NCBI GenBank assembly: GCA_026014875.1
Contig: JAOZHO010000046.1
Coordinates: 1-32,193 of the forward strand
From: Candidatus Bathyarchaeota archaeon
GTDB lineage: Archaea; Thermoproteota; Bathyarchaeia; TCS64
Direction of reading: 5' to 3'
Length of the DNA: 32,193 nt
The position numbers and the translations under genes were made by a program. Numbering within the stretch: position 1 is the stretch's first letter; each line of letters opens with the position of its first letter. Shown here piece by piece: positions 1 through 32,193 of the stretch. The notes below the pieces were generated by a model, which worked only from the letters and a program-made list of their open reading frames with translations, did no database searches and had not been told where the DNA came from.

Positions 1-193
1 AGAGCGACGAGCCCCGTTTCATCGATGCATGAGTCTGCCCATTCTCCACGACAAAGTTTTTATGGGCACTCTCATCACCTGATCTGTAGCCTGAGGAGAT
101 GCTTATGGGGTATCGCTTTGTTGCTCCCCCGGAGGGGAGTTGAAGGGTTCTTCCAGGTATACCTAACTAGTCCTCGGGCCGATGCGGACACCG

Positions 194-200
194 TTATAAA
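194..200 (+). promoter_or_regulatory. TATA box of valS
   Basis: TTATAAA lies about 70 bases before the valS ATG at 269. The expected start of transcription, about 25 bases downstream, gives a leader of roughly 45 nt that contains the AAAGGAG ribosome binding site. No gene is visible in bases 1-193. Confidence 0.45.
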
Positions 201-268
201 CCCCAGCAGTACCACTATCCCCATTCAAATCCAGGGTCATCGTCCGCAAGAAGAAAGGAGTGAACAAG

Positions 269-2716
269 ATGAATAGACTTTCAAGAAAGATAGATTTCCT
301 CGAGAACGAGAAGAAATGGCAATCGCTCTGGGAGGAGCGCGGAATACACGCATACGACTGGGAGGACGACTCCCGACCCCGGTACAGCGTCGACACGCCC
401 CCGCCCTACCCGAGCGGGGATTTCCACATGGGGAACGTCCTCAACTGGACATACTTCGACATGAGGGCCCGGTTCAAGAGGATGCAGGGCTTCAATGTCC
501 ACTTCCCCCAGGGATGGGACTGCCACGGGCTCCCCACCGAGGTCGCAGTGGAGAAGGCCAAGGGGATCAGGCGCTCCGATCTGCCCCCCGACCAGTTCAG
601 GGCCCTCTGCGAGGAGTGGATCGAGCAGTACATCGGAATCATGAAGGAGGCGGTGATCCGGCTGGGCTGCAGCGTCGACTGGAGCCTCGAGTACCGCACC
701 ATGGATCCCCAGTACATCGGGAAGGTCCAGAGAAGCTTCCTCATCCTCTACGACAAGGACATGATCTACAAGGGGGAGCACCCCATCAACTGGTGCCCCC
801 GGTGCGAGACAGCGATCGCCGACGCCGAGGTGGAGCGCCAGAATAAGACAGGGAAGATCTATACCATCGCCTTCAGCGTCGAGGGCAAGGACCTCCTCAT
901 CGCCACCACCAGGCCAGAGTACATCCCCGCCTGCGTGGCCATCGGGGTACACCCCGACGACGACAGATTCAACCCCCTCATCGGGAAGGAGGCGAAGCTC
1001 CCCGACTCCGAGAGAACAGTATCCATCATCGCGAACGCCGAGGTCGACCCCGAGTTCGGCACCGGGACAATGATGATCTGCACCTACGGGGACAAGGCCG
1101 ACGTCGTAGCCGTGGCCCGGTATAAGCTCCCGGTGATCAAGCTCATCGACGGGAAGGGGATATTGACTGATGCGGCTGGGAAGTACTCGGGGATGGGAGT
1201 CGAGGAGGCGAGAAAGGCTATCGTGGCCGACCTCGAGGAAGCTGGTCTCCTCCGCGGGGTCGAGAGCATCAGTCAGGAGGTGGGGGCCTGCTGGAGGTGC
1301 TACACCCTGATAGAGGTGGTGGCCACCGATCAGTGGTTCATGAGGACCATGAGCCTCACCGACGACGTGGTCCGAACCGCGATGGAGATCAAGTGGTTCC
1401 CCGACTGGATGCGCCACAGGATCATAGACTGGGCCACGGGCCTCGACTGGGACTGGGTTCTGAGCAGGCAGAGGGTGTTCGCTACCCCCATACCCGCCTG
1501 GTACTGCAAGGGATGCGGGAAGATCCGGCTGGCTAAGCCCGAGGAGTTACCCGTAGATCCCAGAGTCACCGCCATCCAGGACACCTGCGAGTGCGGGGGC
1601 ACCGAGTGGGTGGGGGAGACCGACGTTCTTGACACGTGGTTCGATTCTAGTCTCACCTGCGCCATCCACGCAGGGTGGCCTGACAGGGAGGACTGGAGGA
1701 ACCTGTTCCCTGCCTCGGTGCACCCCAGCGGACAGGACATCATCAGGACCTGGGCATACTACCTCATGGTGCGCCACCTCGCCCTCTTCGGGGAAACCGC
1801 CTACGATTCGGTTCTCATCAACGGAATGGTGCTGGGAAGCGACGGCCGCAAGATGAGTAAGAGCCTCGGCAACTTCGTCGCCTCTCCGGAGGTCTTCGAC
1901 AAGTACGGCTCCGACTCCGCCAGGATGTGGGCAGCCACAGGCGGGAGCACGGGCACAGATATCCCGTTCAGGTGGGCCGATGTCGAGTACGGATGGAGGT
2001 TCATCAGGAAGCTCTGGAACGCCTGCCGCTTCGCCAGCATGAGGCTTGAGGATTTTGAGCCAGGCGAAAGTCCTCAGCTGGAGCTCTTGGACAAGTGGAT
2101 CCTGTCCAAGCTCGAGAAGGTGGTGAAGCTGGCCACGGATGAATTCGAGGAGTGCCGATTCATGAACGCCGCCGACGCCACTCGGAACTATGTCTGGCAC
2201 GTCTTCTGCGACCACTACCTTGAGGCGGTGAAGCACAGGCTCTACGGGGAGGGAGAGGAGAAGGCGGCCGCCCAGTGGACCCTCCACCACTCCGTGAGGC
2301 GGATGCTCCAGCTCCTCGCCCCGGTAATGCCCCACATAACCGAGGAGATCTACAGCATCATGTACACTGAGGGCGAGAAGGACAGCATCCATCTGAGCCA
2401 ATGGCCCGAGCTCGATGAAGCCCTCGTGGACGAGGAAGCGGAGGCGCACGGGGATCTGATCATCGCGGTGATCAGGGATATCCGGCGAGAGAAAAACAAG
2501 CGAGGCATCCCCCTCAACGCGCCCCTGGAACAGGTCTCAGTCTACACCCCAAACGCCAGGGAGGCTGAGAGTCTGGTTCTGGGGATCGAGGACATCTCGG
2601 CCACTATGAAGGCTGAGAGCGTCGAGATCTATGAGGGGGAGGGCGGGGATCAACCCGTTGAAGGCTACGATGGCGTGAGGTTCTCTTTCTCTGTCCAAGA
2701 GCAGCAGGACGAGTAG
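269..2716 (+). CDS. valS: Valyl-tRNA synthetase, archaeal type
   Basis: Class I aminoacyl-tRNA synthetase that charges tRNA-Val and edits mischarged threonine. The HIGH-type motif appears as HMGN near residue 53 after PPPYPSG. The KMSKS loop (RKMSKSLGN) is in the second half, and CPRC, CKGC and CECGG motifs suggest bound zinc. The central insertion with TTRPEY is the CP1 editing domain. At about 815 residues it is shorter than bacterial ValRS and lacks the C-terminal coiled coil, as usual in archaea. The ATG at 269 is preferred over an in-frame GTG at 260 because AAAGGAG (254-260) is an ideal ribosome binding site for 269 and overlaps the GTG. It converges on aRF1 across a hairpin terminator. 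Confidence 0.97.
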   Translation: MNRLSRKIDFLENEKKWQSLWEERGIHAYDWEDDSRPRYSVDTPPPYPSGDFHMGNVLNWTYFDMRARFKRMQGFNVHFPQGWDCHGLPTEVAVEKAKGIRRSDLPPDQFRALCEEWIEQYIGIMKEAVIRLGCSVDWSLEYRTMDPQYIGKVQRSFLILYDKDMIYKGEHPINWCPRCETAIADAEVERQNKTGKIYTIAFSVEGKDLLIATTRPEYIPACVAIGVHPDDDRFNPLIGKEAKLPDSERTVSIIANAEVDPEFGTGTMMICTYGDKADVVAVARYKLPVIKLIDGKGILTDAAGKYSGMGVEEARKAIVADLEEAGLLRGVESISQEVGACWRCYTLIEVVATDQWFMRTMSLTDDVVRTAMEIKWFPDWMRHRIIDWATGLDWDWVLSRQRVFATPIPAWYCKGCGKIRLAKPEELPVDPRVTAIQDTCECGGTEWVGETDVLDTWFDSSLTCAIHAGWPDREDWRNLFPASVHPSGQDIIRTWAYYLMVRHLALFGETAYDSVLINGMVLGSDGRKMSKSLGNFVASPEVFDKYGSDSARMWAATGGSTGTDIPFRWADVEYGWRFIRKLWNACRFASMRLEDFEPGESPQLELLDKWILSKLEKVVKLATDEFEECRFMNAADATRNYVWHVFCDHYLEAVKHRLYGEGEEKAAAQWTLHHSVRRMLQLLAPVMPHITEEIYSIMYTEGEKDSIHLSQWPELDEALVDEEAEAHGDLIIAVIRDIRREKNKRGIPLNAPLEQVSVYTPNAREAESLVLGIEDISATMKAESVEIYEGEGGDQPVEGYDGVRFSFSVQEQQDE

Positions 2717-2722
2717 GCACCC

Positions 2723-2745
2723 ATCCCCCTATTGGGGGATCTTTT
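2723..2745. terminator. Shared hairpin terminator between valS and aRF1
   Basis: A perfect 7-bp inverted repeat, ATCCCCC / GGGGGAT with a 4-nt loop (2723-2740), is followed by CTTTTCC. It lies between two convergent stop codons and could end transcription from both sides. Confidence 0.6.
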
Positions 2746-2746
2746 C

Positions 2747-4009
2747 CTAACTGAATTGGCGGTATTTAAGAATCACAGCGATTCCGCCGAAAGACTTGAG
2801 GAGCATTTCCCCCTCCTCGGTCTCGGAGGAGATCACCTCGATCTTGGCGTCTGTACCCTCGGCCATCTTGACGAGGGCCTCGAAGAGGTCCTCTTTCTCG
2901 ATGAGCTCATAGCTCCCGTTTCCACACCTGAGGCAGCTGAGGTCCCCGATCTTTTCCTCGTACTCCCCCATCTCGTCGAGGTCCACGATCTTGGTCTCGA
3001 TGTAACCGCAATCCCTGCACTTCAGCTTCAGGATAGCTCTGCGGATTCCCTCGCTCAGGAGGAGGGTCCTGATGTTGCTCACCTTGAGGGCCTGAAGGAT
3101 CTCCTTCTCACCGTATGTGGCGAGCCCCGTCTCCTGGCCCACGTTGTAAAGGAAGTCCTGGACCACCTTCCTCTCCTCGTAGAACCGGACGTTCTTTATG
3201 AACTCCCGGCTTCGCTCCACGACCTCCTTCACCCCCTCGTGACCGGTGTACCCGGTGTCCACGGTGGTGAGGATCTGATCCTTGAGCTCGTAGTGGAGGT
3301 AGTTGCCCTTGAGGAAGTCCTCCTTGGTAGGGCCGGGTCCCCCCACGATGATCCCCTTCAGGTGCGGGGCGTTGCGGAATATCTCGGTCATGTGCTTCCC
3401 GACCCTGGTGAAGAACTCGTTGAGATGCATCTGCCGGAGCCTCTCGTACCGTCTGGCGCTCTGGCCCCCGGCCCGGGTTTTCCCGGCTACTCCAGAGCTG
3501 ATGTCTTTGACGATGTCCGCCCTCTTCCCCTTGAGCATGGCGAAGGTGGCGGCCTTGGAGTCGATGACCAGAACCCCGAAGGCATCCTCGGACCTCAGTA
3601 ACTCGAAGAGAGGTTTAAGCATGAACTCGTGCTCGCACCTGTAGTAGTAGATCCCGATGGGCTCAGGGGGGATGAGGACGTAAGTCTCCATGTCCCCGAC
3701 GCCCAGCTGGTTGCTCGCTATGTTGCCCGCGAATAGGACGAGTCCGGTGTCCGGTATCTTCCTGTAGAGCTTGAGCTGCTCCATCGCCTTGGTGAGGGCG
3801 TCTTGGACGTTTTTCTTGGTGGTCTTGGACTTGATGTTCCCCGCGGTGCCCCACTCTGTGCGGAGGTCGTTCATCACCTCGCTGATCTGCTTCCCCGGGG
3901 GGATGTAGACCGTGATGAGCTCGGTCCCCCTGCCCTGCTTCTTCTCCAGCATCTCCAGCATCCGCTGGAACCGGAACCTAATCAGAGAGCTGTTCTCTTC
4001 CTTAGACAT
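2747..4009 (-). CDS. prf1: Peptide chain release factor subunit 1 (aRF1)
   Basis: Archaeal homologue of eRF1; it recognises all three stop codons and triggers peptidyl-tRNA hydrolysis. With a start at 4009 the NIKS motif is at residues 58-61, the stop-decoding YxCxxxF motif is Y123-C125-F129, and the catalytic GGQ loop is at 181-183, followed by SARRYER. Two CxxC pairs in the C-terminal domain (CRDC and CLRC) suggest a zinc mini-domain. The frame stays open to a GTG at 4048, but a TATATA at 4051-4056 on this strand would put the transcript start inside that extension, so the ATG at 4009 is preferred. This gives 420 residues, normal for the family. Confidence 0.96.
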   Translation of the reverse strand: MSKEENSSLIRFRFQRMLEMLEKKQGRGTELITVYIPPGKQISEVMNDLRTEWGTAGNIKSKTTKKNVQDALTKAMEQLKLYRKIPDTGLVLFAGNIASNQLGVGDMETYVLIPPEPIGIYYYRCEHEFMLKPLFELLRSEDAFGVLVIDSKAATFAMLKGKRADIVKDISSGVAGKTRAGGQSARRYERLRQMHLNEFFTRVGKHMTEIFRNAPHLKGIIVGGPGPTKEDFLKGNYLHYELKDQILTTVDTGYTGHEGVKEVVERSREFIKNVRFYEERKVVQDFLYNVGQETGLATYGEKEILQALKVSNIRTLLLSEGIRRAILKLKCRDCGYIETKIVDLDEMGEYEEKIGDLSCLRCGNGSYELIEKEDLFEALVKMAEGTDAKIEVISSETEEGEMLLKSFGGIAVILKYRQFS

Positions 4010-4050
4010 GGGAGTTTCTCCGCGGATGGTCAAATTACCGGTCCTCACGT

Positions 4051-4056
4051 TATATA
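4051..4056 (-). promoter_or_regulatory. TATA box of aRF1
   Basis: TATATA on the minus strand, about 42 bases before the ATG at 4009. The predicted leader is 15-20 nt. This site decides the start codon of the gene. The remaining bases to 4184 show no gene. Confidence 0.5.
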
Positions 4057-4184
4057 CGTTACTGAGAATCGCTCTTCGACTGGATTGAATGCCCTAACCT
4101 ATTGTGGAGTGGATGCGAAGCCGAGGCAATAAGGTTTCAAACCGATATGGGAACTTATGTCCTATCCTTGGAACCGACGGGAGA

Positions 4185-6131
4185 CTATTTCCTAGAAAAT
4201 ACCAACTTCAGAGAACTCCTATAAACCGTTGCTGCCACCGCTGTTGCCAAGAATGCGGCGTAGAGCCCAATGTTCCCCACGTTGAGTTGGTTCCCAAAGT
4301 CGTACGCTTGGTCTATCCCGGGGCCCCGGACATCGACGTCGACAGAACTGAAGGGCAGAATGCTGGTCAGAACCATAGTATATTTCCCGGGTTCAACTTC
4401 CCTGGTCCGCTTGCCCCCGACGTAGACCTCTGCCCCCGTGACCGGGCGTCCATCGGAGGCGTAGTAGACGTCGAGGCTCACTGTGGTCTTCCCGGGGACG
4501 ATGGTGCTCACGGTCTCGTCCACCAATATCTCGTCCCACAGGATCGAGACCTTGTTCGATGCGAAGCCCGTGATGCCGTGCTCGTCATCGACTATGGATG
4601 ACCCCGTCAGCGTCCTGGAGCCCACCTCATCGCTGATCAGCGTACCATCCAGGTTCACCTCGCCTGTGAAGGGCGCTCCGTCATACTCGTAGGTGGCGAC
4701 GACATCCACGGGAGCCCTCCTACCCACCTCGGTTCTTCCGCCGGGGTAGACTAGCTCCACCTCCACTCTGTCCCAGACGACGTTGGCGTAGTTGGACGAG
4801 AATGAGCGTATCCCGTTGAGGTTGTCGGTGACGTGGGCCACCTCCAAGAGGAGCTCCCCCACGGAATTCTTCTTAAGGATGGCCGGGGTCAGATCGATGT
4901 CGAGGAACTCCGTGACGTCGAAACCGTCCGACTGATATGTTCCCTTCCATGTGACCTCCGCTTCCTGCCCCAGGTCGATCCGGTAGTCGGCAGCCTGGAG
5001 TTCTACGTAGATGGCGTCCCACTTCACCTCCACCACATTGGTGTCGAAGGAGGTGAGGCCATAATAGGGATCTTCGACCCCTTGGACGAAATAGTCCTTG
5101 GCCCCCACCTTGTGGCTGGTGACGGAGTCCCTGTTGAGGGTGATCTCCCCGTAGAAAGGCTCCGAGTTGTACCAGTAGTGGGCGGACCACGAGATGCCCG
5201 CCTCCGCCCCCACGTCGATCCTCTCCTTCCTCGCCTCCAATGTGACCACAACTTCGTCGAAGACTACCTGCTCCGCGTTCGAGACGAAGGTGCTCACGTC
5301 GTACTTGGTGTCGAAGATGGATTCGACGGCGTAGGTATAGACCCCTGGCTCCTCCTGTTCAAGGGAGTGGTTGAACTCGATCCACCCCTGGAAGACGGCC
5401 CCGTCGAGCTCGTGGAATGCGGTCCACTCGAATTCGGCCTCGCTCCCCGTGTCTATTCGATCCTCTTCGACCCAGAATGTCACGTTCACCCTGTCCGATA
5501 TTATCTCTACAGTATCTGTTTCGAACTGGGTGATGCCGTACTGGGTGTCGTCGATGTCCTCGACGAAATAAGTTCGGGGTCCAAGCTCGGTGGAAGTGAA
5601 ATTAGGGTAATTAAAGATGAGCTCCCCCTGGAAAGGGGCGTCGTCGGAAGCGTAGTAAGCGTCGATCCTGATAGGGGCCACGGTGTCGACTCCGATGCGG
5701 TCCTCGGGGGTAATGAGCTCTACGATAACCTTGTCGAAGACGGTGGACGAGTTGGGGACCAGCTGCTGGAAGGGCGTCTCTGAGCCCCCGGAGACGATTC
5801 GGTCGATGGTGAGGTTCATCCTCCCGACGTCCCACGACGAGACCTGGACTATGGCCCACCCTTGAGCGTTCGTGTACCATTGGCCGGGGACCTCGTTGAA
5901 GTAGACTTTCAACCCGGGAGCCGGGGTTCTTGTGTCGGTGTTCGAGACATGGTACCCGAGGTACGTCGTCCCGAATCTGACGTCCGTCCGCTCCTTGGCG
6001 GCGTAGATCATGTCTACAGTGAGCAGAGGATCAGCTCTCACGGGCCCGATGAGATTCATCCCCAGAAGCCCAGTGCCATTCAGGAGGGTCAGCAATAGGA
6101 TTAGGCGTGGGATGAGGCGTCTCCTTTCCAT
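4185..6131 (-). CDS. Secreted, membrane-anchored protein with six tandem Ig-like repeats
   Basis: The protein has 648 residues. An N-terminal signal sequence (basic MERRR, hydrophobic to about 32, VRADP) and a C-terminal hydrophobic segment near 621-637 followed by basic residues suggest a surface protein anchored at its C-terminus. From about residue 133 there are six tandem units of about 80 residues starting near 133, 213, 292, 372, 454 and 533. Each unit opens with the pattern D-x-V-x-V-E-L, then E-R-I-D-V-G, then a Y-x-x-x-G-x-P-F-x-G-E strand, and closes with Y-G-I-T-x-F and a V-x-W-D. This looks like an Ig-like beta-sandwich array. The last two units are the most divergent. Function is unknown; a structural or adhesive surface role is inferred. 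Confidence 0.85.
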   Translation of the reverse strand: MERRRLIPRLILLLTLLNGTGLLGMNLIGPVRADPLLTVDMIYAAKERTDVRFGTTYLGYHVSNTDTRTPAPGLKVYFNEVPGQWYTNAQGWAIVQVSSWDVGRMNLTIDRIVSGGSETPFQQLVPNSSTVFDKVIVELITPEDRIGVDTVAPIRIDAYYASDDAPFQGELIFNYPNFTSTELGPRTYFVEDIDDTQYGITQFETDTVEIISDRVNVTFWVEEDRIDTGSEAEFEWTAFHELDGAVFQGWIEFNHSLEQEEPGVYTYAVESIFDTKYDVSTFVSNAEQVVFDEVVVTLEARKERIDVGAEAGISWSAHYWYNSEPFYGEITLNRDSVTSHKVGAKDYFVQGVEDPYYGLTSFDTNVVEVKWDAIYVELQAADYRIDLGQEAEVTWKGTYQSDGFDVTEFLDIDLTPAILKKNSVGELLLEVAHVTDNLNGIRSFSSNYANVVWDRVEVELVYPGGRTEVGRRAPVDVVATYEYDGAPFTGEVNLDGTLISDEVGSRTLTGSSIVDDEHGITGFASNKVSILWDEILVDETVSTIVPGKTTVSLDVYYASDGRPVTGAEVYVGGKRTREVEPGKYTMVLTSILPFSSVDVDVRGPGIDQAYDFGNQLNVGNIGLYAAFLATAVAATVYRSSLKLVFSRK

Positions 6132-6152
6132 TGTCAGGACGGAAGCAGATAT

Positions 6153-6180
6153 CGATAAATAATTTATTAATTTATAATTC
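6153..6180. promoter_or_regulatory. AT-rich promoter region for the Ig-repeat surface protein
   Basis: A strongly AT-rich block (TAAATAATTTATTAATTTATAA) lies about 22-49 bases upstream of the minus-strand start at 6131. It contains several TATA-like options, so the exact box is not resolved. Confidence 0.4.
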
Positions 6181-6250
6181 TGGTCTCTGATGAGTTAGAC
6201 TGATTCTTCTCTCTCGTCCATCGTGGGGCGATGTGAGCCTCGTGATCTAG

Positions 6251-6258
6251 TATATATT
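6251..6258 (+). promoter_or_regulatory. TATA box of the adenosine deaminase gene
   Basis: TATATATT is about 45 bases before the GTG at 6300. A transcript start near 6280 would leave room for the GGAGGGAG ribosome binding site (6287-6294). Confidence 0.5.
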
Positions 6259-6299
6259 GTGCTGATGTTTATCGCATTCTAATTGTGGAGGGAGTCTCT

Positions 6300-7517
6300 G
6301 TGGAGTATTCTGAGGAACTGATTAGGGATCTGCCTAAGAGCGATATCCATGTCCATCTGGGGGGCTCTATGAGGGCGGAGTCCCTGATCGAGATGGCTCA
6401 GGAGAGGGGCGTGGTGCTTCCCGCTGAGACTCCGGAGGGGCTGCGGAGGGAGGTCTTCAAGGATAGGTACAGCAACCTCGAAGAGTACCTCCACGGCTTC
6501 TCCTATACGAGCGCCGTCCTCCGGGACCCTGATTCCTTGGAGAGGGCGGCTTACGAGCTTTGCCTCGACTGTCAGGAGGAGGGCGTGCGCTACCTCGAGG
6601 TGCGGCTCTCCCCCCAGCTCCACACCGGGGAAGATAGCACCATTCCCACGGTCCTCTCCGCCGTGGCCAAAGGGATCAGGAGGGCGGAAAAGGGCTTCAA
6701 CGGCCGCCCTGGCGTCGCGTGCGGGCGGGAGCCCCCGTTTAAGGCGGGGATCATCGTTGCCGCGCTGCGTCACTTCGCCCCCGGTTTCTCCCGGACATAC
6801 CGGGATATGCTCAAGATATTCGAGGATCTCCCCCGGGATCAGGTCTTCGGTCTCGCGAGCGAGGCTTTGGTTCACGCGAGTGTGCGGGCCCGGGACGAGC
6901 TTGGGGTGCCTGTCGTGGGCGTGGATCTGGCGGGGAGGGAGCACGGATACCCTGCTGAGGACCACGCTAAGGCCTACCAGATCGCTCATGAGGCGTTCCT
7001 CGGGAAGACCGTTCATGCGGGGGAAGACTATGGGCCCGAGTCGATCTTCCAGGCCATCACCGAGTGCCATGCCGATCGCATCGGCCACGGGACCTGGCTC
7101 TTTGACTCGGATCAGATTCAGGACCCTGGGATCACGGACCGGCAGGGGTACGTGGATCGGCTCGTCCAGTATATAGCTGACAGGCGTATCACCGTGGAGG
7201 TCTGCCTCACATCGAATCTCCAGACCATCCCGGCTATGAAGTCGCTGAGGGATCACCCCTTCGGGAAGATGCGCCAGTCCAGGCTCTCGGTCACGCTATG
7301 CACAGATAACCGCCTCGTCTCCCGGACGACGGTGAGCCGTGAGATAGGGCTTGCTGTGGAAGCGTTCGGGCTCATGCCCAAGGAGTTGGGGGACATCCTC
7401 GTCTACGGTTTCAAGCGGTCTTTCTACCCGGGACCCTACCTGGAGAAGCGGGAGTACGTGAGGCATATCATCGATTACAGGGACGAGGTGTTCCGGCGTC
7501 ACGGGGTCGAGCTGTGA
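6300..7517 (+). CDS. add: Adenosine deaminase family protein
   Basis: TIM-barrel deaminase converting adenosine (or a related aminopurine) to inosine with a catalytic zinc. It begins with the family signature LPKSDIHVHLGGS (metal ligands H17 and H19). The catalytic VHAGED (H239, E242), the DRIGHG loop (H263), VEVCLTSNLQT and LCTDNR (D336) follow. The position after the zinc-binding Asp is Asn rather than Asp; I recall TDNRL in many bacterial and archaeal members, so this is probably not a defect. The GTG at 6300 has GGAGGGAG seven bases upstream; the GTG at 6285 overlaps that site and is less likely. About 405 residues. The exact substrate cannot be told from sequence alone. Confidence 0.9.
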   Translation: MEYSEELIRDLPKSDIHVHLGGSMRAESLIEMAQERGVVLPAETPEGLRREVFKDRYSNLEEYLHGFSYTSAVLRDPDSLERAAYELCLDCQEEGVRYLEVRLSPQLHTGEDSTIPTVLSAVAKGIRRAEKGFNGRPGVACGREPPFKAGIIVAALRHFAPGFSRTYRDMLKIFEDLPRDQVFGLASEALVHASVRARDELGVPVVGVDLAGREHGYPAEDHAKAYQIAHEAFLGKTVHAGEDYGPESIFQAITECHADRIGHGTWLFDSDQIQDPGITDRQGYVDRLVQYIADRRITVEVCLTSNLQTIPAMKSLRDHPFGKMRQSRLSVTLCTDNRLVSRTTVSREIGLAVEAFGLMPKELGDILVYGFKRSFYPGPYLEKREYVRHIIDYRDEVFRRHGVEL

Positions 7518-7603
7518 GCGGCACGTCAAAGGCTTACCGGTTCCAAAGGATTAAGTGAGCTCGGGTCTACTGACGGATCGATCTGACCCTAGGAGGATCA
7601 CCC

Positions 7604-7939
7604 TTGCCCCCCGATCTCGAGCTCGAAGTGTTCCGCGGCCTTTCTCTTAACATCATCCAAGGGGGGAGGAGGATAGGGTTCATTGACGCCTGGGAGGACG
7701 ATGACGTCGAGAAGGGGGTCTGGGTCGAGTACGTCTACGTCCTCGAGAAGTTCCGGAATTCTGGTTTCGGTTCCGAGGCGATGAGGCGGGCTATCGCCCG
7801 CTGGGGGAGGATGGGGTACGAGCGGGTCTCTCTTGATGACATTCACTGGGAGAAGCCTGAGGACTTTTGGGGGGAGCTCGGGTTCGCTGGCGGGGGGAAG
7901 AGGAGTGCCCTCGTGATTCGGGATGCTCCTTGGCTCTAG
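7604..7939 (+). CDS. Small GNAT-family N-acetyltransferase
   Basis: A 111-residue protein with a minimal GNAT fold. WVEYVYVLEKFRNSGFGSEAM (about residues 45-65) is strand beta-4 plus the acetyl-CoA pyrophosphate loop (R/Q-x-x-G-x-G/A pattern), and FWGELGF near the end is the typical C-terminal motif. The start is a TTG with AGGAGG 7 bases upstream. It is shorter than the usual 140-160 residues because it lacks much of the N-terminal part. The acceptor substrate is unknown. It converges on and overlaps the 3' end of the UMP kinase gene by 4 bases. Confidence 0.75.
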   Translation: MPPDLELEVFRGLSLNIIQGGRRIGFIDAWEDDDVEKGVWVEYVYVLEKFRNSGFGSEAMRRAIARWGRMGYERVSLDDIHWEKPEDFWGELGFAGGGKRSALVIRDAPWL

Positions 7940-8604
7940 CGGACCTCGGTGCCGTTGTGTCCCCCTTCGATGGCTCTTGCGATCTCCTGGGGGTCTGTGC
8001 CATCGATGAATGTGATGGGGAGTTTGAGCTTCTTGGCGCGTCTCACGGCTTTCAGGTCGAAGAGTCCGTACTCTCCCGGGGCCTGCTCGGCGTTCTCCAG
8101 TATGATCTTTTCGAGCCAGTAGTGGGTGATGTGGGGGAGTTTGACTGCGTCGGGGTTGATGTCGGGGTTTCTGTCGTAGACTCCGTCGACGTCTGTGGCG
8201 TTGATGACTAGTTCGGCTTGGGCGGCTTGGGCGAAGAGGACTGTTCTGTAGTCGGTGCTGGATCCGGGTAGGTGTCCTCCGCCGACGAGGATTTTGTCGT
8301 TCATGTTTCGTTTGATCTCGCTGCCTCTGCGGTGTATGTGGGGGTGGGCGTGGGGGCCCAGGGCGGCGATGAGGAGGAGGGCGTTGAGGTGGGTGGCGTG
8401 GATGCCGAGGCGGTCCTGGGTGTAGGGGGGTGCTCCCAGTTGTTTGGCGAGTTTGATCCAGTGTCGGGCGGTTCTGCCGCCTCCGGTGACTACTATGAGT
8501 TGGTGGCCTCGTTCCTTCAGTTCGATTAGTGTGGTGGCGTACTTGGTGTAGGCTTCGGGGGTGTGGGTGAGGAGGCTTCCGCCGAGGCTGATGGCGACTC
8601 TCAT
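7936..8604 (-). CDS. pyrH: UMP kinase, archaeal type
   Basis: Amino-acid-kinase-fold enzyme phosphorylating UMP to UDP in pyrimidine synthesis. The N-terminus MRVAISLGGSLL is the phosphate-binding GG loop, VTGGGRTARHWI follows near residue 40, and NATDVDGVYDRNP near residue 137 is the ATP-site signature. GEYGLFDLKAV and a closing FIDGTDP near the C-terminus match archaeal PyrH. 222 residues is typical. A TATA-like CATAAATC (8627-8634) about 25 bases before the ATG suggests a leaderless message. The gene diverges from the tRNA-Leu. Confidence 0.92.
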   Translation of the reverse strand: MRVAISLGGSLLTHTPEAYTKYATTLIELKERGHQLIVVTGGGRTARHWIKLAKQLGAPPYTQDRLGIHATHLNALLLIAALGPHAHPHIHRRGSEIKRNMNDKILVGGGHLPGSSTDYRTVLFAQAAQAELVINATDVDGVYDRNPDINPDAVKLPHITHYWLEKIILENAEQAPGEYGLFDLKAVRRAKKLKLPITFIDGTDPQEIARAIEGGHNGTEVR

Positions 8605-8656
8605 GGTTGGGTGGTTGTGTTGGTTTGATTTATGGGTTGGGTGTGCTGGGGAACGG

Positions 8657-8663
8657 TTTTAAG
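8657..8663 (+). promoter_or_regulatory. Putative TATA box of tRNA-Leu
   Basis: GTTTTAA lies 27-33 bases before the 5' end of the tRNA, the usual archaeal spacing. Confidence 0.4.
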
Positions 8664-8688
8664 GTTCTTGTGTTGATTGGTTGGTTGG

Positions 8689-8771
8689 GCGGGGGTTCCC
8701 GAGTGGTCAAAGGGGCGGGACTCAAGATCCTGTAGCTCAGGCTTCCGAGGGTTCGAATCCCTCCCTCCGCA
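8689..8771 (+). tRNA. tRNA-Leu (anticodon CAA)
   Basis: The acceptor stem GCGGGGG pairs with CCTCCGC (one G-U). The anticodon stem CGGGA/TCCTG encloses CTCAAGA, giving anticodon CAA. A long variable arm (class II) and a T arm GAGGG-TTCGAAT-CCCTC follow, with discriminator A at 8771. CCA is not encoded and no intron is seen. The gene borders the accessory region to its right, a common position for integration hot spots, but no second copy of its 3' end was found in the window. Confidence 0.95.
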
Positions 8772-8785
8772 CTTTTTTATTTTTT
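8772..8785 (+). terminator. T-rich terminator after tRNA-Leu
   Basis: Two runs of six T separated by one A directly follow the tRNA, typical of archaeal oligo-T termination. Confidence 0.65.
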
Positions 8786-8904
8786 GTTTGGTGGTGTTTG
8801 GGGTATTTTTTGGGGTTGTTTCGTTGTTTTACGTGTTTTCAGGGTTGGGTTTGGGTGGTGTTTGCTACTGTACAGCTACTGAACTGCTTCATGCGGTGTG
8901 GGCT

Positions 8905-8988
8905 CTAGGGGGGGATTGCTGTTGGTGTGTGTCCTGCGGCGTAGACCGAGGGCGAGGTCCCAGAACCGATCATCGTGGGTGCCCTCGG
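8905..8988 (-). pseudogene. Terminase large-subunit 3'-end fragment, copy A
   Basis: Read on the minus strand from 8988, this gives EGTHDDRFWDLAL, then after a one-base frame change VYAAGHTPTAIPP and a stop. It matches the last ~30 codons of the intact terminase at 14208-15563 (EGTHDDRFWALALAAYAAEQ). Over the first 40 bases I count 35 identities, and four of the five differences are silent, so it descends from a working coding sequence. Nothing upstream of EGT matches the terminase. The rest of 8786-9071 is GT-rich and shows no other gene. Confidence 0.8.
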
Positions 8989-9071
8989 TTCATGGGGCTG
9001 GATTTCAGCTCGAATCTGCTCGGGTGTTTCAGGATTTCTTGTTTTATCTAGGTCGTTTATCTCGGTGACCT

Positions 9072-9281
9072 TTATTCATCAATATCGTTGCCTGATTTTT
9101 CGCTCTTAGATGCTGGATTCCGACAGACTTGGAAGCTATTAGTTGAGATTGTGAATCGTTTACCCTGTTGCGTAGGCTTCTTGACCCGTTTTTCCGTGTC
9201 ATCGGTTTTCCCTTTATGGACTACTTTGCTGCCGCGCCGTAGATCATATTTGACCGTGGTCTTCTTCGCATCTCGTCCCAT
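9072..9281 (-). CDS. GIY-YIG-like mini-protein (putative, possibly truncated)
   Basis: A basic 69-residue protein. TVKYDLRRGSKVVHKGKTDD followed by T-E-K-R resembles the first strands of GIY-YIG-type proteins (Y-x-L ... G-x-x-V-x-x-G-x-T-x-D-x-x-x-R). Small archaeal proteins of this kind normally continue with an E-H motif and a conserved C-terminal helix; here the equivalent reads RVKKPTQQGKRFT and the tail is short, so the gene may be decaying. The ATG at 9281 has AAAGGAG nine bases upstream. An in-frame GTG at 9326 would add 15 residues but has no such site. A long plus-strand frame over the same bases is taken as its mirror. It lies between terminase fragments A and B. Confidence 0.5.
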   Translation of the reverse strand: MGRDAKKTTVKYDLRRGSKVVHKGKTDDTEKRVKKPTQQGKRFTISTNSFQVCRNPASKSEKSGNDIDE

Positions 9282-9589
9282 TGTTACAATCTCCTTTTTC
9301 CCGCATCTGACCGTTTTTTTCTCCACTTACCGGATTTGGTGCGTGACCTTTCTTTGCTCCATTTCCCCCTTGTCACTCTGGGTGCGGTCAAAACGATCAA
9401 TATCACTTAACTGTCAGCCATATTTATTTGTTGTTACCGTACAAAAGAGGCCATTATATAGCCGGATTAACCGAAATAAGGATATTATTACTGCAAAGTT
9501 TACGGTTAACATGAATATGTCAGAAAAATGTGTGTTGATCTAAAAATATTTTCATGTAAATGGGGAATGATGATTTTTTTCGATAGGTT

Positions 9590-9656
9590 TCGAGGCGAGC
9601 GTTGGTGCTAGCTCTGAGGCTTATATGGTGAGGGCCCAGAATAGGTCATCGTTCGT
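9590..9656 (-). pseudogene. Terminase large-subunit 3'-end fragment, copy B
   Basis: Read from 9656 on the minus strand: TNDDLFWALTI, a TAA, then ASELAPTLASKP. It aligns to the intact terminase end (THDDRFWALALAAYAAEQTPIASPP), with the stop falling at the Tyr position. The DNA core GAGGGCCCAGAA at 9630-9641 (plus strand) is shared exactly with copy D. Confidence 0.65.
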
Positions 9657-9794
9657 ATGGCACGAGTATACATGCAAGTAAGAAATAAGCTGTGATACGC
9701 CCCCTGAACAATCAACAATAAGGCTATTCCCCGTCGTATGTGTTAAACGTTAAATGGAAATAAACATCATTCAATGGTGGAGTAAGCAAATATT

Positions 9795-10367
9795 ATGCAC
9801 GTGAATAATTGGAAACAATTTAAATTAATCGTTACGGATCCATCAAAATCGTCTCTTCATTTTGATTTGGTCAAGCACGAGATAATTCCTTTTGTAAATG
9901 AACTAGATATTCGTTTCTGGGTAACTAATTATCGTAATCCAAAAGAGGATTATATTTTATTTAGGGTTGATGTTAGCGATGAAGAGTCCCAAATGACAGC
10001 AAAATTTCTTAATGAATTAAAAACTAAAAAAAGAATAGTAAATTGGATTCCCCAAGGTTGGAAGCCAGAAGTTGACGCTCGTAAACGAATAGAATCAGCA
10101 TGTCAAAAAATTGAGATTTCTGGCATTAAAATACCTTCGAATTTCCGTGATATGTTTATAACTGAAGAAAGAGTTAAACAACTAACAGCCATCTTTGAAG
10201 ATGCAGTGGGTCCTTGTACAAAAATACTATATGAAACCCTTTTTTCGAGACCGAACGAACCTTGGATGATGTCAGTATTTTTTCATCTCGTGCTAAATGC
10301 TATTGACATGAGTGGTCCTGATCCTCCCTCGGAAGAAGATACCATTAGAAAGATGCCTCCAGTGTAG
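9795..10367 (+). CDS. Unknown 190-aa protein, partner of the ATPase-TOPRIM gene
   Basis: AT-rich gene encoding a 190-residue soluble protein with mixed alpha/beta character. I do not recognise it with confidence. The segment WKQFKLIVTDPSK ... FVNELDIRFWVTNYRNPKED faintly recalls the C-terminal domain of lantibiotic dehydratases (SpaB_C / thiopeptide-type), which carries a conserved R-Y after a similar helix, but this is weak. The C-terminal half is helical and ends in a Pro-rich tail. The ATG at 9795 is preceded by GGTGGAG about 14 bases away, so initiation is not strongly supported. It shares orientation and base composition with the ATPase gene 153 bases downstream, suggesting one operon and one module. 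Confidence 0.7.
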   Translation: MHVNNWKQFKLIVTDPSKSSLHFDLVKHEIIPFVNELDIRFWVTNYRNPKEDYILFRVDVSDEESQMTAKFLNELKTKKRIVNWIPQGWKPEVDARKRIESACQKIEISGIKIPSNFRDMFITEERVKQLTAIFEDAVGPCTKILYETLFSRPNEPWMMSVFFHLVLNAIDMSGPDPPSEEDTIRKMPPV

Positions 10368-10399
10368 ATTTTACCTCATATGTAGGGTTTGAAAGAAAA

Positions 10400-10516
10400 A
10401 TGAAGGTCTGGAAGAAATGGCTCCATGAGCACTACCCCCCGGGCATCGTTAGGAAATATGATTCCGAAAAACCCTTCAAGCTAAACAGCATGGTTTGCGC
10501 GTGCAAAGTGGGTTGA
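10400..10516 (+). CDS. Possible 38-aa small ORF
   Basis: ATG at 10400 to TGA at 10514-10516 encodes a basic 38-residue peptide (MKVWKKWLHEHYPPGIV... ending MVCACKVG). It ends 4 bases before the ATPase ATG and is less AT-rich than its flanks. It may be a leader peptide, a small protein or chance. No homology is recognised. Confidence 0.25.
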   Translation: MKVWKKWLHEHYPPGIVRKYDSEKPFKLNSMVCACKVG

Positions 10517-10520
10517 AAAA

Positions 10521-12599
10521 ATGATTGAAAGCTTTCGAGTTGAAAATGAAAAGATAATCAAACTTGCTGAATGTACTAAGGTTCCTAGATTAATGATTAT
10601 TGCTGGATCTAACGGTGCTGGCAAATCAACTCTTCTTACTGCTTTGAAGAAAAGGAAAGGAGTTATTGGGCAAAGTAGATCTCTCTATATCTCTCCTTCA
10701 CGTTCTTGGTATAGGCAAAAAGTCCAGCCAATGTATTTAATGGGACCGCGAATAAATTGGTCAGACATTATTGAAGGTGACACAGTAAGAGGAATTCAAG
10801 GTCTATCTACAAGGGGGTTATCAAGATATGACGTCTTAGATGAAGCTCCTGGAACCATTAAGCACATTATTGGTCAAATTGAAATGCGTAGACTTCAACT
10901 GATAACTAAAATTTTTGACCAAACGGGATCAGCAAATAAAGAGAATATACCGGATATTCATAAGCCATTGAGAGATCTAATTAGTTTCTTTTTACCTCAT
11001 CTTCAATTCTCGCGTATAGACATAACCGCTTCGGATGAGGCAAAAATTCTCTTTAAACATTTGTACCAGTTGACGCCTGAAGGAAATTTAGAAATAGATA
11101 TCTATGATTTGAGTTCTGGCGAAAGAGAAATAATGACATTATTTCTCAATTTTATTGAGCAACAAATAAAGGAGGAACTTGCAGAACACGAGGGAACAAG
11201 CATTGAATCTCCTCAAGATATGACAATAATTATCGATACGCCCGAACTTCATTTACACCCAGCTCTACAAATAAAACTTCTAGTTTACATGAGAAAAATG
11301 ATTGGAGAAAGTAATGTTCAATTCATTGTGGCTACTCATTCTCCAATATTGATCAATAGCGCTAATTTTGATGAATTATTTGTTCTCATGCCTCCAGAGA
11401 ATATGCGGGATTACAATCAACTCGTAAATATAGCAACTGAGGCTGAGAGATTAGAAACGGTTAGAAAAATAACCGGTGAAACATACTCATTAACACTTGG
11501 AAAACCATTAGTCTTTATCGAAGGGAGACCACCCATCGAAGCTACAAGGGAACCTTCTGATCTAAGAATACTTGAATTGATGTGTCCAGAATTTTCTTCC
11601 TATAACTTTATACCTTTCCATGATAAGCAAAGGATTCTTTCTTTATTTAAAGAAGTTTCAGCTGAAGCAGAATTAACACCGCTAGGATTATTTCTCTTTG
11701 CTATTTTAGACAAGGATAGAATCATAGAATCTTCAGATGGGGAACTAGGCCGCGTATTCCAATGGCCTGTGTGTTCAATTGAGAATTTTTTATTAGATAA
11801 AGAAGCAATATGGAAAGTCATTTCTCCCCACCGTGAAAGGCTCGGTTGGAGCGAATCAGACGATGTTAAGCAAGCATTAAAAGAAATAGCATTGGGGTTA
11901 AAAGATGAAGAATTGAGGTTGAGAGTCGGGAGAAACATAGGGCCTTTTAGATGGCATCTAACTGGATGCTCTGAAACTGAACTTGAAGATAATTTTAGAG
12001 CAGGCGAAATAAAATATCAGGAAATATTAGGTGATGCTGAAAAAAGGAAGAAAGCATTTGAAGAAGCAAAACTCGAAATAGGTGATATTGTTAATGATGA
12101 AACAATGCTTATCTATTTTAGAGGAAAAGAAATTCTTAAGAAATTTCATACAAAGTATATTGGAAACTCGATTATGAACTATCCTGCCTTTGCGTATCAA
12201 GTAGCAGAAAGAATTGGAAGAGAAGGACCTCCTTCAGGATTGCTGAGAGTTAAAGTTCATATAGATTCATTTGTACCTTGGTCTCTTCCATTAGAATTTA
12301 AAGATCTATTGGGTCTCCTCCAAAGGAATTTAGCAACCATTCCACTACAAGAAAAAATACTTTCGGATCTAGAGGAAATAATGTCTAACTTAGAAAAAGC
12401 AGTTCTCGAAGCAAAAAGGTTAACTGCCCCCATAATCGACCGTAAATTATTAAAGGAAAAATGCTGGGACTTCTTAATTCTTCTCCGTCAGCACATAGAA
12501 CAACAACCTCAAACTGATTTGACCAAAAAAGTCATTATAAAAATAAATTTGTGTCTCACAAGAACAGCAGCAATACGCACTCCTACTGTGAGCGTTTAA
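10521..12599 (+). CDS. AAA/ABC-type ATPase fused to a TOPRIM-like (DUF4435-like) domain, probable defence nuclease
   Basis: A 692-residue protein. The N-terminal half is an SMC/ABC-like ATPase: Walker A GSNGAGKST (29-37), signature LSSGE (197-201), Walker B TIIIDTPELHLHP (235-247) with catalytic E242, and switch ATHSP (271-275). From about 328 a TOPRIM-like domain of the DUF4435 kind follows: VFIEG (E334), a hydrophobic strand ending LDKDR (D397, D399), and IENFLLDKE (420-428). The rest is helical. ATPase plus TOPRIM is the architecture of OLD nucleases, of Gabija GajA and, as two proteins or a fusion, of the PARIS system (AriA/AriB). A role in anti-virus defence is inferred. A hairpin over the stop codon (GAGCGT/ACGCTC) and a second one (CGCAA/TTGCG, 12613-12630) may end the transcript. 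Confidence 0.82.
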   Translation: MIESFRVENEKIIKLAECTKVPRLMIIAGSNGAGKSTLLTALKKRKGVIGQSRSLYISPSRSWYRQKVQPMYLMGPRINWSDIIEGDTVRGIQGLSTRGLSRYDVLDEAPGTIKHIIGQIEMRRLQLITKIFDQTGSANKENIPDIHKPLRDLISFFLPHLQFSRIDITASDEAKILFKHLYQLTPEGNLEIDIYDLSSGEREIMTLFLNFIEQQIKEELAEHEGTSIESPQDMTIIIDTPELHLHPALQIKLLVYMRKMIGESNVQFIVATHSPILINSANFDELFVLMPPENMRDYNQLVNIATEAERLETVRKITGETYSLTLGKPLVFIEGRPPIEATREPSDLRILELMCPEFSSYNFIPFHDKQRILSLFKEVSAEAELTPLGLFLFAILDKDRIIESSDGELGRVFQWPVCSIENFLLDKEAIWKVISPHRERLGWSESDDVKQALKEIALGLKDEELRLRVGRNIGPFRWHLTGCSETELEDNFRAGEIKYQEILGDAEKRKKAFEEAKLEIGDIVNDETMLIYFRGKEILKKFHTKYIGNSIMNYPAFAYQVAERIGREGPPSGLLRVKVHIDSFVPWSLPLEFKDLLGLLQRNLATIPLQEKILSDLEEIMSNLEKAVLEAKRLTAPIIDRKLLKEKCWDFLILLRQHIEQQPQTDLTKKVIIKINLCLTRTAAIRTPTVSV

Positions 12600-12630
12600 G
12601 CGGATATACGCTCGCAAAATTGTTCTTGCG
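12590..12630 (+). terminator. Tandem hairpins after the ATPase-TOPRIM gene
   Basis: GAGCGT and ACGCTC flank the stop codon, and CGCAA (12613-12617) pairs with TTGCG (12626-12630). There is no long T run. The hairpins coincide with the right edge of the AT-rich island and the tail of terminase fragment C. Confidence 0.35.
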
Positions 12631-12707
12631 ATAGGACCGCTCATTGGCTGTATTTGATCAGCGGCGTAGGCTGTGAGGGCGAGGGCCTAGAAGTGGTCGT
12701 GGTGGGT
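12618..12707 (-). pseudogene. Terminase large-subunit 3'-end fragment, copy C
   Basis: Read from 12707 on the minus strand: THHDHF, a TAG in place of the Trp codon, then ALALTAYAADQIQ and PMSGPIARTI. It aligns with the intact terminase down to the same final residues (ALALAAYAAEQ ... ARTI). The homology starts right after the TAG stop of the 67-aa membrane protein and in the same frame. Confidence 0.82.
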
Positions 12708-12911
12708 CTAATGCGCGCGGCGTGTGAGCGTCCAGACTAGCATCCAAACGAATGTCACCAGCATCAGAATATCGAATATCGGCCCAGGTTGGGGATAGGC
12801 AACGATTGAACCTGTTGCTATACCGTAGGAGTACCAGACTCCTACGGCTAGGCCTATGATGATCAGTAGGACTGCTTTTATCTTCGCTGGTGGTTGACGG
12901 ATTTTGGTCAA
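12708..12911 (-). CDS. Small two-helix membrane protein
   Basis: A 67-residue protein with a basic N-terminus and two transmembrane helices (about residues 12-34 and 47-63), linked by a short loop with YPQPGP and ending in TRRAH. The start is a TTG; a TATA-like CTATAAG sits about 20-25 bases upstream, so the message may be leaderless. The stop codon abuts terminase fragment C. Function is unknown. A membrane-acting effector or toxin-like peptide of a defence cassette is possible but unproven. Confidence 0.55.
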   Translation of the reverse strand: MTKIRQPPAKIKAVLLIIIGLAVGVWYSYGIATGSIVAYPQPGPIFDILMLVTFVWMLVWTLTRRAH

Positions 12912-13026
12912 ATGGTGTCTGTGCTTATAGAGGCCCGCTTTGATTTATGTTTTGTTGAATGTTTGTCATTATGGGTTTTCTTCGGCCCTTGTTTCTTTGC
13001 GTGATTGGTATGCTGTGTAAGTTTGT

Positions 13027-13080
13027 TTTCTTTGAGGCATAGACTGCGAGGGCCCAGAAGTGGTCGTCGTAGAAGATGTG
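13027..13080 (-). pseudogene. Terminase large-subunit 3'-end fragment, copy D
   Basis: Read from 13080 on the minus strand: HIFYDDHFWALAVYASKKTN, aligning to HDDRFWALALAAYAAEQ of the intact terminase with a short deletion. It begins 4 bases after the stop codon of the winged-helix gene. The remaining bases to 12912 show no gene. Confidence 0.72.
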
Positions 13081-13084
13081 ATGT

Positions 13085-13429
13085 CTAGTTTACAGGGGGG
13101 GTTGCTGGTTCTATTTTCTCCTGTTCGATGAGTATCCCCAGTGCCATGAGCGTCTTTTTTGCTACTTCTGTCGTGTCGTAGGAGGAGTATGTCCTGTCGG
13201 GGTTCCGGGAGAGCTTTCTCCTCAGTATGTTTCCCTGCACCAGTATGTCCAGGTGGTATGCCAGGGTTCCCTTGCTGATGGTCTTTCCCGTCACGGTCTC
13301 CAGGTGTTCCCTTATGCCCGTGAAGGAGACGGGGGAGGCGTTGAGGACGAGGTTGACTATCTGCATTCGGGTTGAGCTGTCGAGGGCTTTGATCATCCTC
13401 ATCACTTTGATGTCTGGCTTCAGGGTCAT
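13085..13429 (-). CDS. ArsR-like winged-helix transcription regulator
   Basis: A 114-residue DNA-binding protein. MRMIKALDSSTRMQIVNLVLN is the first helix pair of ArsR/HTH_20-type regulators. The recognition region is ISKGTLAYHLDILVQGNIL, followed by a beta-wing (RRKLSRNPDRTYSSYD) and a C-terminal helix. A TTG at 13459 would extend the protein, but a TATTTAAAAT box at about 13464-13472 on this strand places the transcript start near 13440, so the ATG at 13429 is preferred (leader about 10 nt). A perfect inverted repeat just upstream of the TATA box is a candidate autoregulatory operator. Its neighbour upstream is the SLOG-like gene, which it may regulate. Confidence 0.8.
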   Translation of the reverse strand: MTLKPDIKVMRMIKALDSSTRMQIVNLVLNASPVSFTGIREHLETVTGKTISKGTLAYHLDILVQGNILRRKLSRNPDRTYSSYDTTEVAKKTLMALGILIEQEKIEPATPPVN

Positions 13430-13481
13430 TGTCCGCACGCATGCACATAATATTTTCAATCTATTTTAAATATTTCGTTTT

Positions 13482-13499
13482 GGTCTAAAAGATTAGACC
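13482..13499. promoter_or_regulatory. Palindromic operator upstream of the winged-helix gene
   Basis: GGTCTA-N6-TAGACC (13482-13499) is a perfect inverted repeat. It lies about 10 bases upstream of the TATA box of the regulator gene and overlaps the stop codon of the 206-aa gene. Its position suits control of the regulator's own promoter. Confidence 0.5.
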
Positions 13500-14119
13500 T
13501 ACTCATCTACGCGCTTTTCAGGTGGGTGGGCTAGCTTGTACAAACGATAGGCCCCCATCATCATGAGTGCGATGTACTCGGGCGTCCTGTGCGTCTCGTT
13601 CTTAGAATCATAGGGGTACACGTGGCCATGTGTCGCCATCAGTTCCTGATACACGGACGTCAAGTAACTTACAGACTCCGCGTACAGGGGATGATACTGG
13701 AAGGGGACGAGGACCCTAACCTTGGGTCGGATGACTGGGTCACGGGTGAACTGGAGGAGCTCCGCGGCGGCCCCCCTAGAGTCCGGGAAGATGAATACAA
13801 TGTCCACCTCAGGCTCCCTCAGGATGATCTGCTCCTCTAAACTGGCGTACTCCAGCTCCAGGTCTTCCTCGAATGTCGTGGCTAGGCAGCCACTATCGTT
13901 GAGCGCCGTTTTCAACGCGTTTCTCTGATGGTACATGCACTCCATTTTCTTCTCAGGTTCACAAGCGACGCAATCTTCATCTGGACCACATTTACCCGGA
14001 CCGCAGATAACCACCAGGGGCACAATGTTGTTTAAGCGAGATTTCAGTTCATCATAGATTCTCTTTAACGCGTTTCCATCAATCAGATCGTATCTTCTCT
14101 CATCATTCATGCCCATCAT
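13499..14119 (-). CDS. Cys-rich SLOG/Rossmann-like protein (putative defence effector or sensor)
   Basis: A 206-residue protein. LVVICGPGKCG (about 35-45) is a first Rossmann-type strand and loop. It is followed by a cysteine cluster (C-G-x-x-E-D-C-x-x-C then M-E-C) that could bind metal. IVFIFPDSRGAAAELLQF (about 107-124) resembles the D-x-x-G-x-x-A-E-L signature of SLOG / nucleoside deoxyribosyltransferase-like folds, which occur in NAD- or nucleotide-processing immune proteins. The family is assigned by pattern only. Three nearby ATGs (14119, 14116, 14110) could serve as start and none has a clear ribosome binding site. It lies between the terminase and the regulator on the same strand. 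Confidence 0.6.
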   Translation of the reverse strand: MMGMNDERRYDLIDGNALKRIYDELKSRLNNIVPLVVICGPGKCGPDEDCVACEPEKKMECMYHQRNALKTALNDSGCLATTFEEDLELEYASLEEQIILREPEVDIVFIFPDSRGAAAELLQFTRDPVIRPKVRVLVPFQYHPLYAESVSYLTSVYQELMATHGHVYPYDSKNETHRTPEYIALMMMGAYRLYKLAHPPEKRVDE

Positions 14120-14207
14120 CCGCTATCTTAGCCGTTTTCCAGCGATGCAGTGATTCACTTTCAACTGAATGTCTAATTTCAACACGGATTTACATATAGC
14201 TTTTCAC

Positions 14208-15563
14208 TCAAATGGTTCTGGCTCTCGGCGGGCTTGCTATTGGCGTCTGCTCCGCTGCGTATGCTGCGAGGGCGAGGGCCCAAAACCTGTCGTCGTGGGT
14301 GCCCTCGGGGTGGCTGTAGGTTATGCGGCCCGTCTTGGTGAGCTGGTAATTCTCGGTGTTCAGCTCGTCGAGGAGGTCCCGGTCGTAGGGTATCCGGAGC
14401 TGCCCCTGTGTCATGCGCTGCCTGAGAATCTGAGCCATCTCCTGCTTGCTCTTGACAGTGAAGAAGACGCCCTCCGGGTTAGCCACCCCGGCCCCCCTCA
14501 TGTCCTCGACAATATAGTCCCCGTGCTTGGTGCTGTCGACATAGGTGGCGTGGATCCTGTCCCAGCGCTCCGATAGGAGCTTCCCGTAGCCGATCACGGA
14601 GGCTATGCTCGTCCCCTTCTTGAAGCGGTGCATGTGGACCAGCCGCAGGACCTCGGTTCGCTCCAGGACGGCTATGACGCTGTGGTCCACCCTCTCGGCG
14701 AGGTCGATCCCCGCGTAGAAGCGGCCCCGCCTCCGGGAGTCGAAGGGGTAATAGTCCAGGGTCTCGCTGCAGCACTTGGCCAGCAGGTCCTGGGTGAGCC
14801 ACGTGTCTGCCTCCTCGGCGAACTCGGCCAGGTACTCCATGCGGTAGGCCTGGGGGTTGGACTCCCTCTGCCTCTCGATATGCTCCAGGAAGCCGGGGTG
14901 GTAGACCCCCTCGTCATACGCCTCCCTCCAGGTGACCACGTGCTTCTCATAACCGGGGCCCTGATTCAGCCTGTAGAATACTGTGTTCCGCCCCCACGGG
15001 GTGCTGCTCACGACGAGGGTGCCGTCGGTGGTCGCCAGCATGGGCGGCAGGATATTGTCAAATATGGCGTCGTCGTTGTGGAAGAAGGCGGCCTCGTCGG
15101 CCACTATGAGGTCCGCGGTGAACCCCCTGAGCTGGTGCTCAGAGTTGGGCAGAATGATAATGATGCTGCGGTTCCTGAAGCGGAAAATGGTCTTCAAACT
15201 CTGACGCACCAGGCCCCGGTACTCCCCGGGCAGGTTCTCCAGGAGACTCCGTATACGGTCCCCCAGGATCATCGACTGCCGGAGCCCGGGGGATATTATC
15301 AGCACCGTCGATCTCGGAATCGTAGCAGCCCTGATGATGCTCAGAGTTGCGAGGGCGGTCGTCTTCCCGCTCTGGCGGGCCCACCTCACGACTATACGCT
15401 TGGAGCCTGACTCGAGAAGTCTTCTCTGGTAGCTCGTGGGCCTGAATTTGAGGAGTTCCCCGCAGAAGGTGTGGGGGTCGTCTGGGAGCGGGGGAGGCTT
15501 CACGGAGATGCTGTTTATCCTATTCTCCAGGCTTTTCAGCTTCCTCCATAAGCTCCTCGACAC
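14208..15563 (-). CDS. Phage-type terminase large subunit (TerL)
   Basis: A 451-residue DNA-packaging motor protein, apparently complete. ATPase: Walker A WARQSGKTT (61-69), Walker B DLIVADE (151-157), coupling motif SSTPWG (186-191). RNase H-like nuclease: GIDLAE (D287), TYVDST (D343) and HDDRFWALALA (D424/D425), so all three acidic sites are present. The start overlaps the upstream 110-aa gene by 44 bases. There is no portal, protease or capsid gene nearby, so it is either a provirus remnant or a domesticated terminase. Its last ~30 codons are repeated, degenerate, four times to the left. Confidence 0.93.
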   Translation of the reverse strand: MSRSLWRKLKSLENRINSISVKPPPLPDDPHTFCGELLKFRPTSYQRRLLESGSKRIVVRWARQSGKTTALATLSIIRAATIPRSTVLIISPGLRQSMILGDRIRSLLENLPGEYRGLVRQSLKTIFRFRNRSIIIILPNSEHQLRGFTADLIVADEAAFFHNDDAIFDNILPPMLATTDGTLVVSSTPWGRNTVFYRLNQGPGYEKHVVTWREAYDEGVYHPGFLEHIERQRESNPQAYRMEYLAEFAEEADTWLTQDLLAKCCSETLDYYPFDSRRRGRFYAGIDLAERVDHSVIAVLERTEVLRLVHMHRFKKGTSIASVIGYGKLLSERWDRIHATYVDSTKHGDYIVEDMRGAGVANPEGVFFTVKSKQEMAQILRQRMTQGQLRIPYDRDLLDELNTENYQLTKTGRITYSHPEGTHDDRFWALALAAYAAEQTPIASPPRARTI

Positions 15564-15852
15564 GACAGGTCAACTCCTCCAGCTTCTCGTTGATGGCATG
15601 ACCGTCATATGCCTCCAGGATCGAGTTAGCCGTCTTATGGACATAGGCGGCGATCCTAGACCACTTCTGGCGATCAGCCGTGGGCAGATACTTCGAAGTC
15701 GCCCGATCATGAGCCACATCGGCGAGCTCCGTCAACTGCACTATCGCCTGCTCCCGATACTGCTGGGGGTCAACGGGCGACTTCAGCCGAATCCGCCGTG
15801 TCCTGACCAGAAATTTCCTGAAAAACCGTGGGGAAATCGCGTAATCGCACAA
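15520..15852 (-). CDS. Small helical protein upstream of TerL (terminase small-subunit candidate)
   Basis: A 110-residue, mostly helical protein with a basic N-terminus (RFFRKFLVRTRRIRLK) and a C-terminal segment (INEKLEELTCRVEELMEEAE) likely to form a coiled coil. It overlaps the TerL start by 44 bases, the place where small terminase subunits are usually encoded, but I see no HTH that proves the assignment. The start is a TTG. A TATA-like ATTTATAG at about 15888-15900 on this strand gives a short leader. Confidence 0.6.
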   Translation of the reverse strand: MCDYAISPRFFRKFLVRTRRIRLKSPVDPQQYREQAIVQLTELADVAHDRATSKYLPTADRQKWSRIAAYVHKTANSILEAYDGHAINEKLEELTCRVEELMEEAEKPGE

Positions 15853-16052
15853 AATGGTCTCAACCTTCGAATAAATCGTCCTCGCGTCAGTCTATAAATT
15901 TTTTATAACATATATTATCGTAAAATCAGGCTCGACCTAAAATTCCTGATTAAATCTCATTGTTAATCATACACGAAGAATTGAATGCCGCTGTCGAAAT
16001 TTTAATCAGCGCATACCAACAATTTAGACCATTAGCTAGGAGGATTCAGCCA

Positions 16053-17213
16053 GTGGCAACACCATTCAATATTCCCGCAACGATTATCGTCGGCGGAGGA
16101 GCCAGCAACGAGGTCGGAGCACAGGCGAAGAGATTCGGGGTCAAGAACGTTCTCCTCGTAACCGATTCATACATGGAAAACAGCGGCCTCGCAGGTAAAG
16201 TAGCGGACTCGATGAAGAGGGCCGATGTTAACGTCACGGTCTTTTCGGGTGTCCAGCCCGACCCCACCGACCTGAACGTTCTCGAGGGCCTAGAAATGCT
16301 GAAGGAGAACCACTGCGGCATGGTGGTCGGCCTCGGGGGCGGAAGCCCCATGGACTGCGCCAAGGCGATCTCTGCGATGAGCGCCAACCAACCCCCCATC
16401 AGCCGGTACGCGGGTCTCCACAAGGTCCCCCGGAAGGGTGTCCCCATCATGACCATGCCCACCACGGCGGGAACCGGGGCGGAGGTGACCAAGGTCGTCG
16501 TCATCGGCGACACCCAGCGCAACGTCAAGATGATGATCCTCGACCTCAACCTGATGCCCGATGCGGCCCTCGTGGACTATGAACTCACCATGAGCTGCCC
16601 CCCCTCGCTGACGGCCAACGTCGGCGTGGACACCCTCGTTCACGCTGTAGAGGCCTATGTATCCGTGAAGGCCAACCCGATGACGGACCCCTATGCCCTC
16701 TCATCCATCAGACTCGTCTCGGAGAACCTCCTCAAGGCGTACAAAGAGCCTAACAGCGCCAAAGCCCGGAGAGGAATGACCCTCGCATCACTGCAGGCAG
16801 GCATCGCCTTCCCGAACAGCAGCGTCTGCCTAGTACACGGAATGAGCAGGCCCATAGGCGCCCTCTACCACGTGCCCCACGGCCTCTCAAACGCCGTCCT
16901 GTTCCCCACGGTGACGGAATTCTCCATCTCGGGAGCCCCCCAACGCTATGCCACCGTATCCCGCACCATGGGCTATGGCACCGACGCGGATTCCGACGAT
17001 GACGCCAACATGAAACTCGTCGCCGGCCTGAAGAAACTCAACCAAGACCTTCAGATCCCGCGTCTGGGCGACGTCTGCAACGTTGAACGGACAACCTTCG
17101 ATGAAAATGTGCAAAAGATGGCCCACGACAGCCTGGCCTCGGGAAGCCCCAACAACAATCCCGTCATACCCACGGCGGAACAAATAGTGGACCTCTATCA
17201 CATGGCCTGGTAG
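16053..17213 (+). CDS. Iron-containing alcohol dehydrogenase
   Basis: Group III (Fe-ADH) dehydrogenase, NAD(P)-dependent. The N-terminus MATPFNIPATIIVGGGAS is the usual start of the family, GGGSPMD (95-101) binds the cofactor, and MPTTAGTGAEVT follows. The metal ligands D193, H197 (GVDTLVHAVEAY), H262 (CLVHG) and H276 (VPHGLSNA) are all present. The GTG at 16053 has AGGAGG eight bases upstream and gives 386 residues, the family norm. The frame is open back to a TTG at 15960, but that extension matches nothing in the family. The physiological alcohol or aldehyde cannot be told. It is not the archaeal G1P dehydrogenase. Confidence 0.92.
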   Translation: MATPFNIPATIIVGGGASNEVGAQAKRFGVKNVLLVTDSYMENSGLAGKVADSMKRADVNVTVFSGVQPDPTDLNVLEGLEMLKENHCGMVVGLGGGSPMDCAKAISAMSANQPPISRYAGLHKVPRKGVPIMTMPTTAGTGAEVTKVVVIGDTQRNVKMMILDLNLMPDAALVDYELTMSCPPSLTANVGVDTLVHAVEAYVSVKANPMTDPYALSSIRLVSENLLKAYKEPNSAKARRGMTLASLQAGIAFPNSSVCLVHGMSRPIGALYHVPHGLSNAVLFPTVTEFSISGAPQRYATVSRTMGYGTDADSDDDANMKLVAGLKKLNQDLQIPRLGDVCNVERTTFDENVQKMAHDSLASGSPNNNPVIPTAEQIVDLYHMAW

Positions 17214-17253
17214 CAGCGCGCGATTGTCCCTCGATCTCTCGAATCAAAACCCG

Positions 17254-18441
17254 TCAGGCCTGATCGACTTCCTTAGAGAAAAAGACGAAGACCAGCAAGG
17301 ACCCCAAGAGCAGTGGGGCACATATCAGCAACAGGGTCTGCTGGGAAAGGATTGCGCTGCTGAACCCGGCCAGGAGGGCTCCCATCGCCGCTCCGATGTC
17401 GAACATCGTCATGAACAAGACCAGGGCGAGAGGTCTGTCCACGTCCAGGACGCTGTCGCTCACCAGGGCCATGGATGGCGCTATCCGCATCCCCCAGGAT
17501 AGCCCGAAGAGCGACATCACCACGATCAGGGGCCCAAAACTATCAACGGTCCCCAATAACACGTATACGGCCACGGCCAGGGCGAGGGCGAAAATGAAGG
17601 GCCTCCTGCGTCCTATCCTGTCGGAGAGCCTCCCCGCGGGGGCCCGTATCAGCACATTGGTGACCCCTCTGAAGGTGAAGAGGAGGGCGATCAGTGAGGG
17701 ACTGAAACCCAGGGTTACCCCGGCGTAGACCGGGTAGATGGTGGAGAAGACTCCCATGGAGAGCGAGTATGCGATCCTCGCCACCGATAGGGATGCAAAG
17801 TTCCTGACCTTGAGTATCCTCATGATGCTTCCTCCGCCCAAACCGCCGTCGGCTCCCCCTTCTCCCCGATTCTCCCTCATATCGCCGGGCTTGATCACCC
17901 TGAGAAAGACCACGAGGGACGCCACGGGGATCACGGTCGCGACCAGGAACAGCTGACGCAAATCCACCACGACTGTCAACACGCTGCTGATGAGGGGGCC
18001 CACGAACATCGCGGCCCCGATAGATGTGAAGTAGAGCCCCATGGTGCCTCCCCGGGTGCTAGGGCTTGACTGGTCGAGGACAAGCTCCACCGCCAGGGGG
18101 CTGAAGGCCGCCCAGGAAAACGCCCCCAAGGCGACCAGCGGAAAGAACCAGACGGGGTCTCGAACGAAGGCGAACAGAGCCGTGGACACGATCATGAGGG
18201 CGAGGGTGAAGAGCATCATCCGCCATCTCCCCACCCTCCGAGACACGGCGCTCGAGGGCAACCGAGTGAATATGGAAACGATGGCAGGGACCGCCATCAA
18301 CAACCCCAGCTGGACCGGATCCGCCCCCACCTCGACGAAATAGAGAGGACGCAAGTCCCTGGTCACAGCGGATCCCAGGATATACATGAAAGAGACAAAG
18401 ATGATGCTAAGCAAAGCCCTGGAGTGCCGCAATGATTTCAT
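17254..18441 (-). CDS. MFS transporter
   Basis: A 395-residue major facilitator with about 12 transmembrane helices. The second-half motif A reads GRLSDRIGRRRP and the first-half equivalent is SSAVSRRVGRWR. A hydrophilic Gly-rich linker (ENRGEGGADGGLGGGS, about 195-210) separates the two halves. It resembles multidrug or metabolite exporters, but the substrate is unknown. A TTTAAG box about 26 bases before the ATG and the lack of a ribosome binding site suggest a leaderless message. It converges with the alcohol dehydrogenase. Confidence 0.88.
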   Translation of the reverse strand: MKSLRHSRALLSIIFVSFMYILGSAVTRDLRPLYFVEVGADPVQLGLLMAVPAIVSIFTRLPSSAVSRRVGRWRMMLFTLALMIVSTALFAFVRDPVWFFPLVALGAFSWAAFSPLAVELVLDQSSPSTRGGTMGLYFTSIGAAMFVGPLISSVLTVVVDLRQLFLVATVIPVASLVVFLRVIKPGDMRENRGEGGADGGLGGGSIMRILKVRNFASLSVARIAYSLSMGVFSTIYPVYAGVTLGFSPSLIALLFTFRGVTNVLIRAPAGRLSDRIGRRRPFIFALALAVAVYVLLGTVDSFGPLIVVMSLFGLSWGMRIAPSMALVSDSVLDVDRPLALVLFMTMFDIGAAMGALLAGFSSAILSQQTLLLICAPLLLGSLLVFVFFSKEVDQA

Positions 18442-18538
18442 CCTGAGGGGACCAATCTATGGTCTCTTAAACCTATCGCGCGCGAGATCAAGAATGCCAA
18501 CTAAATCAATGCGTAAGCTCGACAAGCAATAGAGCGCA

Positions 18539-18931
18539 TCACGGACTTGTACCGAATTTCCCCTGGATTCGGTCGTAGAACATATTTACCAGCCTCTCAC
18601 ATCGCTCTTTTTCCTCGGGTTTCTCGTCTGGAGCCTCTAGATCCACGACATCGAGGTATGGCGTGCACATCAGAGTTGCAGCCAGATGGTCGTTTTCTCG
18701 ATGTACAACCAGCTCTATCACTATTCTGTTCTTGTGTATGTAACCGATGAAGAGGTTCATGATCGTGGTAGTGAGCTGGGAGGACCGTTTAGCGCTGGCC
18801 CCTATCACACTGAATCCGTCCCCCCATTCCTCCTGATGTACGTTGAAGAAGCCTATCTCGCCCAGGAGCTCGATGTAGAAGTCTCGCAACTCTTCGCAGT
18901 CGCCTTGAAGGCTAAGGTTCAGAGTGGTCAA
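18539..18931 (-). CDS. Conserved-looking hypothetical protein, 130 aa
   Basis: A soluble alpha/beta protein not recognised. It has an acidic linker (APDEKPEEKERCE) near the C-terminus and a predicted strand-rich core (FSVIGAS ... TTTIMNLFIGYIHKNRIVIELVVHREN). The start is a TTG. A symmetric AT-rich box (TTAAATATAG, 18954-18963) sits about 25 bases upstream, so the message is probably leaderless; the same box could also serve the divergent amidohydrolase gene. Confidence 0.6.
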   Translation of the reverse strand: MTTLNLSLQGDCEELRDFYIELLGEIGFFNVHQEEWGDGFSVIGASAKRSSQLTTTIMNLFIGYIHKNRIVIELVVHRENDHLAATLMCTPYLDVVDLEAPDEKPEEKERCERLVNMFYDRIQGKFGTSP

Positions 18932-18953
18932 GTTTTGTTTCGCCTGATGCTTG

Positions 18954-18963
18954 TTAAATATAG
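18954..18963. promoter_or_regulatory. Shared divergent TATA region
   Basis: TTAAATATAG reads as a TATA-like element on both strands. It lies 25-30 bases from the minus-strand TTG at 18931 and from the plus-strand ATG at 18991, so both genes may start transcription from it without leaders. Confidence 0.4.
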
Positions 18964-18990
18964 CATCCAGTACATAAAGTTGAGATTAAA

Positions 18991-19755
18991 ATGGTTGTGA
19001 TAGACGGCCACACTCATTTCGCAGGGCCCGGGAAGGGATTCCCCCCGAACACCGTGGAGGACCTCCTCGCGAACATGGATGGGAACGGCATCGACTCCAT
19101 CGTCACATGCGCCCCGTATTCCTCCATAGGGAAGGACCGGACATACGACGATGCTAATCGATTCCTCGTGGAATCCATGTCGAAGGCGCCTGAACGGATT
19201 ATCGGGTTCCTGCGCGTGAACCCCCATCTCCAGGAACACGCATTAAAGAGCATCGAGGAGGGGGTGAAGAAACAGGGCTTCAAGGGGATAAAGGTCCACC
19301 CGAGGAACGAGGCCTTCGCAATAAACAGCGAGGAACTGGCTTTCCCCATAGCCGAGCTGGCCTCCAAGCTCAAGGTCCCCATCCTGATCCACACGGGGGA
19401 GCCCGACACCTACGGCTTCGCCCAGCCCACCCTCGTCGGAGACCTCGCCGACTCTTTCCCCGACCTCACGCTGATCATCGGCCACATGGGGAAGCGCCTC
19501 TACGAGGACGCGATCTGCGTCGCGAGGTGGTTCGAGAACATCATACTGGAGACCTCCTTCAGGAGCCACCGAGACATCGCCCGAGCCGTGAAGCGCGTCG
19601 GCGCAGACAGGGTCGTGTACGGCTCGGATATGCCCTTCGGCGTCCCGGAGATAGAGATGATGAAAGTCCGTCTAGCGGACATCACCCCCGAAGAGAAGGA
19701 TTTGGTCTTGGGGGATAGCATGGCCAGGACCTTGGGCCTGGAGGTGGATCGATGA
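18991..19755 (+). CDS. Amidohydrolase family (TIM-barrel) metal-dependent hydrolase
   Basis: A 254-residue protein of the amidohydrolase-2 type. Metal- and substrate-site motifs are all present: DGHTHF (HxH, residues 5-10), IKVHPR, ILIHTGE, IIGHMGK and YGSDMPFG near the C-terminus. Members are hydrolases or decarboxylases of small carboxylated or cyclic compounds; the substrate is unknown. The stop codon overlaps the start of the next gene by 4 bases (ATGA), so the two proteins are probably made together. Confidence 0.85.
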   Translation: MVVIDGHTHFAGPGKGFPPNTVEDLLANMDGNGIDSIVTCAPYSSIGKDRTYDDANRFLVESMSKAPERIIGFLRVNPHLQEHALKSIEEGVKKQGFKGIKVHPRNEAFAINSEELAFPIAELASKLKVPILIHTGEPDTYGFAQPTLVGDLADSFPDLTLIIGHMGKRLYEDAICVARWFENIILETSFRSHRDIARAVKRVGADRVVYGSDMPFGVPEIEMMKVRLADITPEEKDLVLGDSMARTLGLEVDR

Positions 19756-20459
19756 CCGTCATCGATGGCCATGTCTTCCTCGGGAAGACGATATACATGG
19801 AGCAGACCGGCGAGACGCTGATCGCCAACATGGACAGGCTCGGCGTGGATATCTCGGTCGTGGTGGCCCCGCCTCCCGGACCCTTCTACGGCGAAGCCAA
19901 CGCATACATCTTGGAAGAGGTCGAGAAGCACCCTGGCAGGCTGGCCGCCCTCTTCAGGGCGAACCCCCAGCTTGAGGGCGAGGACGAAAGGTTCAGGGAT
20001 GCTCTGGGTAGGGGCTTCTCCGGGTTGCAGCTGGACCCCACGAACGACGGATACGGCGTCGGCGGCGACAGGATGGAGCCTGTTGTCAATGTGGCGGAGG
20101 AGGAGGGGGTTCCTGTGTACATCCACTCGGGGGACTCCATCTTCTGCCCCCCGGAAGCGGTGGCGGACTATGCCAGCAGATTCCAAGGGGTCAACTTCGT
20201 TACCCCTCAAAGCCGGAGAGCCTACAGAGTCCTCAAAGACTGCAGCAACCTCTATCTTTCGACCCGGCCCTTCCCCACTTTGGCCTTCCAACGCGGATAC
20301 GCAGATGAACTGGACACGGACAAGCTGATCTTCACATCCGACGCCCCACTCGGGCACCTTGACCTGGAGATGAAAAGTGTGGAACTATCCAAACTCGAAG
20401 ATGAAAAACGAGAGAGGATCCTATGTGGAAATCTGCGGAGGATCCTGCAGTTCACCTAG
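19752..20459 (+). CDS. Amidohydrolase-fold paralogue with degenerate metal site
   Basis: A 235-residue paralogue of the preceding protein with the same order of segments. DGHTHF has become DGHVFLG (second His lost), KVHPRNE has become QLDPTND, and IGHMGKR has become VTPQSRR (His lost). The IHSGD His and the TSDAPLG Asp remain. Loss of two metal ligands points to a non-catalytic or altered partner. Start coupling (ATGA) with its intact paralogue suggests a heteromer. Confidence 0.75.
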   Translation: MTVIDGHVFLGKTIYMEQTGETLIANMDRLGVDISVVVAPPPGPFYGEANAYILEEVEKHPGRLAALFRANPQLEGEDERFRDALGRGFSGLQLDPTNDGYGVGGDRMEPVVNVAEEEGVPVYIHSGDSIFCPPEAVADYASRFQGVNFVTPQSRRAYRVLKDCSNLYLSTRPFPTLAFQRGYADELDTDKLIFTSDAPLGHLDLEMKSVELSKLEDEKRERILCGNLRRILQFT

Positions 20460-20511
20460 TCCGAGAGGTTGATCGGATCCCGTAATCATTTAAATTCAGA
20501 AAAGGATATCA

Positions 20512-20520
20512 TATTTATAA
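20512..20520 (+). promoter_or_regulatory. TATA box of the oligopeptide ATPase operon
   Basis: TATTTATAA lies about 44-52 bases before the ATG at 20564, separating the two-ATPase operon from the amidohydrolase pair. Confidence 0.45.
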
Positions 20521-20563
20521 CTTTAAAAAGAGAAGTGATTTGAGACTAGACTGAGGCCCTAAG

Positions 20564-21529
20564 ATGACCATCCTCGAAGTTCAGGACCTGAAGACTTACT
20601 ACTCGACCCTTAAGGGCGACGTCAAGGCGGTTGATGACGTCAGACTCCGGATGGAGAAAGGGGAGGCCCTGGGCTTGGTGGGCGAGTCGGGGTGCGGGAA
20701 GACGACCCTGGCGCTGGCCATCATGCGCCTCCTTCCTTGGAACGGCAGGATCGCCGGGGGCAAAATATTGCTAGACGGCGTCGACATAGTTGGCCTCGAC
20801 GATAAGATATTCGACAAGGAATACAGGTGGAAGAAGATGTCCTATGTCTTCCAAGGGGCCATGAACGCCCTAAACCCCGTGTTCAAGGTGGGGGCCCAGA
20901 TCGCAGAGGCCATCACGATCCATGAGGACGTCGAGAAGCCTGAGGCCATGGAGAGAGCCCGGGAGCTCTTCAGGCTGGTGGGGATAGACCCTGAACGTAC
21001 GACCAGCTTCCCCCACGAGCTCAGCGGCGGCATGAAGCAGAGAGCCATGATAGCCATGGCCCTCGCATGCAACCCCGACTTCATAATAGCCGACGAGCCC
21101 ACAACCGCCCTCGACGTCATCGTCCAAGCCCAGACACTCGAGGTGATGAGAGAGCTCCAGCAGAAGCTCGGCCTCACGACGATGATCATCACCCACGACC
21201 TCTCGGTGGTCGCCCAGACCTGCTCGACGTGCGCCATCATGTACGCCGGGAACCTCGTCGAATACGCCGACATAAACACCATCTTCTCGGAACCCGCCCA
21301 CCCCTACACCAAGGCCCTGATAGGCGCTTTCCCCAGCATCAAGGAGGACAGGAGGGAGCTGGTCTCCATACCCGGTGTGCCTCCGAATCTACTGCATCCC
21401 CCGACTGGCTGCAGGTTCAACCCGAGATGCCCAAATCGCATGGACATATGCACTAAAGAGAAGCCCGATTATCTCGAGATAGAAAACGGGCACAACGCCG
21501 CCTGCCACCTGCTCACAGGGAAGGGATGA
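20564..21529 (+). CDS. oppD: Oligopeptide/dipeptide ABC transporter ATPase, OppD/DppD type
   Basis: A 321-residue ATPase energising peptide import. Walker A GESGCGKTT (40-48), Q-loop at Q97, signature LSGGMKQR (153-160), Walker B IIADEP (174-179) and switch H211. The C-terminal extension has Cys at 283, 289, 296 and 314 (CRFNPRCPNRMDIC ... C), the conserved oligopeptide-transporter tail, which in some homologues has been reported to bind an Fe-S cluster. It forms an operon with oppF 4 bases downstream. The binding protein and permeases of the likely same system lie about 2-6 kb further on. Confidence 0.93.
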   Translation: MTILEVQDLKTYYSTLKGDVKAVDDVRLRMEKGEALGLVGESGCGKTTLALAIMRLLPWNGRIAGGKILLDGVDIVGLDDKIFDKEYRWKKMSYVFQGAMNALNPVFKVGAQIAEAITIHEDVEKPEAMERARELFRLVGIDPERTTSFPHELSGGMKQRAMIAMALACNPDFIIADEPTTALDVIVQAQTLEVMRELQQKLGLTTMIITHDLSVVAQTCSTCAIMYAGNLVEYADINTIFSEPAHPYTKALIGAFPSIKEDRRELVSIPGVPPNLLHPPTGCRFNPRCPNRMDICTKEKPDYLEIENGHNAACHLLTGKG

Positions 21530-21533
21530 GCGA

Positions 21534-22526
21534 ATGAATGGAAAGATCGAACTCAAAGTCGAAAACCTGAAGAAATGGTTCCCGGTGAGGAAGGGCCTGG
21601 TCTCAACTCTCCTCTCTAGAAAGACCGACTACGTCAGAGCCGTCGATGGCATATCATTCGAGGTGAGAAAGGGAGAGGTCTTCGGCCTAGCAGGGGAAAG
21701 CGGATGCGGCAAGACGACGGCCGGAAAAACGGTCTTGAGGCTGCTCGAACCCACCGGGGGAAAGATTTACTTCGAGGGGCGGGACATCACCGCCCTCAAC
21801 AAGGTCGAGATGAAGGAGTTGAGGCGGAGGATGCAGATCGTCTATCAGGACCCCTACCAGTCTCTGAACCCGAGGATGACTGTGTTCGACATCATATCGG
21901 AGCCCATCCAGGTGCACAAGATGGCCGACTCCCTCGCAGAGACGGAGGATATCGTCCACAAATCCCTCGAGGAGGTGGAGCTGTTCCCCGCAGAAGACTT
22001 CGTCTTCAGGTTCCCCCACGAGCTCAGCGGCGGCCAGAGGCAGAGAGTCGCCGTGGCCCGGACCCTGGTCCTCCAGCCCAGCTTCGTGGTGGCTGACGAG
22101 CCCATATCGATGCTAGATGTCTCGATCCGGGCCGGCATCCTCAAGGTCATGCTCAAGTCGAGGCAGGCCCAGGATGTCACGTATATATTCATCACTCACG
22201 ACCTCGCTTACGCCCGCCACATCTGCCACAGGGGGGCGATCATGTACTTGGGTAAGATCGTTGAGATGACCTCCATGGACCACCTGGTCAAGCACCCGCT
22301 CCACCCATACACCGTAGCCCTGATGAAGGCGGTGCCCGTCCCGGACCCGGAATACGAGAAGGCCCGAGCGGTGATAGGAGGCGAGGTCCCCACGCCGATC
22401 AACCCGCCGCCGGGATGCAGGTTCCACCCCCGATGCTCCAAGGCTTCAGACATATGCCGTAAGGAGGAGCCCGAACTAATAGAGGTGGAAAACGAGCATT
22501 TCGTCGCCTGCCACCATGCACACTAA
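21534..22526 (+). CDS. oppF: Oligopeptide/dipeptide ABC transporter ATPase, OppF/DppF type
   Basis: A 330-residue partner ATPase. Walker A GESGCGKTT (54-62), YQDPYQSLNP Q-loop, signature LSGGQRQR (164-171), Walker B VVADEP (185-190) and H222. The D-loop reads ISMLDVS instead of the usual SALDVS. The C-terminal tail repeats the four-Cys pattern (CRFHPRCSKASDIC ... C). The ATG is 4 bases after the oppD stop. Confidence 0.93.
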   Translation: MNGKIELKVENLKKWFPVRKGLVSTLLSRKTDYVRAVDGISFEVRKGEVFGLAGESGCGKTTAGKTVLRLLEPTGGKIYFEGRDITALNKVEMKELRRRMQIVYQDPYQSLNPRMTVFDIISEPIQVHKMADSLAETEDIVHKSLEEVELFPAEDFVFRFPHELSGGQRQRVAVARTLVLQPSFVVADEPISMLDVSIRAGILKVMLKSRQAQDVTYIFITHDLAYARHICHRGAIMYLGKIVEMTSMDHLVKHPLHPYTVALMKAVPVPDPEYEKARAVIGGEVPTPINPPPGCRFHPRCSKASDICRKEEPELIEVENEHFVACHHAH

Positions 22527-22601
22527 TCCTTCATGAAAAGCCTGCCCGAGAGGCGTATCCTAAGAAATCCTCTGCATTATTTTCGAAGGTCCAGCTTCGT
22601 T

Positions 22602-23900
22602 CTAGTCAACGTGGGGGGACCCGGTGCTGACAGACGTGAACCTGAGGAGGGTGTCACCGAATAGGGTCTCAACGTAACCTGATCCCGTGATCTGCCACTC
22701 CCATTTCCCCTCCTCTAACGCCTGATCTATGGTGAACATCCGGTCAACAGGGAGTAGCAGAAAGTGGTCAAACGATGCCTCGGATTTGGGCTGTACAGCC
22801 GGGATCTGCCCCAGGACCTGATGGTCCATGTACTTCTGATTCAGGTGAACGTCGAACTCGATCTTCCGGAGCTTAAGGGTGTTCCGATTAGGGTTCACGA
22901 TCTTCACGCTCAGGTTCAGTGCGGGCTCTCCCTGACTCAGATCGAATCCGGTCACATCGATCTCGATGCCCGTCTTCATCACGAGGCTGTATGTGGTGGT
23001 GTACTGGTTGATCATGTAACCCGTGAGAATCACCGAGATCAATGCGGCTGAGAACAAAGCTGCATAGCCCAGTCTCTGGTTTCGACGCCGGGCCTCGTCA
23101 TTGGCGGCCAAATCCGGTGACCTCATCCTAGTAGAGATGAACAACTTGGATTTAACTCCCGTTCCCCTTAAACGGGAGACGATCACCAGCAACCATCTCG
23201 CAGCGAAAAAAGACCAGACGAATATCAACACGAGAGCGGTCACAGCTATGGTTGGAGGCATCGGCATACCATACTTGACGATGGTTATCGAGACGAAGAA
23301 CATGTGGAGTATCGCCCAGAAATAGGAAACCATCTCCGAGGCGTTCACCAGCCCTAGGACCCTCGCGAATATATCCCTCAAGATCAGCGACAGGGAGTAC
23401 GTGAATGAGACCAACAGGACTACCCCGAGTGTCCCAATCCATAACCGGGGGACTGGCATCGCGCCGATTAGATCGAGGACATCCCCGAAGGGATAGAAAG
23501 CCCCCATGACGAGATACACCACCGAACTCAGATAGCTCCAGAAACTCAGCCAGAAAAGAGCGATCGCTAAGAAGGGTCGGATACCCTTTCTCGTTCTGAG
23601 GATGATCTGCCCTGTCAGGGACGTAACCACGTCGAATATGATCCCTGCGACGGATATGAGGGCGATCTGGATGTCCGTGGGGTTCTGCAGCTCCCATCTC
23701 GTGTGGGAGAGGGTGAAGGGCCACTCCACGCTGATGCTCATCCCCGTGACCCTGCCCCCGAGAATCAACACGAAGGAGGCGTGCCCCATCTCGTGGATGA
23801 ACTCGCTTAAGACCTTCATCGTGAACCCGAGGAAGAGAAACATCAATAGGAATCTTACGTACTCCCTCCGCCGAGCCATGGACGTATTCGTGACGGGCAT
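22602..23900 (-). CDS. M50-like membrane metalloprotease with C-terminal extracytoplasmic domain
   Basis: A 432-residue protein. The zinc motif HEMGH (residues 36-40) sits in the first transmembrane region, as in M50/site-2-type proteases. About six to seven further hydrophobic segments follow to residue ~235, then a basic loop (STRMRSPDLAANDEARRRNQRL), another TM near 272-292, and a C-terminal beta-rich domain of about 135 residues (ITVDVTGF-like strands, VKIVNPNRN). The second metal-ligand motif (LDG-type) is not obvious; FGDVLDLIGA may stand in for it. The start is the ATG at 23900 or 23879; neither has a well-placed ribosome binding site. A TATA box with an adjoining palindrome controls it. 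Confidence 0.72.
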   Translation of the reverse strand: MPVTNTSMARRREYVRFLLMFLFLGFTMKVLSEFIHEMGHASFVLILGGRVTGMSISVEWPFTLSHTRWELQNPTDIQIALISVAGIIFDVVTSLTGQIILRTRKGIRPFLAIALFWLSFWSYLSSVVYLVMGAFYPFGDVLDLIGAMPVPRLWIGTLGVVLLVSFTYSLSLILRDIFARVLGLVNASEMVSYFWAILHMFFVSITIVKYGMPMPPTIAVTALVLIFVWSFFAARWLLVIVSRLRGTGVKSKLFISTRMRSPDLAANDEARRRNQRLGYAALFSAALISVILTGYMINQYTTTYSLVMKTGIEIDVTGFDLSQGEPALNLSVKIVNPNRNTLKLRKIEFDVHLNQKYMDHQVLGQIPAVQPKSEASFDHFLLLPVDRMFTIDQALEEGKWEWQITGSGYVETLFGDTLLRFTSVSTGSPHVD

Positions 23901-23952
23901 TCCCCCTGATCAGATTCTCATTAAAGAGGCCTATGCGACATTATGTAAGACG

Positions 23953-23975
23953 ACCTCAGCTGAGGTATATATACC
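23953..23975 (-). promoter_or_regulatory. TATA box and palindromic operator of the M50-like gene
   Basis: TATATATA (23966-23974, minus strand) is immediately followed downstream by the perfect 14-bp palindrome ACCTCAGCTGAGGT (23953-23966). A palindrome between the TATA box and the transcript start is a classic archaeal repressor position. Confidence 0.55.
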
Positions 23976-24086
23976 GGATTTTAATTCCATCCCAAATAAA
24001 TCTTTGAAACGACTGTAGAATCTCGGCCTTTTCGAATCAGCGGTATGGTTTCGTTATGTTTTTTATTCATCCAGGGGCTTGTATAG

Positions 24087-24473
24087 ATGATATCTCCCTT
24101 GAGAAAGATCGACTATGTTGGCTTGGTCGTGGCGAGTGCTTTTATCGTTAATTGTGGCTACGTTGCTACAAATTTGTACGGGTTGTCAGGGATGGTCAGC
24201 ATGGTCTTTATTCCAGGCTCAATAGTGGTAGTCCTGGCCTGGTTCATTAGGAATATGAAAACGACCATAGTCACATCATTCGCCGTCATTTTTCTCACTG
24301 CGATTTTCACACAGTTCTCTTTATCAGCCCCTGTCTGGTTCGGCATCATCGATAATGTACTGTATAAGAACTTGTTCATCTACACCGTTTTTTTAAAGGT
24401 AATTCAGTATGTCTTCGTCTCGACCTTTTTTTCCCTCCTAGCCGCATTGATGGCGGGACTGGCCTTCGAATAA
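24087..24473 (+). CDS. Small membrane protein with four TM helices
   Basis: A 128-residue hydrophobic protein, not recognised, with helices at about 9-27, 35-53, 60-78 and 98-125. A TTTTTATT stretch about 20-28 bases before the ATG suggests a leaderless message. It sits between the protease and the peptide-binding protein; any functional link to either is unproven. Confidence 0.6.
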   Translation: MISPLRKIDYVGLVVASAFIVNCGYVATNLYGLSGMVSMVFIPGSIVVVLAWFIRNMKTTIVTSFAVIFLTAIFTQFSLSAPVWFGIIDNVLYKNLFIYTVFLKVIQYVFVSTFFSLLAALMAGLAFE

Positions 24474-24533
24474 AAAGGTCATTTACGAAATAAGTGGGGC
24501 TGGAAATCCCTAAAGCGATAAAAAGGTCATTTA
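24470..24533 (+). repeat. 16-bp direct repeat upstream of the binding-protein gene
   Basis: ATAAAAAGGTCATTTA occurs exactly at 24470-24485 and 24518-24533. The first copy overlaps the stop of the small membrane protein, and an inverted partial copy (GACCTTTTT) lies at 24422-24430. The stretch 24474-24692 is otherwise AT-rich leader with no gene. Confidence 0.6.
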
Positions 24534-24650
24534 TGCATAAAATATTGATTATTTTGTGCAATTATAATATAATGAACAAATTACCTTCAATAAATTCAAT
24601 AATTTACTCCCAATTTTTTTATAAATAAAAAGCGATGCTTACCTTAAATG

Positions 24651-24692
24651 TTATATAAATTATAGGCGAATAGCCACAAGGAGAACTCAAAT
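24651..24692 (+). promoter_or_regulatory. Promoter and ribosome binding site of the binding-protein gene
   Basis: TTATATAAAT (24651-24660) is a strong TATA box; another, TTTATAAAT, is at 24619-24627. AAGGAG (24678-24683) is nine bases before the ATG. If the nearer box is used the leader is very short, so the upstream box may be the active one. Confidence 0.45.
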
Positions 24693-26864
24693 ATGAAGAA
24701 AAAGGTTTTCCTACTAATAGGATTAATTCTAGTACTGTCTTCAACTTTACCGATCTTTGCACAGGTGATCTCACCAGGACCAGCGTCCTGGGAGCCCGAT
24801 CTAACCAGCTCCGGAGTCGCAATCTCAGAGCCCTTCGAGGGCTATCTCTACGACCCTGACGTCATCCACGGAGGCTCATTGACCGTCGCGACCCCCTCGG
24901 ACCCGCCCGAACTGCATCAGTGGAATGCTGGTGCGACGGCCAGCTACGACTTCTTGGACATATTTAACGACTACCTTACTCGTACAGATCCCGTTACCGG
25001 CGCGGTAGTACCCTGGATCGCCGAGAGCTGGGAAGTATCGGCGGACAAGCTGAGTTATGTGGTCCACCTGGCCGAGGGCGTGAAGTTCCACGACGGAGTG
25101 GAGCTCACGGCCGAGGACGTCAAGTGGAACTTTGACTTCATCATGGCGAACAACTTCACCAGGATGTCCGATGTCTGGCAGATACTGAGCCGCGAGAAGC
25201 CGACGGAGATAATCGACGATTACACCCTGAGGTTCCACGTCGCGGAGCCGTATGTGCCCTTCGCACGTGAGACTTTAGGAAGTCCATACATCTACCCGAA
25301 GCACATATGGGAGCCCATATCAGAGGACCCAACCTTCGACTGGCTGACATTTGTTCCCAGCGAGGACCAGCACATCGGCTGCGGACCGTACAAATTCGTG
25401 GCTTACGTGCCCAACGCATGGTACAAGTTCGAGGCTTTCGACGACTACTGGCACGGCAAGCCCTACCTCGATGAGATTGTCAGGCCGATAATCACCAGCG
25501 GTGATGCGGAACTCCTCGCCGTGAAGAAAGGGGACGTGGACATATTCACAGGCTTCCTTCCCTCCGAGGCGATTCCAGGCCTCCTCAGGGAGGAGGGCAT
25601 AGGCCTATACCTCTACAACAACCCCTACATGTACCACTGGGGAATGAACACCGCCAAATGGCCCTTCAGCGTGAAGGAGTTCAGGTTCGCCCTGGCCAAC
25701 GCGATAGACAAGCAGGACATCGTCGACACACTGCTGCTCGGATACGGACTACCGGGTACACACGGCGTTGAGGCCCCATTCTACAACTTCTGGTTCAACC
25801 CCAATGTGCCTGAGACATACTCCTTCGACTTGGAAAAAGCAGCTGAGATACTCGACGACCTAGGCTGGGTGGACACGGATGGCGACGGAATCCGCGAGGG
25901 CACCGGAGATCACGCAGGTGAACCTCTGGCGTTCGACATCGGACCACCGATCTACGACCCGGTACGCTGCCGGGCCGCCGAACTGCTCAGCGAGTGGTTC
26001 GCCCAGATAGGCGTGGACGCCACAGTCCAGTACATGGAGTGGGCCACGCTCTGGGGTAAGATCACGCAGCCTCTGGACTCGCCGACCAAGATAGACTCAT
26101 GGCTCCTCGGGTCCTCGCAGTCCCCGGAGCCCACATGGATGCATACGCGTCTACACTCGGACAACATCCCCAACCCGAACTACTACGGCCTTAGAAATGC
26201 CGAGTATGACGAGCTGGCGTTGCTCCAAGGCACCCAGTTCGACAGCTCAGAGCGCCAGGCAACCATCTGGAGGATGCAGGAGATCCTCGCTGAGGAGGTA
26301 CCCCTGGTGGTGCTGTACTTCAGGCAGAGCCCCAGCGTCTACAGGAACGACGAACTCACCGGATGGGTAGAGCACTTCGGAGCCGGCATGGACCACTTCT
26401 GGAACTACATAAACCTCCGACCGATAGTGGAGCTCAGTACCATGAGCGTATCTGTAGTGGGCACACCGCCACCCGAGTGCGAGATCGGCGACGACTTCAC
26501 GCTCGGAATCACATACACCGGCCCCGAGGGACCGGTCACGACCGCAAGCGTCTCAGCCATGCTGACAGGGGACCCGACACCGTACACGTTGGAACACGTC
26601 GGATCGGGAACCTACGAGTGCGACTTCGATACAACGGACTGGCATGAAGGAGATTACACCATCAGGGTCGAGGCCAAGGCAATGGGCTTCATCTCTGAGC
26701 TGACCACCTTCGCGATAGATTCCGTGGAACCCTTCGTTGAGGAGCCCGTTGAACCCGAGGAGCCCGGATTCTGGGAGTCCTATGGAGCAACGGTGACGGG
26801 CGTCGTCGTAGTATTGGCGGTCATAGCCGTAGCTGCAGTCTACATGTACGGAAAAAAATCCTAG
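24693..26864 (+). CDS. oppA: Peptide ABC transporter substrate-binding protein (family 5), membrane-anchored
   Basis: A 723-residue extracellular solute-binding protein. Signal peptide MKKKVFLLIGLILVLSSTLPIFAQ (1-24). The family-5 core follows (GGSLTVATPSDPPELHQWN, then AESWEVSADKLSYVVHLAEGVKFHDG, then NAIDKQDIVDTLLLGYG). After about residue 570 there is an added Ig-like domain of about 90 residues (VVGTPPPECEIGDDF ... GTYECDFDTTDWHEGDYTIRVEA), an acidic Pro-rich stalk (EEPVEPEEPG) and a C-terminal TM helix ending in GKKS. The design holds the binding domain outside the cell on a stalk. It probably works with the downstream permeases and the OppD/OppF pair. Confidence 0.93.
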   Translation: MKKKVFLLIGLILVLSSTLPIFAQVISPGPASWEPDLTSSGVAISEPFEGYLYDPDVIHGGSLTVATPSDPPELHQWNAGATASYDFLDIFNDYLTRTDPVTGAVVPWIAESWEVSADKLSYVVHLAEGVKFHDGVELTAEDVKWNFDFIMANNFTRMSDVWQILSREKPTEIIDDYTLRFHVAEPYVPFARETLGSPYIYPKHIWEPISEDPTFDWLTFVPSEDQHIGCGPYKFVAYVPNAWYKFEAFDDYWHGKPYLDEIVRPIITSGDAELLAVKKGDVDIFTGFLPSEAIPGLLREEGIGLYLYNNPYMYHWGMNTAKWPFSVKEFRFALANAIDKQDIVDTLLLGYGLPGTHGVEAPFYNFWFNPNVPETYSFDLEKAAEILDDLGWVDTDGDGIREGTGDHAGEPLAFDIGPPIYDPVRCRAAELLSEWFAQIGVDATVQYMEWATLWGKITQPLDSPTKIDSWLLGSSQSPEPTWMHTRLHSDNIPNPNYYGLRNAEYDELALLQGTQFDSSERQATIWRMQEILAEEVPLVVLYFRQSPSVYRNDELTGWVEHFGAGMDHFWNYINLRPIVELSTMSVSVVGTPPPECEIGDDFTLGITYTGPEGPVTTASVSAMLTGDPTPYTLEHVGSGTYECDFDTTDWHEGDYTIRVEAKAMGFISELTTFAIDSVEPFVEEPVEPEEPGFWESYGATVTGVVVVLAVIAVAAVYMYGKKS

Positions 26865-26876
26865 GAAAAACCCTCC

Positions 26877-26889
26877 TTTTTTTTATTTT
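26877..26889 (+). terminator. T-rich attenuator between binding protein and permeases
   Basis: A run of eight T, one A and four more T follows CCCTCC just after the oppA stop. Partial termination here would give more binding protein than permease, a common arrangement. Confidence 0.5.
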
Positions 26890-26978
26890 ATCATCAAAAG
26901 TCCAAGGTAATAAATAGTACATTCAAAATAAATCTAGCTTGAACGACGAGGAAAAGAACACAGAGGAATGTGAGCACC

Positions 26979-27944
26979 ATGGCGTATATCATGAAACGCA
27001 CAGCATCAAGACTGATCACATTCGCCGTCGTCATCTCCCTCCTATTCTTCTTGGCGAGGAGCGCCGGAGCAGACCCTTTCGAACGCTACCTCTCGGAAGA
27101 CCCGAGGATCCCTCTGGAGCAAATCGAGCGACTTAGAGCCAGATTCGGTCTGGACAAGCCGTTGCACCTGCAGTACTTTGATTTCCTTTGGAACACACTG
27201 AACGGAGAGTTCGGATACTCCCTATACTACAAAAGGCCCGTCTTCGACGTAGTCATGGAGAGGCTGCCCTACACGCTGTTCCTGATGGGCATTTCCGTCG
27301 TCCTGTCCACAATAGTGTCCTTCGTAATAGGAGTATACTTCGCCTATAAACGCGGCACGAAGATAGACACCTGGGGCACAAACATCTGCATGTTCGTCCG
27401 TTCCACCCCCCACTTCTGGCTCGGCATGATACTCCTGATCGTCTTCGCGTATTACATACCGATCTTTCCCCTGTTCGGCGCCTTGACGCCCGGTGTGCAG
27501 CACGAAAACTGGTTCGAGTTCCTCAAGGATCTCTTGTTCCACTACACACTCCCTCTAACCACGCTGCTGGTAAGGCAGATAGGAATGTACGTGCTGTACA
27601 TGCGCAACTCGACGGTGGAAGTCCTCGGCGAAGACTACATGGTCACGGCCAAGGCGAAAGGGGTGCCGAAGATGTCGATCATGTTCAAACATGCGGCCAG
27701 GAACGCGATGCTCCCGATGGTGACCGTGACAGCGATGCGCTTCGGGTTCATGGTGAACGGGGCCATACTAACCGAGACGGTTTTCTCGCTCCCAGGGACG
27801 GGGCGGCTGATCTACCAGAGCATCATGAACGACGACTTTTTCCTCCTCCAGGGAGCCTTCTTCATAATCTCGATAACGGTCCTAGTCGCCAACCTAGTGG
27901 CGGACCTGCTCTGCGCCTGGTTGGACCCGAGGATAAAAATATGA
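26979..27944 (+). CDS. oppB: Peptide ABC transporter permease, OppB/DppB type
   Basis: A membrane permease of about 321 residues with six predicted TM helices. The EAA loop that contacts the ATPases reads GEDYMVTAKAKGVPKMSIMFKH (about two thirds along). GRFGLDKPLHLQYF-like N-terminal sequence and SLPGTGRLIYQSIMNDDF near the end are typical of OppB. The start is ambiguous: GTG at 26970 sits close to GAGG (26963-26966), ATG at 26979 is a little far from it, and ATG at 26991 also fits. Confidence 0.93.
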   Translation: MAYIMKRTASRLITFAVVISLLFFLARSAGADPFERYLSEDPRIPLEQIERLRARFGLDKPLHLQYFDFLWNTLNGEFGYSLYYKRPVFDVVMERLPYTLFLMGISVVLSTIVSFVIGVYFAYKRGTKIDTWGTNICMFVRSTPHFWLGMILLIVFAYYIPIFPLFGALTPGVQHENWFEFLKDLLFHYTLPLTTLLVRQIGMYVLYMRNSTVEVLGEDYMVTAKAKGVPKMSIMFKHAARNAMLPMVTVTAMRFGFMVNGAILTETVFSLPGTGRLIYQSIMNDDFFLLQGAFFIISITVLVANLVADLLCAWLDPRIKI

Positions 27945-27957
27945 GGGGTGAGATGGG

Positions 27958-28872
27958 TTGACAAAGCGGAAAACCGGAGGCTCACGCTTCCGGATGCAGT
28001 ATAACCAGTTCATCAAGGGCGCACGAACATTCGCATCGATATACAGAAGAAACAAGTCCGGCCTGCTGGGACTAGCCCTCCTGCTCTTCTTCGTATTTAC
28101 GGCGATATTTGCGCCCTTCCTAGCCCCGTACGACCCCTACAAGAGAGTTGACCGTCCCATCCTACCGCCCTCCTCGAAATACATCCTGGGCACCAACGAC
28201 ATAGGGCAGGACATCTTCTCCGAGATGATCTACGGGACCAGGGTCTCCCTCAGCATCGGCTTCATGGCGGCCTTCTTCACGGTGACCATCGGAACCCTCA
28301 TAGGGGTCGTCGCCGGCTTCATGGGCGGGACGATCGACGAGATACTGATGCGCTTCACGGATGTGATCATGATCCTCCCGAGCATCCCTCTGCTCATCCT
28401 GCTGATGGCCCTCTTCGGCAAACAGAGCTTCATGATCATGATCTTGGCGATCTCGATACTGGGATGGACGGGAACCGCAAGGCTCGTCAGGTCGTCCACC
28501 CTCTCGATCAAGGAGAGGATATACGTGGAGGCCGCCAAGGCCATCGGTGCCGGGGACAGGCACATAATCACCAAGCACATCCTTCCCAACGTTTCCCCCC
28601 TGATCATTGCGACCATGATCTACCAGGTGGCGGGGGCGATGATGTCCGAGGCGAGCCTAGCGTTCCTGGGTCTGGGCGATCCCAGCCACAAGAGCTGGGG
28701 GATGATACTCCACTATGCCCAGACGTCGGGCGGATGGTACGCCAACATGGGCTACCCCGCATGGTGGTGGATAATACCCCCAGGCCTCTGCGTCGCCCTG
28801 ACGGTGACCTCCCTCGTGCTCATAGGGCAGACGATGGAGGAGATAATCAACCCGAGGCTGCGAAGGCGCTAG
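27958..28872 (+). CDS. oppC: Peptide ABC transporter permease, OppC/DppC type
   Basis: A 304-residue second permease. The N-terminal OppC segment (RRNKSGLLGLALLLFF) is followed by the APFLAPYDPY and LGTNDIGQDIFSEMIYGTRVSL signatures. The EAA loop reads YVEAAKAIGAGDRHIITKHILPN, and EASLAFLGLGDPSHKSWG follows. The TTG start has GGGGTGA seven bases upstream and lies 13 bases after the oppB stop, so the two are co-transcribed. Confidence 0.93.
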   Translation: MTKRKTGGSRFRMQYNQFIKGARTFASIYRRNKSGLLGLALLLFFVFTAIFAPFLAPYDPYKRVDRPILPPSSKYILGTNDIGQDIFSEMIYGTRVSLSIGFMAAFFTVTIGTLIGVVAGFMGGTIDEILMRFTDVIMILPSIPLLILLMALFGKQSFMIMILAISILGWTGTARLVRSSTLSIKERIYVEAAKAIGAGDRHIITKHILPNVSPLIIATMIYQVAGAMMSEASLAFLGLGDPSHKSWGMILHYAQTSGGWYANMGYPAWWWIIPPGLCVALTVTSLVLIGQTMEEIINPRLRRR

Positions 28873-28982
28873 CCTTAACAATATTGAACATAAGCGGGTT
28901 GAATGCGTGTAATTATAGTTGCTTATCCCCAAAATCTGGAGTTGTAAACGGGTATTCTAACTAACCCGACAAGGCGATGCTA

Positions 28983-29681
28983 TCATTTATCCCGCTGGCG
29001 CCTCGAATCCTCACCCGGCTTGATGAGTTCCTCCACGAGGTCATAGAGCCTGCTGTAGATGTGGCAGTTCTTCGAGTGGAAAACGAGTTCCCCGGTTGAA
29101 TAGTCCGTGCCCGCTCTGGCGTTGAGCTCGCCGACCAGGGCCTCGTTGAACACCTGGATCCCCGCGATGTTGGCCGGGAGCCCCGCGTAGGCGTCCCAGG
29201 ACCTGAAGTAGCATGTCAGGTGCATCTTGCCGTCCAGGAGCTCGGTGTCCATCACGGTGAGGCACGGAGGCTCATGCTTCATGCCGGCCAAGGTCTTGTG
29301 GATGTCCTGGGGCTGCCGTATCACCATGGTGAGCTGACGGTCCTGCGGCTCCTCGGCGTATCTCTCGATGACCTGCTGTATCTGGTCCACGGGCTCCCTG
29401 AGCCGGCTGGCGTAGGTGTAGGTCTCCCCCTCCTCCTTGACCCCGGCCCAGAGGTACTGGAGGGCATAGGAGTTGATGTACTTCATGTCGCACGGGGCCT
29501 TATCGGCGACGAGGGGCCTGCTCTCCGGGTTGGTGATCCGGATGCTCAGGTTGAGCTTCCTCGTCATGGTGACCTCGGAGCCGTAGCCCACGCTGAAATC
29601 TTCCCCGTTCTCCCAGATCTCCTCCAGGGTCCGATACCATGCCCCCGGGATATCGAAGGCCTTGACGGTGGCGTATTTCAA
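28983..29681 (-). CDS. thyA: Thymidylate synthase, archaeal ThyA type
   Basis: Makes dTMP from dUMP. At 232 residues it is the short archaeal form. The catalytic Cys is C140 in HEPPCLTVMD. RSWDAYAGLPANI (160-172) gives the RSxD phosphate site and the Asn that reads uracil. FHSKNCHIYSRLYDLV (201-216) is the C-terminal H-x-Y substrate site. The N-terminal half is divergent, as usual in archaea. The start is a TTG preceded by a GGGAGAGAG stretch. Confidence 0.9.
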   Translation of the reverse strand: MKYATVKAFDIPGAWYRTLEEIWENGEDFSVGYGSEVTMTRKLNLSIRITNPESRPLVADKAPCDMKYINSYALQYLWAGVKEEGETYTYASRLREPVDQIQQVIERYAEEPQDRQLTMVIRQPQDIHKTLAGMKHEPPCLTVMDTELLDGKMHLTCYFRSWDAYAGLPANIAGIQVFNEALVGELNARAGTDYSTGELVFHSKNCHIYSRLYDLVEELIKPGEDSRRQRDK

Positions 29682-29812
29682 CTCGTCTCTCTCCCGAATA
29701 ACGCGGCTTTACACTGTTTGGCTTTCGGAGTATTACATTTTTGCTATTGAAATCCTGTTCCTAGAGGTTTTTAATGAATGATGAAGAAAAAAAGGGGTGT
29801 ATCGAGTCTTTT

Positions 29813-30232
29813 TCACGCGGAAGATTCGATTGTGGAGACGTTCCCATCCTGATCGACGGTGCCTTTCCATACGAAGTTGGGGCTTCCCGTGAACTCTATC
29901 TCGATGGAGTAGACGGGGTCGAGGACGACGGAGTTGGAAACCGTGACCGTCCACTCGCCCTTCGTATATTGAACCGTGTTGGCTCCGACCCACCCCTCGG
30001 GGGTGAGTGACTCCTCGTGCCAGGGCGTCCTGATCATCGAGGGATTCCCAAGCCCAGCCAGCTCGGCCTGGCTCTCGAGGAGGTGCCTGAGGGCCATGTC
30101 TCTACCGAATGCCGGACCCTCCGGAACTTCCTCCTGTACCATGTTGCCCGCTGCAACGACGATAACCGCGGATATCACGATGGCAGTCATCATGGCGATG
30201 ACCAAACTCATCCTGTTTCTCACGTATTTCAC
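29813..30232 (-). CDS. Pilin-like anchored extracytoplasmic protein
   Basis: A 139-residue protein with a short basic N-terminus, one hydrophobic helix (about 9-29, LVIAMMTAIVISAVIVVAAG) and a soluble beta-rich domain (WTVTVSNSVVLDPVYSIEIEF ... FVWKGTVDQDG). The layout resembles archaeal type IV pilin-like or DUF1628-like proteins, but I see no clear class III peptidase site. It starts with GTG after a GGGGA-type site. An 18-bp perfect palindrome lies just upstream of its TATA-like ATATTAAAG (30251-30259). Confidence 0.6.
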   Translation of the reverse strand: MKYVRNRMSLVIAMMTAIVISAVIVVAAGNMVQEEVPEGPAFGRDMALRHLLESQAELAGLGNPSMIRTPWHEESLTPEGWVGANTVQYTKGEWTVTVSNSVVLDPVYSIEIEFTGSPNFVWKGTVDQDGNVSTIESSA

Positions 30233-30271
30233 CGTCCCCTATCCCTCAAAGCTTTAATATGAATCCACGGT

Positions 30272-30289
30272 TTAGAACGATCGTTCTAA
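30272..30289. promoter_or_regulatory. 18-bp perfect palindrome, probable operator
   Basis: TTAGAACGATCGTTCTAA reads the same on both strands. It lies about 40 bases before the GTG of the pilin-like gene and upstream of its TATA-like element, where an activator or repressor dimer could bind. Confidence 0.55.
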
Positions 30290-30325
30290 GGAGGCGAACA
30301 TACTAGTGTGGCACAGATCGTTTCA

Positions 30326-30600
30326 TGTAGAAGCCGCCTGATTGATGCTGAGGCGGGAGAGCTTCTCAGTTAAATAATGACTGTTTTTGCATAATTTATA
30401 ATAGAATAGGGTTTTTTTATACATATAGGCGTGATTTATCATCTAAAATTAATAAGAACATAAAAACCGGCATAAAACCAGATTTCATCCCATTTTAGGG
30501 CATGGATACCCAACAGTTTATCTATCACCGCACAGTAAAAAAAGCGGTGGAGCGGAGGCACGCCTTTCTATTGCGCGTAGGGGTTGACCTCCGTTCCATC
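30326..30600. other. Gene-free intergenic region with several stem-loops
   Basis: No gene is visible between 30290 and 30640. Three possible stems stand out: AGAAGC/GCTTCT with inner CGCCT/AGGCG (about 30329-30366), CACCGC/GCGGTG (30526-30531 with 30544-30549), and CGGAGG/CCTCCG (about 30553-30593). The middle part, 30370-30525, is AT-rich. It could hold a non-coding RNA or terminators for flanking transcripts; no known RNA family is recognised. Confidence 0.35.
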
Positions 30601-30640
30601 ACCCTTCTGCCCCATATATAAGAAAAATGGATGAATCCTA

Positions 30641-30817
30641 TCACCATAATCTAGCCCGGGAAAACGCTGACTCGGGCATTATCTGGCACCCGTTGTTGGT
30701 CTCGGGGTAGTTGAAATCATCGAGATGAATGACTCCATTGTTGATCAACGCATTGACCGTTTGAGTGATCCACTCTTCGCTCGGATCATTGATCCGTGGC
30801 GCAACATACCCGGTCAT
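30641..30817 (-). CDS. Small 58-aa protein coupled to the PRTase-like gene
   Basis: The ATG at 30817 overlaps the stop of the upstream gene in an ATGA, and the frame runs 58 codons to a TGA at 30641-30643. The product is acidic (MTGYVAPRINDPSEEWITQT ... ending AFSRARLW), with an amphipathic helix (EEWITQTVNALINNGVI). The four-base overlap and natural codon use argue for a real gene made by translational coupling. Function is unknown. Confidence 0.55.
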   Translation of the reverse strand: MTGYVAPRINDPSEEWITQTVNALINNGVIHLDDFNYPETNNGCQIMPESAFSRARLW

Positions 30818-31863
30818 CCATAGGCTTCCAGTGCTATCTTGAGCCTCTGCTTCTCCGCGGAGGCGATGGCGTCGTGTCCCTTATCGTACCAGGGCTGCTC
30901 GGAGTTCAGCGCCCTCAGAGACTCGATGAGCCCCAAGCTCTTCTCGAGATGCCCCCGGATATCCCCTGCCTCGTTCCCTCTGCCGTTGAAGAGGCTGGCC
31001 TGCCTCTCGGACCAGTCCCCCGGCTGATCCATTCCGGCGACGTATTTGGGAAGCATACCCGCCAGGGTCTCCTTCGCCACGATGCTCCCCATCTTTCGGA
31101 TCTCCCCCGTGGAGGCGTAGAGGCTCTCATCCAGCCCGTACAGGGGCATATCGTAGTGATTGTCATCGAGCTGCGTCACATCGCAGATTGCGAAGCTGTG
31201 CATCTCGATACCCTTCTCCTCGCATATCCTCCCAATCCTGGCCAAAGCCGGGATGGCGATGAAGCCATAGAGAACTATTCTTCGGGGCTCCAGACCGACC
31301 TCGAAGAGCTCGAGGAGGGCCGCCTCCGCCGACCTCCCGGTGGCATATGTATCGGGAATGATCAGATCCGAGACGTCCCGGATGTCGAGATCGACCGGAT
31401 AGTCCCTGTATGTCACAGTGAGGCTCCGAGAGTCGTCGGAGTGAGCCCTGTACCCGTCGCCCTTGTACTCGGTCCGGATGCTCACGACGGGAACCCTCAC
31501 GGGGAGGGCATCCACGACCCTGTAACCCGACGCACCCCTCAGGATGTGCAGAACCGCGGTCCCCTCTCCATTGAACCGCCCCAGCCCCACCAGGGCCGCG
31601 GAGAACTCTGCCGAGCACTCGAGGCACAATCCCTCGAGGGCTTCTCCCACGATGCTGGGGTGGCAGGCGATCTCTCTCCCAGGGGCTGAGTCGATTATGT
31701 ATAACGACCCGTGTATGGCCCCCCGGGGTACAAGCGGCGACTTATTCGCATCAACCTTGTAAACCTCGAATCCCTGATCCTTCTCCAGGTCGAGGGCTTT
31801 CGTTGACGACACGTCCACGGGGAATTCGCTCAGGACAGTATCGAGTAGGGCGTCGAGTTCCAT
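30814..31863 (-). CDS. PRTase-like (phosphoribosyltransferase-fold) protein
   Basis: A 349-residue protein. LIIPDTYATGRSAEAAL (about residues 187-203) has the shape of the type I phosphoribosyltransferase PRPP loop (hydrophobic strand, D-x-x-x-T-G-x-S), although only one acidic residue precedes it instead of two. IVLYGFIAIPALARIG follows as the next strand and helix. The N-terminal region includes ALVGLGRFNGEGTAVLHILRGASGY, like the second strand of UPRTase-type folds. The C-terminal 90 residues are helical. The exact reaction is unknown. Confidence 0.6.
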   Translation of the reverse strand: MELDALLDTVLSEFPVDVSSTKALDLEKDQGFEVYKVDANKSPLVPRGAIHGSLYIIDSAPGREIACHPSIVGEALEGLCLECSAEFSAALVGLGRFNGEGTAVLHILRGASGYRVVDALPVRVPVVSIRTEYKGDGYRAHSDDSRSLTVTYRDYPVDLDIRDVSDLIIPDTYATGRSAEAALLELFEVGLEPRRIVLYGFIAIPALARIGRICEEKGIEMHSFAICDVTQLDDNHYDMPLYGLDESLYASTGEIRKMGSIVAKETLAGMLPKYVAGMDQPGDWSERQASLFNGRGNEAGDIRGHLEKSLGLIESLRALNSEQPWYDKGHDAIASAEKQRLKIALEAYG

Positions 31864-32027
31864 GGACAGTAACAGGTTTTAATCCGTATAAGAGACTGGA
31901 GGTCGCGGAATGCAACGCGATGTGAGACAGCGTTGAGCCGGCTCGCGCTCTTGAAATTGGTTAGTCGGATAATGGATGAGTCTCGAAAGCCTTACTACCT
32001 ATACTGTATCTTACAGATTGATCTAAG

Positions 32028-32193
32028 ATGGGAGAAGAACTGATCAAGACCATATTCTCTCGGCGGAGCATCAGGAAGTACACCGAAGAGTCCGTCCCCG
32101 AGGAACATGTCACGACCATCCTTGAGGCCGCCATGGCCGCTCCTTCAGCATCCAATAAGAAGCCCTGGCATTTCGTGGTAGTCACAGAGAGGG
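32028..32193 (+). CDS. Nitroreductase family protein (5' part, cut by window end)
   Basis: The ATG at 32028 opens a frame to the end of the window (55 codons). TIFSRRSIRKYTEESVPEE, then ILEAAMAAPSASNKKPWHFVVV, is the FMN-binding N-terminus of the nitroreductase family: the R-R-S-x-R phosphate site and the A-P-S-x-x-N-x-Q/K-P-W motif. Such enzymes reduce nitroaromatics, quinones or other compounds with NAD(P)H. The substrate cannot be told from this part. Confidence 0.85.
   Translation, partial: MGEELIKTIFSRRSIRKYTEESVPEEHVTTILEAAMAAPSASNKKPWHFVVVTER

What the first reader, a model, noticed from the sequence alone, without database searches (positions are those of the whole stretch)
9795..12599. 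AT-rich defence module: unknown 190-aa protein plus fused ATPase-TOPRIM
The 692-aa protein joins an SMC/ABC-like ATPase (GSNGAGKST, LSSGE, IDTPELHLHP) to a DUF4435/TOPRIM-like domain (FIEG, LDKDR, IEN). This is the logic of OLD and PARIS systems, but the upstream 190-aa partner matches no known partner of those (no UvrD helicase, no separate AriB). Base composition shows recent import into the cassette region.
Basis: partly seen in the sequence, partly recalled or inferred. Interest (0 to 1): 0.72.

Follow-up and report, generated by a model that had tools for sequence, protein, structure and literature searches.

The report
Fused PARIS gene in terminase-end cassette array
An archaeal genome carries a single-gene version of the known virus-defence system PARIS inside one of several small gene packages (toxin-antitoxin, defence and other genes) stacked behind a leftover virus packaging gene, each package separated by a copy of that gene's tail, which suggests that the tail is a landing site for incoming gene packages.

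Summary
The two genes are real and correctly described. The 692-aa protein is not a new system: it meets all three published Pfam score thresholds for PARIS (AAA_15, AAA_21, DUF4435) and its best PADLOC match is fused AriAB (E 1.9e-50). The 190-aa gene looks coding but is an ORFan: no profile match, and no relative in plasmids, phages, IMG/VR, GTDB contigs, 257 genomes of its class, or beside 17 relatives of the ATPase. It is unproven as a partner.

The unexpected part is the setting. The ~3.0-kb AT-rich module (37% GC against 55-59%) lies between degenerate copies of the 3' end of an orphan terminase gene (terL, 14208-15563 -). Five terL ends, counting the gene's own, stand in a row on one strand. 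A second terL in the same genome and several in three related genomes show the same arrays. Cargo includes AbiE twice, VapBC three times and metabolic genes; cassettes are shared between arrays. Most copies begin abruptly at the codons for the terminase nuclease motif, and four share a different ~50-bp left arm: the signature of site-specific integration at the terL 3' end. No integrase was found in the arrays, and no such arrays in the open papers searched.

The parts
10521..12599 (+). 692-aa fused ABC ATPase + DUF4435/TOPRIM-like protein (AriAB-like, single-gene PARIS)
   Evidence: Pfam AAA_15 56.7 bits (cut-off 32.1), AAA_21 54.5 (27), DUF4435 30.7 (27); PADLOC AriAB PDLC02981 E 1.9e-50 as best match; E334, D397, D399 and E421 invariant in five relatives
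9795..10367 (+). 190-aa ORFan directly upstream; role unknown
   Evidence: no Pfam, NCBIfam or PADLOC match, only PHROG matches at E>=0.036; no relatives found; codon-position GC matches the 692-aa gene
9653..12680 (.). AT-rich cassette (3.0 kb, 36.7% GC) carrying both genes, bounded by terL-end copies
9653..9702 (-). attP-like left arm of the cassette, ~50 bp, homologous to arms at three other terL-end copies (L025, L101, L102)
   Evidence: pairwise z 8.8-13.5 against shuffles; arm plus core found only in two of 27 genomes of the family, two sites each
9630..9652 (-). terL-end copy (att-like core) closing the cassette
12681..12703 (-). terL-end copy (att-like core) on the terL side of the cassette; carries a stop codon
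13048..13070 (-). terL-end copy
8954..8976 (-). terL-end copy farthest from terL (78% over 90 nt), ~200 bp from tRNA-Leu
14208..15563 (-). orphan terminase large subunit (TerL) gene, 451 aa; its 3' end holds the proposed attachment core (14274-14296)
   Evidence: Pfam Terminase_6N 2.6e-11 and 6C 7.4e-5; PHROG terminase large subunit 4.4e-37
15520..15852 (-). small gene overlapping terL (TerS-like position); homologous small genes precede terL in relatives
   Evidence: synteny and ORFs in L097 and L102
13071..14210 (-). terL-proximal cassette: 124-aa HTH protein (13085-13459) and 206-aa protein of unknown function (13499-14119)
12708..13047 (-). small cassette with a 67-aa ORF, shared with another terL locus (G232:C58, 72% nt)
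8689..8772 (+). tRNA-Leu(CAA), at the far end of the array

Best explanation
The 692-aa gene is a single-gene PARIS system (AriA-type ATPase sensor joined to an AriB-like TOPRIM effector). By analogy with PARIS, the ATPase part would hold the nuclease inactive, sense a viral protein and release the nuclease, which stops translation (tRNA cleavage) and aborts infection; that step is inferred, not shown. The gene was delivered, with the unrelated-looking 190-aa ORFan, as the cargo of a ~3-kb non-autonomous cassette. The cassette entered by site-specific recombination at the 3' end of an orphan archaeal terminase gene. Its attachment core is the DNA encoding the terminase nuclease motif HDDRFWALALA. 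Each insertion replaces the terL tail and leaves the old tail behind, so cassettes pile up into an array. Shown: homology, motifs, repeats, their sharp edge, the shared left arm and cassette sharing. Inferred: the recombination chemistry, an enzyme acting in trans, the defence function, and whether the 190-aa protein takes part.
For: Fused PARIS: the three Pfam cut-offs used by Rousset et al. 2022 (32/27/27) are all exceeded on one protein (PMC9122126); AriAB is the best PADLOC model by about 30 orders of magnitude, as it is for the closest relative, Gloeobacter plasmid protein WP_230844279 (4.2e-51; 33.5% over 567 aa). Array: in the window only the C-terminal end of TerL is repeated, only downstream, never antisense: 4 extra copies for the window terL, 4 for the second terL in the same genome, 4 in G232:C22, 1 in G246:C194. 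It is absent from 36 distant terL loci of the class and from 76 of 78 viral terL loci, the two exceptions not being arrays. Edges: mean identity to terL jumps from 0.54 to 0.84-0.94 at the core against a background of 0.39. Four copies in two genomes share a non-terL left arm (z 8.8-13.5). Cassettes move: an AbiE cassette lies in arrays anchored by two terL types that are 34% identical (76% nt over 1.8 kb); the orthologous terL in G236:C18 carries different cargo.
Against: No recombinase gene lies in the array; the three tyrosine-recombinase matches found in the genome are on other contigs. Several copies (L025 9032, L059 12512 and 14621, L097) keep 75-100 nt or more of terL upstream of the core, so not all junctions are alike. 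The right-hand arm of the cassettes is not conserved across arrays. The defence function is untested. The Walker-B catalytic Glu position is Thr (DTPE), unusual among the relatives aligned. All genomes are draft assemblies.
Confidence: 0.7

Rival explanations
1. The 190-aa and 692-aa proteins form a true two-component defence system in which the 190-aa protein is an essential sensor, activator or antitoxin.
For: Same strand, 153 bp apart, same base composition and codon-position profile, alone together in one cassette.
Against: No homologue of the 190-aa gene anywhere searched and none beside 17 loci with relatives of the ATPase, including the closest (Gloeobacter) and the only class relative (G096). 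Single-gene fusions count as PARIS by the published definition, without a further partner.
Confidence: 0.3
2. The 692-aa protein is an OLD-type ATP-dependent DNA nuclease rather than a PARIS tRNase.
For: It shares AAA_15/AAA_21 ATPase and TOPRIM-type residues with OLD, Gabija and retron effectors; it has weaker matches to GajA, PtuA and an OLD structure. A review leaves open whether AriAB fusions are a separate OLD class (PMC10568477).
Against: DUF4435 above its cut-off; AriAB is by far the best model.
Confidence: 0.3
3. The terL-end repeats are relics of repeated terL gene duplication and decay, or of homologous recombination between terL genes, not of site-specific integration.
For: terL is multi-copy (up to 10 matches per genome); some copies keep long terL stretches upstream (G246:C194, G232:C22); L101 holds an internally deleted terL.
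Against: Most of the 14 copies profiled begin sharply at the core, four of them with a shared non-terL left arm; copies lie only downstream of terL and on the same strand; foreign cargo lies between copies.
Confidence: 0.2
4. The orphan TerS-like/TerL pair (with the ABC ATPase-acetyltransferase gene seen at some loci) is itself the capture machinery, making this an integron-like platform.
For: The array always begins at the terL 3' end, as integron arrays begin beside the integrase; terL keeps its nuclease motif; no integrase is in the arrays; terL stays open although virus structural genes are absent.
Against: Most terL loci in the class (36 of 36 distant ones tested) have no array, so terL alone does not make one; terminases are not known recombinases (own knowledge).
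Confidence: 0.1

Closest known systems
PARIS, single-gene AriAB fusion (Rousset et al. 2022, PMC9122126)
   Same: AAA_15/AAA_21 ATPase plus DUF4435 on one polypeptide, all published score thresholds exceeded; carried as cargo in a variable locus
   Different: Distant branch (about 21-22% identity to cyanobacterial and alphaproteobacterial AriAB-type proteins); DTPE Walker-B motif; ~120-aa C-terminal extension absent from the Gloeobacter relative; archaeal host; 190-aa ORFan upstream
AAA ATPase of Gloeobacter morelensis plasmid pGMOR1 (WP_230844279)
   Same: 33.5% identity over 567 residues, same domain order, also best matched by AriAB
   Different: No 190-aa gene beside it; bacterial plasmid; shorter C-terminus
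OLD (class 1), Gabija GajA, retron PtuA
   Same: ABC-type ATPase of the same superfamily; OLD and GajA also carry a TOPRIM nuclease
   Different: Weaker profile matches; Gabija and retrons have other obligatory partners that are absent here (own knowledge)
Archaeal integrated elements in 3'-distal parts of protein-coding genes (Thaumarchaeota, PMC6563490)
   Same: Integration at the 3' end of a gene with replacement of the tail; att direct repeats; tandem integration known
   Different: Targets there do not include terL in the passages read; here the cassettes are small (~0.4-6 kb) and no recombinase was found in them
Integrons in archaea (PMC9668308) and staphylococcal SCC arrays at rlmH (SCC from own knowledge)
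   Same: Serial capture of small cargo cassettes at one site next to a fixed gene, with repeats between cassettes
   Different: No integron integrase or attC-type site shown here; cargo genes lie in both orientations; SCC elements carry their own ccr recombinases

Membership tests
PARIS (single-gene AriAB) | AAA_15 (>=32 bits) or AAA_21 (>=27 bits) ATPase domain | tested here: met
   56.7 and 54.5 bits; thresholds from PMC9122126
PARIS (single-gene AriAB) | DUF4435 (>=27 bits), fused or in a neighbouring gene | tested here: met
   30.7 bits at residues 358-437, fused. The paper's own fusion profiles (thresholds 80 and 20) were not available here
PARIS (single-gene AriAB) | Best profile among known defence families is AriAB | tested here: met
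   PDLC02981 E 1.9e-50; next PtuA 5.7e-19
PARIS (single-gene AriAB) | TOPRIM metal-binding Glu and DxD conserved | tested here: met
   E334, D397, D399 invariant in five relatives; not aligned directly to E. coli AriB
PARIS (single-gene AriAB) | TOPRIM fold of the effector domain | tested here: inconclusive
   single-sequence model pLDDT 36
PARIS (single-gene AriAB) | Triggered by a viral protein; AriB cleaves tRNA | not testable with these tools
   needs experiment; behaviour of E. coli PARIS in PMC12409363
Gabija | UvrD-like helicase (GajB) beside the ATPase | tested here: not met
   the only genes of size in the cassette are the 190-aa ORFan and the 692-aa gene
Integron | Integron integrase next to the array | tested here: not met
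   Pfam Phage_integrase matches in the genome only on contigs C13, C24 and C45, none on the array contigs C8 and C50
Integron | Folded attC sites | not tested
   the repeats are terL coding ends; hairpin structure was not examined
Site-specific integrated element at a gene 3' end | Direct repeats of the target's 3' end flanking the element, with a sharp core boundary | tested here: met
   a minority of copies keep more terL upstream
Site-specific integrated element at a gene 3' end | Shared element-side (attP) arm | tested here: met
   four left arms homologous, z 8.8-13.5
Site-specific integrated element at a gene 3' end | Recombinase encoded by the element | tested here: not met
   no Phage_integrase match on the array contigs and none among the cargo proteins scanned
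Head-tailed provirus | Portal and capsid genes near terL | tested here: not met
   viral relatives have a portal gene and, in one of two checked, a major head protein next to terL; the window has an Fe-ADH and an MFS transporter upstream and the cassettes downstream

The most novel reading that the evidence does not exclude
A domesticated archaeal virus terminase (TerS-like/TerL, at some loci with an ABC ATPase-acetyltransferase gene) anchors and perhaps drives an integron-like platform that captures toxin-antitoxin and defence cassettes at the DNA encoding its own nuclease motif.
Probability: 0.1. Interest if true: 0.85.

Novelty: new variant of a known kind. Interest (0 to 1): 0.5.

Why it matters
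The defence protein itself is a distant archaeal member of a known system. Its setting could matter more. Terminase-like genes occur in 110 of 257 genomes of this archaeal class, and in one family their 3' ends look like landing sites where small defence, toxin-antitoxin and other cassettes accumulate. The target is DNA that encodes a catalytic motif and so changes little, as with tRNA genes, and a genome can offer several sites. If confirmed, this explains how some archaea gather defence genes and gives a simple repeat signature for finding more cassettes, including ones with unknown cargo.

Tried and rejected
Relatives of the 190-aa gene: two hits at E about 0.006-0.009 in the class proved to be an SMC-like coiled coil and a non-coding frame. 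Structure prediction of both proteins from single sequences: pLDDT 46 and 36, unusable, so no fold search was made. Genome-wide scan for the 692-aa family with a two-sequence alignment: only two weak patterns were used and nothing was confirmed. A repeat-pattern match at C24:117637 was rejected: it lies in a 135-aa NUDIX-like ORF. Integration at tRNA-Leu: its 3' end is not repeated in the window. An 84-aa ORF at 9072-9326 and a 38-aa ORF at 10400-10516 had no meaningful profile match. Literature: no open paper found on terL-end cassette arrays; of two archaeal dark-matter surveys, one does not mention terminase and one mentions TerL only as a virus marker.

Full report
What was checked. Both genes are present at the stated coordinates with the stated lengths and motifs. 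The region is AT-rich: 36.7% GC for 9653-12680, 35.1% and 35.9% for the two genes, against 55-59% elsewhere. The 190-aa frame is not exceptional by length alone, but its GC by codon position matches that of the 692-aa gene, so it is very likely coding. The window is a whole contig (C8) of a draft genome with 51 contigs. The genome is archaeal: archaeal RNase P scores 206 bits, while among the 14 control genomes only four, the same number as the archaea in that set, exceed the cut-off.

The 692-aa protein. It passes the curated Pfam cut-offs for AAA_15, AAA_21 and DUF4435. These are the domains and score thresholds with which Rousset et al. detected two-gene PARIS, and they also report single-gene fusions of the same domains (PMC9122126). 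In PADLOC its best match is AriAB at E 1.9e-50, followed by PtuA at 5.7e-19. The closest relative found is a 569-aa protein on a Gloeobacter plasmid (33.5% over 567 aa), also best matched by AriAB. In an alignment of five relatives the nucleotide-binding residues, LSSGE, E334, D397, D399 and E421 are invariant. Position 240, normally the catalytic Glu of Walker B (DEPE), is Thr. Residues beyond ~570 form an extension absent from the Gloeobacter protein. In solved structures it resembles retron PtuA ATPases, an OLD nuclease and AriA. I file it as a distant single-gene PARIS. The mode of action (viral trigger, release of a TOPRIM nuclease, tRNA cleavage) is inferred from E. coli PARIS (PMC12409363) and not shown here. 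A review leaves open whether fusions behave like PARIS or like OLD (PMC10568477).

The 190-aa protein. No match in Pfam, NCBIfam or PADLOC, only PHROG matches at E 0.036 or worse, and no relative in plasmids, phages, viral contigs, GTDB genome contigs or 257 genomes of the class. It is absent beside 17 loci that hold relatives of the ATPase. It could be a partner, a regulator or an unrelated passenger; the data do not tell. Single-sequence structure models were useless.

The setting. Repeats of about 40 bp flank the module. A pattern search of the whole genome placed the good matches (up to one mismatch) in this window and in one other place, contig C50. There the last copy is the 3' end of an intact gene for a terminase large subunit (506 aa; Pfam Terminase_6N and 6C). 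The window has its own terL at 14208-15563 (-), 34% identical to the C50 one. Searching with each terL's own C-terminal 45 residues gives four extra copies behind the window terL and four behind the C50 terL, all downstream and on the same strand; no other part of the window terL is repeated. The same is seen in G232:C22 (four copies) and G246:C194 (one), and terL-end copies also lie downstream at G236:C60, C32 and C18. Thirty-six more distant terL loci of the class have none. Viral terL genes, which sit beside portal (and in one case capsid) genes, have no arrays either (78 tested; structural genes checked in two).

What lies between the copies. In G232:C22: AbiEi/AbiEii, then three VapBC-like pairs. 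In C50: AbiEi/AbiEii, an AT-rich 410-aa protein of unknown family and other small genes. In the window: an HTH protein with a 206-aa protein, a 67-aa ORF, the 190-aa/692-aa pair and a nearly gene-free stretch. In G236:C18, whose terL and upstream transporter are orthologous to the window's (85-93% nt), a set of metabolic genes lies there instead (names by inspection). Cargo is therefore mixed, with defence and toxin-antitoxin genes frequent. The AbiE cassette in C50 and that in G232:C22 are 76% identical over 1.8 kb although the terL genes that anchor them are of different types. The 67-aa-ORF cassette of the window sits directly behind terL in G232:C58 (72% over 254 bp). Cassettes therefore move between arrays.

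Why site-specific integration. Most copies become similar to terL abruptly at the codons for HDD|RFW. Mean identity is 0.47-0.54 in the 75 nt before the core and 0.84-0.94 in the core, against a background of 0.39. Four copies (window 9630, C50, and two G236 arrays) share instead another left arm of about 50 bp, far beyond shuffled controls. Arm plus core was found only in two genomes of 27 in the family, two sites each. This is the expected pattern of attR sites: the element's arm, the common core and the displaced old terL tail. The 190-aa/692-aa cassette carries such an arm at 9653-9702. Thaumarchaeal elements are known to integrate in 3'-distal parts of protein-coding genes, and tandem integrations occur (PMC6563490), so the mechanism class is known. 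An orphan terL as target, the small size, the lack of a recombinase in the array and the stacking of several cassettes are what differ. The recombinase is unknown: the three tyrosine-recombinase matches in the genome are on other contigs.

A suggestive link. In the 257 class genomes only one other relative of the 692-aa protein reached E 1e-10. It lies in G096:C23 about 1.3 kb from a terL gene, on its 5' side, without terL-end copies. Orphan terL loci may attract defence genes more widely; this was not tested against a proper background.

Limits. Draft genomes, few array loci, no function tested, no structure, no metagenome scans. Only open papers could be searched. Defence labels of cargo rest on profile matches.

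Noticed in passing
G000:C50:238000-256000 (L025): Second array behind a 506-aa TerL in the same genome: AT-rich 410-aa protein without family match, AbiEi/AbiEii, several small genes; upstream a PIN protein, a small gene and an ABC ATPase-acetyltransferase fusion.
   Followed up: partly
L059 (G232:C22) 8840-17000: terL followed by AbiEi/AbiEii and three VapBC-like pairs, separated by terL ends.
   Followed up: partly
L057 17940-19463 and L025 14769-16229: ABC ATPase fused to a GNAT acetyltransferase next to orphan TerS-like/TerL genes in two genomes; function unknown.
   Followed up: no
class-wide: TerL-like genes match in 110 of 257 genomes of this archaeal class, up to 10 matches per genome.
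   Followed up: partly
L076 / L005 (G096:C23): AriAB-like gene flanked by a HEPN-like small gene about 1.3 kb from another terL gene, in a different family of the class.
   Followed up: partly
L101 (G236:C32) 8417-9872: A tRNA-Ser just upstream of an internally deleted terL and a tRNA-Gly inside the following cassette.
   Followed up: no
window 8977-9629: Nearly gene-free 650-bp stretch between the two terL-end copies farthest from terL; an 84-aa ORF there has no clear family.
   Followed up: partly
window 4185-6131 and 6279-7256: Two long minus-strand ORFs (648 and 325 aa) without a significant Pfam match.
   Followed up: no
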